Shown here one piece after another: positions 1 to 64,000 of a stretch of DNA of 64,000 bases; position 1 is the stretch's first letter, and every line of letters begins with the position of its first letter. Origin of the DNA: an uncultured Clostridia bacterium (GTDB lineage Bacteria; Bacillota; Clostridia; Oscillospirales; Ruminococcaceae); NCBI GenBank assembly GCA_944386475.1, contig CALXBH010000072.1:1-64000 (forward strand). Reading direction: 5' to 3'. A program made the translations under genes and the position numbers. Under the pieces are notes generated by a model. That model did not search any database, was not told where the DNA came from, and saw only the letters and a program-made list of their open reading frames with translations.

Positions 1-1062
1 TCCTGCGACGAGACGGCGGCCGCCGTGGTTAAGGATGGCCGGGAGCTGATCAGCTCGGTGGTCGCCTCCCAGATCGAGGAGCATAAAAAATACGGCGGCG
101 TGGTGCCGGAGATCGCCTCCCGCCGCCACTGCGAGGACATCGTCCCCGTCACTCAGGAGGCGTTGGAAAAGGCCGGGCTGACCTTGGAGGAGATCGACGG
201 GATCGCCGTCACCTACGCTCCGGGGTTAATCGGGGCGCTGCTGGTGGGGGTAAACTTCGCTAAAGGCTTATCGTTAGCGGCAAATAAACCTTTGATCCCC
301 GTTCACCACATCCGCGCCCACATCGCCGCCAACTATCTGGCCCACCCGGAGCTAAAGCCGCCTTTTCTGTGCTTAGTGGCCTCCGGCGGGCACAGCCACA
401 TTATCGAAGTGGCCGATTACACCCGGTTTCACATCATCAGCCGCACCCGGGACGACGCGGCGGGGGAAGCCTTTGACAAGGCGGCCCGCTGCTTGGGCTT
501 CCCCTATCCCGGCGGCGTACATATGGACGAGGCGGCCGGGCGGGGGAATCCAAAGGCCTTTAAGCTCCCCGTCCCCCATGTGGAGGGACACCCCTATGAC
601 CTGAGCTTTTCGGGACTGAAAACCGCCGTCATCAACCTGGTGCACAACGCGGAGCAAAAGGGAGAGCCTTTAAACCGGGACGACGTGGCCGCCAGCTTTC
701 AGAAAACGGTGTGCGACAGCCTGTGCAGCCGCCTGATCGCCGCCGCCAAGGAATACGGCTATCAAAAAATCGTCATCGCCGGCGGCGTATCCGCCAACTC
801 CGGCCTGCGCGCCCGGCTGGCCGCCGACTGCCGGATTAACGGCTTTGAGCTTTTTATGCCGCCCCTTTCCCTGTGCGGGGACAACGCCGCCATGGTGGGA
901 AGCCAGGGCTATTACGAATGGAAAGCCGGCGTGCAGGCCGACATGTCCTTAAACGCGGTGGCATCCCTGCCGGTAGACAGCGGGTACGCAGTTCCAGACA
1001 GGCCCGCGGCTCCCGATGGGTACACCGTTCCCAATGGGTATGTAATGCCCATGGATCTGTAA
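1..1062 (+). CDS. tsaD: tRNA N6-threonylcarbamoyladenosine transferase TsaD, 5' truncated
   Basis: TsaD transfers the threonylcarbamoyl group to A37 of ANN-decoding tRNAs, working with TsaB and TsaE in the cytoplasm. The reading frame is already open at base 1, encoding SCDETAAAVV, the conserved N-terminal segment of the family, so only the first ten or so residues are missing and the GTG at 25 is not the true start. The metal-binding HxxxH is visible as HIRAH, followed by the glycine-rich ASGGHSHII segment and a late GDNAAMVGSQGYYE segment. After the point where the family normally ends there is an unusual tail of about 25 residues with three GYxVP-like repeats (GYAVP, GYTVP, GYVMP). gltX follows 94 bp downstream on the same strand. 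Confidence 0.95.
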   Translation, partial: SCDETAAAVVKDGRELISSVVASQIEEHKKYGGVVPEIASRRHCEDIVPVTQEALEKAGLTLEEIDGIAVTYAPGLIGALLVGVNFAKGLSLAANKPLIPVHHIRAHIAANYLAHPELKPPFLCLVASGGHSHIIEVADYTRFHIISRTRDDAAGEAFDKAARCLGFPYPGGVHMDEAAGRGNPKAFKLPVPHVEGHPYDLSFSGLKTAVINLVHNAEQKGEPLNRDDVAASFQKTVCDSLCSRLIAAAKEYGYQKIVIAGGVSANSGLRARLAADCRINGFELFMPPLSLCGDNAAMVGSQGYYEWKAGVQADMSLNAVASLPVDSGYAVPDRPAAPDGYTVPNGYVMPMDL

Positions 1063-1156
1063 TCTCCACGGAGATTTGACAAGCCCCGGCGGCAATGGTA
1101 AGATAAAGTGGAATATGGCATTTTTAAAAATTTCAGATAAAGGAAGGAAGTAAAAC

Positions 1157-2617
1157 ATGGCTGACGGCAAGGTTCGCACCCGGTTCGCCCCCAGCCCTAC
1201 CGGCTATATGCATGTGGGCAACTTACGGACGGCTCTGTACGCCTATCTTTTGGCGAAGAAAAACAACGGACAGTTTATCCTGCGCATCGAGGACACCGAC
1301 CGGGAACGGTATGTGGAGGGCGCGGTGGACATCATCTACAACACCCTGCGGCAGACGGGGCTTGTGTGGGACGAGGGCCCGGACATCGGCGGCCCGGTCG
1401 GCCCCTATATCCAGAGCGAGCGCATGAGCATGTTTAAGGACTATGCTTTGCAGCTGGTGGAAAAAGGCGCCGCTTATTACTGCTTCTGCGACAAAGACCG
1501 GCTGGAGGAACTGAAAAAAATCCAGCACGCCTCCGGCATGGCTCCGAAATACGACGGCCACTGCCGCCATTTAAGCAAAGAGGAAATCGAGGAAAAGCTG
1601 GCGGCCGGGGTGCCTTATGTCATCCGTCAGGCCATGCCCACCGAGGGACAGACCACCTTCCACGACGAGGTGTTCGGGGACATCACGGTGGACAACTCGG
1701 TATTAGACGATCAGATCCTCATCAAAGCGGACGGGATGCCCACCTATAACTTTGCCAACGTGGTGGACGACCATCTGATGGGCATCACCCATGTCATCCG
1801 GGGCAACGAATACCTGTCCTCCACCCCCAAATACAACCTTTTGTACGAGGCTTTCGGCTGGGAGATCCCGGTGTATATCCACTGCTCCCCGGTGATGAAA
1901 AACGCCACCGAAAAGCTCTCCAAGCGAAACGGGGACGCCTCCTTTGAAGACCTGATCGCCAAGGGCTATCTCACCGAGGCGGTGGTCAACTATATCGCCC
2001 TGCTGGGCTGGGCCCCCAAGGGAGAACGGGAGATCTTCACCCTGCCCGAGCTGGTGCAGGAGTTTGACGTTTCGGGCATCTCCAAATCCCCAGCAATTTT
2101 CGACACGGCGAAACTAAAGGCCATCAACGGCGAGTATATCCGCCGGATGAGCTTGGAGGATTTCTGCGAGCACGCTATGCCCTATATCAAAGAGGGCTGC
2201 AAGCGGGAGGATATCGACTTTACCGAGCTTGCCAAGGTGCTTCAAACCAGAACCGAGCTGTTTACCGATATTCCCGAGCAGATCGACTTTATCGACGCGC
2301 TCCCGGATTATGACACCGCTTTGTACTGCCACAAAAAGATGAAGACCAACGAGGAAAACTCTCTGGAGTCGTTAAAAGAGGTGCTCCCGGTGCTGGAGGC
2401 GCTGGACGCCTGGAACGAGGAGAGCATCCACGACGCTTTGTTCGCGCTGATCGAGCGGCTGGGCGTGAAAAACGGCCTGATCCTGTGGCCGGTGCGGGTG
2501 GCGGTTTCAGGCAAACAGTTTACCCCCGGCGGCGGCATCGAGCTGTGCGTGATTCTGGGCAAAGAGGAATCCATCGCCCGTATTAAAAAGGGCATCGAGA
2601 AATTAAGCGCCCGCTAA
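1157..2617 (+). CDS. gltX: Glutamyl-tRNA synthetase
   Basis: This class I aminoacyl-tRNA synthetase charges tRNA-Glu (and possibly tRNA-Gln, if an amidotransferase is present elsewhere). The product is 486 aa, normal for the family. The N-terminus carries [19 protein letters not shown], with HVGN as the HIGH signature. [10 protein letters not shown] follows, and the KMSKS-type loop is present as KLSKRNG. The C-terminal anticodon-binding half is intact. The ATG at 1157 has an AGGAAGG ribosome site just upstream. A strong terminator directly follows the stop codon, so the gene ends its transcription unit. Confidence 0.97.
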
Positions 2618-2629
2618 AAACAGCAAACA

Positions 2630-2676
2630 AAAAACACTTGCGGCCTTTACAGTGCGGCCTGCAAGTGTTTTTTTGC
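2630..2676 (+). terminator. Rho-independent terminator of gltX
   Basis: An 11-bp stem, AAAACACTTGC (2631-2641) with GCAAGTGTTTT (2661-2671), encloses a smaller GGCC/GGCC pair and is followed by a run of T. Confidence 0.9.
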
Positions 2677-2724
2677 AGGCCGCGCGCACCAATATCATCA
2701 TAGCAGGGAGTCACCCTTTTTCCC

Positions 2725-2753
2725 TTGTAAAAGGTCGCAAGCTATGTTATCCT
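2725..2753 (+). promoter_or_regulatory. Putative SigA promoter of the 2836 lipoprotein gene
   Basis: TTGTAA (2725-2730), a 17-bp spacer and TATCCT (2748-2753). It lies about 80 bp ahead of the lipoprotein start, just after the gltX terminator. Confidence 0.5.
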
Positions 2754-2835
2754 GAAGGTGGAAGCTCCCGCATGCCGCCTGCCGCCGGGAGACAAAGGGT
2801 ATAAAACACACGAAGAAAAATAAAGGGGAGCATGG

Positions 2836-3255
2836 ATGATGAAAAAGTTCTGGAGTCTGCTTTTTTGTCTCACAATCTGTCTTGCTTTGTCCGCCTGCAA
2901 ATCCCAGGGCGTTTCGGACAGCGCTTCTGTTGCAGCAGCCGCTTCTTTCACCTTCAGTCAGGAGGAAGTCCAGCAGGCTGTCAGTTGCGTCAAAGAGGAA
3001 TTCACACAGTTTTCCGGCTGCGAACTGACAAATCTCTGGTACGATGAGGAGGATGTTTCCTTTTACCGGGACCGGTATGTAGCGGACAAGGAGATCGACC
3101 CCGAAAACGTGCTGATACTGCTGTCCGATTTTAAGGTGCTTAAAGACAGCGGCGACGGCGTTTTCACCGCCGGGACGGTTTATCGCGACTGGCAATGGAT
3201 TTTAACCCGGGAAAATGAAAAAGAGCCCTGGCAGGTGTCCGACTGGGGATATTGA
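2836..3255 (+). CDS. Hypothetical small lipoprotein
   Basis: Family not recognised. The 139-aa product begins with MMKKFWSLL, a hydrophobic signal segment and the lipobox LSAC (Cys at about residue 21), so it should be lipid-anchored outside the membrane. The mature part is acidic, with a predicted mixed alpha/beta pattern ending in YRDWQWILTRENEKEPWQVSDWGY-like aromatic strands (the end is described here by type only). Such ends are common in small secreted proteins of the NTF2/DUF4829 type, but that is a guess. AAAGGGGAG precedes the ATG at 2836. No operon partner is evident. Confidence 0.8.
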   Translation: MMKKFWSLLFCLTICLALSACKSQGVSDSASVAAAASFTFSQEEVQQAVSCVKEEFTQFSGCELTNLWYDEEDVSFYRDRYVADKEIDPENVLILLSDFKVLKDSGDGVFTAGTVYRDWQWILTRENEKEPWQVSDWGY

Positions 3256-3503
3256 CAGCTCAGCCGGATCGGTACCGGTTCCCGGTTTTCCGGAGCATTC
3301 CGCAAACAACGGGCAAAACAACATAACGGCAGCGGCTGGATTTGCTGGGTTTTCTAATTTCACGGACAAACCGCAAAACGGCCGTTTTTCTTTTCCTGAA
3401 ACGGGTTTTGCGGACAAACGTCAGAAATAGATTTGCACCAAGGAGAAATTTATGGTACACTTATATAGAATTTAATCTGCTTTACAAAAGGGGAAGGGTT
3501 TTT

Positions 3504-3866
3504 ATGTGGCCTATTATCATCCATGTGGCCGTTGTGCTCATCATCACTGCGTTTTTTGTTATCAGCTATATCCGCCAGCGGTATTTATACCAGCTTTTAT
3601 TCGCCATCTGGGCGCCTACCACGCTGCTGCGCTATCTCAGCAACAACCGGATCTATCTGATCGTCTTGGGAATCGTCCAGGTCTTTATGTTTATCCTGGT
3701 GATCGTTTCGCTGTTCCGCAGCCGTAATGAGCTGGATGGCAAGGACGAGTCCGATCAACCGGCCGCGGATTCTGCTCCTTTGCCGGAGGATTCTTCCGAA
3801 GAAGCGGCTTTGGAAGACGAAACCTCGGACACCGGCGAAATCCGCTGGAACCAAGAACAGGAATAA
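3504..3866 (+). CDS. Small membrane protein with acidic C-terminal tail
   Basis: The product is 120 aa from the ATG at 3504, chosen because GGGGAAGGG lies upstream. The same frame is open further 5' (from 3342), but that part is not protein-like. Two hydrophobic segments are visible (about residues 2-22 and 48-67), separated by a basic/aromatic loop. The C-terminal roughly 45 residues are Asp/Glu/Ser/Pro-rich and probably disordered. No known family was recognised. A rho-independent terminator follows within 15 bp. Confidence 0.7.
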   Translation: MWPIIIHVAVVLIITAFFVISYIRQRYLYQLLFAIWAPTTLLRYLSNNRIYLIVLGIVQVFMFILVIVSLFRSRNELDGKDESDQPAADSAPLPEDSSEEAALEDETSDTGEIRWNQEQE

Positions 3867-3877
3867 TGCGGCTGCAA

Positions 3878-3914
3878 GCCTGCCGGAAGATATTTCTCCC
3901 CGGCGGGCTTTTGT
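3878..3914 (+). terminator. Rho-independent terminator
   Basis: GCCTGCCGG (3878-3886) pairs with CCGGCGGGC (3900-3908), with one G-U pair. TTTTGTCCTTTT follows. It separates the small membrane protein gene from the dehydrogenase gene. Confidence 0.75.
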
Positions 3915-3933
3915 CCTTTTGGGGAGGAATATC

Positions 3934-4890
3934 ATGAAAATTGTCATCTTGGACGGCTTTGCCTTTCAGGAACCGGGGCTTACTTTTGACGGCCTGCGCA
4001 GTATGGGGGAGGTCACTTTTTACCCCCGCACCCCGAAAGAGGAGATCGTCTCCCGGATTGGGGACGCCCAGGTGGTGTTTACCAACAAGTGCATCATCGA
4101 CCAGGCGGTGATTGACGCCTGCCCTTCCATCCGCTATATCGGCGTGTTCGCCACCGGCTACAACACGGTGGACGTCGCCTATGCGGCCAAAAAGGGGATC
4201 CCGGTGTGCAATGTGCCCGACTATTCCACCGACGCGGTGGCCCAGCACGTCTTTGCGCTGATTTTACACTTTTATAACCGGGTCTCTCCTCACGACCGGT
4301 CGGTTCATGAGGGGGACTGGTGCCGCTGTCCCGACTTTTTTTACAGCGTGGCCCCTTTGCTGGAACTGAAAGACAAAACCCTCGGCATTATCGGGTTCGG
4401 CCACATTGGGAAAAAGGTCGCCCAGATTGGGAAGGCTTTTTCCATGAAGGTGCTTGTAAACACCCGCACTCCCGCTCCGGAATACGAAGACGATGCCCTG
4501 CGCTTTGTGCCGCTAACAAAACTGTACCGGGAAAGCGATATTATCTCCCTTCACTGCCCGCTGACTGAAAAAACCGAAGGGCTTATAAACCGGGAGGTCT
4601 TTTCCCAGATGAAATCCGGGGCGCTGCTCATTAACGCCGCCCGGGGCCCCATTGTGGACGAAGCCGCCCTGGCCCAGGCGTTAAACAGCGGAAAGCTTAT
4701 GGGCGCCGGGGTGGACGTTGTCTCCAAAGAACCCATGCAGCCGGATAATCCGCTGCTTTCGGCTAAAAACTGCGTCATCACCCCCCATATCGCCTGGGCG
4801 CCTTTGCAGACCAGGCAGCGGCTGATCGGGATCGCCGCCGAAAATCTGCGGCAATTTTTAAACGGCACGCCGGTTAACCGGGTCAACTGA
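3934..4890 (+). CDS. D-2-hydroxyacid dehydrogenase (NAD-dependent)
   Basis: This protein should interconvert a 2-oxoacid and a D-2-hydroxyacid; hydroxypyruvate/glycerate is plausible, but the substrate cannot be read from sequence. It is 318 aa from the ATG at 3934, which has GGGGAGG upstream. The catalytic domain segment VFATGYNTVDV is followed by the dinucleotide-binding Rossmann motif GIIGFGHIGKKVA (about residue 150). The catalytic triad appears as the Arg in NAARGPIVDE, the downstream Glu, and the His in ITPHIAWAP. Length and order fit the family fully. It stands between a terminator and an ABC exporter pair. Confidence 0.92.
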   Translation: MKIVILDGFAFQEPGLTFDGLRSMGEVTFYPRTPKEEIVSRIGDAQVVFTNKCIIDQAVIDACPSIRYIGVFATGYNTVDVAYAAKKGIPVCNVPDYSTDAVAQHVFALILHFYNRVSPHDRSVHEGDWCRCPDFFYSVAPLLELKDKTLGIIGFGHIGKKVAQIGKAFSMKVLVNTRTPAPEYEDDALRFVPLTKLYRESDIISLHCPLTEKTEGLINREVFSQMKSGALLINAARGPIVDEAALAQALNSGKLMGAGVDVVSKEPMQPDNPLLSAKNCVITPHIAWAPLQTRQRLIGIAAENLRQFLNGTPVNRVN

Positions 4891-4920
4891 CCCCCGGCGG
4901 GAGAAAGAGAGGGTTTATCC

Positions 4921-5829
4921 GTGATCCAAATCGAAAACCTCCGAAAAACTTACAGCGGCCGACCTGTCCTCAACGGCCTGACCATGGACGTGAAAGACGG
5001 GGAGGTCTATGGGCTGATCGGCCGCAACGGCGCGGGAAAGTCCACCACCATGAACATTTTGTGCGGCCTGTTAAAACGGGATGGGGGCACCGTGCTTATT
5101 AACGGGAAAGACCCCGCCGGAGGGGAGCAGGTCCCGGTGGGATATCTGCCGGAATCCCCCGCGCTGTATGAATACATGACCGGCTATGAATATCTGTCCT
5201 ACATCGCGGCGTCAGCCGGCTACACCGGCGACCTGAAAAAACGCACCGGTGAGCTTTTGGAACTGGTAGACCTCACCGGCGCGGCTGGTCAGAGGATCAA
5301 GGGGTATTCCCGGGGCATGAAGCAGCGCATCGGTATGGCCGCCGCTTTGTACAGCGGCCACAACCTGGTGGTGCTGGACGAACCCACCTCCGCCTTGGAT
5401 CCCCAGGGCCGGGCCGAGATCATGGAGATCATCCTCCGCCTGCGCCAGATGGGCAAAACCGTTTTGCTTTCCACCCATATCTTGTCGGATGTGGAACGGG
5501 TGGCCGACCGGGTAGGGATTTTAAACGGCGGCCTCATCCAGGAGCAGGACAGCATCGGAAACCTGCTCAAACGGTACGCCGATCCTATTATCAGCTTTGA
5601 AGCGGCCTGCGACCAGCCGGGCCTTTGCGAGAAATTAAAAAAGCTCCCCTTCTGCCAAAACGTCTCCCAAAACGGGCCGTATTACTTTGTGTGGTATACC
5701 GGCGATCAAAACGACGCCAACCGCGCCCTGTTTCAGTTTTTAAATGAAAAACACATTCTGGTCAACCGCTATCAGCTGCACATGGCCACCTTGGAACAGG
5801 TGTATCTAAAAATTATCGGCCAGAGGTAG
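4921..5829 (+). CDS. ABC transporter ATP-binding protein (ABC-2 exporter type)
   Basis: The 302-aa ATPase subunit has all core motifs: Walker A GRNGAGKST (about residue 38), signature YSRGMKQRIG, Walker B LVVLDEPTSALD and a switch His in LLSTHILSD. A C-terminal domain of about 85 residues follows, as in exporters of the CcmA/YhaQ type. The GTG at 4921 is used, with GAGAAAGAGAGGG upstream. The adjoining permease gene (5894) makes a two-gene transporter. The cargo is unknown. Confidence 0.93.
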   Translation: MIQIENLRKTYSGRPVLNGLTMDVKDGEVYGLIGRNGAGKSTTMNILCGLLKRDGGTVLINGKDPAGGEQVPVGYLPESPALYEYMTGYEYLSYIAASAGYTGDLKKRTGELLELVDLTGAAGQRIKGYSRGMKQRIGMAAALYSGHNLVVLDEPTSALDPQGRAEIMEIILRLRQMGKTVLLSTHILSDVERVADRVGILNGGLIQEQDSIGNLLKRYADPIISFEAACDQPGLCEKLKKLPFCQNVSQNGPYYFVWYTGDQNDANRALFQFLNEKHILVNRYQLHMATLEQVYLKIIGQR

Positions 5830-5893
5830 TTTTCCACTTATTAACCGTTTGATTGTGGAAAACCGACTAATAAATGGGAGGGTAATCGCCGCT

Positions 5894-6661
5894 ATGAAGC
5901 AACTGAAAGCCGGAATCAAAAAGGATTCCATCGAGCTTTTTAAAACCTATCGAATCTATATTTTTGCCCTTGGCTTTTTTCTGTTCGCCGTGTTAGACCC
6001 GCTGATGATGTTTCTGCTCCCCAGAATGATGGAAGCGCTGGGGCTCAATCTTTCCATCTTCGAGCTGGCAGCCAGGCTGCAGTCCATGGCGCTGTCCTCC
6101 TACGCGGGGGACTGCACCCAGACCGGGATGCTGGCGATGCTGCTGGCCATGCTGTCGGCGGCGGGCGGGGATCAGAAAAAACAAAGCTGTGTGATCCCCT
6201 TATGCGCCGGGATGAAGCGGGAAACCTATATTTACTCAAAATTTATCGTCTATCCCGTCACCGCGGGCGCCTGCGGGTTTTTCGGGTATTGGCTCGCCTA
6301 TCTTGTCTCCTTTTTCCTGTTTGAGGTAAAGGTTCCTTTGGGAGAGGCCGCTATGCTCGCTTTAGCCCTGGCCGCGTTTTCCATTTTCGTCTGTTCGGTG
6401 ATGCTGTTTCTCGGCTGCTCCACCGGCAAGGCGGGGATTTCCGCCGTCATCTTGTTTTTTGCCCTGACGATTGTCGGGTCGGTGCTGACAATGCTGGAGC
6501 GCAATCAATACAATCCCCTGGCGCTGCAAAGTATTTTGACCGGCGTGTCATCCCCCATTGATCTGCCCAATTATCTCACCGGACTGTTGACGGCACTGAT
6601 CCTGTGGCCGCTTCTGGCCCTTGCCGCCGCCCAGATCTTTAAACGCAAAAAAATCATCTGA
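5894..6661 (+). CDS. ABC-2 type transporter permease
   Basis: This 255-aa integral membrane protein is the partner of the ATPase at 4921. About six hydrophobic segments are visible, starting with YIFALGFFLFAVLDPLMMFL after a cytosolic N-terminus. The ATG at 5894 is preferred because GGGAGGG lies just before it; the frame is open to 5849 without a better site. The gene ends 19 bp before fabV, so the three may be cotranscribed. Confidence 0.85.
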   Translation: MKQLKAGIKKDSIELFKTYRIYIFALGFFLFAVLDPLMMFLLPRMMEALGLNLSIFELAARLQSMALSSYAGDCTQTGMLAMLLAMLSAAGGDQKKQSCVIPLCAGMKRETYIYSKFIVYPVTAGACGFFGYWLAYLVSFFLFEVKVPLGEAAMLALALAAFSIFVCSVMLFLGCSTGKAGISAVILFFALTIVGSVLTMLERNQYNPLALQSILTGVSSPIDLPNYLTGLLTALILWPLLALAAAQIFKRKKII

Positions 6662-6680
6662 TTTTCAGGAGGTTATCAAT

Positions 6681-7841
6681 ATGGTTATTTCCCCAAAAGT
6701 AAGAGGTTTTATCTGCACCACCGCCCATCCGGACGGCTGCCGGGAGCATGTGCGCCGTCAGATCGGCTACGTTAAGCAAAAGGGCGCGTTTGAAAGCCCT
6801 AAAAAAGTGCTGGTAGTGGGCTGTTCTTCCGGCTTTGGCCTTGCCACCCGGATTGCCGCGGCCTTCGGCGGCGGCGCGGCCACACTGGGGGTTATGTTTG
6901 AAAAGCCCGCCAGCGAAAAACGCACCGCCACCGCCGGCTACTACAACACCGCCGCCTTTGAGGCGGAAGCCGCCGAAGCGGGCTTATATGCCAAGACCAT
7001 CAACGGCGACGCCTTTTCCCCCGCCGTAAAAGAGGAGGCCATCCGCCTGATTAAAGAGGATTTGGGCCAGGTGGACATGGTGGTGTATTCCCTGGCGGCG
7101 CCCCGGCGCACCATGCCGGACGGCACAGTGTACACCTCGGTGCTCAAAACGGTGGGAGAGCCTTTTACCAACAAAAACCTGGATCTGCGCACTGGAGAGA
7201 TCACCCAGGTGACGATTCCCCCTGCTGCCCCGGAGGAAGTGGAAGCTACCGTGAAGGTCATGGGCGGCGAGGACTGGATGGACTGGATGACCGCTTTAAG
7301 CGCCGCAGGCGTGCTGGCAAAAGGGGCGGTCACGGTGGCCTATTCCTACATCGGGCCCAGCCTTACCTATCCTATCTACTACCAGGGCAGCATCGGCATG
7401 GCGAAAAACCACCTGTTTAAAACCTCCCAGGAGATCACCAAGCAGTTTGCCGACGACGGGATTAAGGCGTATATCTCGGTAAACAAGGCCTTAGTCACCC
7501 AATCCAGCGCCGCCATCCCCATTGTGCCGCTGTATATTTCCATCCTCTATAAGGTCATGAAGGAAAAAGGCCTGCACGAGGGCTGCATCGAGCAGATGGA
7601 CCGTCTGTTCCGGGAAAAACTCTCCGGTTCCCCTGTGGTGGACGAGGAAGGCCGCATCCGGCTGGATGACTACGAGCTGCGGGAAGACGTCCAGGCGGCG
7701 GTTATGGAAGCCTGGGACAACATCTCCTCGGAAAATATCGCCCAGTACACCGATCTGGAAGGCTATTGGGAGGACTTTTACCGTATCTTCGGCTTTAAGT
7801 TCGACAACGTGGACTACACCCGGGATATCCCCCTGGTGTAA
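6681..7841 (+). CDS. fabV: Trans-2-enoyl-ACP/CoA reductase FabV
   Basis: FabV is an NADH-dependent enoyl reductase that completes the fatty-acid elongation cycle or reduces trans-2-enoyl-CoA. The 386-aa product matches the family in length. The N-terminus has VISPKVRGFICTTAHP, then the Rossmann segment VVGCSSGFGLATR. The catalytic Y-x8-K signature is seen in YYQGSIGMAK. The ATG at 6681 has an AGGAGG site 8 bp upstream. FabV is the triclosan-tolerant enoyl-reductase type (known of the family). A GNAT gene follows after 12 bp. Confidence 0.95.
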   Translation: MVISPKVRGFICTTAHPDGCREHVRRQIGYVKQKGAFESPKKVLVVGCSSGFGLATRIAAAFGGGAATLGVMFEKPASEKRTATAGYYNTAAFEAEAAEAGLYAKTINGDAFSPAVKEEAIRLIKEDLGQVDMVVYSLAAPRRTMPDGTVYTSVLKTVGEPFTNKNLDLRTGEITQVTIPPAAPEEVEATVKVMGGEDWMDWMTALSAAGVLAKGAVTVAYSYIGPSLTYPIYYQGSIGMAKNHLFKTSQEITKQFADDGIKAYISVNKALVTQSSAAIPIVPLYISILYKVMKEKGLHEGCIEQMDRLFREKLSGSPVVDEEGRIRLDDYELREDVQAAVMEAWDNISSENIAQYTDLEGYWEDFYRIFGFKFDNVDYTRDIPLV

Positions 7842-7853
7842 GGGTAGCTCCTC

Positions 7854-8393
7854 ATGTTTTCCCCCCTTATTTCGGGCCGGATTAAAATCCGGGAATTCTG
7901 CCGGAAGGATAACCAGGCGGTGTTAGCGGCCTGCCAGACAAGCCCTGCTATCGACACCATGCACAGCCATCAGTTAAAAAACCTCGGCGCTGTCAACCGG
8001 TATCTAGGCTGCCTGATCCGGGAATACGGCTATGGCCGCTACCGCACCCTGGCGGTGGCCGACAAAGAAACCGACGGGCTTTTGGGGATGATCTCCCTGG
8101 AAACCCATCCATCTTTCCCCCGGGGAGAGCTGGGGTACTGGGTCATCCCCTCCCATCAGGGAGAAGGGATCGCCACCCAGGCAGTGAAGGCCATGATCCG
8201 GTACGGCATGGAGCAAAAAAAGCTTTTGCGCATCCAAGCCATTCATCTGCCGGACAATCCCGCCTCAGGGCGGGTGCTGCAAAAAGCGGGGATGACCTAT
8301 GAGGGTACCCTGCGCCGCTATTTAATGATAGACGGAAAACCGGCGGACTGCCTGGTATACGCAGTTATTAAAGACGAAAAAACCGAGCTGTGA
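7854..8393 (+). CDS. GNAT family N-acetyltransferase, RimJ/RimL-like
   Basis: The 179-aa protein has the acetyl-CoA binding region GELGYWVIPSHQGEGIATQAV, here split around the Q/RxxGxG/A-type loop (HQGEGIA), and NPASGRVLQKAGMTYEGTLRR, typical of the RimJ/RimL branch that acetylates protein N-termini or small molecules. It begins 12 bp after fabV, probably in the same message, and ends inside a bidirectional terminator. The substrate is unknown. Confidence 0.88.
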   Translation: MFSPLISGRIKIREFCRKDNQAVLAACQTSPAIDTMHSHQLKNLGAVNRYLGCLIREYGYGRYRTLAVADKETDGLLGMISLETHPSFPRGELGYWVIPSHQGEGIATQAVKAMIRYGMEQKKLLRIQAIHLPDNPASGRVLQKAGMTYEGTLRRYLMIDGKPADCLVYAVIKDEKTEL

Positions 8394-8418
8394 GTATGCA
8401 CAGCTCGGTTTTTCTTTT
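8377..8418. terminator. Bidirectional terminator between GNAT and tex
   Basis: AAAACCGAGCTGTG and CACAGCTCGGTTTT form a perfect stem with a short AGTATG-type loop. A/T tracts on both sides serve the convergent GNAT (+) and tex (-) genes. Confidence 0.9.
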
Positions 8419-8435
8419 ACTCTAGCAGCCTTACG

Positions 8436-10601
<2,166 letters not shown>

Positions 10602-10622
10602 CTGCCGCTTCCTCCTTACAAC

Positions 10623-10651
10623 AAAAGCAGAGGGAATCACCCTCTGCTTTT
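10623..10651 (-). terminator. Terminator of the ABC/GldG/DUF4340 operon
   Basis: The 12-bp perfect stem AAAAGCAGAGGG/CCCTCTGCTTTT has a 5-nt loop and lies just past the DUF4340 gene stop on the minus strand. Confidence 0.85.
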
Positions 10652-10667
10652 GCTATTCTCATAAAAA

Positions 10668-12182
10668 TTACCAGTTGGGGTTAATCTCCTGATCCTGGGC
10701 AATCTTGGCAAGGTTTTCCGCCGCACGGTCTACATAGGCCGAACGGGTGACAAAGCTCGCCTCGCCATTTAGGGCTACCGCAACCTTACGCTCACCGTAG
10801 GGGATAAACTCCAGCACGTCGTCTTCTTGATTCAGCGACGCCTTGTAATGGTAGGTGATGGTCATCCGCGGGCTCTCGGTAGGTTCTTCATCCACTAACG
10901 ACTCCACCGAAACACGGATTAAGAACTGGTAGAAGTCCTTAAAGTTGTTAAGCCCCTCCACCGCATGGCCGTTAACCATTGCAGAGGTCAGCTCCTCACT
11001 GTCTTCCGCGCCGCTTTCGGTGGCTTCTTTAGTCTGACTGGTCAGCTCAATGGTGTAGCTTTCCCCGTCCACCGTCACGTCAATGCTGGCTACATCGGTA
11101 ATCACCGGCGTGAGCACATACTGGGAAACGATATCCAGCAGATTCAGATCCATCCAGGTCAGGGTAGTCGCTGTAATCTGATAGACAATATCCTTATCAT
11201 CATAGGTGAGATAGTAATACTCAATCTCGTGGACATGGCCTTCCTCCACCTCGTCCGGATCCTCATTGCAGTAGATCGGCGCGCCGGCCGTCAGCGTATG
11301 GGTGGAGCCATCCGAAGCCTTCACCGTTATTACCATAGAGGGCTCGTCAAACCCGTATTCCGCCAGCTGCTCATCGGTGGGAGCAGTCATAACAACTGCA
11401 TCGGCCCGCAGGGTGAAGAAGGAGTTGATCTCTGCCTCACCGGCCTCTTTATCCAGATCCGAATGGAAGGGGCTGGTCAGATGATATTCGCTCTTCACAG
11501 AAGCCAGCGGATCATCCTCAGGCACCGGATCACCTTTGGTGATGGTGATCGGTTCATCCAGGTCAGGACGTTCAATCGTCATCTCGGTGACAGTAGGCGC
11601 CGAGCTGGTATCGTCATATTGGTTGATGTTGGGATCCACATAGTTATAGCGGGACACAAGGAAATAACTCGTCATGTTGTCCGAGGCGATATAAACGCTG
11701 TTTTTCCCTTTTACCTGTACATAATATCCTTTGTCGGAGGGAGCTACATCCCCTACATAAATGCCAAAGGTGGAGCCGTCGCTAAAGGTGACGTCAATCT
11801 CCGCCTGAGGGTCGTCCAGGCCGTATTTGGCCACATTGTCCAGAGTGGTTTCCACCTCGTCGCTGGCGCTCATCCCAGCCGCCCGGGCGACTGTCAGGTC
11901 AAAAGACTCCGCCTCCTGGGGGAAATCCCCCAGTTCAGGCACGGTAAAACCGCCTTCGCCATTGGCGGAGATGGTGTAAGAATCCAGAGCGTTTCGGATC
12001 TTGATAGAGGTGATATCATCCTGTTCTTTCTCCACCAGTTTAATCATTTCCGCCTCATAAACCGAACTGGAGGTGGTACCGGTATCCCCGCTTCTCTGCG
12101 TCAGCAGCAGCACCGTCAGCAGGCCGCCCAACACCACCAAAATCACAAGGCCAATGATGATATTGCGAACCTTTTTACTCAT
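10668..12182 (-). CDS. DUF4340 domain-containing membrane-anchored protein
   Basis: The 504-aa product has one N-terminal membrane anchor (IIIGLVILVVLGGLLTVLLL) and a large extracytoplasmic part made of repeated beta-rich modules, including DNVAKYGLDDPQAEIDVTF and LAEYGFDEPSMVITV. The recurring YGLDxP pattern is typical of DUF4340. Its ATG overlaps the stop of the GldG-like gene by 4 bp (ATGA), so the two are translationally coupled. In other Clostridia and Bacteroidota this family accompanies GldG/GldF-type ABC systems. A role in an envelope complex is inferred; the substrate is unknown. Confidence 0.85.
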   Translation of the reverse strand: MSKKVRNIIIGLVILVVLGGLLTVLLLTQRSGDTGTTSSSVYEAEMIKLVEKEQDDITSIKIRNALDSYTISANGEGGFTVPELGDFPQEAESFDLTVARAAGMSASDEVETTLDNVAKYGLDDPQAEIDVTFSDGSTFGIYVGDVAPSDKGYYVQVKGKNSVYIASDNMTSYFLVSRYNYVDPNINQYDDTSSAPTVTEMTIERPDLDEPITITKGDPVPEDDPLASVKSEYHLTSPFHSDLDKEAGEAEINSFFTLRADAVVMTAPTDEQLAEYGFDEPSMVITVKASDGSTHTLTAGAPIYCNEDPDEVEEGHVHEIEYYYLTYDDKDIVYQITATTLTWMDLNLLDIVSQYVLTPVITDVASIDVTVDGESYTIELTSQTKEATESGAEDSEELTSAMVNGHAVEGLNNFKDFYQFLIRVSVESLVDEEPTESPRMTITYHYKASLNQEDDVLEFIPYGERKVAVALNGEASFVTRSAYVDRAAENLAKIAQDQEINPNW

Positions 12183-13636
12183 AAGTGCCTCCTACGCAAC
12201 CAGACAATCACGCCGATTCCCAAAACAAGGATGGGAACCACCGCATAGAAGATAATCGAAATGATCTGCACCTTGTCTTCGGTAATGCCCAACTGCTCGC
12301 CGCCCAGGGCCACCGACATAATCTGGATCCCCTCTTCCTTGTCGTTTAGAATATTCATCACGTTGACAAAGAAGTTGCCGTTGTTAATGGGGCTGAAGCT
12401 TAAAAATGCGCTGTTAAATGCATCCGCTGAACCAAATACCAGCACATGGGATTCCACCGCTTGGTTATCGGTGTTAACAGATTCCCGGGTTCCCAGGATC
12501 GCGGTATTCTGCGCAGCGTGCTCTGCGGTAGAAGGATCCCAGTTTTCTCCCGCATCCGGCGGGCGAACCACTGCCGTATCGCTGGTAGACATCAGCACAG
12601 TGGTAGTCCGGTTTCCGTCAGCCTCCTCAAAGGCGGCGGTCAGCGGACGGCTATCCGGGATAAGGATGGACATGTCCGGGTTGGCTAAATCGGCCGTATA
12701 GGTGGAATCCACATAATTTTGGATGATATACCGGTCGGACATATAGTAGTTGCTGGAATCGGTCTCCACAATGTAGCCCTCTTCCACAATGATACCCCAT
12801 TCCTCCAGGAAAGCTTCCAGCTTGGGAAGCTCCGGCTGAGCGGCGCTGGCCATATATACAATGTTTTTGCCAAAGTCCCCGTTGTTATACAAAAAGTCGT
12901 CCAGCTTTTTGATCTCATCATCGGTGTAATCCGAAGTGGGGGCAGCCAAAATCAAGGTGTCCACCTCTTCGCCCGGCGTCTCGGTTAAAAGCCGCAGGCT
13001 GACGGTTTCGTAGTTGTTGGAATTAAGCAGCGACTCCAGATCCGCCAGTTCGGTTTCACTGTGGCCGGTCACCACACCTACCGTGGAAGGATCGTCGTCG
13101 GTAACATACATTAAAGCCGACGTGAGCGCCTGCTCCGCACGGGAAGATGTGATGGTATCATACCCCGTATAATAATCCTGCTCAATATTGTACAGCTCGC
13201 CCACCGTCAAGCGCCGGTTGCGCTTTTCGCTGGTGACCAAAACATTACCCTCGCTGAGATCCTCCTCAAAATTCCTGACAAAGTCGGGATTTTGATTCAA
13301 ATCAATATACTCCACGCTGATGTGGCTGTTATACTGGCTGTATCGTTTTAAGATCTCCTGGGTCTGAACAAAATAAGTGCCCAGCGAAGCAAAGTAGCTT
13401 TCCTCCGCCAACACATAAATGGTGACGTCTTCGTCAATGCCTTCTACAAACTCCACCGATTGATCGGTCAGCTCAAAGGCCTGATTCGAAGTCAGGTCGA
13501 TCGAGATGGGAAACCTGTCCAGCAGGAGTGTGGCAATGATGTTAACGACGATGACGACAACCAGAAAGATAATCGTAATCACCGTGGCCATCGTTCCATA
13601 CTTAAAACGACGGCTTTTAAAAATATTATTTTTCAT
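12179..13636 (-). CDS. GldG family protein (ABC-type auxiliary, extracytoplasmic)
   Basis: The 485-aa product starts at 13636 (MKNNIFKSRRFKYG), where AAGGAG is well placed; the frame runs upstream without a better start. There is an N-terminal membrane segment (VITIIFLVVVIVVNIIATLLL) and a C-terminal one (IISIIFYAVVPILVLGIGVIVWL) before a basic tail, with a long extracytoplasmic domain between them. The segment TSNQAFELTDQSVEFVEGIDEDVTIYVLAEE is the ABC_transp_aux/GldG hallmark and is described here in part only. It sits between the ABC permease and DUF4340 genes. Confidence 0.88.
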   Translation of the reverse strand: MKNNIFKSRRFKYGTMATVITIIFLVVVIVVNIIATLLLDRFPISIDLTSNQAFELTDQSVEFVEGIDEDVTIYVLAEESYFASLGTYFVQTQEILKRYSQYNSHISVEYIDLNQNPDFVRNFEEDLSEGNVLVTSEKRNRRLTVGELYNIEQDYYTGYDTITSSRAEQALTSALMYVTDDDPSTVGVVTGHSETELADLESLLNSNNYETVSLRLLTETPGEEVDTLILAAPTSDYTDDEIKKLDDFLYNNGDFGKNIVYMASAAQPELPKLEAFLEEWGIIVEEGYIVETDSSNYYMSDRYIIQNYVDSTYTADLANPDMSILIPDSRPLTAAFEEADGNRTTTVLMSTSDTAVVRPPDAGENWDPSTAEHAAQNTAILGTRESVNTDNQAVESHVLVFGSADAFNSAFLSFSPINNGNFFVNVMNILNDKEEGIQIMSVALGGEQLGITEDKVQIISIIFYAVVPILVLGIGVIVWLRRRHL

Positions 13637-13649
13637 CTTCTCAAACTCC

Positions 13650-14354
13650 TTAACTCCAACGCTTCTTCTCAAGTACCCGCACGGTGAAATAGTTGAACAC
13701 CACCGCTACGCTGATAAAGAACAGCACATGGGATATATCCAGAATTCCCGTGGTAAAGTCACTGTACCGGGTGCTGAGAGAGATGGCCCCCAGAACGTTT
13801 TTAAGCCATTCCCACGGCACCACGCTGATAAGGAGATCCATCAGCATAATCATCAGCATTAACGCGAAGGAACCGACTGCTGCGACCACCTGGTTTTCGG
13901 TCAAAGAAGAGATAAACAGGCCGATGGCAATCATCGCGGCGCCCAGCAGGAACAGTCCTAACATGTTGCCGATGACCACCATCCAGTCAGGCTGCTGGAA
14001 TGCAGCCACCACCAGCGCGAACACCACTGTGATCGCTTCGCCAATAGTGAACATCAAAAGCGCTGCAAAATATTTGCCCAAAACAATTGAGGTAAGCCCC
14101 ACCGGAGCCGTCAGCAGCGCCTGATCGGTCTTTTGCCGCTTATCCTCGCTTAACAGCCGCATGGTCAAAATCGGCACGGCAAAGATCAGTACCCACAGCA
14201 ACATCGAGAAGACGCCGGTCATATCGGTGGTTCCCACATACAATACATAAATATAAAAGAAAAGTCCGGCGAAGAAATAATAGACCGCTAAAAAGATATA
14301 ACCAATGGGAGAAGTAAAATAAGCGGACATTTCCCGTTTAAAAATCGCCAGCAT
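13650..14354 (-). CDS. ABC-2 permease, GldF-like
   Basis: The 234-aa protein has six hydrophobic segments, starting SAYFTSPIGYIFLAVYYFFAG after MLAIFKRE, a start typical of GldF-type permeases. LLSEDKRQKTDQALLTAPV is the conserved cytoplasmic loop. Its start shares one base with the stop of the ATPase gene (TAATG), and the GldG-like gene begins 13 bp after its stop. Confidence 0.9.
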   Translation of the reverse strand: MLAIFKREMSAYFTSPIGYIFLAVYYFFAGLFFYIYVLYVGTTDMTGVFSMLLWVLIFAVPILTMRLLSEDKRQKTDQALLTAPVGLTSIVLGKYFAALLMFTIGEAITVVFALVVAAFQQPDWMVVIGNMLGLFLLGAAMIAIGLFISSLTENQVVAAVGSFALMLMIMLMDLLISVVPWEWLKNVLGAISLSTRYSDFTTGILDISHVLFFISVAVVFNYFTVRVLEKKRWS

Positions 14355-15562
14355 TACCGATCACCTCCATCGTTTTCCCCCGCATCTTCAGGCGCATCGT
14401 TTTCATCCGCGCCATCAGAAGGCGCCTGGCTTTCGGCGCTCTCGCCTTCAGCCGCCTCTGCGGGAGCCGCAGGCCCCTGCGCCATTTGCTCCAGCGCCTG
14501 GGATACCGCCTGCTCTACCGCCGGCGCCGATTCAAAGACCTGCTCGGTTTCAGGCTGCAGGTTGTCCCCTAAAATTTTCGCCACTGTCTGTTTGACTTCC
14601 ACCTGCTTCTGGGGAGTCATGGGGGTGACGGAATCGTCTTTGGTCAGTCGCAGGAAGATTTCCTCCAAAGAAAGCTCCGAGCTGCGCAGTCCCAAAATCG
14701 GCCAGTTGCGCTCGGCCATCCGGGCAAAAAGCTCCCGGCGCACATCCACGTCCTCGTCGGTTTCGAACACAAAGTCACAGGAACCTGGCTCTTTCTGGCC
14801 CAGGGAATCCACCCGAACCATGCCCGGGATAGAAGAAATCACTTTGAATGCCTCTTTTTCCGGCGCGTCCACCCGCAGGGTAAAGCGGTTGTCGCTGTTC
14901 ATCTTGTGGGACAGGTTGCTGGTGGTATCATCCGCCACCAAAACGCCGTTGTTGATAATGATAACCCGGTCGCAGGTGGCCTGCACCTCCGACAGGATAT
15001 GGGAAGACAGAATCAGCGTATGCCGTTTGCCCAGCTTTTTAATCAGGTTGCGGATCTCGATGATCTGCTTGGGGTCAAGGCCGACGGTAGGCTCGTCCAA
15101 AACCAAAACGTCCGGATTCCCCACCAGCGCCTGGGCAAGACCGACACGCTGCCGGTAACCTTTAGACAGGTTGCGGATCAGGCGGCCCGAAACCTCTGTA
15201 ATCTTTACCAGATTACAGATTTCCTGCAAGTGGCTCTTTCTGGGGAGCTTGCATTTTTTCAGGTCATACATGAAGTTTAAATACCCCATTACCGTCATAT
15301 CCAAATAAAGGGGCGGCTGTTCGGGGAGATACCCGATCTTCTTTTTGGCCTTCATGGGCTCTTCCAGAATATCGATCCCGTCAATCTTAACCTCGCCCTG
15401 CGTGGAGGACAAATACCCGGTGAGGATATTCATCGTCGTTGACTTTCCCGCGCCGTTCGGCCCCAGGAAGCCGAGGATTTCACCGTCGTTTACGGTAAAC
15501 GAGATGTTGTCCACAGCCCGCTTTAAGCCGTAATTCTTGGTGAGATTTTTTACCTCGATCAT
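14354..15562 (-). CDS. ABC transporter ATP-binding protein, GldA-like, with long acidic tail
   Basis: First gene of the four-gene operon. Walker A is GPNGAGKST (about residue 37), the signature LSKGYRQRVGLAQAL, Walker B VLVLDEPTVGLD and the H-loop LSSHILSE. Family members usually stop near 310 residues. This one continues to 402 aa with an Ala/Glu/Pro/Asp-rich, probably disordered and strongly acidic tail. The tail carries no recognisable domain. The system exports or moves something across the envelope together with the GldF/GldG/DUF4340 proteins; the cargo cannot be told. Confidence 0.92.
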   Translation of the reverse strand: MIEVKNLTKNYGLKRAVDNISFTVNDGEILGFLGPNGAGKSTTMNILTGYLSSTQGEVKIDGIDILEEPMKAKKKIGYLPEQPPLYLDMTVMGYLNFMYDLKKCKLPRKSHLQEICNLVKITEVSGRLIRNLSKGYRQRVGLAQALVGNPDVLVLDEPTVGLDPKQIIEIRNLIKKLGKRHTLILSSHILSEVQATCDRVIIINNGVLVADDTTSNLSHKMNSDNRFTLRVDAPEKEAFKVISSIPGMVRVDSLGQKEPGSCDFVFETDEDVDVRRELFARMAERNWPILGLRSSELSLEEIFLRLTKDDSVTPMTPQKQVEVKQTVAKILGDNLQPETEQVFESAPAVEQAVSQALEQMAQGPAAPAEAAEGESAESQAPSDGADENDAPEDAGENDGGDR

Positions 15563-15589
15563 TTTTTCTAAAACCTCCGTTCCGTCTTG

Positions 15590-15716
15590 TTTTCCAAGAC
15601 AAACTACCTACTCAAACCCGTGTAAATAGGGTAGACAACCGCGTTCTATTCCATCCGCCCGAAGGCGGACAATGAAAAGGACAGCAGTTGGGCAGACCAC
15701 CCCGCTGTCCTTCATT
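15590..15716 (-). promoter_or_regulatory. Structured 5' leader of the ABC/GldG operon
   Basis: Three hairpins can be drawn in the untranslated leader on the minus strand: AATGAAGGACAGC with GCTGTCCTTTTCATT (15671-15716), TCCGCC-UUCG-GGCGGA (about 15655-15670) and GTCTTG-GAAAA-CAAGAC (about 15583-15599). None has a T-run, so they are not simple terminators. No known riboswitch class was recognised. The rest of the 316-bp gap to livF holds the promoter and short AT-rich dyads. Confidence 0.4.
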
Positions 15717-15730
15717 CCCTAACCTCTGTA

Positions 15731-15765
15731 ATCATAGCAAAAAAACAATGCTATTTTGTAAACAA
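15731..15765 (-). promoter_or_regulatory. Putative extended -10 promoter of the ABC/GldG operon
   Basis: On the minus strand TGCTATGAT gives an extended -10 (hexamer at 15731-15736). A TTTACA/TTACAA-like -35 lies 19-20 bp upstream, which is longer than ideal. Confidence 0.45.
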
Positions 15766-15878
15766 AGATTTAAAGTTTCCCCCTAGGAAAGGGAATTTTT
15801 GTATCTTATTCATGAAGTGCGGGCATTTTGCACGAATAACCCGCAAAAACTTCGTACACTCGGCCGAGTTCCAGGCGA

Positions 15879-16583
<705 letters not shown>

Positions 16584-16604
16584 CCAATAGCCTCCCTCAT
16601 CTCA

Positions 16605-17384
16605 TTATGCTTCCTCACCCAGATACGCCTGGATGACCCGCTTGTTGTGCTTAATTTCATCCGGACTTCCCTCGGCGATGATGGTACCAAAATCCAGCAC
16701 ATAGATCCGCTCGCACAGGCCCATAACGAATTTCATATCGTGCTCAATCAGGATGATCGTCAGATCGTACTCATCTTTTAAGTTCACAATCAGGCTGGCA
16801 AGCTCGTCGGTTTCGCTGGGGTTCATGCCCGCCGCCGGTTCGTCCAAAAAGATCACGTTGGCGCCGGTGGCAATGGCCCGGGCGATCTCCAGCTTGCGCT
16901 GCTCGCCATAGGGGAGGTTGGAAGCAAGCTCCCCGGCCTTTTGATCCAGCCCCACTAAAGCCAGGATGTGGGCGGCGGTTTCTGCAAACCGGGTTTCTTG
17001 GCTGTAGTACCGGGGCAGGCGGAAAATCGCCTCCAACAGGGTGTAGCGGGCGTTTTGATGCATAGCCACCAAAATGTTATCCAGCACCGTCATGTTTTTA
17101 AACAGGCGGATGTTCTGAAAGGTCCGGGAGATCCCGTGCCGGGCGGTCAGATAAGGTTTCATACCGCCGATCTCGGCTCGCTCGCCCCGGCTGCCGGTGA
17201 GCTCAATGGTGCCCGAGGTAGGAACGTAAACTCCAGTCAGGAGGTTAAAGATAGTGGTCTTTCCTGCGCCGTTAGGGCCGATGAGCCCTAAAAGCTCCCC
17301 TTTCTTCACATAGAGGTTGACGTCCGAGACCGCCTTTAATCCCCCGAAGCTTTTGCTCAGGTTTTTAACGTCCAATACCGCCAT
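16605..17384 (-). CDS. livG: Branched-chain amino acid ABC transporter ATP-binding protein LivG
   Basis: The 259-aa ATPase has Walker A GPNGAGKTTIFNLL, the LivG-typical HGISRTFQNIRLFKNMTV, the signature-region variant LPYGEQRKLEIARAIA and Walker B VIFLDEPAAGMNPSE. It starts directly at the livM stop codon (17384/17385), so translation is tightly coupled. Confidence 0.96.
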   Translation of the reverse strand: MAVLDVKNLSKSFGGLKAVSDVNLYVKKGELLGLIGPNGAGKTTIFNLLTGVYVPTSGTIELTGSRGERAEIGGMKPYLTARHGISRTFQNIRLFKNMTVLDNILVAMHQNARYTLLEAIFRLPRYYSQETRFAETAAHILALVGLDQKAGELASNLPYGEQRKLEIARAIATGANVIFLDEPAAGMNPSETDELASLIVNLKDEYDLTIILIEHDMKFVMGLCERIYVLDFGTIIAEGSPDEIKHNKRVIQAYLGEEA

Positions 17385-18455
17385 TTACTCCACCTCCGTT
17401 TTCCTGTGCACAAAGGGCAGGTTCCATTTGCTCCACTTAAACAGTCCGCGGAGCTTGACAAAAAACGGCGTTTCGCCCGCTTTAATCAGCATAATAATCA
17501 CCAACAGCAAAGCGTAGATAATCATGCGGATTTCTGCAAAGCTTTGCAGGAACATGTTGAGCACGCCCAGCGCCGCCGCGGCGATCAAGGTGCCCCAGAT
17601 GTTGCCAAGGCCGCCCAGCACCACGATCATCAAAAACTCAATGGACTGCATAAAGTCAAAGCTCTTGGGCTGGATGATGCCGGTGTAGCCGGTGTACAGC
17701 CCGCCTGCCAAGCCGGCAAAGAAGGTTCCCACCACAAAGGCGGAGATTTTTACTTTGGTTAAGTTAACGCCCATGGATTCCGAGGCAATCTCATCTTCCC
17801 GCACGGCGATACAGGCCCGGCCGTGAGAGGATTTCACCATATTTCGAATGACCACAAAGGTGATCACAGCCCCGAAGAACACCAGCTCAAAGCCGGCGGG
17901 GCTGGTAGCCGCGGCGTATACGCCGTAGCCGGTAAGGCCCGCAGAACCACCCAGCACCTGCTGGTCGGTATTCTGGATGAAGATGCGGATAATCTCTCCC
18001 AGGCCCAAAGTGGCGATGGCCAGATAATCTCCCTTCAGACGCAGGGTCGGAATGCCGACCAACAGGCCCAAAACCCCTGCCAGCACCGCGCCCAGCAGGA
18101 TACCGCCCAGAATGCTCACCATGCTTCCCGAGGTGTGCAGCACCACATAAGCGCTGGTATAGGCGCCAATCGCCATAAATCCAGCGTGGCCCAAAGAGAA
18201 CTGGCCGGTGATGCCGGTAATCAGGTTAAGGCCCAGCGCCGCGATGATATCGATAAAAATACCGTGCAAAATCCCCTGGTAGTAGGCGCCGATGACGCCG
18301 GTGGAAATCAAAATCCGCAGGATAAGGTATACGCCCGCAACAATTCCCAGCCCAATCAGTCCGCTTTGCCAGGGAGCCAGCTTTTTGGCGGGTTTTTCTA
18401 CCGGGGTGTCAAAGCCCGGACGTTTGCTGTTTTTCTTTTTTGTATCCATTTTCAT
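17385..18455 (-). CDS. livM: Branched-chain amino acid ABC transporter permease LivM
   Basis: The start is placed at 18455 (MKMDTKKKN) because TAAGGCGG lies about 6 bp upstream and livH stops at 18463; the frame is open to 18482. The 356-aa product has a basic N-terminal tail and about nine to ten membrane segments. It contains TGITGQFSLGHAGFMAIGAY and GDYLAIATLGLGEIIR, the LivM signature segments. Confidence 0.94.
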   Translation of the reverse strand: MKMDTKKKNSKRPGFDTPVEKPAKKLAPWQSGLIGLGIVAGVYLILRILISTGVIGAYYQGILHGIFIDIIAALGLNLITGITGQFSLGHAGFMAIGAYTSAYVVLHTSGSMVSILGGILLGAVLAGVLGLLVGIPTLRLKGDYLAIATLGLGEIIRIFIQNTDQQVLGGSAGLTGYGVYAAATSPAGFELVFFGAVITFVVIRNMVKSSHGRACIAVREDEIASESMGVNLTKVKISAFVVGTFFAGLAGGLYTGYTGIIQPKSFDFMQSIEFLMIVVLGGLGNIWGTLIAAAALGVLNMFLQSFAEIRMIIYALLLVIIMLIKAGETPFFVKLRGLFKWSKWNLPFVHRKTEVE

Positions 18456-18462
18456 CACCGCC

Positions 18463-19347
18463 TTACACTTTCTCCCGGACATTCTTGCCGAGAATGCCGC
18501 AGGGCCTGATGAGCAGGACTAAAATCAGGATGACAAACGCCGCCAGATCCTTGTAGGCGCTGAAGCCCACAGCCGTCACCAGCGTTTCAATCAGTCCCAG
18601 CAAAATACCGCCCAGCATAGCGCCAGGGATGCTGCCAATACCGCCGAATACCGCCGCGATAAACGCTTTTAATCCCGGCTGCATACCCATCAAGGGGTTG
18701 ATGGTATACATCGCTCCCATCATAACACCTGCCACAGCCGCCAGAGCGGAACCTAAAAGGAAGGTGAAGGAGATCGTCTTATCTACGCTGATACCCATCA
18801 GCTGGGCGGCGTCTGCGTCGGAGGACACCGCTCGCATAGCCTTACCGATCTTGGTGCGCTTAATAATGTACTGCAGGGCGATCATCATAATAATGGTCAC
18901 CGCCACCACATACAGCTGCTGGGTGTTGATGGAAAGGCCGGCCACCGAAAGCTGGCCGTTCCCAAAGCTTCCGTCCGGATAGGCTTTGGATTCCGCACCC
19001 ACCAGCGCCATCATGACATATTCTAACAGGAATGAAACGCCGATAGCGGTAATCAGCACCGTAATGCGGGGCGCGTGCCGCAAAGGTCTGTACGCAACCT
19101 TTTCAATAGCCACGCCCAACAGGCCGCAAACGGCCACCGCCACCACCATCGCCAGCAAAAACGGCATGTGGAGCACCACGATGCAGGCATAGCCCACATA
19201 GGCGCCCACCATCAAAATATCGCCGTGGGCGAAGTTGATGAGCTTGATAATGCCGTAGACCATGGTGTAGCCCAGCGCCGCCAGCGCGTAAATGCTGCCG
19301 ATCGAGACGCCGTTAATCAACTGCTGCAAAAATTCTTCAAAACTCAA
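18463..19347 (-). CDS. livH: Branched-chain amino acid ABC transporter permease LivH
   Basis: The 294-aa membrane protein contains INGVSIGSIYALAALGYTMV and INFAHGDILMVGAY near the N-terminus, and GGIGSIPGAMLGGILLGLIE near the C-terminus, all typical of LivH. It follows livJ after 191 bp containing a strong hairpin, a usual arrangement that lets the binding protein be made in excess. Confidence 0.95.
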   Translation of the reverse strand: MSFEEFLQQLINGVSIGSIYALAALGYTMVYGIIKLINFAHGDILMVGAYVGYACIVVLHMPFLLAMVVAVAVCGLLGVAIEKVAYRPLRHAPRITVLITAIGVSFLLEYVMMALVGAESKAYPDGSFGNGQLSVAGLSINTQQLYVVAVTIIMMIALQYIIKRTKIGKAMRAVSSDADAAQLMGISVDKTISFTFLLGSALAAVAGVMMGAMYTINPLMGMQPGLKAFIAAVFGGIGSIPGAMLGGILLGLIETLVTAVGFSAYKDLAAFVILILVLLIRPCGILGKNVREKV

Positions 19348-19473
19348 GGCTTGTCCAACACCCTTTCTTTTTATCGTTCACTGCCCGCAGGCTTGCCGCT
19401 TTCGCTGCGTCCGGCAGGATAAAAATCGCCGTTTACAGAAGAATTTAAACGGTGATTTTTATTCTGCCTGATA

Positions 19474-19514
19474 CAAAAAGCAGAGCGGACGGCGGCAGGG
19501 CTGCCGCCGTCCGC
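19474..19514 (-). terminator. Terminator/attenuator between livJ and livH
   Basis: GCGGACGGCGGCAG (19485-19498) pairs perfectly with CTGCCGCCGTCCGC (19501-19514), and on the minus strand a T-rich tail (TCTGCTTTTTG) follows. A second hairpin, AAAAATCGCCGTTTA with TTAAACGGTGATTTTT (about 19421-19461), lies between it and livH. Partial readthrough is expected. Confidence 0.75.
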
Positions 19515-19538
19515 CCGCTCACCCCGGCCTCGCCGGCT

Positions 19539-20699
19539 TTATTCCGCCGCCAGTTTGGTGCGGAAGGTCTGCTGGCCGTCTTTGTACTCGATGATGACCG
19601 TCGCTTTGACGGGGTTATGGTTTTCGTCCATAGAGAACTTGCCCGTTACAGCTTCAAAGTCCACTGTGTCTGCCAACGCCTGGTTGATCTTCTCCCGATC
19701 GGCGCTGCCCGCACGGGTGATGGCGTCCGCTACAAACTTCGCCATATCATAGCCCAAAGCGTTAAAGCCGTCGGGATCTTCGCCGTATTTCGCCCGGAAG
19801 CTTTCAATAAATGCCTGAACCTCAGGAGAAGTGTCCCCGGAAGAATAATGGTTTGTAAAGAACACATTATTAAGCGCGTCTCCGGCGATTTCCGGCAGCT
19901 TGGGAGCATCATAGCCGTCCGCACCCAGGAAGGGCTGATCGATCCCCATCTCCCGGGCCTGTTTGATAATCAGCGCCACCGCCTCGTAATAGCCGGTGAG
20001 GTAGATCGCGTCAAACTCCAGATCCTTGAGCTTTGTCAGGATGGGGTTAAAGTCGGTGTCCTTCATGGAGTAAGTCTCTTCCGCGACGATGGTGCCGCCC
20101 TGGCTTTCAAAGGACTCTTTAAAGGCGTTGCCCAGTCCCGCCGAGTAGTCGTTGGAGGTATCGGTCAAAATAACCGCTTTGGTAACCCCCAGATCCTTGG
20201 TGGCAAAGTTGCCCATCATGGTGCCCTGGAAGGTGTCGTTATAGCAGATGCGGTAGGTGTAGGGATTTAAGTTCCCGTTTTGCACCGTGATATCGTCCGC
20301 TGTGGCGGAGCAGGTAATCACCGGCACTCCGTTGGCGGTGGCTATCGCCGTGGTCGCCTTAACCGCGCCGGAGGTAGCCGGCCCCAAAATCACGCTGACA
20401 TTGTCCTTGGTGGCAAGGCGGGTGGCGACGTTCATCGCCTCATCGTTTTTGGAGGTGTTGTCCACCTTGATTGCCTCGATCTGTTTGCCCAGCACGCCGC
20501 CCGCCGCGTTGATCTCCTCAAACGCAAGCTCAATTCCCTGCACACAGCTTTGGCCGTACTGGCCAACGTCGCCGGAAAGCTCGTAGTTTAGGCCGATTTT
20601 GATGGTGTCGCCGCTGTCCGCGCCGCCCTGGCATCCCGCCAAAGACGTCAGCGCCAGCGCACCCGCAAGGCCGAGCGCAACTGCCCGTTTCATTTTCAT
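19539..20699 (-). CDS. livJ: Branched-chain amino acid ABC transporter substrate-binding lipoprotein
   Basis: The start is set at 20699 (MKMKRAVALGL), about ten bases after AAGGGG; an ATG three codons earlier is too close to that site. The signal peptide ends in lipobox LAGC. The mature domain shows the periplasmic-binding type 1 pattern: IKIGLNYELSGDVGQYGQ, EINAAGGVLGKQI, ILGPATSGAVKA and PVITCSATAD. At 386 aa it is family-sized. It is the first gene of the liv operon. Confidence 0.95.
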   Translation of the reverse strand: MKMKRAVALGLAGALALTSLAGCQGGADSGDTIKIGLNYELSGDVGQYGQSCVQGIELAFEEINAAGGVLGKQIEAIKVDNTSKNDEAMNVATRLATKDNVSVILGPATSGAVKATTAIATANGVPVITCSATADDITVQNGNLNPYTYRICYNDTFQGTMMGNFATKDLGVTKAVILTDTSNDYSAGLGNAFKESFESQGGTIVAEETYSMKDTDFNPILTKLKDLEFDAIYLTGYYEAVALIIKQAREMGIDQPFLGADGYDAPKLPEIAGDALNNVFFTNHYSSGDTSPEVQAFIESFRAKYGEDPDGFNALGYDMAKFVADAITRAGSADREKINQALADTVDFEAVTGKFSMDENHNPVKATVIIEYKDGQQTFRTKLAAE

Positions 20700-20834
20700 G
20701 ATCCTCATACCCCTTTTCCATATATTTCATATATATCCGGCCACCGCCGGATTGGAACCTATTTTTCCGGCATCCCGGCAGCCCGCACAACTGCGCAGGC
20801 GTCTCAAATGGCCTAAAAATAGTTATTTATATCT

Positions 20835-20863
20835 ATTATATAGGATTAGCCGGCCAAATGCAA
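20835..20863 (-). promoter_or_regulatory. SigA promoter of the liv operon
   Basis: On the minus strand TTGCAT (20858-20863), a 17-bp spacer and TATAAT (20835-20840) give a near-consensus promoter with an untranslated leader of about 120 nt. Confidence 0.8.
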
Positions 20864-20935
20864 CCAATTTGTTATTCTTTTGTGAACAATTTATTCGAGA
20901 TTATGGGAGACCGATAAAAGGCGTCTGCCGGCCGG

Positions 20936-22855
20936 TCATTCCTCCTCGGACAGCAGCATCCACTCCTCCAAATCCGCCTCATGCTGAAGCTTAACTGCTT
21001 CCAGCCTGGCGCAAAGGTCGTTTAGCACCGTGTAGTCCGCCGTGTTTTCCGGCAGGGTCATGGCCTGCTGCAGCTCTTCGATCTCCGCCTCCCCTTGGGC
21101 GATCTGCTGCTCCAGCTGGCGCAGGCGGGTGCGGCGTTTAGTCTGTTCACTGCGCTGCTGCTTGCTGCGGTAGTTGCTTTTTGCCGCCTCGGTTGGCTGT
21201 TTAGGCGGGGCAGGAGTATTTACAACTTGTTGATTCTCTTTGCTTTTCTGCTCCAGGTAATCATCATACCGCCCCGGATACTCGGCAATCCCCTCGGGGG
21301 TGATTTCAAAAATCTTGGTGGGGATGGTGTTTAAAAAATACCGGTCGTGGGAGACAAACAAAAGCGTCCCGTCAAACTCCCGCAGGGCCTTTTCCAGCGC
21401 CTCTTTGCTGGGCAGGTCCAGATGGTTGGTGGGCTCGTCCAGCAGCAGGGTGTTGGCGTTTTGAGCCTCCAAAATCGCCAGGCAGAGCTTGGCCTTTTCG
21501 CCGCCGCTGACCACCGAGACCTTTTTGAACACGTTGTCTCCGGTGAGCCGTACCTTTCCCAAAAGGCCCCGCACCTCCCGCTCCGGCCAGGAGGGATACC
21601 GTTTCCACAGCTCTTCCAGCACGGTGCTGTCAGGGTCGAGAATCTGGTTTTCCTGCTCGTAATAGGCGGTCTTGACGTTTTGCCCCCAGCGGGCAGTTCC
21701 CTGCCGGGGGACAAGCCCCAGCAGGTTTTTTAACAGCGTGGATTTCCCCACGCCGTTGGGGCCGATCACCGCCGCTTTTTCTCCCCGGCGCAGGGAAAAG
21801 TGGATGGGCTCTTTGACCAATAGCTTCCGGCGATCCCCCGCCCCTACCGAGAGGGTGAGGTTTTCCACCTGCAGCACTTCCTTTACCGGCTCCATCCGGT
21901 AGGAAAAGGAAAACACCGGAGCCTTGAGCTCGGACGGCGGCTTTTCCTTGAGCTCCATGTTGGCCATTTGATGGATCCGGCTTTTGGCCCGGCTGGCCGT
22001 GGTCGCCCGGACAAGGTTGCGGTCCACATAGTCCTGCATGGCGGCGATTTGAGCCTGCTGCTGGTCGTATTCCTTCTGCATCCGCTCCATCCGCTCCTGC
22101 CGGAGCACCTTGTAGCGGGAATAGTTCCCCTTATACACCGTTAGCCGGGTGCGGTCAAGCTCCCAGATCTTTAAGACCATCTTGTCCAGAAAATACCGGT
22201 CGTGGGAAACCACCAGCAAAGCGCCTTTATAGCCTTGCAGATATTCTTCCAGCCAGGAGAGGGTGGGAAAATCCAGGTGGTTGGTAGGCTCGTCCAGCAT
22301 TAAAAGCTCCGGCTCCTCCAGCAGAAGGCGTGCCAGGGCAAGCCGGGTCTTTTCCCCGCCGGACAGGGTGTTGATCCGGGTGTCATAGGCCTTGTCCGAA
22401 AAGCCCATGCCTCCCAGCACCGTTTTGATCTTCACTTCGATGCCGTAGCCGTCGTTGCCCTCAAAATAAGCGGACAGGCGGCTGTATTCCCGAGCCAGGC
22501 GGTCGTATTCCCCGTCCTTTTGGGCGTGGGAAGCCATCTCCTGCTCCAGCTGGCGCATATCCTCCTGGGCCTTGAGCAAAGGGGAAAACACCGTCAGCAT
22601 CTCCCCCCAGATGGTCCCCTCCCGGGACAGGCCGGTATTTTGCTCCAGATACCCAACCGTCAGGCCGCTTTTTTTGCCCACTTCTCCCATGTCGGAGGAA
22701 AGCCTTCCGCATAAAATGTTGAGCAGGGTGGTTTTTCCTGCCCCGTTGACGCCGATCAGGCCGATCCGGTCCCTGTCCTCCACGGACAGGTCGATATTTT
22801 CTAAAATGGTCTTTTCCCCAAAGCTTTTGGAGATCCCGTTTAACGATACCAGCAT
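20936..22855 (-). CDS. ABC-F family ATP-binding protein (Uup/YdiF-like)
   Basis: The 639-aa soluble protein has two ABC domains and no membrane segments. Domain 1: GVNGAGKTT, LSGGEKTRLALARLL, LLMLDEPTNHLD. Domain 2: GPNGVGKST, VSGGEKAKLCLAILE, LLLDEPTNHLD. The linker is charged (YSRYKVLRQERMERMQKEY), and a C-terminal coiled coil of about 80 residues (LRQLEQQIAQGEAEIEELQQ) matches the Uup/YdiF group. ABC-F proteins act at the ribosome. No leader suggesting antibiotic induction was seen, so housekeeping translation assistance is more likely than resistance. Confidence 0.92.
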   Translation of the reverse strand: MLVSLNGISKSFGEKTILENIDLSVEDRDRIGLIGVNGAGKTTLLNILCGRLSSDMGEVGKKSGLTVGYLEQNTGLSREGTIWGEMLTVFSPLLKAQEDMRQLEQEMASHAQKDGEYDRLAREYSRLSAYFEGNDGYGIEVKIKTVLGGMGFSDKAYDTRINTLSGGEKTRLALARLLLEEPELLMLDEPTNHLDFPTLSWLEEYLQGYKGALLVVSHDRYFLDKMVLKIWELDRTRLTVYKGNYSRYKVLRQERMERMQKEYDQQQAQIAAMQDYVDRNLVRATTASRAKSRIHQMANMELKEKPPSELKAPVFSFSYRMEPVKEVLQVENLTLSVGAGDRRKLLVKEPIHFSLRRGEKAAVIGPNGVGKSTLLKNLLGLVPRQGTARWGQNVKTAYYEQENQILDPDSTVLEELWKRYPSWPEREVRGLLGKVRLTGDNVFKKVSVVSGGEKAKLCLAILEAQNANTLLLDEPTNHLDLPSKEALEKALREFDGTLLFVSHDRYFLNTIPTKIFEITPEGIAEYPGRYDDYLEQKSKENQQVVNTPAPPKQPTEAAKSNYRSKQQRSEQTKRRTRLRQLEQQIAQGEAEIEELQQAMTLPENTADYTVLNDLCARLEAVKLQHEADLEEWMLLSEEE

Positions 22856-23002
22856 ATGATAGGTAACCTTTCTTTTCTGTAAAATCCGGCGGCATGGAGG
22901 ATTCCCTTTCCCGCCGGCACATCCTACTAGCTATTGTAGCGGAAATCAAAGCATTTGACAATGTGGACAAAAAATTTCTTTGGGATTGGCTTTTCCGCCC
23001 TT

Positions 23003-23029
23003 TTTACAAACCCGAAAATATGCTATAGT
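23003..23029 (+). promoter_or_regulatory. Putative promoter of the YitT-family gene
   Basis: The extended -10 TGCTATAGT (hexamer 23024-23029) is preceded by TTTACA (23003-23008) at a short 15-bp spacing. Confidence 0.5.
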
Positions 23030-23064
23030 GATGATAGATTGAACCATCTTGGGGAGGAGATCCT

Positions 23065-23940
23065 ATGGAGAAAAAGCATCGTTCCATAAACTACTGGGAG
23101 GAGGCCCGCCGCCTGATCTTAATCGTGATCGCGTCGGTGATTATGGCCGCCAACATCAAAAGCTTTGTCCAGGCGGGAGGGCTGTTTCCCGGCGGCTTTA
23201 ACGGCCTGACCATCCTGATCCAGCGCAGCGCTCAAAAATTTGCCGGAATCGCGCTGCCCTTTACCCTGATTAACTTTTTGCTCAACGCGGTGCCGGCGGT
23301 GATAAGCTTTAAGTTCATCGGCAAAAAGTTCACCATTTATTCCTGCTTGATGATCGTTTTAACCAGCGTGCTCACCGATATTATCCCCGCCGTCCCTATC
23401 ACCGAGGACGTGCTGCTCATCTGTATTTTCGGCGGCATTATCAACGGCTTTGCCATCGGCCTGTGCCTGATGGGCCGGGCCACCAGCGGCGGCACCGATT
23501 TTATCGCGGTGGCGCTGTCCAACCGGCTTAATATCGACGCGTGGAACTATGTGTTTTTAGGAAACGCCGCCATGCTGGTGGTGGCGGGGCTTTTGTTCGG
23601 CTGGGAGCAGGCTTTGTACTCCATCATCTTCCAGTTTGCCTCCACCCAGGTGGTGCGGATGCTCAACGCCCGGTATAAGCGCAACACCCTGTTTATCATC
23701 TCGGACGATTCTGAAGAGATCTACGACCGCATCCGCCAAACTACCCACCACAGCGCCACCATGTTCCACGGCACCGGTTTATACAACGGCGAGCCCCGCA
23801 CCATGCTGTACACGGTGATCTCGGGCGACCAGGTGAAAGAGATGACCAAAACCGTCCGGGAGATCGACCCTCATGCCTTTATCAACGTCATCAAAACCGA
23901 CCAGGTGGCGGGGAACTTTTACCAGCAGCCGGACGATTAA
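23065..23940 (+). CDS. YitT family membrane protein (DUF161/DUF2179)
   Basis: The 291-aa protein has five to six membrane segments. They include LILIVIASVIMAANIKSFVQ and the conserved GGLFPGGFNGLTIL and GRATSGGTDFIAV loops. A soluble C-terminal DUF2179 domain follows (KRNTLFIISDD to DPHAFINVIKTDQVAGNFY, given in part). GGGGAGGAG precedes the ATG. The family's function is not established. The gene stands alone between its promoter and a strong terminator. Confidence 0.93.
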   Translation: MEKKHRSINYWEEARRLILIVIASVIMAANIKSFVQAGGLFPGGFNGLTILIQRSAQKFAGIALPFTLINFLLNAVPAVISFKFIGKKFTIYSCLMIVLTSVLTDIIPAVPITEDVLLICIFGGIINGFAIGLCLMGRATSGGTDFIAVALSNRLNIDAWNYVFLGNAAMLVVAGLLFGWEQALYSIIFQFASTQVVRMLNARYKRNTLFIISDDSEEIYDRIRQTTHHSATMFHGTGLYNGEPRTMLYTVISGDQVKEMTKTVREIDPHAFINVIKTDQVAGNFYQQPDD

Positions 23941-23963
23941 TCCCCGGCAAAAAAACATTACAT

Positions 23964-23998
23964 AAGGCCGGAACGGTTTGCGTTCCGGCCTTGTTTAT
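23964..23998 (+). terminator. Terminator after the YitT-family gene
   Basis: AAGGCCGGAACG and CGTTCCGGCCTT form a 12-bp stem with a GTTTG loop and a TTGTTTAT tail. A degenerate copy of the right arm recurs at about 24129-24150. Confidence 0.8.
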
Positions 23999-24022
23999 AG
24001 AGAACCTAAAAATAAGCGTTTG

Positions 24023-24121
24023 AATCATCAAAAACGGCGACATGTGCGGCGTTTTTGATATACAGCAAATTCCGTGGCCACGGAATTTGCCGGGATAGTG
24101 CGTCGACTTTATCGACGCACT
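24023..24121. repeat. Dispersed multi-hairpin intergenic repeat, copy A
   Basis: Three hairpins follow one another: ATCAAAAACG/CGTTTTTGAT (24027-24059), a perfect 26-bp palindrome GCAAATTCCGTG-GC-CACGGAATTTGC (24065-24090), and AGTGCGTCGA/TCGACGCACT (24097-24121). The first two match copy B at 39967-40034. Confidence 0.75.
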
Positions 24122-24158
24122 AAGAACGAAACGGTTTGCGTTCCGGCCTTATGGCTAT

Positions 24159-25136
24159 TTATTCTTCATCCTGTTCCCGCCGCTCCTTCCGGTACTCGCC
24201 GGGGGTGATTCCCATCACATCCCGGAACAGCCGGTGGAAAAAGCTGTTGTTTTCATACCCTACCGCGGCGGCAATCTCGTTGACCGAAAGGGAGGTCTTT
24301 TGAAGCAGGGAGCAGGCCGCCTGCAAGCGGTGTTCCTGCAAAAGCTCCTTAAAGGTCTTGCCCGTGCCCTGCTTTAACAGCCTGCTCACCGAGGAAGGCT
24401 GTTCCCTGAGGCTTTGGGCCAGCTCGCCGAGGGTAGCGGTCTTGTAGTGCTCCTCAATATACCGGCGGGCCGCCAGCACCACCACATCCTCAAAGCGGTT
24501 GGGGGAATCCCGGCGCAAAGTTTTCGCGTATTTGCCCAGGTACAAAAACAATAAAACCATCAGCGCCCGGTTGATGTCGTCCTGCGGCTCCGGGTCGTTG
24601 AGCAAAGAGTCGATGAGGTTTTCCATCAGGTTTTCGATCTGCAAGATCCCCTTGGCGCTGAACAGCAAAAACTGCCCTCTGCCTTTTTTGCGGCGCAAAA
24701 GCTCCACCAAAAAGCCGGTCAGGGGGGTGTCCGCCCCGGTGAGGAAGGCGGGCTGCTCAAAAAACTCCGGCAGGATGATTAAATTGATGCCAATGTCATA
24801 CAGGGAGGCCGCCTTCACCTCGTGGCGGATCTGCTGGTTTAAAAACAAAAGATCCCCCTCGTTCATGGTGACGGTCACCCCGTCGATCACATGGGTGATG
24901 CTTCCCCGGCAGACGTACATCACCTCCACATAGTTGTGACGGTGGGCGGGAAAATCGGCAAACCGGGTGTGAGGGCGCACGGCGATGAGCTTCCCCTGCT
25001 TTAGCATCTTGCCGCTGTCGATGACAAACTCCCGGCTGCTTGTATAAAGCTCTTTTTCCACGCCGGAATTGCGGGCTAACAGTTTTTGCTCCTCCGGCGT
25101 GATCTGTTGGAGCTGTTCCATCAAATTCGGATTCAA
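24159..25136 (-). CDS. AraC family transcriptional regulator, probable rhamnose regulator
   Basis: The product is about 325 aa if the TTG at 25136 is used, chosen because GAGGTG lies 6 bp upstream; no good site precedes other candidates. The N-terminal cupin-like sensing domain (FPAHRHNYVEVMYVCRG, VTMNEGDLLFLNQQIRHEV) is followed by a two-HTH AraC domain (TATLGELAQSLREQPSSVSR, VNEIAAAVGYENNSFFHRLF, GITPGEYRKER). It lies after a terminator downstream of rhaBAD on the same strand. By position it likely activates rhaBAD in response to rhamnose; this is inference, and the low start-codon strength suggests low expression. Confidence 0.85.
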   Translation of the reverse strand: MNPNLMEQLQQITPEEQKLLARNSGVEKELYTSSREFVIDSGKMLKQGKLIAVRPHTRFADFPAHRHNYVEVMYVCRGSITHVIDGVTVTMNEGDLLFLNQQIRHEVKAASLYDIGINLIILPEFFEQPAFLTGADTPLTGFLVELLRRKKGRGQFLLFSAKGILQIENLMENLIDSLLNDPEPQDDINRALMVLLFLYLGKYAKTLRRDSPNRFEDVVVLAARRYIEEHYKTATLGELAQSLREQPSSVSRLLKQGTGKTFKELLQEHRLQAACSLLQKTSLSVNEIAAAVGYENNSFFHRLFRDVMGITPGEYRKERREQDEE

Positions 25137-25204
25137 AAAAGACACCTCAACACACAAGTTTAAAGAGACCGCCGCGCAGCTGCGCCGATCTCTTCTCCAG
25201 AAAA

Positions 25205-25235
25205 CAGCAAGGGAGAACCGAAGCGGCTCTCCCTT
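25205..25235 (-). terminator. Terminator of rhaBAD
   Basis: On the minus strand AAGGGAGAGCCG pairs with CGGTTCTCCCTT (one G-U pair) around a short loop, followed by TTGCTGTTTTC. It separates rhaD from the regulator gene. Confidence 0.75.
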
Positions 25236-25270
25236 GTGGGGGAGGATGTCTTTATTGTAACATCCTTTTT

Positions 25271-26098
25271 CTATTTTTCATAGAGGAATTTTTCCGGCAG
25301 CGTCACACAAAAGTCCCTGGCCAGGGCCCGGAACTCATCCGGCTGGATGGTCTGGCGCTTATGAGGCGTCATGGACAGCACCTTCACCAAAATCTCCGCC
25401 GCTTTTTCCACCGTGTGGGCCAGCCCGAAGGTTAAATCAAAGGTTTCCCCCGAGCAGAAGATGCCGTGATGGGCCCACACCGCTACATCGTATTGTTCCA
25501 TCAGCTTGGAGGTCTCCACCGCGATATCCCGTCCGCCCGGGACCATCCAGCCCACCACGCCGATGCCGGAGGGGAACACCACCGGGCATTCGGTGGCCAT
25601 TTCCCACAGCTCCCGGGTGAACACTTCGTCGGTTAAGGGGAGCACAAAGGTCAGGGCGATCACGTTGGTGGCGTGGCAGTGATAGATCACCCGGTGGGCG
25701 CCGTTTGTCACTCGCTTTTTCACCTCGTGGTTCATCAGGTGGGAGGGAAGCTCGCTGGTGGGACGTCCGCCCCCAGTGAGCCCCCAGACGGTCTGGTACC
25801 GCTCGCCCGCTTCATCCAGCCGGATGACCGCCAGGGTGTCGGCGGGATCCACCGTCACGTTGCGCATAAATTTTCCCGATCCCGTCACCAGGAAGTATTC
25901 CCCCGAAAGGCCGGGAACGGAGGTGCCAATATCCTCCCAGGGGCGGTCAAAGGAAAGCTCTTCCTTCACCGATTCGATCTCCTCGGGTTTGATGCGGTAG
26001 CTTAAATTGCCCCCGTTTCGTTCATGCCAGCCCTGGCGGAACCCATCGTCCGCCATGCGGATAAAGCCCTGTACAAAGGGCGCTTGTAACATCTCCAT
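25271..26098 (-). CDS. rhaD: Rhamnulose-1-phosphate aldolase
   Basis: This zinc-dependent class II aldolase cleaves L-rhamnulose 1-phosphate to dihydroxyacetone phosphate and L-lactaldehyde. The 275-aa product has GFRQGWHERNGGNLSYR near the N-terminus, the metal-binding HCHATNVIAL and the second His pair in VWAHHGIFCSG. All fit RhaD rather than the shorter fuculose aldolase. It is the third gene of rhaB-rhaA-rhaD, 29 bp after rhaA. Confidence 0.96.
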   Translation of the reverse strand: MEMLQAPFVQGFIRMADDGFRQGWHERNGGNLSYRIKPEEIESVKEELSFDRPWEDIGTSVPGLSGEYFLVTGSGKFMRNVTVDPADTLAVIRLDEAGERYQTVWGLTGGGRPTSELPSHLMNHEVKKRVTNGAHRVIYHCHATNVIALTFVLPLTDEVFTRELWEMATECPVVFPSGIGVVGWMVPGGRDIAVETSKLMEQYDVAVWAHHGIFCSGETFDLTFGLAHTVEKAAEILVKVLSMTPHKRQTIQPDEFRALARDFCVTLPEKFLYEK

Positions 26099-26127
26099 GA
26101 CCGTTCGCTCCTTTTCCTCGTGGTTTA

Positions 26128-27378
26128 TTATACCCGTTTTGATAAGACGTCCTTTTCGTACCGGCGGACTTCCTCAAGCCAGCTTTCCCCGGCAGGGACG
26201 CCGTTTTGCTCGCAGAAATGCTCCCACACGTCGCCGAAAGGATAGGTTTTCAGTTCCTCCTGCATCACCATCAGTTCGGTGTAGTTCCCCTCCAGCTGGA
26301 GCTGCTTTAACGCCTCGTTGGGGGTGAGCAGGGCGTACAAAAGGGCCTTTTGCATGTTGCGCATTCCCGTTACCCAGGCGGCTACCCGGTTGATGCTGGC
26401 GTCAAAGTAATCCAGCGCCAAAAGCACCCGGTCGGCCGCGTCGTTGCGGATGATCTCCTTGGCGATCTCCCGGGTTTCGTCGTCAAACAGCACCACATGG
26501 TCGCTGTCCCACCGCACCGCCCGGGTGACGTGCAGGGCGATCTTGTCGTTAAACAGCAGCATGGAAGGGATTTTATCCGACACCATTTCGGTGGGGTGAT
26601 AATGCCCGTTGTCCATCAGGCTTAAAATCCCGTTTTTGGAAGCGTAGTTAATGCAAAACTCGCTGGAGCCCACGGTATAGGATTCCAGCCCGATGCCGAA
26701 CACCTTGGATTCCAGGCAGACATATACCTTGCTTTTGTCGTAATCCTCTGCCAAAATCTGATCCAGGGAGTCTTTAAACCGCGCCCGGGGGGACAGCCGG
26801 TCGGCGGGGATATCCTTATAGCCGTCGGGGATCCAGATGTTCATGGCGCAGGGCTGCCCCAGTTCCTCCGCGAAATACTGGGAGATGCGCAGGCAGGCCT
26901 TGCCGTGGTTAATCCAAAACCGGCGGATTTCCTCGTCGGGGCTTGACAGGGTAAAGGGCTCCGCTTTAGGATGGGAGAAAAAGGTGGGGTTAAAATCCAG
27001 CCCCAGTCCCCGCTCTTTGGCGAACTCCACCCATTTGGCAAAGTGCTTGGGCTCCAGTTGATCCCGGTCTGCCCACTCGCCGTCCTCAAAGATGGCGTAG
27101 CTGGCGTGGAGGTTTAATTTGTGCTTGCCGGGGATAAGCCGCAGCGCCTCGTCGATGTCCTCCATCAGCTCTTTTGGGGTGCGCGCTTTTCCCGGGTAAT
27201 TGCCGGTGGTCTGGATGCCGCCCGAAAGAGGGCCTTTGGTGTCAAAGCCCTGGACGTCGTCCCCCTGCCAGCAGTGCATGGAAATGGGCATTCTGGAAAG
27301 GGTGGCAAGGGCCTTGTCCACATCCACGCCGATGGCGGCGTACCGCTGTTTTGCCTGTTCAAAACGCTCGTTGCTCAT
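26128..27378 (-). CDS. rhaA: L-rhamnose isomerase
   Basis: The enzyme converts L-rhamnose to L-rhamnulose. The start at 27378 ([10 protein letters not shown]) has AAGGAGG upstream; the open frame extends further but overlaps rhaB and lacks a site. The product is 416 aa. Recognisable segments are [41 protein letters not shown] and the metal-site region [20 protein letters not shown]. It lies 13 bp after rhaB. Confidence 0.97.
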
Positions 27379-27391
27379 AAAAGAAGCCTCC

Positions 27392-28795
27392 TTAATCAAA
27401 AATTTCGATCTGCACGGATTTCTTGACCGTTTCTCTGGCCGCGTCAATGTCCGCAAATACACCGTTGCCCAGCATCTGGCCGATGATGTTGCCGATGGCG
27501 GTGGCCTCTTTGGGGCCCGCTAAAACCGGCTTGCCGGTAACCTTACCTGTCAGCTCGTTTAAATAATCGTCCTTGCAGCCGCCGCCCACAATATGGATGG
27601 CCGGGTAGGTTTTTCCGGTGACCGCTTCCAGCTCTTTGGCGGCTTTGCCGTAGCATTCCGCCAGGCTGTGATAGATGACGCTTAAAATCTCTCCCACCGA
27701 CTGGGGGACCGGCTGGCCGCTCTCTTCGCAGTAGTCTTTTACCGCCCCGGCCATGCTTTCGGGGGCCAAAAACCGGCCGTCGTTTGCATCCACCCGGGAG
27801 GGGAACTCCCCGCACGCCTTGGCTTTTTCGCACAGCGCGCCGAAGGATTCCTCCGGGGCCAGCTCCCGCCGCACCGACTGGATCATCCACAGCCCCATGA
27901 TATTTTTTAAGTACCGGAACCGGTAGCCCATGCCGCCCTCGCTGGTGAAGTTGTTCTGCCGGCTCTGTTCAGAGCAGTCGGCCTCTTCCCGCTCGGTGCC
28001 CATCAGCGACCAGGTGCCCGAGCTGATGTAAAGGGGCTGCTCTCCCGGAGAGGGGACTGCCAGCACCGCGGAGGCCGTGTCGTGGGTGGGGGGAAGGATC
28101 ACCTGCAAGTTAAGCCCCAGCTCCTTTTGAAGCTCCGGCCGAAGGTCCCCTAAACGGGTGCCGGGGGTTTTGATGGGGCAAAACCACTCCCTGGGATAAC
28201 CAAGCTTATCGATCAGCTCCCAGTCCCAGTCCTTGGTGACAGGGCTCACAAGCTGGGTGGTGGTGGCGTTTGTATATTCCGCCGCCTTTTTCCCGGTGAG
28301 CAAAAAATGAAAGTAATCCGGGATCATCAGCATGGTTTTCGCTTGCTTACAAAGCTCCGGGGTTTGGCGGCACACCGCCTGAAGCTGGTAGATGGTGTTA
28401 AAGGGCTGTTTTTGAATGCCCGTGCGGGCGTACAGCGCCTCTTCGGGAATGCGCTCGTACACCGCCTTGTCCATTCCTTGCGTCCGGCTGTCCCGGTAGC
28501 CCACGGTGTCCCCCAGGATGTTGTCTTTCTCGTCCAGCAGGACAAAGTCCACCGCCCAGGTGTCGATTCCCAGATACGCCGGGGAAACGCCCTGCTCCTT
28601 GCAGGCCTTGATCCCCGCCAAAATCTCGTTAAACAGCCGGGGGATATCCCAGCACAGATGGCCGTTTTTTTGCGTCAGCCCGTTGGGGAACCGGTAGACC
28701 TCCCGGGTGTTGAGCATGCCCTGCTCATCCAGCCAGCCCAGGATGTGCCGCCCGCTGGATGCGCCGATATCCACTGCCAGATAATATTCTGTCAT
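27392..28795 (-). CDS. rhaB: Rhamnulokinase
   Basis: This FGGY-family kinase phosphorylates L-rhamnulose at O1. The start is at 28795 ([17 protein letters not shown]), a canonical family start; the frame upstream is not protein-like. Its GGGGCGGC ribosome site is poor. The 467-aa product has the N-terminal nucleotide-binding [10 protein letters not shown], the ATP-site [15 protein letters not shown] and the domain-2 start [11 protein letters not shown]. It is the first gene of the rha operon. Confidence 0.96.
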
Positions 28796-28823
28796 AAGCC
28801 GCCCCGCTTTCCGTTTTTCTTTT

Positions 28824-28878
28824 ATTATAACGCCCCTTCGGCAGAAGGAAAAGGACGGTTTAGGGGAAAAACACCGTC
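28824..28878 (-). promoter_or_regulatory. rha operon promoter with adjacent inverted repeat
   Basis: On the minus strand a consensus TATAAT (28824-28829) has a very poor -35 (TTTTCC, 28847-28852), as in activator-dependent promoters. Directly upstream, GACGGT (28854-28859) and ACCGTC (28873-28878) form an inverted repeat with 13-bp spacing that could be an AraC-type operator or a small hairpin. Confidence 0.45.
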
Positions 28879-29034
28879 TTTTTTTGCAAAAAAATTGCCG
28901 GGAAACCAAAAAGCGCCATAAAAATCGCCTCCATAAAACGTATCGTTAATAGAAGGACGGAAAAGCCGTCGGGGCTGCTTGCCGCCCTTCTCATCATGAT
29001 GAAAAAAGAGGGTTCTCTTGAGGACGGGAAAACA

Positions 29035-29559
29035 ATGACCAATCAGGAATTTCAAAAAAACCTGCAAAAAATGCGGACAGGGAACCAGGACGGGCTGAAA
29101 GCCGTTTATGACGAATACGCAGGCGCGGCCTATGCCGTCTTTTTATCTCTGGTTAAAAATCCCCAGGATGCGGAAGATTTAACTGCCGACCTGTTTTTAA
29201 AGCTGTGGGACAAGGCGGATTCTTTCCGGCCGGGGACAGGGCACAAGGGCTGGCTGTTTACCATGGCCCGCAACCTGGGGCGGGATTTTCTCCGCCGGAA
29301 GGCTAGAGAGGTCCCCGGGGACATTCCGGAGGATATCCCCTCCCCTATGGAGGAGGAGCTTTTATCCCAGCAGCTTTCTTTTGAAGAGCTTTTGTCCCCT
29401 TTGGACGCCGACGCCCGGCGCATCGTCACTTTAAAGCTGCTGGGCGGCTTTCCCCTGCGGGAGATCGCCGGGCTTTTAAAGCTCCCCATGGGAACAGTGG
29501 CCTGGAAATACCGCAACGCCCTAACCGCCATCAAGGAGGCTGTCAAGGATGAACAATAA
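29035..29559 (+). CDS. RNA polymerase sigma factor, ECF-like
   Basis: The product is 174 aa from the ATG at 29035 (MTNQEFQKNL), the start best supported by an upstream GAGGACGGGA; an ATG pair at 28996 has no ribosome site. Sigma region 2 includes YAVFLSLVKNPQDAEDLTADLFLKLWD and KGWLFTMARNLGRDFLRR. Region 4 has DADARRIVTLKLLGGFPLREIAGLLKLPMGTVAWKYRNAL (both given for orientation in part). No region 3 is present, which makes it ECF-type. Its 3' end overlaps the next gene by 11 bp. Confidence 0.92.
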   Translation: MTNQEFQKNLQKMRTGNQDGLKAVYDEYAGAAYAVFLSLVKNPQDAEDLTADLFLKLWDKADSFRPGTGHKGWLFTMARNLGRDFLRRKAREVPGDIPEDIPSPMEEELLSQQLSFEELLSPLDADARRIVTLKLLGGFPLREIAGLLKLPMGTVAWKYRNALTAIKEAVKDEQ

Positions 29560-30628
29560 TGCCATACAAAATATTCTGATTCATAAAGCCCCTCAGCCGG
29601 AGCCCTCCCTGTGGGAGCGGATCAATGCCGAGCTGCCGGAAAAAGAATTCGTCCCCGCTAGGAAGGCCGGGGTCAAGATCCTGCGCATCGCCCTGCCGGC
29701 AGTCGCCGCCGTTTTTGTATTCTGCGCAGTGGCGGGGAGCGTCTATCTGCTCTATCCCTTTCAGGTCGGCGTTTCCAGAGATGGAATCGCCGGGTTAAAT
29801 GCCGACGATATGTACAACTATCTCCCTTCTTCCCAGGTAGCGGCAGGCGTCCTGGAAGTACAGGGGGAATCGGATGCTTACGAGAACGCCGGTTCTCAAA
29901 GCTCTAACCAGCAGGAAGAAAACGCCGCCGGTTCGGTAGAAAGCGGCCAGACGACGATACTCCCCTCGTTCCAGCTTCCTAACATCCCTGCGGGCGGCGG
30001 AGATCCGGGCAGCATTTCTCTCAGCCGTTTTGAGGGCTTTCAGGAATCCCAGTTAAAAGACGCCTGCGCCGCCGTGCAGGCCACCGTCACCGGCATACGG
30101 GAGATTTCCCGCCGCTGGGAGCTAAATGGGGAGGCGCATGAGGAATCCGCCTATGTTTACACACTGACGGTGGATAAGCTCATTTACACTGAGGTTTCGA
30201 GTATCAAGGAGGGGGAACCCCTGACCCTGGAGGTGCCCGCCGGCGGGTCCGAGGACGGCAGGCTGGAGCAATACGGCACCTATGTCCTCCCCGTAGCCGA
30301 CTTAGGGACGTCAGCCGTTCCCGAAGGCGCTGTCATGGTGGAGGGGAACGCTTCCCGGGAATCCCGCTACGGAATTGTGGGATCTGACTTTTTCCAGATC
30401 CGCGTGTATGACGACGGCGGCACCGGCGCTTATTATTTTTACTCCTGGTACAAAAGCCTGCTCACCGGCGACGCTGAATCTTTGGTATTTAACGGGACGG
30501 GCTCGAACCAGACCGCTTCCGCCGGGGATTCCTCCGGGGAAGAGGCCGCCTATTATCCCGTTATGCGGTATGACGGTCAGTTTTTACAGGACTACCACGA
30601 CCTGATCGTCAGGCAAAAAGAGCAATGA
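29549..30628 (+). CDS. Membrane-anchored protein, probable sigma-factor partner
   Basis: The 359-aa product starts inside the sigma gene, a usual arrangement for anti-sigma factors. It has a short N-terminal cytosolic part of about 43 residues, one membrane segment (ILRIALPAVAAVFVFCAVAGSVYLLYPF region), a Ser/Gln/Asn-rich linker and an extracytoplasmic beta-rich domain (DACAAVQATVTGIRE, YTLTVDKLIY, KEGEPLTLEVPAGG). The cytosolic part lacks a clear zinc-binding HxxxCxxC. An anti-sigma role is inferred from position only. The outer domain resembles part of the lipoprotein at 36783. Confidence 0.75.
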   Translation: MNNNAIQNILIHKAPQPEPSLWERINAELPEKEFVPARKAGVKILRIALPAVAAVFVFCAVAGSVYLLYPFQVGVSRDGIAGLNADDMYNYLPSSQVAAGVLEVQGESDAYENAGSQSSNQQEENAAGSVESGQTTILPSFQLPNIPAGGGDPGSISLSRFEGFQESQLKDACAAVQATVTGIREISRRWELNGEAHEESAYVYTLTVDKLIYTEVSSIKEGEPLTLEVPAGGSEDGRLEQYGTYVLPVADLGTSAVPEGAVMVEGNASRESRYGIVGSDFFQIRVYDDGGTGAYYFYSWYKSLLTGDAESLVFNGTGSNQTASAGDSSGEEAAYYPVMRYDGQFLQDYHDLIVRQKEQ

Positions 30629-30716
30629 CCAAAATCCGGCAAACACCCCGAAAAAGAGAGTTCATTCGCTTTTAAAAAAACCTGTATGTATTTCATAAAA
30701 AAGGGATGTGTTCACG

Positions 30717-31991
30717 ATGAAAAAGAGAGTTCTAAGCCTCCGAAAAATTGCCGCTTTGTTTACCGCCGCCCTGCTGCTCATTTCCTGCGCTTCCTGCACG
30801 CAGGAGGTAAGCGCCAAGGAGCTTTCCAGCGGCTTTTCCCGCAAGGCGAGCGAGACAGGGGAAGTCACCGAAGGTTTTGCCGGTTCCATGGCGGATTTTT
30901 CCCTTTCCCTGTTTCAAAAATCCCTTGACAAAGAGAAGGGGAACAACCTGGTATCCCCGCTGTCTACCCTTTGCTGCCTGGCGATGATCGCCAACGGCAC
31001 CAGCGGCGACACTCTGGATCAGATTGAATCGGTGCTTCATATGGATATGGATGAGCTCAACAAGGCCCTGTACGCATACACCAGCTCTTTAAGCTCCGAT
31101 GACGACTGCTCGGTGAATCTCGCCAACTCCATCTGGTTCCGGGAGGATGCCTTGCAGGTGAACGATTCCTTCTTGCAGACAAACGCCGACTGGTATAACG
31201 CCCAGGTTTACGCCTCCCCCTTTGACAATTCCACTGTAACCGACATCAACCGCTGGGTGGATAAACAGACCGATGGCATGATCGATCACATTTTGGACGA
31301 GATTCCAGCCGAGACGATGATGTATCTCATTAACGCTCTGGCCTTTGACAGCAAATGGGCGAATGAATATGAGGACAGCGATATCCTGGATCGGGAATTT
31401 CATAACTATGACGGCTCCACCCAGGATGTTCAGATGCTTAGCTCCAGCGAAGGGACGTTTTTATCCTACGGCGGCGCCCAGGGCTTTGCGAAAAATTACG
31501 CGGGTAACCATTACAGCTTTGTAGCCCTGCTGCCGGAAGAGGGAACCGATATTTACGACTACATCGCCTCCCTTGGCGGGTCGGCCTGGCGGGAGCTTTG
31601 GGAGAATCGGACCTACGATTCATTGGACGTACAGATCCCCGAATTCACCTATAGCGTTTCAATGGATCAAACCGACGCCCTCGCGGCTATGGGCATCACG
31701 GACATGTTTTCTCCCGGCGCAGCGGATTTTTCCGCCATGGGAACGTCCAGCCTCGGGGATCTATACTGTTCTTCTGTTCAGCAGAAAACCTATATCAAGC
31801 TTGACCGCAACGGCACCAAGGCCGCGGCCGTCACCTGGGGGAGGAACGACGTAACAGCCATCATGGAACCTGTGGAACCCAAGAAAATCATCCTGGACCG
31901 GCCGTTTGTATACGCCATTGTGGACAACCAAAACGGCCTGCCCCTGTTTTTGGGCGCGGTCACCGATTTATCGGAGGAAGTTATCCAGTAA
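30717..31991 (+). CDS. Serpin family serine protease inhibitor, lipoprotein
   Basis: The 424-aa product starts at the ATG at 30717; a GTG three codons earlier is too close to AAGGG. The signal peptide ends LLLISCASC, and LISC could serve as a lipobox. The serpin fold is clear: NLVSPLSTLCCLAMIANGTSG, the shutter-type NSIWFREDA, YLINALAFDSKWANEY and QIPEFTYSVS. The hinge of the reactive loop is DRNGTKAAAVT, with small residues at P12-P10 as in inhibitory serpins. The end is FVYAIVDNQNGLPLFLGAV. The loop between hinge and DRPF seems about five residues longer than in alpha-1-antitrypsin, so P1 is uncertain. It is encoded 88 bp after the sigma/anti-sigma-like pair. Confidence 0.93.
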   Translation: MKKRVLSLRKIAALFTAALLLISCASCTQEVSAKELSSGFSRKASETGEVTEGFAGSMADFSLSLFQKSLDKEKGNNLVSPLSTLCCLAMIANGTSGDTLDQIESVLHMDMDELNKALYAYTSSLSSDDDCSVNLANSIWFREDALQVNDSFLQTNADWYNAQVYASPFDNSTVTDINRWVDKQTDGMIDHILDEIPAETMMYLINALAFDSKWANEYEDSDILDREFHNYDGSTQDVQMLSSSEGTFLSYGGAQGFAKNYAGNHYSFVALLPEEGTDIYDYIASLGGSAWRELWENRTYDSLDVQIPEFTYSVSMDQTDALAAMGITDMFSPGAADFSAMGTSSLGDLYCSSVQQKTYIKLDRNGTKAAAVTWGRNDVTAIMEPVEPKKIILDRPFVYAIVDNQNGLPLFLGAVTDLSEEVIQ

Positions 31992-32010
31992 GATCATTTT
32001 TTACCGAAAC

Positions 32011-32043
32011 AAAGGGCGTGCTGCTTATAGCAGCACGCCCTTT
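32011..32043. terminator. Bidirectional terminator between serpin and aldo/keto reductase
   Basis: AAAGGGCGTGCTGC (32011-32024) pairs perfectly with GCAGCACGCCCTTT (32030-32043). The two flanking genes are convergent. Confidence 0.85.
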
Positions 32044-32056
32044 GGCTATATTCTTT

Positions 32057-33196
32057 TTACAGCTTCTGCAAAACGGCTTCCACCCGTTTTAACTCCTGCC
32101 GGATCTTCAGGTGCTGGGGACATTTTTTCTCGCAAAGGCCGCAGTCCTTGCAGTCCTTCACCGTTTTGCCCCCGTCCTTTACATACCGCTGGTATTCCCC
32201 ACGGGCGTGATCGGTGAGCCCGTAGACGTTGTGATAGGTAAACATGTTGAACAGATGGGGGATGTTGATGTTGGCCGGGCAGGGCTGGCAGTAGGCGCAG
32301 CCGGTGCAGTACAGGTCGCTGAATTTTTTCAGCCGCTCCGCCGATTCTCCCAGCTGTTTCCACTCCTCCTCGGTGATGGGGGTGGAGTCGCTGCCGATTT
32401 TGGAGTTTTGCTCCACCATCTCCATGGTGCCCATGCCGGACAATGCACAGCACAGGTGAGGATGCCCCAGCACAAACTTAAAGGCGAGCTCATAGGTGGC
32501 AATGGGCGCTTTGCCGGTGAGGCGTTTGTATAAGTCGGTGGGGGCCGAAAGCCGGCCGCCGCCTACCGGTCCCATAGCCACGGTGCCCAGGCCCTTGGAA
32601 GCGGCATAGGTAATCATTTCTTCGTTGCTGCGGTCTAACAGGTTGTACTGGCAGAGCATCGTCTCCATGGGGACGCCTTTTTGCTCCGCTGTGTCGATAA
32701 TGTGCCGGATCACCTCCGGCTTGTCGTGGAACGAAAAGGAGATGTGGCGGATTAAGCCCTCTTCCTTGGCTTTCTGCGCCTCATGAAGCAGATCCATCCC
32801 CACGATTTTTTCGTCAAATACGCCCTTATTGATTCCCCAGAAATGGTAAAAATCAATGTAATCGGTGTCCAGTTTTTTAAGGCTCTTTTCCAGCCACCGG
32901 CGATAATCCCCCGGTTCCTTGATCTCGTCCCCCATGGGACATTTGGTGGAAATCATCACCTTATCCCGCACGTTATGCAGGGCTTTTCCCACGGTGATCT
33001 CGCTGTTGGCGTGGCAGTAAAAGGGGGCGGTGTCAAAATAATTCACCCCGTTTTCATATGCCTTTTGCAGCATGGGGATTGCTTTTTCCTCGTCAATGCT
33101 CCATTGTCCATCGGTCTCCTTTTCAGGCAGGCGCATACAGCCAAAGCCCAGGGAGGAAATCTCTTCGCCAGTGGTTCCAAAGGGACGGTATAACAT
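32057..33196 (-). CDS. Aldo/keto reductase with C-terminal 4Fe-4S ferredoxin domain
   Basis: The 379-aa product starts MLYRPFGTTGEEISSLGFGCMRLP, typical of the family, with the catalytic Asp/Tyr region GVNYFDTAPFYCHANSE. Near the C-terminus are two cysteine clusters, CTGCAYCQPCP and CKDCGLCEKKCP, which should bind 4Fe-4S clusters. Such fused reductases are common in anaerobic Clostridia; the substrate is not known. It converges on the serpin gene and probably has its own promoter in the short gap after 33196. Confidence 0.93.
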   Translation of the reverse strand: MLYRPFGTTGEEISSLGFGCMRLPEKETDGQWSIDEEKAIPMLQKAYENGVNYFDTAPFYCHANSEITVGKALHNVRDKVMISTKCPMGDEIKEPGDYRRWLEKSLKKLDTDYIDFYHFWGINKGVFDEKIVGMDLLHEAQKAKEEGLIRHISFSFHDKPEVIRHIIDTAEQKGVPMETMLCQYNLLDRSNEEMITYAASKGLGTVAMGPVGGGRLSAPTDLYKRLTGKAPIATYELAFKFVLGHPHLCCALSGMGTMEMVEQNSKIGSDSTPITEEEWKQLGESAERLKKFSDLYCTGCAYCQPCPANINIPHLFNMFTYHNVYGLTDHARGEYQRYVKDGGKTVKDCKDCGLCEKKCPQHLKIRQELKRVEAVLQKL

Positions 33197-33245
33197 CCTT
33201 TCACATCTCCTTTTTCATATCTTTGGCACAAAGGTCATCTTATTT

Positions 33246-34775
33246 TTATCTTACCGTTTTCTCCCCGCTTTGTAAAGGCTTTTCCTCTGATTCCGGCAAA
33301 GAAATCACCCGGGTGGCGCACCGGTTAAGAAACGCCCGGTCATGCTCCACAAACACCATAGTGGCCCCGGAAGCTTTGATAAGCTCCTCGATCTGCATCC
33401 GGGAAAACAGGTCGATAAAATTAAGGGGCTCGTCCCAGACATACAGATGAGCCGGCTCGCACAGGCTTTTAGCCAGCAGCACCTTCTTTTTCTGCCCGGC
33501 GGAATACTCCTCCAGCCGCTTGTCAAACTGCTCCCGGGAAAAATCCAGCTTGCGCAGGATGGCCCGAAACAGGCTGGCGTCAAGGCCATGCTCCCTTTCA
33601 AAAGCGGCCAGCGTCCCGCTCAGGTGATTGGTGTGCTGGGGAAGATAGGAGACGGTAAGCCCTTTGGGGACAAAAAACTCCCCGGCATAGGGTAGAGGCT
33701 GGCCGCAGATAAGCTTTAACAGGGTGGATTTTCCGCAGCCGTTTTTCCCCGCCAAAGCGATCCGCTCTCCCTGCTCCACGGTGAAAGAGACAGGCGGGAA
33801 GGCGGCTTTTTCCCCATAAAAAACCGTGACGTCCTTTGCCTCTATCAGCCGCCTTCCGTGAAACGCCAGAGGGGAAAGCTTTAGCTCCTCGGTGCTCTCC
33901 TGGTTTTTTAAAAGGCCCTTTGCCTCCTCCAGAGCCTTTTCCCGCCGCCCCTGGACGGCTTTAGCCCGCTTTGCCATCTTGGCGGATTTGTGGCCGATAT
34001 AGCCCCGGTCGGGCCGCAGCCCGGAATTTTTGGTGGCGTATTTGGTTTTTTCCACGCTGTCCGACCAGCCGGACGTCCGCCGGGCGGCTTCTCCCAGCCG
34101 GGAGACCTCCTTTTCCAGCTTTTCCTGGCGCACCTTTTCAAAGGCGTTTTGACGGCGGCGGTTTTCCTCCCAGGAGGAAAAATTCCCCTTTTGCAGCTCG
34201 ATCCCCTCCCGGTTCAAGGACAGGATGTGATCGGTGCAGCCGTCCAATACCGCCCGGTCATGGGAGACTAACAAAAATCCCTGCTTGCCGTTTAAATACC
34301 GGGCCAGAAGCTCCCGCCCGGTTAAATCCAGGTGGTTAGTGGGCTCGTCGATGAGCAGATAGCCCTCCCGGTTTAAAAACAGCGCTCCTAACAGCACCTT
34401 GACCTGCTCCCCGCCCGACAGGGTGTCAAAGGGCTGAAACAGCGTCTCCTCCGCCAGCCCTAATAACGAGACCTCCCGGCAAAGCTCCCAAAACTCATAG
34501 CCGGGGCAGGCCTGTTCCGCCACCTCCAGCGCCGGAAGGGAAGGGTTTTGTACCGGGAAGGGGAACCGGCGAAAATTCCCTCCGCCTGTGATGCTCCCCC
34601 TGATGGGGGAAAGCTCCCCGGACAGCAATTTTAACAGGGTGGTTTTTCCCCGGCCGTTTCGCCCGATCAGCCCCAGCCTCCACTGGGTGTCCAGCTGCAA
34701 AGACAGGTTTTCAAATACCGGCTCAAACGCCCCTTCGTATTCAAAATATACATTCGATATGGATAGTAAAGACAT
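33246..34775 (-). CDS. ABC-F ribosomal protection-like protein (Lsa-type)
   Basis: The start is taken at 34775 (MSLLSISNVYFEYEGAFEPV), the normal start of Lsa-type proteins; an in-frame ATG at 34805 is possible. The 509-aa protein has two ABC domains: GRNGRGKTTLLKLL, LSGGEQVKVLLGALFL, LLIDEPTNHLDL; then GKNGCGKSTLLKLI, YSAGQKKKVLLAKSL, YVWDEPLNFIDLFSR. The last, with WDEPLN and FIDLFSRMQIEEL, is a mark of the Lsa/Vga antibiotic-resistance ABC-F group. A charged linker enters the ribosome in this family and displaces lincosamides, streptogramin A or pleuromutilins. Resistance here is inferred. The leader upstream looks like a drug-responsive attenuator. Confidence 0.88.
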   Translation of the reverse strand: MSLLSISNVYFEYEGAFEPVFENLSLQLDTQWRLGLIGRNGRGKTTLLKLLSGELSPIRGSITGGGNFRRFPFPVQNPSLPALEVAEQACPGYEFWELCREVSLLGLAEETLFQPFDTLSGGEQVKVLLGALFLNREGYLLIDEPTNHLDLTGRELLARYLNGKQGFLLVSHDRAVLDGCTDHILSLNREGIELQKGNFSSWEENRRRQNAFEKVRQEKLEKEVSRLGEAARRTSGWSDSVEKTKYATKNSGLRPDRGYIGHKSAKMAKRAKAVQGRREKALEEAKGLLKNQESTEELKLSPLAFHGRRLIEAKDVTVFYGEKAAFPPVSFTVEQGERIALAGKNGCGKSTLLKLICGQPLPYAGEFFVPKGLTVSYLPQHTNHLSGTLAAFEREHGLDASLFRAILRKLDFSREQFDKRLEEYSAGQKKKVLLAKSLCEPAHLYVWDEPLNFIDLFSRMQIEELIKASGATMVFVEHDRAFLNRCATRVISLPESEEKPLQSGEKTVR

Positions 34776-34859
34776 CTTGTATCCCGCCTTTCCCCAAAAA
34801 TCCATCGACAGGGCGGCCTTTTGTTTTTTGCCGTCCTGTTTTGCAAGCGGTTTTTGCGC

Positions 34860-34897
34860 AAAAAAGACGCAGGTAAGGCGTTCGCCTTACCTGCGTC
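34860..34897 (-). terminator. Leader terminator (attenuator) ahead of the Lsa-like gene
   Basis: On the minus strand GACGCAGGTAAGGC and GCCTTACCTGCGTC form a perfect 14-bp stem with a 4-nt loop, followed by TTTTTTG. It stands about 85 bp before the ABC-F start, inside the transcript made from the promoter at 35117-35145, so it must be read through for expression. Confidence 0.85.
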
Positions 34898-34921
34898 CTA
34901 TCCCATAGGGTTACCATCCAT
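34898..34921 (-). CDS. Leader peptide ORF 2, 7 aa (MDGNPMG)
   Basis: ATG at 34921, stop TAG at 34900-34898, the last base immediately before the attenuator stem. AAGGG lies 5 bp upstream of the ATG. A ribosome paused on this ORF would cover the left arm of the terminator stem. Its start overlaps the end of leader ORF 1 in another frame. Translation is inferred. Confidence 0.5.
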   Translation of the reverse strand: MDGNPMG

Positions 34922-34982
34922 AAGTACCCTTAAAATGACATGAAAAGAGTGACGGCAAGGCGGAAACATTCCCTGCGTCCAT
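34911..34982 (-). CDS. Leader peptide ORF 1, 23 aa
   Basis: Runs from ATG at 34982 (MDAGNVSALPS...) to TAA at 34913-34911 (...GTYGW). It contains the octamer GACGCAGG at its start, which recurs in the attenuator left arm, and it overlaps the start of leader ORF 2. Its own ribosome site is weak, so it may be regulatory RNA rather than coding. Confidence 0.35.
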   Translation of the reverse strand: MDAGNVSALPSLFSCHFKGTYGW

Positions 34983-35116
34983 AAACTGCCACAGCAATCC
35001 CGACAGGCTTTTACACCCGTCTTTTCACCGCTTTTGTTTACAGACTAGCAAGAAATCTTCCGCACTTTGGCCGTCACCCTTTCTATAAAAGCAGTCCTGA
35101 CATTCCATTTATTATT

Positions 35117-35145
35117 ATTTTAATATAACTTTTCCCATTTGTCAA
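35117..35145 (-). promoter_or_regulatory. SigA promoter of the Lsa-like gene and its leader
   Basis: On the minus strand a perfect TTGACA (35140-35145), a 17-bp spacer and TAAAAT (35117-35122). It begins just after the stop of the 109-aa gene and produces a leader of about 330 nt. Within that leader 35057-35079 can pair with 34947-34965 (8 plus 6 bp). The 373-bp gap up to 35148 is thus filled by promoter, leader ORFs and attenuator. Confidence 0.85.
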
Positions 35146-35148
35146 GGG

Positions 35149-35478
35149 TTATTTTTTCTTTTTTGGAAGCCGTTTGTTTACCTCCCTATTATATTCTTCC
35201 TCCGACATGCCGATTTTCAGGCAGGAATGTTTTACTAAAGCGGTAAACAGCAGCATGGTCTCTTTCATCTGTTCTTCCGTCTGTTCGCCTGTTACCAGCA
35301 CCAGCTGTTCCCCTAAGATCACCGAGGCAATACCGGGATCGGTTGTCTGACACTGGAGTGTCATACGGTCGATTACCTCTCCCAAGGTAAGCCCCAGTCT
35401 TTCCTTGTGTCCTTGAAGGGCTTCTTTTGTTTCTCTTAAAACCTTTGCCCGAATTTCTACTGTGTTTAACACCTGCAT
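35149..35478 (-). CDS. Hypothetical 109-aa protein
   Basis: No family recognised. The product starts MQVLNTVEIRAKVLRETKEAL with GGGGG 7 bp upstream, and is predicted mainly helical with a central beta pair (IASVILGEQLVLVTGE) and a very basic end (KRLPKKKK). The first 40 residues could resemble a ribbon-helix-helix or a small DNA-binding dimer, but no motif is firm. The gene and its surroundings are more AT-rich than the rest of the window. A perfect 16-bp palindrome sits in its promoter. It is divergent from the HTH gene at 35721. Confidence 0.65.
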   Translation of the reverse strand: MQVLNTVEIRAKVLRETKEALQGHKERLGLTLGEVIDRMTLQCQTTDPGIASVILGEQLVLVTGEQTEEQMKETMLLFTALVKHSCLKIGMSEEEYNREVNKRLPKKKK

Positions 35479-35515
35479 AATTTAACCCCCTTTATCTCCT
35501 GTTATTAAATGGATG

Positions 35516-35539
35516 TAACGGTATACCGTTAATATTGTA
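35516..35539 (-). promoter_or_regulatory. Promoter -10 and 16-bp palindromic operator
   Basis: On the minus strand TGCTACAAT gives an extended -10 (hexamer 35534-35539). TAACGGTATACCGTTA, a perfect palindrome (35516-35531), follows at once. A repressor there would block transcription of the 109-aa gene. Confidence 0.55.
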
Positions 35540-35720
35540 GCATGTTTTCTCCTATAATTAATTAAAGGGGAATACAACGCCACATACAGTATATCACATG
35601 TTATCTTTTTTCTATGTAGCCTAACAGCTAACATATTGTAAGCCTGTGGCATCTGGAAAACCCTACTAAGCCCATGTAAAATAATATTATGCAGTTTTGT
35701 AGACAACATAGGGATAACAT

Positions 35721-36044
35721 ATGAACAAAAAAATGTTAGGACAACGAATTAATTCTGCAAGAAAAGAGCGGGGTTTAACTTCGGAACAATTAGCTGAGCA
35801 ATGTTATATCAGCGCCGCCTACCTCCGCCAAATTGAAAGCGGCAAAAAAGTTCCTAGTTTGCCTTTGTTTATTTCATTGTGTAACGAGTTAAATGTATCT
35901 CCCAATTATTTATTGCAAGACCTGCTTTCCCACTCTGATTTGGATAGTATTCCTGAGTTGTTGGATGCCGCCAGCCCACAACAAAAAGAATTAATCCTTT
36001 CTGTTGTTCAAACCGCATTAGAATACCTTTCACACAATACATAA
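35721..36044 (+). CDS. XRE-family HTH transcriptional regulator
   Basis: The 107-aa protein has an N-terminal HTH_3 domain (LGQRINSARKERGLTSEQLA, ISAAYLRQIESGKKVPSLPL) and a short helical C-terminus. It is closely similar over the first 65 residues to the protein at 40791. Its codons are much more AT-rich than those of that paralogue, suggesting a different history. It diverges from the 109-aa gene and may bind the palindrome in between. A terminator follows immediately. Confidence 0.88.
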   Translation: MNKKMLGQRINSARKERGLTSEQLAEQCYISAAYLRQIESGKKVPSLPLFISLCNELNVSPNYLLQDLLSHSDLDSIPELLDAASPQQKELILSVVQTALEYLSHNT

Positions 36045-36046
36045 AA

Positions 36047-36084
36047 CAAGGAGCGACTGCGTATACAGTCGCTCCTTGCTTTTA
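36047..36084 (+). terminator. Terminator after XRE gene
   Basis: CAAGGAGCGACTG (36047-36059) pairs with CAGTCGCTCCTTG (36066-36078) around CGTATA. TTTTATTT-type tail follows. Confidence 0.85.
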
Positions 36085-36089
36085 TTTCT

Positions 36090-36221
36090 CTTTTTTGTCG
36101 CGTTTCGCCGCGACAGCACGACCAACCTTTTTGCGCCGCCAAAAAGGTTGGATAAAAAGGCGGTGGCAAGCTGCCGGTAAGCACTGCCTACACAAGTGAC
36201 ATTGTAGGTACCCCCTTTGCC
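36090..36221. repeat. Left copy of a 132-bp inverted repeat
   Basis: Read on the minus strand this stretch matches 37773-37904 with only about two differences that I can see. It contains the internal dyad CCAACCTTTTT/AAAAAGGTTGG and GTCGCG...CGCGAC. It encloses no ORF of its own. Confidence 0.85.
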
Positions 36222-36246
36222 TAGTGGAGCCTTATCAGCCGCTAAA

Positions 36247-36770
36247 GGCCAACCGCGACAAAAAAAAGCGGCTGTGTATACAGCCGCTTAAAAATACCTC
36301 ATCAGTCACCTTCGGTGACAGCTTCTTCAAAGGAGAAGCCTTTGGGCGCCCCCTTTGCTCATGTGGGATTCCAGCCTTCCCCTTATAGGGGATGCTCTTA
36401 ACAGAGCGCGGTGGCCCGGCACCGCCGGGCCGGATGAGGTATACCGGTAGCATGCGCCGCTAAAGGCCAACCGCGACAAAAAAGCGGCTGTGTATGCAGC
36501 CGCTTAAAAACGCCTCATCAGTCACCTTCGGTGACAGCTTCTCCAGAGGAGAAGCCTTTAGGTACCTCCTTTGCTTGGTAGGCCCCTGCCTTCCCCTTTT
36601 AGGGGAAGGTGGCCTGGCTGCGCCAGGCCGGATGAGGTATACCGGTAGCATGCGCCGCCAAAGGCCAACCGCGACAAAAAAAGCGGCTGTGTATACAGCC
36701 GCTTAAAAATACCTCATCAGTCACCTTTGGTGACAGCTTCTCCAGGGGAGAAGCCTTTGGGCGCCCCTTT
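36247..36770. repeat. Three tandem hairpin repeat units (about 200-218 bp)
   Basis: Units start at 36247, 36465 and 36662 with GGCCAACCGCGACAAAAAA. Each then carries AGCGGCTGTGTATRCAGCCGCT, followed by CCTCATCAGTCACCTTYGGTGAC and a GCTTCTCC...GGAGAAGC hairpin. The first two end with a variable G+C hairpin and GGATGAGGTATACCGGTAGCATGCGCCG (given for orientation, split by function). The third is truncated next to the lipoprotein gene end. ORFs seen across these units are artefacts of the repeats. The 738-bp gap 36045-36782 holds nothing else but the terminator and the inverted repeat. Confidence 0.85.
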
Positions 36771-36782
36771 TGCAAGAGGAAC

Positions 36783-37532
36783 CTATTGCAGTTTTTCCCG
36801 CACTTGATCCTCGGTAAAGGTTGTGGTTCCTTCCCCTTCGGTCTCACAATTTTTTCTGACAAAGGTGCCGTCGGGCTGGACCTCCATCTGGCCATATTCG
36901 CCGCAGAAAAGCTCATAGCTGCCTTCGGGCGTAACGCCGCCATCGATGCTGCCAGCCAGATAAAAAAGATACTCTTTTCCTGCTTCAGGCGGCTTGCTTC
37001 CGTCAAAGGTTATGTGCAAGATGCTGTTTTGTTTTTCCGCTTTATCCCGCAAGAATTCTTCCTCGGAGGCATACTCTCCATGGGCCCGCATGGAGTCCTC
37101 CCCGAGATTGTCGAACTCTGAAATATAGCCTCCGTAGGCATAAATCGTCTGTTCGCCGGCTGGGATATCCCCTTTCAGGGATTCGTAAACCGTCACCCGG
37201 ATCACTGTCCAAGGCTGTTTCCCCTGGCTTTCGTCCTCGGTTCGGTTGACGATAATATAGTCGACATCCTCTACTTTGGCCCTTACCACAAAATCCGCTT
37301 TTGATGAAATATTATCAAAAGTAGGCATGAAAGCCACATCTCGCACCAAATAGGATTCCTTGATTGTCTTTCCCGCAAACTGCTGGGGAACTTGCTGTTT
37401 TTGCTCGGCTGTCTCCTCCTGACTCAGTGTTTGTGAGGAAATATTCTCCGTCTCGTCATGCTGTTTCGCGCATCCGGCCATTGCTATTAACAATAAGACG
37501 GACAATAATAAGGCTGTTATTGTCTTCATCAT
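36783..37532 (-). CDS. Hypothetical lipoprotein
   Basis: The 249-aa product has a signal peptide ending in lipobox MAGC, a Glu/Gln-rich linker of about 35 residues and a beta-rich outer domain. Recognisable strands are ADFVVRAKVEDVDYI, WTVIRVTVYESLKGDIPAGE and IYAYGGYISE. This pattern, of the type 'vv.a.V...y.v.V...lkG', is common in uncharacterised secreted proteins of Clostridia and recurs in the protein at 29549. GGGAGGA precedes the ATG pair. It lies between two arms of a 132-bp inverted repeat. Function unknown. Confidence 0.82.
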   Translation of the reverse strand: MMKTITALLLSVLLLIAMAGCAKQHDETENISSQTLSQEETAEQKQQVPQQFAGKTIKESYLVRDVAFMPTFDNISSKADFVVRAKVEDVDYIIVNRTEDESQGKQPWTVIRVTVYESLKGDIPAGEQTIYAYGGYISEFDNLGEDSMRAHGEYASEEEFLRDKAEKQNSILHITFDGSKPPEAGKEYLFYLAGSIDGGVTPEGSYELFCGEYGQMEVQPDGTFVRKNCETEGEGTTTFTEDQVREKLQ

Positions 37533-37649
37533 AACGTCCTCCCATCTTTTTAATCGCCTGTAAAACGGCCGCCTTCACCTATATAGACCCCCAAAAAGAG
37601 AAAATTGTTCAAAAAAGGGGAGAGTAGTACAAAAAATATCGGATTTATA

Positions 37650-37706
37650 AAAACACCTCATCAGTCACCTTCGGTGACAGCTTCTCCAGAGGAGAAGCCT
37701 TTTGAG
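37650..37706. repeat. Partial hairpin repeat unit
   Basis: ACACCTCATCAGTCACC, the TTCGGTGAC hairpin and CTTCTCCAGAGGAGAAG match the second half of the 36247 units. The first hairpin is missing. The gap 37533-38013 consists of this, the right inverted-repeat arm, another truncated unit and a terminator. Confidence 0.8.
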
Positions 37707-37772
37707 CCACTATATAGATGGGGTTATTTTTTCTTTTTTGGAAGTTCGGGTAAACAGCATCAGTTTCCGCCG

Positions 37773-37904
37773 GGCAAAGGGGGTACCTACAATGTCACTT
37801 GTGTAGGCAGTGCTTACCGGCAGCTTGCCACCGCCTTTTTATCCAACCTTTTTGGTGGCGCAAAAAGGTTGGTCGTGCCGTCGCGGCGAAACGCGACAAA
37901 AAAG
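37773..37904. repeat. Right copy of the 132-bp inverted repeat
   Basis: Inverted match of 36090-36221. The two copies enclose about 1.55 kb with the lipoprotein gene and the repeat units. Confidence 0.85.
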
Positions 37905-37966
37905 CGGCTGTGTATGCAGCCGCTTAAAAACACCTCATCAGTCACCTACCGGTGCTAAGCCGGATG
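37893..37966. repeat. Truncated hairpin repeat unit
   Basis: GCGACAAAAAAGCGGCTGTG, the matching CAGCCGCTT arm and ACACCTCATCAGTCACC are followed directly by GCCGGATGAGG. The centre of the unit has therefore been lost. It overlaps the outer end of the inverted-repeat arm. Confidence 0.75.
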
Positions 37967-37976
37967 AGGTCAGAAA

Positions 37977-38012
37977 AAGGTCTGCAAAACTTTCGTTTTG
38001 CAGACCTTCCTT
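37977..38012 (-). terminator. Terminator of the YkpA-like gene
   Basis: AAGGTCTGCAAAAC pairs with GTTTTGCAGACCTT around a 4-nt loop. On the minus strand TTTTTC follows. Confidence 0.85.
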
Positions 38013-38013
38013 T

Positions 38014-39618
38014 TTACCGCCCGGATTTCTGGGCTAAATACTCCAGATATTCGTCGTAGGTCCCCACCCGGTCGGTGAGCTTGCCGTCGTTGCCGATCTC
38101 CATAATCCGGTCAGCCACCGTCTGGATAAACTGATGGTCGTAGGAGGAGAACAAAACATTCCCCTTAAAGTCGATAAGGCCGTTGTTCACCGCGGTGATG
38201 GATTCCAGATCCAGGTGGTTGGTAGGCTGGTCCAGCACCAGCACATTGGCCCCGAACATCATCATCCGGGAAAGCATACACCGCACCTTCTCGCCGCCGG
38301 ACAACACCTTCACCGGCTTTAACACATCGTCCCCGGAAAACAGCATCTTACCTAAAAAGCCCCGCAGATAGGTTTCGGTGGTGTCGGAGGAATACTGCTC
38401 CAGCCACCGGAGGATGGAAAGCTCGCACCCCTCAAAAAACCCGGAGTTATCCTTGGGGAAATAGGACTGGCTGGTGGTGCCGCCCCATTTATACCGGCCG
38501 GAATCCGGCTCCATTTCGCCCATGATGATCTGGAACAGGGTCGTGGTGGCGATCTCATTTTGTCCTACAAAAGCCACCTTTTCTCCCCGGTTGAGCCGGA
38601 AGGAGATGTTGTCCAGCACCTTGATGCCGTCGATGGTTTTGCAGAGGTTTTCCACCTCTAAAATATCCTTGCCGGCCTCCCGGTCCATGGTAAAGCCCAC
38701 ATAAGGGTACCGCCGGGAAGAGGCGGGCATTTCCTCCAGCGTCAGCTTTTCGATCAGTTTCCGGCGGGAGGTCGCCTGGCGGGATTTGGATTTGTTGGCG
38801 GAAAAGCGCTGGATAAAGCTTTCCAGCTCTTTGATTTTATCCTCTTTTTTCTTGTTCTGGTCTTTAATCATCCGCTGCATCATCTGGCTGGAATCATACC
38901 AGAAGTCATAGTTGCCCACGTAAATTTTGATCTTGTTATAGTCCACATCCACAATATGGGTGCAGATATTGTTTAAAAAGTGCCGGTCATGGGAGACGAC
39001 GATCACCGTACCTTCGTAGTCCATCAAAAAGTCTTCCAGCCAGTTGACCGAAAGCACATCCAGGCCGTTGGTGGGCTCGTCTAAAAGGATAATGTCCGGC
39101 TGGCCGAACAGGGCCTGGGCCAGCAGCACTTTAACCTTTTCCTTTTCCCCAAGGCTGCCCATCTGCTCCGACAAAAGCTCGGTATCAAGGCCCAGGCCCT
39201 GTAAAATCCGGCCCGCCTCGGTATCCGCGTCCCAGCCGTTTAATTCCGCGAATTCCCCTTCCAGCTCAGAGGCCAAAATCCCGTCTTCCTCGGTGAAATC
39301 CTCCCTGGCGTACAGCGCTTCCTTTTGCTGCATGATCTCATACAGCCGGGGATTCCCCTGGATGATGGTGTCCAGCACCGAAAATTCATCATAGGCAAAG
39401 TGGTTTTGTTTGAGCACCGACATGCGGGTTTTGGGATCCACAATCACCTCGCCGCTGGAGGGCTCCAGCTCCCCGGATAAAATCCGCAGGAAGGTGGATT
39501 TTCCCGCGCCGTTCGCGCCGATGACCCCATAGCAGTTGCCGGGGGTGAATTTTAAGTCCACATGGGAAAACAAAGCCTGACCGTTAAAGTTTAAGCTCAC
39601 ATTGGATACTGTAATCAT
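38014..39618 (-). CDS. ABC-F family ATP-binding protein (YkpA/YbiT-like)
   Basis: The 534-aa protein has two ABC domains. Site 1 is standard in Walker A (GANGAGKST) and Walker B (ILLDEPTNGLD), but the signature reads SLGEKEKVK instead of LSGGE. Site 2 has NEIATTT in place of GKST in Walker A and LDQPTNHLD, with Gln for the catalytic Glu, while its signature LSGGEKVRCML is normal. Degeneracy of this half fits what I recall of the YkpA/YbiT branch, but the Gln is notable. TTSQSYFPKDNS and SANKSKSRQATSRRK are also branch-typical. GGAGG precedes the ATG. A ribosome-associated role is inferred. Confidence 0.92.
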   Translation of the reverse strand: MITVSNVSLNFNGQALFSHVDLKFTPGNCYGVIGANGAGKSTFLRILSGELEPSSGEVIVDPKTRMSVLKQNHFAYDEFSVLDTIIQGNPRLYEIMQQKEALYAREDFTEEDGILASELEGEFAELNGWDADTEAGRILQGLGLDTELLSEQMGSLGEKEKVKVLLAQALFGQPDIILLDEPTNGLDVLSVNWLEDFLMDYEGTVIVVSHDRHFLNNICTHIVDVDYNKIKIYVGNYDFWYDSSQMMQRMIKDQNKKKEDKIKELESFIQRFSANKSKSRQATSRRKLIEKLTLEEMPASSRRYPYVGFTMDREAGKDILEVENLCKTIDGIKVLDNISFRLNRGEKVAFVGQNEIATTTLFQIIMGEMEPDSGRYKWGGTTSQSYFPKDNSGFFEGCELSILRWLEQYSSDTTETYLRGFLGKMLFSGDDVLKPVKVLSGGEKVRCMLSRMMMFGANVLVLDQPTNHLDLESITAVNNGLIDFKGNVLFSSYDHQFIQTVADRIMEIGNDGKLTDRVGTYDEYLEYLAQKSGR

Positions 39619-39734
39619 TTAATTCCTCCATTTTACGCGATACCAATCGGATACCCGCTCCAGGGCGCGGCAAAACCGCCGGGATAGCCTTTATTCGCAC
39701 GCCGTTATTGCCGAAAAACAAAAATCAAGCGTTA

Positions 39735-39930
39735 AACTGTCAAAACCGGCGACAGACCCATAAAAATCGTCACGCAGGCGGACCGACGCGCAAAGGTTCA
39801 TTGCAAAATGATAAATTTTGCAATGAACCGGCATAGCCGCTGTAGAGGCGGTTTTCGGCACTGAAATGATTAGAAGGGGGAAAAGCCCCTCTTCTACAAG
39901 CTCTGCGGCTATTATACCATATGATGATTA
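39735..39930. repeat. Dispersed multi-hairpin intergenic repeat, copy C
   Basis: Starts with GTCAAAACCGGCGACA. A perfect 15-bp stem follows, GGTTCATTGCAAAAT/ATTTTGCAATGAACC (39795-39829), and then AGAAGGGG...CCCCTCTTCT and CTCTGCGGCTATTATACCAT. The last two blocks recur in copy B. The 639-bp gap 39619-40257 contains copies C and B, a terminator and no gene. Confidence 0.7.
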
Positions 39931-39966
39931 ATTGGCTGTTGAAAGCCGGTATTGATCGGTTAAATC

Positions 39967-40095
39967 GTCAAAAACCGGCGACACGTGCGGCGGTTTTTGA
40001 CATACAGCAAATCCCGCAATGCCGGGATTTGCTGGGGGAATGTTAGAAGGGGGGCTTGCCCCTCTTCTACAGACTCTGTGGCTATTATACCATGA
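39967..40095. repeat. Dispersed multi-hairpin intergenic repeat, copy B
   Basis: GTCAAAAACCG/CGGTTTTTGAC (39967-40001), AGCAAATCCCG/CGGGATTTGCT (about 40006-40033) and AGAAGGGG/CCCCTCTTCT follow in order, then CTCTGTGGCTATTATACCAT. The first two hairpins match copy A, the last blocks match copy C. Confidence 0.75.
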
Positions 40096-40207
40096 GCACA
40101 GCGTGCGAATGGTATAATTGGCGATTTTCACCGGTTGCCCCGTTAGGGGCGAGGTGAACGCCGTAAAGATAACGTATAATAGCCGTTTCACGGTTATTAT
40201 ACCACAC

Positions 40208-40252
40208 TTTTTAAAAAACGGAAGGGGAAATACTCCTCTTCCGTTTTTTAAA
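40208..40252 (-). terminator. Terminator of the 105-aa HTH gene
   Basis: AAAAAACGGAAG and CTTCCGTTTTTT form a stem just past the minus-strand stop codon. The T-run follows on the minus strand. Confidence 0.8.
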
Positions 40253-40257
40253 GGGTT

Positions 40258-40575
40258 TTATTCCTCGTCGGAGGCATCTGCGGCGGGGGCATCCCCATCA
40301 GGGGGCGGGGGGAAATCCTCCTCCGGGCCCAAAACGTCCGCAACCGTCACCCCGAAGATTTTGGAAAACGCCCAAAGCTCCCGGTCGCACAGCCGCCGGG
40401 AACCGTATTCGATCCCCGACAAAGCGTCCACGCCCATGTGCACGCCATAGGGAGCCAGCATAGCCACCGTTTGCTTCCGGCTGAACCGGCAGTACTGCCG
40501 GTAAAACCGGATCCGTTTGCCGCAAAGATTTTTTTGCGCCCCTTCTTGGAGCAGCGCCCCCTTTGATCTTCTCAT
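40258..40575 (-). CDS. Small HTH (XRE-like) protein with acidic tail
   Basis: The 105-aa protein has an HTH_3-like core: NLCGKRIRFYRQYCRFSRKQ, ALSGIEYGSRRLCDRELWAF and KIFGVTVADVLG. It ends in a Pro/Asp/Glu-rich tail. GGAGGG lies 9 bp before the ATG. A dyad in the promoter region suggests autoregulation. Target genes unknown. Confidence 0.75.
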   Translation of the reverse strand: MRRSKGALLQEGAQKNLCGKRIRFYRQYCRFSRKQTVAMLAPYGVHMGVDALSGIEYGSRRLCDRELWAFSKIFGVTVADVLGPEEDFPPPPDGDAPAADASDEE

Positions 40576-40598
40576 ACTGAATCACCCTCCTAATTTTG

Positions 40599-40617
40599 TA
40601 GATATAAAATGTATCTA
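40599..40617 (-). promoter_or_regulatory. Dyad in the promoter of the 105-aa HTH gene
   Basis: TAGATA (40599-40604) and TATCTA (40612-40617) form an inverted repeat with a 7-bp AT spacer, about 25-40 bp ahead of the ATG and over the likely -10. Confidence 0.4.
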
Positions 40618-40790
40618 TTTTCCCATCTTAACACAAATTCGTTCTATAATAAATACATTCCTATAGAAAGATGTTTTTATGGAAACATTCGTTTGATTGT
40701 TTGAATGAACAACGAGCGATAAACACTGGTGAAATCCAGAAGCAAAAAATGCAGCTTAAATACTTAAAAAAGCAGCTGTCGGGATGATGT

Positions 40791-42858
<2,068 letters not shown>

Positions 42859-42923
42859 TCAATCCTTTCCGTTACGGTTTCTTATCAAAAGGGATTCGCT
42901 TTTTACAAAAGGGGCTTCGGGGG

Positions 42924-43211
<288 letters not shown>

Positions 43212-43241
43212 TTATTCCTCCCTAGTGAATTTTGATAACTG

Positions 43242-43268
43242 TTAGCACTCATTCTCCTGGAGTGCTAA
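43242..43268 (-). promoter_or_regulatory. CIRCE operator (HrcA site)
   Basis: TTAGCACTC, nine bases, GAGTGCTAA: a perfect match to the CIRCE consensus. It should bind the HrcA repressor and give heat-shock control of groESL. hrcA is not in this window. Confidence 0.97.
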
Positions 43269-43276
43269 CAGTACCT

Positions 43277-43304
43277 ATTTTATCCAATAATTATGAAAAA
43301 TCAA
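43277..43304 (-). promoter_or_regulatory. groESL promoter
   Basis: On the minus strand TTGATT (43299-43304), 16 bp and TAAAAT (43277-43282), directly upstream of CIRCE. Confidence 0.7.
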
Positions 43305-43333
43305 GCCTTGAAATATGAACAAAATAAAAATTG

Positions 43334-43368
43334 GGGAATTCCATAAAGAATTTATAAGGAAAATTCCC
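43334..43368 (-). terminator. Probable prmA terminator
   Basis: GGGAATTCC and GGAAAATTCCC form an imperfect stem, with AATTTTTATTTTG after it on the minus strand. Confidence 0.5.
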
Positions 43369-43404
43369 GGTTTTATGCAAGCCTCCAGTGAAAAGCAGCG
43401 CATC

Positions 43405-44358
43405 TTAGCGCTGTGCACAGCGCAAGGCCACCCAGCCGCCGTCTTCCAGACGCTCTTTCACGGCAAAGCCCTCCCCCTTAAGGGCGTCGAGCACATCCTG
43501 CTCCCTGGTGTCGATGATGCCGGAAAGCAATAAGCAGCCGCCGGGAGCCATTCTGCTCCCAATTTCGGACAGCAGGCTGATGATTACATCCGCCACAATG
43601 TTCATGCAGACCACGTCATATTCCCCGGCGGTCTGCTCCTTGGTGGACAAAAGGTCGCCGCAGTAAAACCGCACCTTGTCTTTTACCCCGTTAAGCTCCG
43701 CGTTTTCATAGGCGATCTTCACCGCCATCTCGTCAATGTCGATGCCCACAGCGCTCTTCGCACCCAGCAGCACCCCGGTGATCGCCAGAATCCCGCTGCC
43801 GCAGCCCACGTCAAACACCTGCATCCCCGGCTTTATTTGCTGCTCTAAAAGCTCCATGCAAAGGCGGGTGGTGTTGTGCTGGCCGGTGCCGAAGGCCATG
43901 CCGGGGTTTAAAATCACCGGGATCCGCCCCGCTTCCTCTTTCTGTTCCCAGCAGGGGCAGATGAGCAGCCGCTCACCCACCGGGGTGGGGTGGTAATATT
44001 TTTTCCACTCGTTGGCCCAGTCCTCCTCGTTAATGTCCGAAAGCTCCATAAAAAGCCGCCCTAAGTCGATGCCGGGGCAGAGGGAGGGGAGCTCTTTTAT
44101 CCTGCGGCGGATCTCCAGCAGCATATCCGCCCCTTGTGGATTGCGGGGCAGGTAAAAGGTCACACAGGTCTCACAGTCCTTTAACCGCAGCAAGCTTTCA
44201 TCCACCATATCCCAGTGAACGGTGGTATCGGTTAAAAACTCCTCAAAATCCTTGGCGTCCTCGATGGAAAACCCATTAATCCCCGCGCCTACCAACATGC
44301 CGCACACGCAGTCTGCTCCTTCGGTGGTGGTATAAATCTTTGCTTGTGTCCATTCCAT
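43405..44358 (-). CDS. prmA: Ribosomal protein L11 methyltransferase
   Basis: PrmA methylates ribosomal protein L11 using SAM. The start at 44358 (MEWTQAKIYT) has AAAGGATGG at normal distance; an ATG four codons earlier sits too close. The 317-aa product has an N-terminal recognition domain (ADCVCGMLVGAGINGFSIED), a linker, and the SAM domain with FDVGCGSGILAITGVLLGA, GIDIDEMAVKIAYENA and the NIVADVI active-site strand. It follows the GNAT gene by 23 bp. Confidence 0.95.
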   Translation of the reverse strand: MEWTQAKIYTTTEGADCVCGMLVGAGINGFSIEDAKDFEEFLTDTTVHWDMVDESLLRLKDCETCVTFYLPRNPQGADMLLEIRRRIKELPSLCPGIDLGRLFMELSDINEEDWANEWKKYYHPTPVGERLLICPCWEQKEEAGRIPVILNPGMAFGTGQHNTTRLCMELLEQQIKPGMQVFDVGCGSGILAITGVLLGAKSAVGIDIDEMAVKIAYENAELNGVKDKVRFYCGDLLSTKEQTAGEYDVVCMNIVADVIISLLSEIGSRMAPGGCLLLSGIIDTREQDVLDALKGEGFAVKERLEDGGWVALRCAQR

Positions 44359-44381
44359 TTTTATTTCCATCCTTTTTCCGT

Positions 44382-44894
44382 TTATTTTTCCGCGATCTTT
44401 GCCAGCATCTCCAGCTCGGTCAGTTCTCCGCCCGGGCAGGGATCCTTCCGCTGCCGGCCGGTAAACTGAAAGCCCATATGCCGGTAAAAATCAATGGCGT
44501 TTTGGTTGCCGTCCAGCACATATAACACGACCTGCGGGAAGGGAAGGCGGCGAAAGCACTCTTTTAGCAGCGCCCGGCCCAGCCCCTGTTTTTGATAAGC
44601 CCGCAGCAAATACAGCCCGATCACCTCGGAGGTATCTTCCCGCTCCACAAAGGGACGCGCTTTGGCGGCATAGCCCACAAAGCCGGCCACCTCCCGCTGT
44701 TTTGTTAAAACGACCAGGGCGTCGCCCAGCCGGTGCGCGGCGATATCCACGCACTGTTCCAGCGTGCGGGAGTTTAGGACTTCATCCGGCATTAGTCCCC
44801 GGTAGGTCTCCTCCCAGCCCTGGTAAAGAACCTTTCCCACGCCGGCGGCATAGGCAGGCTCCATATCCTGAATGGAAAAACCCTTTGGCAGCAC
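44382..44894 (-). CDS. GNAT family N-acetyltransferase
   Basis: The 170-aa protein has the acetyl-CoA loop YLLRAYQKQGLGRALLKECF and the late NAIDFYRHMGFQFTGRQ. The EETYRGLMPDEVL start is typical of the GNAT branch acting on small substrates. Its neighbour prmA suggests no specific partner. Substrate unknown. Confidence 0.88.
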   Translation of the reverse strand: MLPKGFSIQDMEPAYAAGVGKVLYQGWEETYRGLMPDEVLNSRTLEQCVDIAAHRLGDALVVLTKQREVAGFVGYAAKARPFVEREDTSEVIGLYLLRAYQKQGLGRALLKECFRRLPFPQVVLYVLDGNQNAIDFYRHMGFQFTGRQRKDPCPGGELTELEMLAKIAEK

Positions 44895-44972
44895 CGGAAC
44901 CCCTCCTTTTTTCTGTGATAAATCCCTTCCTTCTTACCTTACCATATTTTTCAGAAACTCTCAATGCAAAAA

Positions 44973-45004
44973 AAAGTACTGCAAAGCAACCACTTTGCAG
45001 TACT
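44973..45004 (-). terminator. Terminator of the htrA unit
   Basis: AGTACTGCAAAG (44975-44986) pairs with CTTTGCAGTACT (44993-45004), followed on the minus strand by TTTTTTTTGC. Confidence 0.9.
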
Positions 45005-45022
45005 CTTTAAAATCAATGTTAT

Positions 45023-46681
45023 TTAATTGCCGAAGGGATTGGTCTGCTGCTGGGTGGTGGAAGAGGTGAATTGCCCTCTGTCCTCCTCCAAGGTCACCGT
45101 AACGTTAAAGGTGGTGCCGTCCCGTCCTGCGGCAGAAAAGCGGTAAATGGTCAATTCTACCGTGTCTCCCGGCTTTTTGTTTTCCAAAATACTAGCGACT
45201 GTTTCCGCATCGCTTACATTCTGGCCGTCGATCTGGGTAATGATATCCTGGGAACGCACGCCCTGGGCATAAGCGTCGGTGGTCTCGTCCACATCGATGA
45301 CAAACAGGCCGGCAGGGACGTTTGACAGCTGGGCGGACACCTCGTCGATCTGCTGATAGGTGATGCCGATGCGGGGCCGGTCTTTTACATAGCCGTACTG
45401 CATCAGGGAATTGATGACAGGCAGCGCTTCGTTGGTGGGGATGGCAAAACCGATGCCCTCATAGTCGGTGGCCGCGATCTTGGAGGAGTTGATGCCGATG
45501 ACCTGGCCGTATTCGTTGACCAGCGCGCCGCCCGAGTTACCGGGATTGATGGCCGCGTCAGTCTGAATGCAATTCATATCATAGCCGGTGGAGCTGTCTC
45601 GCACCAGCCGGTCGGTGGCGGAGACGATTCCCTGGGTAACGCTTCCCGCCAGGCTCAGCCCACTGGGGTTGCCGATGGCCAGCACCGTTTCGCCCACCTC
45701 AACCTGAGAGGAATCTCCCAGCGTGGCAGGGGAGAGGTTGTCGGCATCGATCTTGATAACCGCTAAATCGGTTCTGCTGTCGACTCCGATTGTTTCAGCA
45801 GTGTATTCCTCTTCGTTGTCCAGCACCACCTTGATGCTGGCAGCGTCTTCAACCACATGGGCGTTAGTGACAATATAGCCGCTTTCGTCCAGGATGATGC
45901 CGCTGCCCTCCGCTGAGGCCTGCCCAATCTCCTGAATCGACTGGGCCTGGGTGTACACCACAATGCCCACTACAGAAGGCCGGACCTTTTTGGCGATAGC
46001 AGTGGTAGTCATCTTGCCGTCGGAGGTAGTCTCTGTGGTGTTGGTTTCGGGCTTATTCTCCAGCGTCAAATCGGGAGCGTCAGCGTTTTGCTGTTCGCTG
46101 GAAGTGCTTCCTGTATCCGTCCCTCTGGACTGAAGGATGGCATAGCCGGCAAAGCTTCCCGCCGTCAGCACAAACACGATGGTAATCACGATGGAAAAGA
46201 TCATCAGCCCCTTGTTTTTGTGCTGTTTTGGGGGCTTGGCATTGTCTTGAAAGTTGCCGGGTTGGTCATAGTCCGGGAAAGCCCATTCGCCTTGTCCGGT
46301 TTTAGGCGGATGCGCCGCAAAGGGCGAACCGTTTGGCGGTGTGGTCTGATAAGCATTCCCGGGGGTGCCATAACCGCTCCCCACTCCGCTATAGGAGGGC
46401 TGTGCCTGTCCATAGGAGTCCTGACCGGCGGCATGCGATTGCCCCTGATCGAAGGAAGAAGGCTCCTGCGCATTTTGGGAAGCAGCCGGTTCTCCCGCCG
46501 GAACGTCTTGCCCGGGAGCGCTGTTATCCCAGGAAGAGGACTGCTCGGTTTCCGGTTGTTCCCGAGGGTTGCTTTCCCGCATGGTAAAGGTCTCTCCCTC
46601 CACCGTGGAACCGTCCTGCTTTGGCTCTTCCGGCTGGTTATTCTGGTTATTTGTATTCATTGGATTGTTAAAGTCATCCAT
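45023..46681 (-). CDS. HtrA/DegP-like membrane-anchored serine protease with PDZ domain
   Basis: The 552-aa protein has a long cytosolic, Gln/Pro/Ser-rich low-complexity N-terminus (about 1-150) and one membrane segment (GLMIFSIVITIVFVLTAGSF). A trypsin-like domain outside the cell follows, and a C-terminal PDZ domain (IGITYQQIDEV...GVRSQDIITQIDGQNV). The catalytic triad is visible as His in VTNAHVV (about 275), Asp in RTDLAVIKID (about 305) and Ser in NPGNSGGALV (about 382). It handles misfolded envelope proteins by family knowledge. It lies after a two-component system on the same strand, which may control it. Confidence 0.94.
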   Translation of the reverse strand: MDDFNNPMNTNNQNNQPEEPKQDGSTVEGETFTMRESNPREQPETEQSSSWDNSAPGQDVPAGEPAASQNAQEPSSFDQGQSHAAGQDSYGQAQPSYSGVGSGYGTPGNAYQTTPPNGSPFAAHPPKTGQGEWAFPDYDQPGNFQDNAKPPKQHKNKGLMIFSIVITIVFVLTAGSFAGYAILQSRGTDTGSTSSEQQNADAPDLTLENKPETNTTETTSDGKMTTTAIAKKVRPSVVGIVVYTQAQSIQEIGQASAEGSGIILDESGYIVTNAHVVEDAASIKVVLDNEEEYTAETIGVDSRTDLAVIKIDADNLSPATLGDSSQVEVGETVLAIGNPSGLSLAGSVTQGIVSATDRLVRDSSTGYDMNCIQTDAAINPGNSGGALVNEYGQVIGINSSKIAATDYEGIGFAIPTNEALPVINSLMQYGYVKDRPRIGITYQQIDEVSAQLSNVPAGLFVIDVDETTDAYAQGVRSQDIITQIDGQNVSDAETVASILENKKPGDTVELTIYRFSAAGRDGTTFNVTVTLEEDRGQFTSSTTQQQTNPFGN

Positions 46682-46787
46682 AAGGATTCCCCTTTCCAGA
46701 AATCAAGTTCTTTCAGCACACTTTTCAGTATACCGGCAGGATGTGAATAAGAAGTAAACGTCTCATAAATCCTTAAACCAATAATTT

Positions 46788-48251
46788 TTAACTTTTCTTT
46801 AACTTGGGCGTCAGCTTGGAATGCTTGCCCGCAGGAATAGAAAAGACAAACTCGGTGTATTCTCCCTGAATGCTGCGCACCATAATATCGCCCTGGTGGA
46901 GATTAACAATGGATTTAACAATATAAAGCCCCAGGCCCACGCCGTTTTTATCCAGGCTTCTGGACTTGTCGGTTTTATAGAACCGGTCAAACACATGGGG
47001 AAGCTCGTCTTTCGCGAGCCCCTGTCCGGAATTTTTGACCCCGACGATGACAAAACCGTTTTCCTTCGTCAGGTTAAACTCCAGATATCCGCCGTCGTTG
47101 ACGAATTTCACCGCGTTTTCCGTCAGGTTGTAAATCACCTGGTGGATAAGATCCGGATCAGCCTCCACCAGCAGCTTTTCGTGGTCAAGGCCCCGCACCT
47201 CCAGGTGCTTGGCGTCGATCTGCTGCTCAAAGCTGAACACCGTCTGGCAGATGGTATCCACAATATTAAAGGAGGAGTAGTTAAGCTTCATCTCGCCCGC
47301 TTCGATCTTGGCCATGTTGAGCATCGAACGCACCAGCCGGGACAGACGCTTGATCTCATCGGACACAATTTGCAGATAATGCTTTTCCTTGTCGGGAGGG
47401 ATGGTGCCGTCCAAAATTCCGTCAATAAAGCCGCCGATGGAAGTCATGGGCGTCTTCAGCTCGTGGGAGACATTGGCTACAAACGAACGGCTCATATTCT
47501 CCTGAATGGAAAGGGAATTGGCCATGTTGTTTAAAGACAGCGCCAGCTGGGCGACCTCATCTTCACCATGCACCTGTATCCGGGCGGAAAAATCCCCCTG
47601 GCCAAACCGCTTGGCGGCCACAGACATCTCCCGCAGGGGCTTTACCATCTGGCGGGTGCTGAAATACAGGATAATTGAAGAAAACAGCAAAACAGTGACA
47701 GAGGAAACCAAAAAGATCTTAAAGATTTCCACCAAAAATACATTGAGGGTGTTGGCCGGGGTTGCGGCAAATACAAAGCCCAACAGCGTCCCGCTGTCCG
47801 ACCGGAAGGGGACCCCTACGGTGTAATAGGCTTCTTTATAAATGCCGCCGAAGGTGCCGGTAGCCTGGTAACCGCTTTGCTGAGTGATGCTTAAAATAGC
47901 CTCCGGCACCTTATAGGTGGTATGAACACAGGGCTCCTCCTCGGTGCAGTAAAGGGTCTTTCCGCTGCTGTCGGTGAGGAAGAAATTCGCTTCGGTCGCC
48001 GAACTCAGGACGCTGAAGGAGATCGCCACCGTGTCCAAAGAGACCTCATAATTACCGGTGGTCAGGTTTACCTGGGTATCGTTTTTGGCCATCCGTGCCG
48101 CCATATCCACGTTGGTGGACAACAGGGTATATTTTTCGTTTTTAAAATACTGGGAGGCAAACGCCAGCAGCACAGCGCCCAGCACCGTGATGCTGATAAT
48201 GATAATCGCCGCACAAACGGAAAAATATTTGGCAAAGATACTTTTTTGCAT
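46788..48251 (-). CDS. Sensor histidine kinase
   Basis: The 487-aa kinase has membrane segments near residues 11-33 and 165-190, with a sensory outer domain between them. A HAMP linker follows (STRQMVKPLREMSVAAKRFGQG), then the phospho-acceptor His in VANVSHELKTPMTSI (about 262) and the ATPase boxes NLTENAVKFV, GQGLAKDELPHVFDRFY and GVGLGLYIVKSIV. It starts 16 bp after its response regulator. The signal is unknown; the outer domain looks like a double CACHE or PAS-like fold, not certain. Confidence 0.95.
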   Translation of the reverse strand: MQKSIFAKYFSVCAAIIIISITVLGAVLLAFASQYFKNEKYTLLSTNVDMAARMAKNDTQVNLTTGNYEVSLDTVAISFSVLSSATEANFFLTDSSGKTLYCTEEEPCVHTTYKVPEAILSITQQSGYQATGTFGGIYKEAYYTVGVPFRSDSGTLLGFVFAATPANTLNVFLVEIFKIFLVSSVTVLLFSSIILYFSTRQMVKPLREMSVAAKRFGQGDFSARIQVHGEDEVAQLALSLNNMANSLSIQENMSRSFVANVSHELKTPMTSIGGFIDGILDGTIPPDKEKHYLQIVSDEIKRLSRLVRSMLNMAKIEAGEMKLNYSSFNIVDTICQTVFSFEQQIDAKHLEVRGLDHEKLLVEADPDLIHQVIYNLTENAVKFVNDGGYLEFNLTKENGFVIVGVKNSGQGLAKDELPHVFDRFYKTDKSRSLDKNGVGLGLYIVKSIVNLHQGDIMVRSIQGEYTEFVFSIPAGKHSKLTPKLKKS

Positions 48252-48267
48252 GGATCATCCGCCGTTT

Positions 48268-48960
48268 CTATTCATTAACCTCAAATTTGTATCCAACGCC
48301 CCAGACGGTTTTCAGCGCCCATTTGTCGGATACTCCTTCCAGCTTTTCACGAAGTCGTTTAACATGTACGTCGATGGTGCGGGAGTCGCCGTAATATTCA
48401 AATCCCCACACCTCGTCCAGCAGCTGATCCCGGGTAAACACCCGATTGGGATTGGAGGCTAAATGGAACAAAAGCTCCAGCTCCTTGGGAGGGGTGTCGA
48501 TCACCTTGCCGTCCACCTTCAGCTCATAACGGGTCATGTTGACGGTCAGCTTGTCATAGCTGACCTCCTTGATCTCCCCGCCGCCGCTTTGCTGGTTAAT
48601 CCGCCGGAGCACCGCTTTAATACGGGCCACAATCTCCTTGGTGTCAAAGGGCTTGACCACATAGTCATCGGCCCCCAGCTCCAGCCCCAGCACCTTGTCG
48701 AAGGTTTCACCCTTGGCGGTGAGCATAATAATCGGCACGTTGGATTTTTTGCGGATCTCCCGGCAGACCTGCCAGCCGTCCAGCCCGGGGAGCATGATGT
48801 CCAGTAAAATCAGGTCCGGCTTTAAGGCGTTAAACTTTACCACCGCTTCCTCACCGTCGTGGGAGAGGATTACGCTGTAGCCCTCTTTTTCCAGATACAG
48901 CCGCAAAAGCTCGCAAATATTTTTATCGTCATCTACAACCAAAATTTTTCCTAAAGACAT
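48268..48960 (-). CDS. OmpR-family response regulator
   Basis: The 230-aa regulator starts at 48960 (MSLGKILVVDDDKN), with GGAGG 9 bp upstream; the open frame continues upstream without meaning. The receiver domain has the acidic pocket VDDD and phospho-acceptor Asp54 in LILLDIMLPGLDG. The winged-helix output domain ends with RVFTRDQLLDEVWGFEYYGD, DVHVKRLREKLE and VWGVGYKFEV. It is paired with the kinase downstream. Confidence 0.96.
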   Translation of the reverse strand: MSLGKILVVDDDKNICELLRLYLEKEGYSVILSHDGEEAVVKFNALKPDLILLDIMLPGLDGWQVCREIRKKSNVPIIMLTAKGETFDKVLGLELGADDYVVKPFDTKEIVARIKAVLRRINQQSGGGEIKEVSYDKLTVNMTRYELKVDGKVIDTPPKELELLFHLASNPNRVFTRDQLLDEVWGFEYYGDSRTIDVHVKRLREKLEGVSDKWALKTVWGVGYKFEVNE

Positions 48961-49047
48961 GGTTTTGTACCTCCTTCGTTTATCGGCAGGTTTCCTTGAC
49001 AGAGACCTGCTTAAAAGCAGACCCCGCAATTATTAATTACAGTTAAT

Positions 49048-49075
49048 ATTATAATCTATTCATATTTTCAGAAGT
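49048..49075 (-). promoter_or_regulatory. Putative promoter of the two-component system
   Basis: On the minus strand a perfect TATAAT (49048-49053) lies about 90 bp ahead of the regulator start. No good -35 exists at 17 bp; a TTCACTTCTGAA stretch in that place could be an activator site. Confidence 0.4.
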
Positions 49076-49213
49076 GAACATTTTATAAACCTTTTTCCAT
49101 AACTTTTTTAAACAAAATTCATCATATTATGTCGAGCGGTGCAGTTTAAAACCAATCCCGCCAATGGGTGAGCTGTTTTTCTCTTTTTCCAGGCCTTTTC
49201 TCCCGGGGAAGGC

Positions 49214-49242
49214 TTGCAGAATTTTGCCGTCCCATGTATAAT
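49214..49242 (+). promoter_or_regulatory. ychF promoter
   Basis: TTGCAG (49214-49219), a 17-bp spacer and a perfect TATAAT (49237-49242). The 470-bp gap between the two-component system and ychF holds this, the double dyad (49255-49284) and a leader hairpin. Confidence 0.75.
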
Positions 49243-49254
49243 ACAGATAGCTCT

Positions 49255-49284
49255 ATGCAGACAGCTGCATGCAGATAACTGCAT
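49255..49284 (+). promoter_or_regulatory. Double overlapping dyad downstream of the ychF promoter
   Basis: ATGCAG-ACAG-CTGCAT (49255-49270) and ATGCAG-ATAA-CTGCAT (49269-49284) share two bases. They lie where transcription would start, a usual place for a repressor site. Confidence 0.55.
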
Positions 49285-49303
49285 GGAACAATTCCCCTTG
49301 TTT

Positions 49304-49334
49304 CGCCGCGCTTTTCTTCAGGCGGCGGTTTTTT
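49304..49334 (+). terminator. Possible leader terminator before ychF
   Basis: CGCCGC (49304-49309) pairs with GCGGCG (49322-49327) around a 12-nt loop, followed by GTTTTTT. It lies between the promoter and the ychF start, so it could be an attenuator. The stem is short. Confidence 0.4.
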
Positions 49335-49430
49335 ATTGCGCCGCAGTAAAACCGCGGGACAACAAGAAGGCAGGAATACAACACAGCGTTAAAAACGCAG
49401 GAATACAGCCGGAAAGGGTTGACGAAAGGT

Positions 49431-50525
49431 ATGAAACTTGGCATGGTAGGACTCCCAAACGTGGGAAAAAGCACACTGTTTAACGCGATCACCAACGCCG
49501 GCGCCGAGTCGGCGAACTACCCCTTCTGCACCATTGAGCCTAATGTGGGCGTGGTGTCGGTGCCGGACGAGAGGTTGGATAAATTGGCCGAAATGTATCA
49601 GCCGGACAAATTCACCCCCGCCGTTTTGGAGTTTGTGGACATCGCCGGGCTGGTAAAGGGCGCCTCCAAAGGGGAGGGGCTGGGCAACAAATTCCTGGGG
49701 GATATCCGGGAGGTGGACGCCATCGTCCATGTGGTGCGCTGCTTTGAAGACCCGGACATCATCCACGTCAGCGGGGAGATCGGCCCTGCCCGGGATATTG
49801 AAACCATTAATCTGGAGCTTATTTTCTCCGATCTGGAGATTTTGGACCGCCGGATCGACAAGGCCAAAAAGATGGTAAAGGCGGACAAAAAATACCAGGC
49901 GGAGGTGGACTTCTTAGAGGCTTTAAAGGCCCATCTGGAGGAAGGAAAGCCCGCCCGCAGCTTTCCGTTTACTGAGGAACAGGCGGAGCTTGTCAAAGGC
50001 TTTAACCTTTTGTCCTATAAGCCGGTGATCTACGCTGCCAACATGTGCGAGGACGATTTTATCAACAACATCGACACCAACCCTCACTACCAGCAGGTCA
50101 AGGAGATCGCCGCGGCGGAGCATGCGGCGGTGCTTCCCATCTGCGCGAAAATCGAAGAGGAGATTGCCGACATGTCCCCGGAGGACAAGGCGATGTTTTT
50201 GGAGGAGTTAAACCTCCACGAATCCGGCCTTGACCGGATCATCAAGGAAGGGTATTCCCTGTTAGGGCTTATCTCCTATCTCACCGCCGGCAAGCAGGAA
50301 GTCCGGGCCTGGACCATCACCAAGGGCACCAAAGCGCCCCAGGCGGCGGGTAAAATTCACACCGACTTTGAAAAGGGCTTTATCCGGGCGGAGGTTATCT
50401 CTTTTGACGACCTGATGGCCTGCGGCAGCATGAACGCCGCCAAGGAAAAAGGCCTGGTTCGGCTGGAAGGAAAGGATTACGTGATGCAGGACGGGGATAT
50501 CGTCCTGTTTAGGTTTAACGTATAA
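49431..50525 (+). CDS. ychF: Redox-regulated ATPase YchF
   Basis: This OBG-like P-loop ATPase binds ribosomes. The start at 49431 (MKLGMVGLPNVGKSTLFNAI) gives 364 aa and matches the family; a TTG four codons earlier is less likely. It has G1 GLPNVGKST, G3 DIAGLVKGASKGEGLGN, NMCED in place of the GTPase NKxD motif (as expected for ATP specificity), and the C-terminal TGS domain (RAWTITKGTKAPQAAGKIH to QDGDIVLFRFNV). Confidence 0.97.
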   Translation: MKLGMVGLPNVGKSTLFNAITNAGAESANYPFCTIEPNVGVVSVPDERLDKLAEMYQPDKFTPAVLEFVDIAGLVKGASKGEGLGNKFLGDIREVDAIVHVVRCFEDPDIIHVSGEIGPARDIETINLELIFSDLEILDRRIDKAKKMVKADKKYQAEVDFLEALKAHLEEGKPARSFPFTEEQAELVKGFNLLSYKPVIYAANMCEDDFINNIDTNPHYQQVKEIAAAEHAAVLPICAKIEEEIADMSPEDKAMFLEELNLHESGLDRIIKEGYSLLGLISYLTAGKQEVRAWTITKGTKAPQAAGKIHTDFEKGFIRAEVISFDDLMACGSMNAAKEKGLVRLEGKDYVMQDGDIVLFRFNV

Positions 50526-50562
50526 GGCTGATATTGGAAAGCCACAAAGGGCGGGTGAGCGG

Positions 50563-50895
50563 ATGTCGGTATTAAAAAAGTCGGTCATAGCAGGCGTAGG
50601 CTATGGTGTTTTCGGCAGTCTGGGGCTCGCCTGCTTGTTTTTTCAGTATACAATGGCTGTATTTAACGACTGGGATCAGTATCCCTACCTTTCTCCCTTC
50701 AGCCTCGCTGTGGGAGCCCTTTGCCTGCTTATCTGCGCAGTGATCCTGACTTGGAACATTTGGTTTTTGCGGGAACGGCGGGGAAAAGAAATTCTCCGGC
50801 TGGTTGGACTCGAGGTTTTGCTGACAGCCGTCCTGCTGATCCCCTGCCTTTATGGATGGGACTGGCTGGTTGATTCCATTGGAACCCTGTTTTAA
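50563..50895 (+). CDS. Small integral membrane protein, hypothetical
   Basis: The 110-aa protein has three hydrophobic segments (VIAGVGYGVFGSLGLACLFF, SLAVGALCLLICAVILTW, LEVLLTAVLLIPCLY) with a basic loop RERRGKE between the second and third. AAGGGCGG precedes the ATG. No family was recognised. It lies 37 bp after ychF and may be cotranscribed. Confidence 0.72.
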   Translation: MSVLKKSVIAGVGYGVFGSLGLACLFFQYTMAVFNDWDQYPYLSPFSLAVGALCLLICAVILTWNIWFLRERRGKEILRLVGLEVLLTAVLLIPCLYGWDWLVDSIGTLF

Positions 50896-50947
50896 CAGGA
50901 TAAAAAGGAACTGTTGCAAAATACAAATTACTATACGAACAGGAATG

Positions 50948-50995
50948 AAAAAACACGATTTTTGCATCTATCCAATGCAAAAATCGTGTTTTTTC
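50948..50995. terminator. Bidirectional terminator between 50563 gene and acetyltransferase
   Basis: AAAAACACGATTTTTGCAT pairs with ATGCAAAAATCGTGTTTTT around CTATCCA, a stem of about 19 bp with A/T tracts on both sides. The flanking genes converge. Confidence 0.9.
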
Positions 50996-51063
50996 GCTTG
51001 CGCCAATCCGGCATTTTATTTGCGGCTGCCTCTTTTGCTGTATCCGGATGGCAGCAGGGATTT

Positions 51064-51717
51064 TTACCCTTCCAAAATCTCTTTTACCGTTTTCTTGACG
51101 GCGTTAAGATCGCTGCTGCACAAAACAGGCAGAAATTTTGCCAGCCGTTCCGGCGCAAAGTCCCACCAGCGCAGCTTGAGCAGCAGCCCGGTCAGCTCCT
51201 CATCAAACCGCTTCCGGATCGGTTTCGCCGGATTTCCGCCCACCAGTGTATAGGGCTCCACGTCTTTTGTGACCACTGAATAGGCGGCGACAATGGCGCC
51301 GTCGCCGATTTTTATCCCCGGCATAATCACGCTCTTCCGGCCAATCCACACGTCGTTGCCCACCACGGTATCCCCTTTAAAGGGAAGCTGGGAAAGATGA
51401 GGCGGCGTATTTTCCGCCCAGGCGCCGCCGAAAACATGGAAGGGGTAGGTGCTCACACTGTTAAGCCGGTGGTTGGCGCTTCCCATGATAAACGTAACAC
51501 CGCTGGCAAGAGCGCAAAACTTTCCGATAATAAGCCGGTCTCCGAATTCCGGCCAGTTAAACAGCACGTTGTTTTTCTCAAACCCGGTAGGATCCACCGG
51601 ATCGTCGTAATAGGTGTAATCGCCTACCACAATATTCGGCGCTGTAATCACATTTTTAATATAACAGGACGTTTTATATTCGTTGGGAAAGATTTCGTCG
51701 GGGTTTGGAATCTTCAT
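51064..51717 (-). CDS. Xenobiotic acyltransferase, Vat/CatB-like (left-handed beta-helix)
   Basis: The 217-aa protein fits the hexapeptide-repeat acetyltransferases that inactivate streptogramin A (Vat) or chloramphenicol (CatB). Marks are YTYYDDP near the N-terminus, FIMGSANHRLNSVSTYPF with the catalytic His, GNDVWIGRKSVIMPGIKIGDGAIVAA (in part) and VGGNPAKPIRKRF. AAGGAG precedes the ATG. A 25-aa leader ORF ends inside that ribosome site. Whether it gives resistance cannot be told from sequence. Confidence 0.88.
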   Translation of the reverse strand: MKIPNPDEIFPNEYKTSCYIKNVITAPNIVVGDYTYYDDPVDPTGFEKNNVLFNWPEFGDRLIIGKFCALASGVTFIMGSANHRLNSVSTYPFHVFGGAWAENTPPHLSQLPFKGDTVVGNDVWIGRKSVIMPGIKIGDGAIVAAYSVVTKDVEPYTLVGGNPAKPIRKRFDEELTGLLLKLRWWDFAPERLAKFLPVLCSSDLNAVKKTVKEILEG

Positions 51718-51729
51718 ATATAAATCTCC

Positions 51730-51807
51730 TTATCTGTTTGCTTTATCACCTCCGGCCGTATTTTCTAATCCCGTTGCTACTGCTTTCTTCTTTCGCATTT
51801 CCTTCAT
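51730..51807 (-). CDS. Leader ORF (25 aa) before the Vat-like gene
   Basis: ATG at 51807, GGGAAGGCG at 9 bp spacing, product starting MKEMRKKKAVATG and ending GGDKANR. The stop TAA (51732-51730) overlaps the AAGGAG site of the acetyltransferase gene. Too short to recognise; a regulatory or translation-coupling role is likely. Confidence 0.5.
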   Translation of the reverse strand: MKEMRKKKAVATGLENTAGGDKANR

Positions 51808-51852
51808 TTTCTATCGCCTTCCCATAAGATTATCAGGGGATATTGTATCTTT

Positions 51853-51881
51853 AGTCTATCCCAGCCTGGTCATAAAGTCAA
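51853..51881 (-). promoter_or_regulatory. Putative promoter of the Vat-like gene
   Basis: On the minus strand TTGACT (51876-51881), a 17-bp spacer and TAGACT (51853-51858), about 45 bp ahead of the leader ORF. Confidence 0.55.
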
Positions 51882-51910
51882 TGAATCAGCCAATATCCCC
51901 CCATATTGCA

Positions 51911-51944
51911 AAAAAAGAGCTTCCCCGCAGGGAAGCTCTTTTTA
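51911..51944 (-). terminator. Terminator of the HZS-like operon
   Basis: AAAAAAGAGCTTCCC (51911-51925) pairs with GGGAAGCTCTTTTT (51930-51944) around CGCA, with a T-run on the minus strand. It lies about 30 bp after the stop of the 1,754-aa gene. Confidence 0.9.
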
Positions 51945-51975
51945 TTTAGCCGTCAGGCTTTATTAATTCGCGAAA

Positions 51976-54900
51976 CTATTTCCGTTTCCGTTTGCCGACA
52001 ATCACAAGCAATCCAAGTGCTGCGCCAGCGCCCAGCAGGGCGATGTCAAACACAGGATTGTGGCCTGTGACAGGAACCTTGACGTCATCGCCAGCTCCGT
52101 CGCCGTCGGTGTCGCTGCCGCCAGGGGTGTTGCCGCCGGGGGTGTTGCCGCCAGGCTCGTCGGTGCCAGGCTCATCTGTTCCAGGTTCGTCGGTGCCGGG
52201 ATCTTCCGTTCCGGGATCGCTGGGCTCAGAGGGCTCAGAAGGATCACTGGGCTCGGAAGGATCGGAGGGTTCACCGTTGATGGAATCATTGAAGGCATCC
52301 AGCGCCGCCTGCAGAGCAGCCGTCGCGTCGTCGATCTCCTGCTGCGAACGGTAATCCAGATCCGCAACCGCCTGGGCGTCAGCAATCGCCGCTGCTAAAG
52401 CGTCTTTTGCCGCCTGGGTGGTCTGGCCTTCACCGTCGCCGACCTCGGTAGCATCCAAGGTCTCCTGCGCGGAAGCGATCAAATTCTCCAGCTCGGTGTC
52501 GCTGACGGTGACAACCGCGTTGCGGAAGTCTTCCACAGCCTGATTGAGAGCAGCGATCGCATCAGCGATCTCCGCGTCAGAGGGCTGTGCGGAATCCGCT
52601 ACTGCCTGAGCGGCAGCAATCGCTTCTTCCAGTGCGTCTACCGCAGACTGCGGATAGTCGCCGTTCTTGTCGCCGATGACAATGTTCTCATCGTCCAGCA
52701 CAGCCTGCGCGTTGTTAATCGCCTCTTCAAGCTGTGCTACGCTGATGGTAACAACCGTAAAGGTGTATTCAGAAGTCTCGCCCTGTTCATTTTCCACGAC
52801 GATTCTCACTTCTACATCCTCTTCAGATTTCGCTACAAACAGGCCATCCGCGCCTACTTCTCTCTCTTCGCCGTTCACATAAACCGTGTAACCGGTGCCG
52901 AAAGCGTTCATCACGATGTTGCTGAAGGTGACGCCCGCCTCGTTGTTGTTAGCGGTAACCGTGTAGTTGTGCGTAGCGGGAGCAAAGTCAGGGCTCATGG
53001 TGCCGCCGGAAACGTCCACGCCGGTAAGAGAAGGCGTTCCTTCGGTGGGCAGCGAGTATTCCGCGTTGGTGCCGTACACTTCAACCTCCGTAAGAGCCGA
53101 CCACTTGTTGGCCTCAGGAGTGAGATAGAGTTTCAGGCTGGTGGTTTTGACTGTATCAGTGCCAAAGATCTGGCTCACATCAAAGGTCTGAGTAGCATGA
53201 GTCGTCTCAATGGTGATGTCTTTTCTGGTGCCGTCAGAAAGCTCTACAGAAGCAGAGGTAAAGCCGCCGTCATGGCCTCCGGACGGATTGGCTTCATCAA
53301 AGTCGCCGCGGATGATGATGTTGAAGCTCTCAACATTTACATCCCGTCCAAAGTCGATGGTATAGGTGGACTCAATATTCTGACTGGGGCCCCAAGACTG
53401 TCTCGGATAATCGCCGTGGCCGTCGCGGTTGTTGACAAAACCGTCGATGGCATTGCGAACCAAGAACTGAGCATTGGTGTTGTTTTCATGCGTTCCTGTT
53501 GCAGTCGCATGAGGATATGCACCCTCTGCATTAGCGGAATCATAGGGGTTCACAGCCAGGTTCTGCACTTCCTGCATCTCCGCCTCGGTGGGAATCCGGG
53601 CGATGACCGTCTGAGTGCTCTGGTTGCGGATAACAGGCGGGAAGATCTGATTCATTTTGTCAGGCAGGGTGTAGGTAAACACGCCGTCCGGCACATAAAT
53701 GAGCGCCTCTTCCATACGGCTGTCAAATGCAAAGTACAGATACTGTACGCCTTCCGGCAGGGTTACCGTTACGGTATCGCCGGTGGCAACCTTCTTATCA
53801 ACTTCCATGACAAGCTGGCCGGTGCCGGAAACTTCTGCAATCTGCGTACCCGCAGCGTTTTTGTAGTTCATGCTGAAGTCCAGGTTAACAGGGGCCACGC
53901 CGCCGTTTGCCTGCAGGGCTTTGGACTGCTCGTCAAGAGTCTCGTAGAAGTCACGCTTGTGACCTTTTTCCTCGTACTCTCTCATATCGTTAGCAGACCA
54001 GTTGTTCGCTTCCTCGTAGTCACCGCGGAAGGGAACGCCCATATCGATCCAGGCCCGCAGAATGTTCAGATCGTCTTCGCTGATTTCAACGCCGTAATGG
54101 TCGTTTTCCAGCATGGTAATCACAGCACTCTGGGAAGAACCGAACTGATAGGGATCCAAAACTTCGCACTGGCTCATAGCAGAGATCCAGTTGGTGATGG
54201 AGTTGGTGGAATTACCTTTGAACTGAACGCCGGTATTAGTAGAACCGGTCAGCACCAGATAAGACAGCGAGTAGTACATTTTCTCACGCTGGCCAAGCAC
54301 CTGGTCGCCTTCAAGCGAGAACTGAGGCTCATCCGCTGAAGCTCTTTCCTGGATGACAAAGCCACAATCCATATACTGGCCACCGGAGGTCTGAGAACCG
54401 CTGATTGCCAACACGTTGGTACCCTGCTTCATGGCATCCATAAAAGCATAGGTAACGTCGATCTTAAGATACTGAGTAGAATAGCCGTCCAGATAGGTGA
54501 GCCGCTGGCCATTCAGATAAATGGTGGGGGACTCGTCGTAGGCAACATTAGCGTAAACTTTATAGTTGCCGCTCTGGATCTTCTGATAGATATCCGAAGA
54601 AATGGTGAAATCTTTCCGCAGCCAGATGTTGCTGGTGTCCCACTTGGTATTGGAAGCGCCACCGGTGAAGCCGTTGTTGCCAAAGCCGCCGGTTTTGTTC
54701 ATCTGCCAGCCGTTGCTGGTAGAAGGCGTGTAATCGGTGGTGTACCAATCCGCCGCAGGCTCGGTGGTTCTAAACGCCCAGCCGCTCTGGGTAATGCCTA
54801 GAACGGTTTCATAAGGCCGCTCTACAGCAGCGGATTTTTCCTCCAGCTTCAGGGAAACGCCCATATAACAACCGCCATCAAAGTTTTCAGCATAGATAGC

Positions 54901-57240
54901 AATGGTGTTCTCGCCTTCGTGCAAAATATCCGCTACTTTATTAGTGATATCAAAGTCTTTATAGGTGGTAATGTAATTGGTATTGTTATTATTGCTCTTA
55001 TCAAAAACCTGTACGCCGTTGATGTAAACCCGAGGATTTTCATCATAGGCCATGTTCAGAACAAAAGAGCTGTTTTCAATCTGCTCCTGGGTTACCGTAA
55101 AGGTGTTGCGCAGGTACAGATATCCGTCTTTGTTAAAGCAATCCCAGTTGGTATTCTGACCGCCGGGAGGGGTATCGCCACCGCCAAAGGGACCTTTACC
55201 CTCCTGCCAGCTGTCGTCATTATAATTTTCCGCCATCCAGTTGCTGTCGGAAATAGCGCTGGAAGACTGATAGTACTTAAAGGTGCTGTCCTTTGCCATA
55301 ATAACCGTTGCGTCATCTGCGGTATCACTATCAACAACCTGGGCGTTGATCATCTGTTCCGCTGCAGCAGTGTCGTTATGGCAGCTAACACAGCTCTTAT
55401 CCAGGATAGGCTGTACCATTTCGGTATAGCTGAATCCTTCGCCGTTGTTGGAAAGGTACTCTGCATATTCCTCGTCGGTCATGTTCATCCAGCTTTCCTG
55501 CTGAATGGACTGAACGCCCTTTCTCATGGCATCCGTAACCTGAGAACCGGAGGGAGGAACGGTGTTCTTATCCTCGTGGCAGCCCACGCAGGAGAAGGTT
55601 TCGCCGGGCATCAGGGTGGACCAGCTTCTCATGGACTGCACAACCTCGTTGTTTTCATCCAACAGCTGGAAGTACAACGGGGTATCCGCCGGCGCCGAGA
55701 ACATGACGGAACCGTCTGCCTCTACTGGCACCACGCCAAGTATTCGCTTGACGTCCCACGCGCCGTTACCGGTTGACACCGGCGTAAACGGGTCGGAGGT
55801 ACCGGTACCGGAACCCTGGTTTGCACCAACCGCAGAGGTACGGAATTCCAGCGCGACAACACGCAGGTATTTGATATCGCCGTTTGCCGCACGGTCATAG
55901 CCTTCCATACCTTCGCCGGCGTATACATCGCCAACGTAGTAGGTGCCGGTGTTGCTGGCATAGTTCACCATGCTGGGACGGCTGAACAGGTCGCGCTGCA
56001 TGATCGGGACGATCTGGGAAGCAGCAACAGTACCGGTAGCCGCACAGATTTCGGTTTTCTCGCCGGTTTCGGTGTTCATGTAGTAAATGCCGAAACGGGT
56101 GTTCGCCTTGTTGTTGGAATCCCAGCCGTCAGGAGCATAGGAAACCAGGAACTCATGATCGTTTAACGCATAAGGATACCGATAGAGCGGACCGCTCTGG
56201 TTGCGGTCGTCCACGTTGTGCTCGCTCTGGATACCTTCGTCGTTGGGGAATGCATAGGTGATGGCGTCATCGTCGTTTCTGCCTTCGGCAGTGTCGATGA
56301 TGACCATCTTGCCGGCCTGCCATACATGGTGGCCGCTTTCGATGGCAACATATTTAGAGTTGGTCCCAGGGATTTCACGGGCATGGAGCAGGGTGGTGGT
56401 ACGGCCGGTGCCGTTGCCCCACAGCTCGGTCTGGTTGGTGCCGTCCTGCTGCATCTGGAACAGGCCCTGGATAAACATCTGGTTACGGTCGTTGTAGTCC
56501 CAGCGGGTGTAGATCACACGTCCGTCGCTGGTGACGGTAGGATAGGTGGTGTGAACCTGATCGTATCCCACACGGGTGATGTTGCTGCCGTCTGCATCGC
56601 AGATGTACAGGTTGGAAACCGGCACATGCCAGCAGTCGATGTTCTGGATAATACGGGAGGAGCTGAAGACAATCTTGCCGTTGGGCAAAAACTTGCCTTC
56701 AAAGTCCGCAACACCCGAACCATAGGTAAGCTGTTTCAGTGTAGACTCCGGATTGGCAACCGTCAAATCCATGGTGTACAGATGATAGTCATCTGCAGAA
56801 TTTTCTCTGTAGGAGAACAGAACAGTAGTGCCGTCTGCGGAAACATCCGGGTCACGGATGACGCCGGTATTGGTAGAGAGCAGCACGGTCTCGGTGGTCT
56901 CAAGCTGACCGGAAGCGGTGGTTTCCACATCCAGCCGGATCAGCTGAGCGCCGGGACGGAAGCTGATGTCGCCGCCGTCGTTTCCTTCAGGGCCATGCTG
57001 GCCGTTCATTTCATCGCTTAAGCCCTCGGTATAAGCGTAGTGGGAACCGCCCAAAGGCTTGTTGCGCACCACGATGTAGCTGTTTGTCAAATCGGTGATC
57101 GAGCTGTAATCGCCGCCGACGTTGCCAACAACATTGGTCGTTCTGGATACCGATTCCGCAATCGAAGAAAGGGGAGCGATAACCGAAAGGACTAAAGTCA
57201 ACGATAAAACAATTGACCAGATTCGTTTCTGTTTTTTCAT
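51976..57240 (-). CDS. HzsA-like (hydrazine synthase alpha-like) wall-anchored di-haem protein
   Basis: 1,754 aa, exported by an N-terminal signal peptide. Rough domain order: TolB/PD40-type propeller (about 90-480, PDVSADGTTVLFSYR); haem domain with VPVEADGSVMFSAPADTPLYFQ, SMRSWSTLMPGETFSCVGCHE and CxxCH at 551-555; second CxxCH at 617-621 (KSCVSCHND); two inserted jelly-roll modules (about 645-800 and 815-950); an HzsA-type C-terminal segment ending AWIDMGVPFRGDY (about 1065); an F5/8-type discoidin module (about 1235-1400); a cadherin-like module; two FIVAR-like helical repeats (about 1500-1650); a Glu/Ser/Pro/Gly-rich spacer; and VPVTG plus membrane segment plus KRKRK, a sortase-like anchor. 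True HzsA is about 800 aa, so this one is enlarged. It is last in an operon with an HzsBC-like gene 17 bp upstream. Substrate unknown. Confidence 0.85.
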   Translation of the reverse strand: MKKQKRIWSIVLSLTLVLSVIAPLSSIAESVSRTTNVVGNVGGDYSSITDLTNSYIVVRNKPLGGSHYAYTEGLSDEMNGQHGPEGNDGGDISFRPGAQLIRLDVETTASGQLETTETVLLSTNTGVIRDPDVSADGTTVLFSYRENSADDYHLYTMDLTVANPESTLKQLTYGSGVADFEGKFLPNGKIVFSSSRIIQNIDCWHVPVSNLYICDADGSNITRVGYDQVHTTYPTVTSDGRVIYTRWDYNDRNQMFIQGLFQMQQDGTNQTELWGNGTGRTTTLLHAREIPGTNSKYVAIESGHHVWQAGKMVIIDTAEGRNDDDAITYAFPNDEGIQSEHNVDDRNQSGPLYRYPYALNDHEFLVSYAPDGWDSNNKANTRFGIYYMNTETGEKTEICAATGTVAASQIVPIMQRDLFSRPSMVNYASNTGTYYVGDVYAGEGMEGYDRAANGDIKYLRVVALEFRTSAVGANQGSGTGTSDPFTPVSTGNGAWDVKRILGVVPVEADGSVMFSAPADTPLYFQLLDENNEVVQSMRSWSTLMPGETFSCVGCHEDKNTVPPSGSQVTDAMRKGVQSIQQESWMNMTDEEYAEYLSNNGEGFSYTEMVQPILDKSCVSCHNDTAAAEQMINAQVVDSDTADDATVIMAKDSTFKYYQSSSAISDSNWMAENYNDDSWQEGKGPFGGGDTPPGGQNTNWDCFNKDGYLYLRNTFTVTQEQIENSSFVLNMAYDENPRVYINGVQVFDKSNNNNTNYITTYKDFDITNKVADILHEGENTIAIYAENFDGGCYMGVSLKLEEKSAAVERPYETVLGITQSGWAFRTTEPAADWYTTDYTPSTSNGWQMNKTGGFGNNGFTGGASNTKWDTSNIWLRKDFTISSDIYQKIQSGNYKVYANVAYDESPTIYLNGQRLTYLDGYSTQYLKIDVTYAFMDAMKQGTNVLAISGSQTSGGQYMDCGFVIQERASADEPQFSLEGDQVLGQREKMYYSLSYLVLTGSTNTGVQFKGNSTNSITNWISAMSQCEVLDPYQFGSSQSAVITMLENDHYGVEISEDDLNILRAWIDMGVPFRGDYEEANNWSANDMREYEEKGHKRDFYETLDEQSKALQANGGVAPVNLDFSMNYKNAAGTQIAEVSGTGQLVMEVDKKVATGDTVTVTLPEGVQYLYFAFDSRMEEALIYVPDGVFTYTLPDKMNQIFPPVIRNQSTQTVIARIPTEAEMQEVQNLAVNPYDSANAEGAYPHATATGTHENNTNAQFLVRNAIDGFVNNRDGHGDYPRQSWGPSQNIESTYTIDFGRDVNVESFNIIIRGDFDEANPSGGHDGGFTSASVELSDGTRKDITIETTHATQTFDVSQIFGTDTVKTTSLKLYLTPEANKWSALTEVEVYGTNAEYSLPTEGTPSLTGVDVSGGTMSPDFAPATHNYTVTANNNEAGVTFSNIVMNAFGTGYTVYVNGEEREVGADGLFVAKSEEDVEVRIVVENEQGETSEYTFTVVTISVAQLEEAINNAQAVLDDENIVIGDKNGDYPQSAVDALEEAIAAAQAVADSAQPSDAEIADAIAALNQAVEDFRNAVVTVSDTELENLIASAQETLDATEVGDGEGQTTQAAKDALAAAIADAQAVADLDYRSQQEIDDATAALQAALDAFNDSINGEPSDPSEPSDPSEPSEPSDPGTEDPGTDEPGTDEPGTDEPGGNTPGGNTPGGSDTDGDGAGDDVKVPVTGHNPVFDIALLGAGAALGLLVIVGKRKRK

Positions 57241-57257
57241 TATTCTCAGCCCCTTTC

Positions 57258-59456
57258 TTAGTATACGATTCTATAATCGGTGGCCAGCTTGACGCTGTCG
57301 TCCGCCGCGTCGGTAATCGAAATCACCGCGTAAGAGCCGGACGCCAGATCGCTGGGCACATCGATTTCAGTGGAGATCTTCGCTACATCACCGACGCCCA
57401 TGTCCTCGAGGGTCTCGGTTACGCTGCTGCCGGAAATTTCATTGCCCTCAGCATCATACAGGGTGAAGGTCACCTTGGCCTGCTGTGTGGTTTCCAGCTG
57501 CTTGCGGATGGTGATGGAGTTGATGGTGCTGCCAGCCAGCAGCTCGTTGACTCCCTCGGTGCCGTCAGAAGCAGTAGAGCGAACCTGCTCGACGCCGTAA
57601 TACTCGTCCTGATAGCCGATAGAGCCAATGAAATTGGTCAAATCGTCGATCTGAGCATCGGTCAGGCCGTGATTCTCGGGCAGAGAAGCGACAACGGCAT
57701 CACGCAGGCTTGTAATAGAGCCATTGAAATAGTAGGGAGCCGAACGCCAGAGTTCGACCAGAGTAGCGGTATCCAGGTCACGGTCTTCCCAGCTATAGGC
57801 GTCTTTACCGTCCACATAGACAGCAGACTCCTCATGGAATTCCATATCCGTGTACAACGGAGCCGGATGGCAGGTTGCACAACCCTGAGATTCAAACAAT
57901 TCTTTGCCTCTCTCCGCCGATTCGGTCAAGGTGCCGTCACGGTTGAGGTAGGGGCTCTGCACGGGAGTTAAGGATTTCAGGTATTCATCCATGCAGGTGA
58001 GGTCGGATTCAGTGAGGCTGGTGGTCTGAACACTGGCGCGGACGTTGTCTTCCGCGGTCGGTTCTGCACCAGTTGCCAGGACCGGAGGCGTACGGTGAGA
58101 ATATACTAAAGACTTGGTGCTCTTAGGAGTACCGGCGCCGTCGCCCAGCTCATCCCAGTTGAAGCCGTCCGATCTCCCTTCCGGATGGCAGGAAGCGCAG
58201 CTCTCCCACTGCTGGTAACCTTTGGTGCCGTCGTTCCACAGGGTTTCGCCGGTGCGAACTGCGTTTGCCTCAGGCTGCTCGCCCAAAGAGATAGCGCCGG
58301 TCACCGCGTTGTTTTCCAGATCAACAACGGCTACATTGCCGGTGAAGTACTGACATACATACACGTTGCCATTCGCCACGGCAATCTCACGGTTGCCTTC
58401 GCCGTCCAGATCGATCTTGTTGCGCAGGCCGTCCAGGAAGGGGAGGTAGTCGGCGATATCCGCCACGGTGGCTACATCCTCATTTTCGCCGGCCGCCACT
58501 TCGTCGATCCGGTCCATAAGTTCGTTGGTGTCGATGGTGAAGATCTGATGGGCACCGGAAATAGACACCACCAGGTCGTCGCCGTTCATGGCAACGCCCC
58601 AGGGGTTGGGAGCGCCCAGTTCCACCTCATCCAACAACACAGAGGTCACCAGTTCGTCGGTGTTCGCGTCGATGATAGAGATGGCGTTGGTGTTGACCCA
58701 GCCTCTGTCAAGCTGAGAAGTGGGGTACGCATACCGTCCCAGCACATGGGAAACGTATACATACTCGTCATCAGAGGTGATGCTCTTAACATTGTTGGAG
58801 CCGTTGGTCAGCTGGATCTGATCGACCACAGTGTTGGTTGTCGTGTCGATAACAGCAACTCTGGCAGCCGTGGTTCCTTCTTCGGCAGTGGCAGCATCCT
58901 CCGTAAGGTGTTTGGCTACATAGATCTTGTCGCCCACGACCGTCATCGCCCGGGGTTCCCTGCCCACGTCGATGTCGTCGCCAACTTTGTCAAGAGTGTC
59001 TTTGTTGTAAACGGATACATTGTTGGTGAAGCGGTTGGCCACATACAGGTTGTCGCCCACCACGACGCCCGCCACAGGGGTATGCCCGGCTTCCGCCGTG
59101 TCAACCACGTCCATGGTAGCGGGATCGAGTTTCGCAACCATACCAGCCAGCTCGCCGTAAAGGGCGTAAACGTCATCGCCATCGGTGACAACGCCGCTGA
59201 CCATCTGGCCGCCCGCGTCCCACGTGTCCGTCACGCTGCCGCTCGCCAGAGAGGCCTTGTAGACCTTCCCGAGAGTGGCGTCCGCGACGAACGCGTTATC
59301 TCCCGAAATCGAAATATCCGAAGGGGAGATGTAGGGCTCGTCGTAGCTCGTATAGTCCACGCTGGATGCCAGCGTATAGAAAGCCAGTCCCGCTGCAACG
59401 GCAGTCACAGCGACAGCGGCTATCAGGACTTTGAGCTTGGTGTGTTTGTTTTTCAT
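57258..59456 (-). CDS. HzsBC-like protein: beta-propeller fused to di-haem MauG/CCP-like domain
   Basis: 732 aa with an N-terminal membrane/signal segment (VLIAAVAVTAVAAGLAFYTL). Residues about 45-400 are a YVTN-type seven-bladed propeller with repeats such as VVVGDNLYVANRFTNNVSVY. They include RYAYPTSQLDRGWVNTNAIS and ELGAPNPWGVAM, which match what I recall of HzsB-type proteins. Then come haem motif 1, CASCHPEGRSDGFNWDELGD (CxxCH 420-424), motif 2 GKELFESQGCATCHPAPLYTD (CxxCH 526-530), and the MauG-like RSAPYYFNGSITSLRDAV and HGLTDAQIDDLTNFI. A C-terminal beta domain (about 630-732) is extra. HzsB and HzsC are separate in Kuenenia but fused in some anammox genera. Activity is unknown. Confidence 0.85.
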   Translation of the reverse strand: MKNKHTKLKVLIAAVAVTAVAAGLAFYTLASSVDYTSYDEPYISPSDISISGDNAFVADATLGKVYKASLASGSVTDTWDAGGQMVSGVVTDGDDVYALYGELAGMVAKLDPATMDVVDTAEAGHTPVAGVVVGDNLYVANRFTNNVSVYNKDTLDKVGDDIDVGREPRAMTVVGDKIYVAKHLTEDAATAEEGTTAARVAVIDTTTNTVVDQIQLTNGSNNVKSITSDDEYVYVSHVLGRYAYPTSQLDRGWVNTNAISIIDANTDELVTSVLLDEVELGAPNPWGVAMNGDDLVVSISGAHQIFTIDTNELMDRIDEVAAGENEDVATVADIADYLPFLDGLRNKIDLDGEGNREIAVANGNVYVCQYFTGNVAVVDLENNAVTGAISLGEQPEANAVRTGETLWNDGTKGYQQWESCASCHPEGRSDGFNWDELGDGAGTPKSTKSLVYSHRTPPVLATGAEPTAEDNVRASVQTTSLTESDLTCMDEYLKSLTPVQSPYLNRDGTLTESAERGKELFESQGCATCHPAPLYTDMEFHEESAVYVDGKDAYSWEDRDLDTATLVELWRSAPYYFNGSITSLRDAVVASLPENHGLTDAQIDDLTNFIGSIGYQDEYYGVEQVRSTASDGTEGVNELLAGSTINSITIRKQLETTQQAKVTFTLYDAEGNEISGSSVTETLEDMGVGDVAKISTEIDVPSDLASGSYAVISITDAADDSVKLATDYRIVY

Positions 59457-59512
59457 CCCTTTAACCTCTCTTCAAAAAATTTTGTATACGCTGCCACATA
59501 TACAATAGGGAA

Positions 59513-60277
59513 CTAAGAATAAGAGTGCTCGCCGGAAGCGCCGAAGATGTTGACGCCCTGGAAAGCCATAAACAGTGCGACGATTCCGAGAATCGTAAAG
59601 ACGTACTGGAACTTTTGCAAGGATTTATATTTGCGGCAATGCAGGTACAAAGCGTAGAACACCCAGGTAACCAGCGCCCAGTTTTCCTTGGCGTCCCAGG
59701 ACCAGAACTCCGTCCAGACCTGATTCGCCCAGATAGCGCCTAAAAGGAGCCCCGCCGTCATAAAGGGGAAGGCGACCAAAACCAGGTTGTGAATCCCTCT
59801 GTCCAAGTTTGCCCGGTTGCCTTTGTTGAAAAACCAGATCACACTCAGCACAGAGGCCACCGCGCACAGGGAATAGGAAAGCATATAGCAGAAAACGTGG
59901 GGGACAAAATACACCGACTGCAAGGCCGGCACAAAATGCCAGATCAGCGTCGCGTTCATGATACAGCAGCCGATCATCACCACACCGGAGCACAAATTAA
60001 AATACGGGGAAACCCACTCATCCTTGTGGACCAGCACCATATAAACATTTGCCAGCGTAAAGCAAAGCCCTAAAAAGGTGAGCACCTGGTACATACTGAC
60101 AAAGGGAACATAGCCGTTGTTCACCCAGTTGGTAGCGACCACCACGGCGTTTAAAACCCACGCCGCGCCGTTTGCTATGTAAGCGGGCACCCGCTTTTTG
60201 CACCAGAACAAAATTGCCGACAGAAAATATCCCGCCGCAGCGACGCCCAAGAGGATTTTCAAAACCAAAATGCTCAT
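59513..60277 (-). CDS. CcsA/ResC-like cytochrome c biogenesis protein
   Basis: System II haem-handling membrane protein, 254 aa. The tryptophan-rich haem motif is present as WANQVWTEFWSWDAKENWAL; the flanking conserved His residues appear in YFVPHVFCYMLSY and in the end FGASGEHSYS. About eight membrane segments. It overlaps the ResB-like gene by 4 bp (ATGA), so translation is coupled, and ends 56 bp before the HzsBC-like gene. It should attach haem to the CxxCH motifs of the two downstream products. Confidence 0.93.
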   Translation of the reverse strand: MSILVLKILLGVAAAGYFLSAILFWCKKRVPAYIANGAAWVLNAVVVATNWVNNGYVPFVSMYQVLTFLGLCFTLANVYMVLVHKDEWVSPYFNLCSGVVMIGCCIMNATLIWHFVPALQSVYFVPHVFCYMLSYSLCAVASVLSVIWFFNKGNRANLDRGIHNLVLVAFPFMTAGLLLGAIWANQVWTEFWSWDAKENWALVTWVFYALYLHCRKYKSLQKFQYVFTILGIVALFMAFQGVNIFGASGEHSYS

Positions 60278-61227
60278 TTGGCATCACCCGCTTTCTTTTT
60301 GGAACCGGGCTTTTTCGTCTCATTTTTCCCGGAGGCAGCGGCCTGTCTTGGACGAACAAAGCAGGCGATAAAGGAACCGACGATAATCATCACCATGCCC
60401 ACCGTCACAATGTACTCGCCGGGGTCATATTTAAAGATGAAAGCGGCGGCGTTTTGCGTTTCGTCATAGCTCATCAGATAAATCTTCCAGCCGTTGACCC
60501 GCAGGGGATGGTTGACCGAAATGGTGTCCTCCCGGCTCTCCTGAGTCTCGTTGTTGACGATGGTCACATCTCCCAGATAGGATTTCACCGAACTTCTGGG
60601 ATTGCCGACAATCGAGCCGTCTTCCGTCAGATTGACAACCTGATATTCACCGGCGTCGTCTACAAGGTCTTCCACCGTCTTCTGGCCATATTCGCCGAAG
60701 TCGTAGATTCCTTCGCTGTTAATTTCAATATCCGTCGCCAGCTGCTCTTCGGCTACGCCCTCTTCGTTCACCCGGTAGATGTCGTACACCGGCTCGTAAT
60801 ATTCCACCGCAAAATCAGTGACGCCAAACCGGAAGGAACTGAAATTTGCTACATAATTTTCGCCTTTGGTGGGATTCGCTTTTACAAGCTGGTGATAAGC
60901 GGAAGCCGACGACCCCTGCTCATTCACCGGGTAGGCCCCCTGGATTTTGATTCCGGCCATGTAGTAGATCATGCTGCCCAGCAGCACGGCGACTAGGCCG
61001 ATATGCAATAGGTAAAAACCGATTTTTTTAATGTTAAACGGGAATACAAACAGGCAGATAACCTGCGCGATCACAAAAATCCCCAGCAGGACAATTAAAC
61101 CCCAAATGACCAGGTTGCTCTGAAAATCTGTGTCTATGTGGAAAAACACCTGGCGGGATCCCAAAACGGCGACCACCAGTGCAATCACTGACATCACAAC
61201 CACAGAAATCTTCATGATTAATTTCAT
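60274..61227 (-). CDS. ResB-like cytochrome c biogenesis protein
   Basis: 317 aa, with three N-terminal membrane segments, an extracytoplasmic domain of about 180 residues, a fourth membrane segment (IVTVGMVMIIVGSFIACFV) and a basic tail. NHPLRVNGWKIYLMSYDETQN and the following KYDPG are the ResB/Ccs1 hallmark before the last segment. It is the partner of CcsA in System II and first gene of the operon. AAGGAGA lies about 14 bp before the ATG, a long spacing. No ResA or CcdA thiol-reducing partner is found in the window. Confidence 0.88.
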   Translation of the reverse strand: MKLIMKISVVVMSVIALVVAVLGSRQVFFHIDTDFQSNLVIWGLIVLLGIFVIAQVICLFVFPFNIKKIGFYLLHIGLVAVLLGSMIYYMAGIKIQGAYPVNEQGSSASAYHQLVKANPTKGENYVANFSSFRFGVTDFAVEYYEPVYDIYRVNEEGVAEEQLATDIEINSEGIYDFGEYGQKTVEDLVDDAGEYQVVNLTEDGSIVGNPRSSVKSYLGDVTIVNNETQESREDTISVNHPLRVNGWKIYLMSYDETQNAAAFIFKYDPGEYIVTVGMVMIIVGSFIACFVRPRQAAASGKNETKKPGSKKKAGDAK

Positions 61228-61290
61228 AAACCGATTAAACGTCTCCTTTCCGCAGAGATTTTACCGCCGGTTTTTATCCTGCGGCATTGT

Positions 61291-61319
61291 ATTTTATAGG
61301 CACGATATGGTATAATCAA
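61291..61319 (-). promoter_or_regulatory. Promoter of the ResB-CcsA-HzsBC-HzsA-like operon
   Basis: On the minus strand TTGATT (61314-61319), a 17-bp spacer and TAAAAT (61291-61296), about 65 bp ahead of the ResB-like start. Confidence 0.7.
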
Positions 61320-61360
61320 CGTGAAATTGAGTAAAAGATTTACATTTACCTGTTTTTTGG

Positions 61361-61484
61361 GGAAGTTTGTCAAAATTATTTCACAAAACTTCCGATATTT
61401 TTTTAGTTATTCTTTACAGTATTTTTTAAAACCAGCATTTTGACGCAAATATTGTAAACAATACCAATGTATATTATTAATATA
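61361..61484. promoter_or_regulatory. Divergent intergenic region with three dyads
   Basis: The AT-rich stretch between the HZS-like operon and the AraC gene holds GGAAGTTT/AAACTTCC (about 61362-61394), TATTGT-AA-ACAATA (61450-61463) and the perfect TATATTATTAATATA (61470-61484). They are candidate sites for the divergent regulator. No gene is seen between 61228 and 61558. Confidence 0.45.
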
Positions 61485-61558
61485 GTACGAACGGGACAAG
61501 AAGAACATAGAGATTACAAATATCAAAAAATGTAAATATCAAACACAGGAGGTGCCTT

Positions 61559-62371
61559 ATGAACGAAGTCATTTATTGGTACTCCCACTCGCTGGAAGGG
61601 GAATATCCTTTTCATGTTTCCCTGGCCGGACGAACCGACGGCGACAACTATCTCATGGAGCGCAGCCGTTCCGCTACCTTTGTGGCCGCCTATGTCAAAA
61701 CCGGCTACGGCTTTCTTACATACGAGGACAAAGATTACCGCCTTTCCCCGGGAGATGTGTTTTTGCTGCATGCCCATTCCCGCCACCGGTACGGAGGGGA
61801 CAAACAGAACCCCTTCACCTTTTTGTGGTGCAATATTTCCGGGGTGCTGATTTCTTATCTGCTCAACGCCTATGAGCTGGGAGATGTAAATGTCATCTCC
61901 GATCCGGGAGCTCTGCAGCTGTTTGAAGAGCTTCATCAGATCTGCCGGGAAAACACGGACGCCAATATTGTGGACGCCCAGTGCGCCGTGAAATTTCACG
62001 AAATCGTCGCCTCGGCCGCCCAAAGGGTCAAAGAAGAGGTGCAGACCGAATCCCTGGCCCAAAAGATCAAGCATCTTATTGACAGCAATCTCAAACGCTA
62101 TCTGACCGTTCATGAGGTCGCCGAGCGGCTGGGCTATTCTGAAGCGCACATCAACCGGGTATTTAAAGCCGCCTACGGGGAGCCCCCTTATCACTACATG
62201 CTCCGGACCAAGCTGGTTTCCGCCCAAAAGCTTTTGCAGGGGACCGACCTGCGGGTTAAGCAGGTGGCGGAGTTATTCGGCTTTAACGACGAATTTCACT
62301 TTTCCAACGCCTTTTTCAAGCAGTTCGGCTACCGCCCCAAGCAGGTGGAGCGGCGTAAAATCCCGGAATAA
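61559..62371 (+). CDS. AraC family transcriptional regulator, divergent to the HZS-like operon
   Basis: 270 aa with an N-terminal cupin sensing domain (VKTGYGFLTYEDKDYRLSPG, FLLHAHSRHRYGG) and a C-terminal two-HTH domain (YLTVHEVAERLGYSEAHINRVF, VKQVAELFGFNDEFHFSNAF, FGYRPKQVERR). AGGAGG precedes the ATG. Position suggests control of the ResB-to-HzsA-like operon; this is inference. The gene is monocistronic. Confidence 0.9.
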   Translation: MNEVIYWYSHSLEGEYPFHVSLAGRTDGDNYLMERSRSATFVAAYVKTGYGFLTYEDKDYRLSPGDVFLLHAHSRHRYGGDKQNPFTFLWCNISGVLISYLLNAYELGDVNVISDPGALQLFEELHQICRENTDANIVDAQCAVKFHEIVASAAQRVKEEVQTESLAQKIKHLIDSNLKRYLTVHEVAERLGYSEAHINRVFKAAYGEPPYHYMLRTKLVSAQKLLQGTDLRVKQVAELFGFNDEFHFSNAFFKQFGYRPKQVERRKIPE

Positions 62372-62409
62372 AGCTCTATAATGAAAAGGGATCGGCCCGT
62401 TGGCAGCCG

Positions 62410-62694
62410 CTATAACAGATAGTCCGCCGACGCCCGGCCGCAGGTCACCGAGGTGATATACTCCTTGACGGCCAGATGCTCCGGATGAACCTGATAGCCC
62501 TCCAGGGCTTTTTGATCCTCCAGCTCGCTGTACAAAACCACGTCGTAGCCGCCAGGGGTAATATTTATTCCCACCTCCGCTTTATAAAGGCCGGGGATTT
62601 TTCCGTTTAAAGACTCCAGCATCTGCTTGATTTTTTGCGCGGCCTGCTCCTTATCCGGGGCAGAAATCTTCCACATGACAATATGTTTCACCAT
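62410..62694 (-). CDS. Dabb family protein (stress-responsive A/B barrel)
   Basis: 94 aa, starting MVKHIVMWKI with a conserved His, and containing IPGLYKAEVGINIT, DVVLYSELEDQKALEGYQVHPEH. These are the signature segments of dimeric alpha/beta-barrel Dabb proteins. CAGGAGGAG precedes the ATG. The role of such stand-alone proteins is mostly unknown. It converges on the AraC gene. Confidence 0.9.
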   Translation of the reverse strand: MVKHIVMWKISAPDKEQAAQKIKQMLESLNGKIPGLYKAEVGINITPGGYDVVLYSELEDQKALEGYQVHPEHLAVKEYITSVTCGRASADYLL

Positions 62695-62831
62695 TTTATC
62701 TCCTCCTGAAAAATTTTACTTTTCTGTCTTCATCTTATCACAGACCCTATGGACAGCGCAAAGACAGTTTTACCAAATTTTTCCTCGTTCTTTCGTGCAG
62801 GATGACGCCTATCCCCTTTGAAAACGGCAGA

Positions 62832-62876
62832 AAAAATGCCTGCTGCAAAACCAGACGTTTTGCAGCAGGCATTTTT
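62832..62876 (-). terminator. Terminator overlapping the stop of the DUF6483-like gene
   Basis: AAAAATGCCTGCTGCAAAAC pairs with its complement at 62857-62876 around CAGAC, a 20-bp stem. The gene's stop codon begins inside the last bases of the stem. Confidence 0.9.
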
Positions 62877-63234
62877 AAATCTGGATGCCGTAAATCTCTT
62901 TCGTCCGCATAAGCTCCTTTTCCAGCTCCTGACGGGTAACGCCGTACTTCTCCAGCGTTTCATCCCCGAATTCGTTGACCCGGCTGTAAAAATCCAGCGC
63001 CACCTCCAGATATTCCATCCTGCCCGGCGCCATCAGTCGGGAAAGTTCTTCCTTAGCCTCTTTGATTTTTCCCTGGCCCAGCAGGGAGAGCAGCCGCATA
63101 TGGAGAAAGTCGGTCTGGGTATACTGGTTATCCTCCGGCAGTTCGTAACGGGGCGTATCCTTATTAAAAAGCAACCGCGCCATAATCAAAACCATTCCTT
63201 CGATCTGACGCATGATATAGTCTTCCTGAAACAT
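62875..63234 (-). CDS. DUF6483-like protein
   Basis: 119 aa from the ATG at 63234 (MFQEDYIMRQIEGMV). The frame continues upstream but overlaps the next gene. It is all-helical, with LLFNKDTPRYEL, FLHMRLLSLLGQGKIKEAKEEL and ALDFYSRVNEFGDETLEKYG, the pattern of a small TPR-like helical bundle. I match it tentatively to DUF6483, whose members start with a closely similar MFxEDYI. Only 2 bp separate it from the LacI-type gene upstream, so they are likely cotranscribed. Confidence 0.75.
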   Translation of the reverse strand: MFQEDYIMRQIEGMVLIMARLLFNKDTPRYELPEDNQYTQTDFLHMRLLSLLGQGKIKEAKEELSRLMAPGRMEYLEVALDFYSRVNEFGDETLEKYGVTRQELEKELMRTKEIYGIQI

Positions 63235-63236
63235 TT

Positions 63237-64000
63237 TTACTTTTCTTTCCTTTCCTCGCCGGACAGCGATCTTACCGACCCCCGGCAAATCAGCCGAGGT
63301 TTAAACACCGTCCTGCCGGGCAAAGCGTTATCCTGTATCAGCGAGACCGCTTCTTCCGCCAGCGCCTGAGCCAGCGTCCGGATAGGCTGTGCCACCACGT
63401 CCACCGCCATCATGCTGGTCCACTGAAGGTCATCAAACATTAAAAAGGAGATGTCTTCCGGAAAGCGCAGCCCCAGCCGCCGCATGGTCATATAAGCCTG
63501 CCGCCCATACCAGTTGGCCACTGCAAAAACAGCGGTGGGCTTTTTTTGCAGCAAAATCTCCTCCACCTGTTTTTGGGGATCCCCCGTCCCGTCATCATGA
63601 AAAAAAACAGGAAGAGGCGCCCCTGATTCCCCACAAGCGTCTAAAAAACCCTGGCGGCGGTCTCCTCCGCCCATCACCAAAATGCGGCGGTGGCCCTGTT
63701 CCAGCAGGTACTTCATCCCGATATATGCGCCATAGTTGTCGTCAAATCCCAGATAGCTTAAATCATGATAGGGATTTCGAAACAGCTGGATCAGGCGGGG
63801 GGCGGAAGCACGGAGATACTCCGGCTCCGGGATATTCTCAAAGGGGATGAAAATCACCGCTTCCGCCTGGGAAGCGATCATCATCTGCATCATCTTTCGC
63901 TGCTTTTCAGGATCATACCGGTCAAAGGCAATCATCAGCCGGTAGCCCAACGGCTCCAAGATTGCTTCCAATTCTTCGGCAATCCCCATAAAAAACGGGT
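63237..64000 (-). CDS. LacI-family transcriptional regulator, 5' part beyond the window
   Basis: Only the ligand-binding part is seen. The frame is open to the window edge: ...PFFMGIAEELEAILEPLGY, where PFF before the first helix is the usual LacI/GalR start of the sensor domain; the HTH lies outside. Other marks are AEAVIFIPF, GAYIGMKYLLEQGHRRILVMGG, PTAVFAVANWYGRQAYMTMR and PEDISFLMFDDLQW, ending with the PIRTLAQALAEEAV helix. It should be a sugar- or nucleoside-responsive repressor; the ligand is not readable. Confidence 0.9.
   Translation of the reverse strand, partial: PFFMGIAEELEAILEPLGYRLMIAFDRYDPEKQRKMMQMMIASQAEAVIFIPFENIPEPEYLRASAPRLIQLFRNPYHDLSYLGFDDNYGAYIGMKYLLEQGHRRILVMGGGDRRQGFLDACGESGAPLPVFFHDDGTGDPQKQVEEILLQKKPTAVFAVANWYGRQAYMTMRRLGLRFPEDISFLMFDDLQWTSMMAVDVVAQPIRTLAQALAEEAVSLIQDNALPGRTVFKPRLICRGSVRSLSGEERKEK

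What the first reader, a model, noticed from the sequence alone, without database searches (positions are those of the whole stretch)
51976..61227. Hydrazine-synthase-like operon in a Gram-positive fermenter-type genome
Seen: four minus-strand genes in tight order (4-bp overlap, 56 bp, 17 bp) encoding ResB-like, CcsA-like, a propeller plus two-CxxCH protein, and a larger propeller plus two-CxxCH protein. Known: anammox HZS has an alpha subunit (propeller plus two haems), beta (seven-bladed propeller) and gamma (two-haem MauG-like), with beta and gamma fused in some genera. Inference: this is a complete HzsA + HzsBC-like pair, four haems in all, packaged with its own cytochrome c maturation genes and surface-anchored. 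I know of no described function for such a locus in Clostridia.
Basis: partly seen in the sequence, partly recalled or inferred. Interest (0 to 1): 0.95.

Follow-up and report, generated by a model that had tools for sequence, protein, structure and literature searches.

The report
Hydrazine-synthase-like haem complex on fibre degraders
A likely gut-dwelling clostridial bacterium carries a four-gene set related to the hydrazine-making enzyme of anammox bacteria, and because relatives of these genes in other clostridia carry cellulosome-docking domains, the set probably builds a haem-based surface tool that works on plant fibre rather than one that makes hydrazine.

Summary
In detail: ResB-like, CcsA/CcsB-like, HZS-βγ-like and HZS-α-like genes lie in one minus-strand run with the stated spacings. 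The homology is real: the best solved-structure matches of both large proteins are Kuenenia hydrazine synthase (HZS), by sequence profile and predicted fold, though every NCBIfam HZS cut-off is missed widely. By its active site it is not an HZS: αTyr591 is replaced by Asn, γCys165/γAsp168 lie in a missing stretch, γHis144 is Ala. The second-haem histidine (αHis772) and the β tunnel loop are kept. A follows BC in 26 of 27 clostridial loci with room. In 295 genomes of the order, ResB above cut-off occurs in exactly the five that hold BC. Relatives point to plant fibre: dockerins on A-like tails, a cohesin gene directly downstream in two loci, and a separate clade (P. cellulosolvens, A. chartisolvens) with lectin and dockerin on the βγ protein; the window's own protein has no dockerin. 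Chemistry is inferred: likely a self-contained surface haem oxidoreductase acting on fibre; substrate and oxidant unknown. My searches of the open-access library listed no such clostridial or cellulosomal version.

The parts
60274..61227 (-). ResB-like system II cytochrome c maturation protein (short form, 317 aa)
   Evidence: Pfam PF05140 80.7 bits, cut-off 24.6; the only ResB match in the window's genome
59513..60277 (-). CcsA/CcsB-like haem-attachment membrane protein (254 aa)
   Evidence: Pfam PF01578 105.2 bits; NCBIfam CcsB 143.5 bits, cut-off 187.6
57258..59456 (-). HZS-βγ-like protein (732 aa): propeller, then MauG/CCP-like di-haem domain, then β-rich tail; N-terminal helix (signal or anchor, predicted)
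58698..58748 (-). residues 237-253 of the βγ-like protein: by my numbering the equivalent of the HZS-β loop 245-260 at the α-γ tunnel; overlaps the most conserved 17-residue stretch of the propeller (241-257)
   Evidence: 10 of 17 columns at >=95% against 29 of 334 elsewhere in the propeller
58185..58199 (-). CASCH haem motif, residues 420-424 (γI-like)
57867..57881 (-). CATCH haem motif, residues 526-530 (γII-like)
51976..57240 (-). HZS-α-like surface protein (1754 aa)
55573..55881 (-). HZS_alpha middle domain (PF18582), residues 454-556
55576..55590 (-). CVGCH haem motif, residues 551-555 (αI-like); Asn559 stands where HZS has the haem ligand Tyr591
55378..55392 (-). CVSCH haem motif, residues 617-621 (αII-like)
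54286..55308 (-). residues 645-985: insertion inside the αII haem domain, predicted mostly β-strand; sugar-enzyme β-sandwich type by profile
   Evidence: spacing 443 here, 79-133 in 31 non-clostridial rows; no Pfam and no useful PDB match with this stretch alone
54097..54099 (-). His1048, equivalent (within one residue) of αHis772, the distal ligand of haem αII
   Evidence: His in 118 of 121
52531..52737 (-). FIVAR domain, residues 1502-1570 (best of two)
52063..52077 (-). VPVTG, then hydrophobic stretch and KRKRK tail: sortase-type wall anchor (motif recalled)
   Evidence: position; sortases in the genome

Best explanation
The four genes encode homologues of both halves of anammox hydrazine synthase (an α-like and a fused βγ-like protein, each with two CxxCH haem motifs) plus two homologues of cytochrome c maturation proteins, and the pair is predicted to form a surface-anchored four-haem complex that likely does redox chemistry on plant fibre rather than making hydrazine. 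Shown: homology, gene order, co-occurrence with ResB in the order, loss of HZS catalytic residues, and sugar-enzyme-type or docking domains on relatives. Inferred: ResB and CcsA attach the haems outside the membrane. The α-like and βγ-like proteins join as in HZS, with the conserved β loop at the tunnel between the γI-like and αI-like haems. The γI-like (MauG/peroxidase-type) haem would activate a small oxidant such as peroxide or NO and pass a reactive intermediate or oxidising equivalents to the αI-like haem. That haem would act on a fibre-bound group held near it by the embedded sugar-enzyme-type sandwiches and C-terminal binding domains. In this genome the complex would be fixed by a sortase-type tail; in relatives by dockerin to cohesin.
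Against: No substrate, oxidant or electron partner is identified. The window's own α-like protein has no dockerin match. Cohesin genes are common in this order anyway (134 of 295), so their presence in the genome says little. Only 2 of 7 downstream genes scanned carry cohesin. L022, with 10 kb on each side, has dockerin but no CcsA or ResB in the locus. F5/8C-type domains can bind host glycans or other ligands as well as plant fibre (recalled). The PF00034 census is incomplete: it does not pick up the two motifs of A either. Complex formation was not modelled. The A model is moderate (pLDDT 82, pTM 0.67). The insert alone has no Pfam and no useful PDB match. Mirror correlation may reflect shared descent alone. 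In the class-wide sample BC and ResB share only the window genome.
Confidence: 0.45

Rival explanations
1. A true hydrazine synthase, or an enzyme joining two nitrogen atoms from NO and ammonium.
For: All three HZS subunit folds or profiles and four CxxCH motifs are present; the β tunnel loop and the αHis772 equivalent are kept.
Against: αTyr591 position is Asn in 117 of 120 A-like proteins with the motif; γCys165 and γAsp168 fall in a missing stretch in 27 of 27 clostridial and 48 of 48 other rows; γHis144 is His in 0 of 27 and 0 of 48. Scores are far below the NCBIfam equivalog cut-offs. NrfA absent in 25 of 25 handles. The hydroxylamine/hydrazine oxidoreductase family was not found, but that test had no working control.
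Confidence: 0.04
2. A surface peroxidase or NO reductase that protects a strict anaerobe from oxidants; the sugar-enzyme-type domains only place it in the mucus or on food particles.
For: The di-haem domain is MauG/CCP-like; no other PF00034 cytochrome found in the genome, which fits an enzyme fed by small molecules.
Against: Standalone peroxidases need no α-like partner or tunnel loop; a protective role does not readily explain dockerin on two different subunits in two clades.
Confidence: 0.2
3. An extracellular electron outlet: the four haems pass electrons from fermentation to an outside acceptor such as phenolics or humics.
For: Predicted surface multi-haem chain with its own maturation genes.
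Against: The four genes include no quinol or NADH electron donor and no further PF00034 cytochrome was found in the genome; the tunnel loop conservation is unexplained.
Confidence: 0.12
4. A MauG-like protein-modifying enzyme that matures a tryptophan- or tyrosine-derived cofactor on another secreted protein.
For: NCBIfam weak matches to MauG and MbnH families (27.8 and 26.0 bits).
Against: Those matches are far below cut-off (443.85, 362.85) and weaker than the HZS ones; apart from ResB, CcsA, BC and A no gene family recurs in more than 6 of the 29 clostridial loci.
Confidence: 0.07
5. A structural adhesin that keeps the haem domains as inert scaffolding.
For: Large size, FIVAR and binding domains.
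Against: Haem motifs intact in 120 of 120 βγ-like and 114 of 120 A-like proteins listed; ResB found with BC in 5 of 5 genomes of the order sample.
Confidence: 0.05

Closest known systems
Anammox hydrazine synthase (Kuenenia HZS α, β, γ; PDB 5c2v; βγ fused in Scalindua)
   Same: All three subunits recognisable, two haem motifs per half, β tunnel loop, αHis772 equivalent
   Different: αTyr591, γCys165, γAsp168, γHis144 absent; scores far below NCBIfam cut-offs; sugar-enzyme-type domains inserted in the αII domain; surface or cellulosome anchoring predicted; own CcsA/ResB beside it
HZS-like α and βγ gene pairs of Planctomycetota, Desulfobacterota and others (clades I-IV of Hagglund et al. 2025, PMC12758564; abstract, passages and section 8 read)
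   Same: Co-located α-like and fused βγ-like genes, HZS active-site residues lost
   Different: The main text has no match for 'Clostridia' or 'Bacillota' and one for 'Firmicutes' (suggested gene donors); it does mention 'Bacillus' among βγ homologues. Clades I-III have an FG-GAP gene; clade I has extra haems and is said to lack αHis772; clades II and III lack haem αII. Here: that His is kept, domains are inserted, maturation genes adjoin, relatives dock to cellulosomes; no FG-GAP gene flanks the window's operon (relatives not searched for it)
Di-haem cytochrome c peroxidase / MauG family
   Same: Similarity and motif spacing of the γ-like domain
   Different: Fused to a propeller, paired with an α-like protein; the Trp/His at the γHis144 position is Ala461 here
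Cellulosomal dockerin-bearing enzymes
   Same: Dockerin on relatives of either subunit; cohesin gene next to the pair in two relatives
   Different: Known catalytic dockerin proteins are hydrolases, lyases and esterases (recalled). A cellulosome review says lignin-oxidising enzymes have not been identified in native bacterial cellulosomes, while naming redox enzymes among atypical associated enzymes worth study (PMC12484212, passages)

Membership tests
Hydrazine synthase | α, β and γ subunit homology and folds | tested here: met
   (γ by sequence profile only)
Hydrazine synthase | NCBIfam equivalog score | tested here: not met
   α 54.5 of 800, βγ 62.9 of 1250, γ 56.7 of 625, β 43.9 of 560 bits
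Hydrazine synthase | αTyr591 as proximal ligand of haem αI | tested here: not met
   Asn in the window protein and in 117 of 120; role from PMC12607021 and PMC12758564
Hydrazine synthase | αCys303 with αHis587 binding zinc | tested here: inconclusive
   sequence alignment too weak there; His286, His304 and His305, invariant in 121 rows, lie in the same region by rough count. Not kept in all anammox bacteria either
Hydrazine synthase | αHis772 distal ligand of haem αII | tested here: met
   His1048, His in 118 of 121 rows; 16 residues before the WIDM motif here, 15 in HZS
Hydrazine synthase | γCys165 third covalent haem bond and γAsp168 | tested here: not met
   gap in 27 of 27 clostridial and 48 of 48 other rows
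Hydrazine synthase | γHis144 | tested here: not met
   Ala461 in the window protein; His in 0 of 27 clostridial and 0 of 48 other rows
Hydrazine synthase | β tunnel loop 245-260 | tested here: met
   residue 250 is Asp in 117 of 117, Glu or Asp in 47 of 48 other rows; whether it is the Mg ligand was not established
Hydrazine synthase | Hydrazine dehydrogenase / HAO in the same genome | tested here: inconclusive
   0 of 25 handles, but no control genome rang
Hydrazine synthase | Makes hydrazine from NO and ammonium | not testable with these tools
   needs protein
Cellulosome component | Dockerin on the window's own protein | tested here: not met
   no PF00404 match at E<=0.1 in either large protein
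Cellulosome component | Dockerin or cohesin on or beside relatives of the pair | tested here: met
Di-haem CCP / MauG | PF03150 above cut-off | tested here: not met
   22.7 of 25.6 bits in the window protein; above cut-off in L071 and L139
System II cytochrome c maturation | ResB and CcsA/CcsB pair | tested here: met
   Pfam cut-offs passed for both; the CcsB equivalog cut-off is not reached (143.5 of 187.6)

The most novel reading that the evidence does not exclude
Anaerobic fibre degraders own a haem-based machine for oxidative attack on plant cell walls: a four-haem complex of hydrazine-synthase kin, moved into clostridia together with its own haem-attachment genes and docked onto cellulosomes or the cell wall, doing without oxygen what copper monooxygenases and peroxidases do for aerobes.
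Probability: 0.25. Interest if true: 0.93.

Novelty: new variant of a known kind. Interest (0 to 1): 0.82.

Why it matters
Hydrazine synthase was thought to have no relatives outside anammox bacteria until recently; here is a clostridial clade that pairs both halves with dedicated maturation genes and fibre-type domains, in an order where the maturation protein ResB is otherwise not found above cut-off (5 of 295 genomes, the same five). If the complex acts on fibre, it would be a native redox component of anaerobic fibre degradation and of some cellulosomes, which a recent review says lack lignin-oxidising enzymes. It would also hint at what the ancestor of hydrazine synthase did. Cultured cellulolytic species carry homologues, so the idea can be tested now.

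Tried and rejected
Hydrazine synthesis rejected on residues. The two large proteins as chance propeller matches rejected: HZS chains rank first by profile and fold. A first idea that the γII haem had lost its distal ligand in Clostridia was dropped: the His of the DxHG stretch is missing in 27 of 27, but His541 (98 of 117, Tyr in 16) is an equal candidate. Genome-level enrichment of cohesin was tested and is not convincing: 20 of 25 handles against 134 of 295 background. HAO search uninformative. The pattern was mis-specified (CxCH, not CxxCH) and was not used. One search repeated at a stricter cut. The insert alone finds nothing in Pfam or at a useful E-value in the PDB. A structural ranking of the di-haem domain by itself was not obtained: the rows cover mostly the propeller. 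Rfam and tRNA scans of the window are empty. A class-wide sample found BC in 3 of 351 and ResB over cut-off in 4 of 351, sharing only the window: the other two BC genomes are of the divergent type (one examined, with a CcmF-like lyase), and three ResB genomes lack BC.

Counting notes. The 25 handles hold at least two repeated genomes (G091 with that of L035, by identical coordinates; G061 with that of L031, by equal BLAST scores), so about 23 distinct ones. In one search the fifth genome (G137) passes the cut-off only with its neighbours in the frame (23.3, then 26.2, cut-off 24.6). In one search loci without room were dropped from each count (27 of 29 clostridial kept). In one search, 27 of 29 clostridial and 48 of 51 other loci gave a usable row. 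In one search, one of 121 A-like rows (P0123) lacked the motif. In one search the WIDL pattern hits a decoy inside the insert in 6 of 21 clostridial rows; the 15 others all have the His, as do 27 of 31 non-clostridial rows; in the set, where decoys also occur, 42 of 114. Dockerin and fusion counts were read off the listed precomputed Pfam columns. One βγ-like protein of the list (P0091) also carries dockerin, so the split of dockerin by subunit is not strict. The permutation and Fisher tests do not correct for relatedness.

Literature searches behind the statement that no clostridial or cellulosomal version was listed: open-access library only. Papers seen: PMC12758564 (abstract, passages, section 8), PMC12607021 (abstract, start of introduction, passages), PMC12484212, PMC12063362, PMC13353379 (passages found by term); others as search listings only. 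[quoted passage not shown]

Full report
What is there. BC has CxxCH at 420 and 526, A at 551 and 617. A carries the HZS_alpha domain (E=5.7e-35) and FIVAR domains and ends in VPVTG plus a hydrophobic stretch and basic tail, a sortase-type anchor by recalled motif; the genome has two sortase matches. A divergent AraC-type regulator lies at 61559-62371.

Which active-site features survive. Ligand roles come from PMC12758564 and PMC12607021. Kept: CxxCH motifs; the αHis772 equivalent, His1048, His in 118 of 121 rows, 14-16 residues before the WIDL motif in the 15 clostridial rows where the true motif was hit (15 in HZS); the β tunnel loop, whose equivalent by my numbering (BC 237-253) has 10 of 17 columns at >=95% identity in 117 sequences against 29 of 334 in the rest of the propeller (Fisher p=1e-6, not corrected for relatedness), and residues 241-257 are the most conserved 17-residue stretch of the propeller. 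Lost: αTyr591 (Asn in 117 of 120); γCys165 and γAsp168 (gap in 27 of 27 clostridial and 48 of 48 other rows) and γHis144 (Ala461 here, His in none of the 75 rows). αCys303 could not be aligned. So it is HZS-like in build, not an HZS by its catalytic residues.

A unit, with its own haem-attachment genes. Of the 80 best loci of 481 in named genomes, 29 are clostridial. A lies after BC within 1 kb in 26 of the 27 with room; CcsA lies upstream in 23 of 27 and ResB is present in 23 of 27; in L020 both lie downstream; L022 has neither within 10 kb. The exception to pairing, L041, comes from the same isolate as L028, which has the pair. In 295 genomes of the window's order, BC occurs in 5, ResB above cut-off in the same 5 (one of them only with its neighbours in the frame), and the A core in the same 5 (12 further genomes match only the C-terminal part, profile positions 923-1233). 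By my count random coincidence would be 1 in 1.8e10, ignoring relatedness. In the class sample the picture is looser: BC 3 of 351, ResB 4 of 351, shared only by the window. In the window's genome, PF00034 matches are found only in BC, but that family does not pick up A's motifs either, so the census is partial. Outside the gut clade, 22 of 120 listed hits join the α-like and βγ-like halves in one chain, 20 of the 22 with four CxxCH. The clostridial BC rows form one side of a branch (28 rows, SH-aLRT 100), and A and BC distances mirror each other (r=0.83, 22 loci).

The fibre link. In the gut-type Clostridia the αII domain is split by a long insertion: spacing from the second haem motif to WIDL is 443 here, 259-453 in the 15 clostridial rows with the true motif (6 more hit a decoy), and 79-133 in 31 non-clostridial rows. 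By profile it resembles a stretch of a sialic acid esterase (7kmm, E=2.2e-5); in L035 it matches a rhamnosidase model, and in P0141 Pfam calls a GH2 sugar-binding domain inside it. A-like tails often carry F5/8C-type domains and, in 17 of 120 listed, dockerin; direct scans confirm dockerin above cut-off in L016, L020, L022 and L024. In L020 and L024 the gene directly after A (35 and 15 bp) encodes a cohesin; 5 other downstream genes scanned do not. A second clade, found through an unnamed 4.8-Mb single-contig genome of the class, has a CcmF-type haem lyase, an A-like and a BC-like gene, the last with Ricin-B lectin and dockerin; relatives listed include Pseudobacteroides cellulosolvens, Ruminiclostridium josui (a 646-aa sequence without the dockerin end) and Anaerobacterium chartisolvens, and 28 of 120 listed hits carry dockerin. 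The two clades are separate in a tree of the di-haem region (28 rows at 100, 13 rows at 99), and dockerin sits mainly on different subunits (one gut-type BC, P0091, also has it), so docking was likely acquired more than once. Against over-reading: cohesin is common in the order (134 of 295), and the window protein itself has no dockerin match. The window genome does hold five cohesin matches.

Mechanism (inferred). No other PF00034 cytochrome found and no electron donor among the four genes argue against a respiratory chain and for an enzyme driven by small molecules. The MauG/peroxidase-type γI-like haem would activate peroxide, NO or similar; the intermediate or its oxidising power would pass by the conserved tunnel loop to the αI-like haem, beside which sugar-enzyme-type sandwiches present fibre. 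I put 0.45 on the fibre-acting redox complex as a whole; the oxidant and product are open.

What is known. Hagglund et al. (PMC12758564) describe co-located HZS-like genes in Planctomycetota, Desulfobacterota and others, with lost active-site residues; the main text has no match for Clostridia or Bacillota, one for Firmicutes (suggested gene donors) and mentions Bacillus among βγ homologues. They report αHis772 absent in their clade I, whereas 27 of 31 non-clostridial rows here have a His near that spacing. A cellulosome review states that lignin-oxidising enzymes have not been identified in native bacterial cellulosomes, has no match for cytochrome or heme, and names redox enzymes among atypical associated enzymes to be understood (PMC12484212); another review mentions unvalidated LPMO genes in anaerobic cellulolytic bacteria (PMC13353379). 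Searches listed no paper on a clostridial or cellulosomal HZS-like complex.

Noticed in passing
L139:7381-9990 (unnamed 4.8-Mb genome, same class): βγ-like protein with Ricin-B lectin and dockerin, next to an A-like gene and a CcmF-type haem lyase; close relatives in cultured cellulolytic clostridia.
   Followed up: partly
22 proteins among P0277-P0313: Single-chain fusions of the HZS-α-like and βγ-like halves with three or four haem motifs; P0313 has the halves in reverse order.
   Followed up: partly
L020:8609-11056 and L024:9942-11272: Cohesin-bearing gene directly downstream of the dockerin-bearing α-like gene, apparently in the same operon.
   Followed up: yes
L016:17442-18485, L019:14894-15937: 347-aa gene directly downstream of the α-like gene in two Lachnospiraceae, no Pfam match at E<=0.05.
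   Followed up: no
window 61559-62371 (+): Divergent AraC-type regulator; related AraC genes lie in the fetched surroundings of the operon in 5 of 29 clostridial loci.
   Followed up: partly
L045-L048, L053, L058, L063, L071, L088, L092: Non-clostridial α-like proteins end in a VFNVGFRV-type tail, recalled as typical of formylglycine-generating-enzyme (sulfatase-modifying) domains; sulfatase-like genes (label from sequence, recalled) lie near in 6 non-clostridial loci.
   Followed up: no
L014:1-2729: A GH32-type gene lies about 9 kb before the α-like gene in the nearest relative.
   Followed up: no
window A residues 286, 304, 305 (also 67, 153, 230): Invariant or nearly invariant His in the α-like propeller, possibly a metal or substrate site near haem αI where HZS has zinc.
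   Followed up: no
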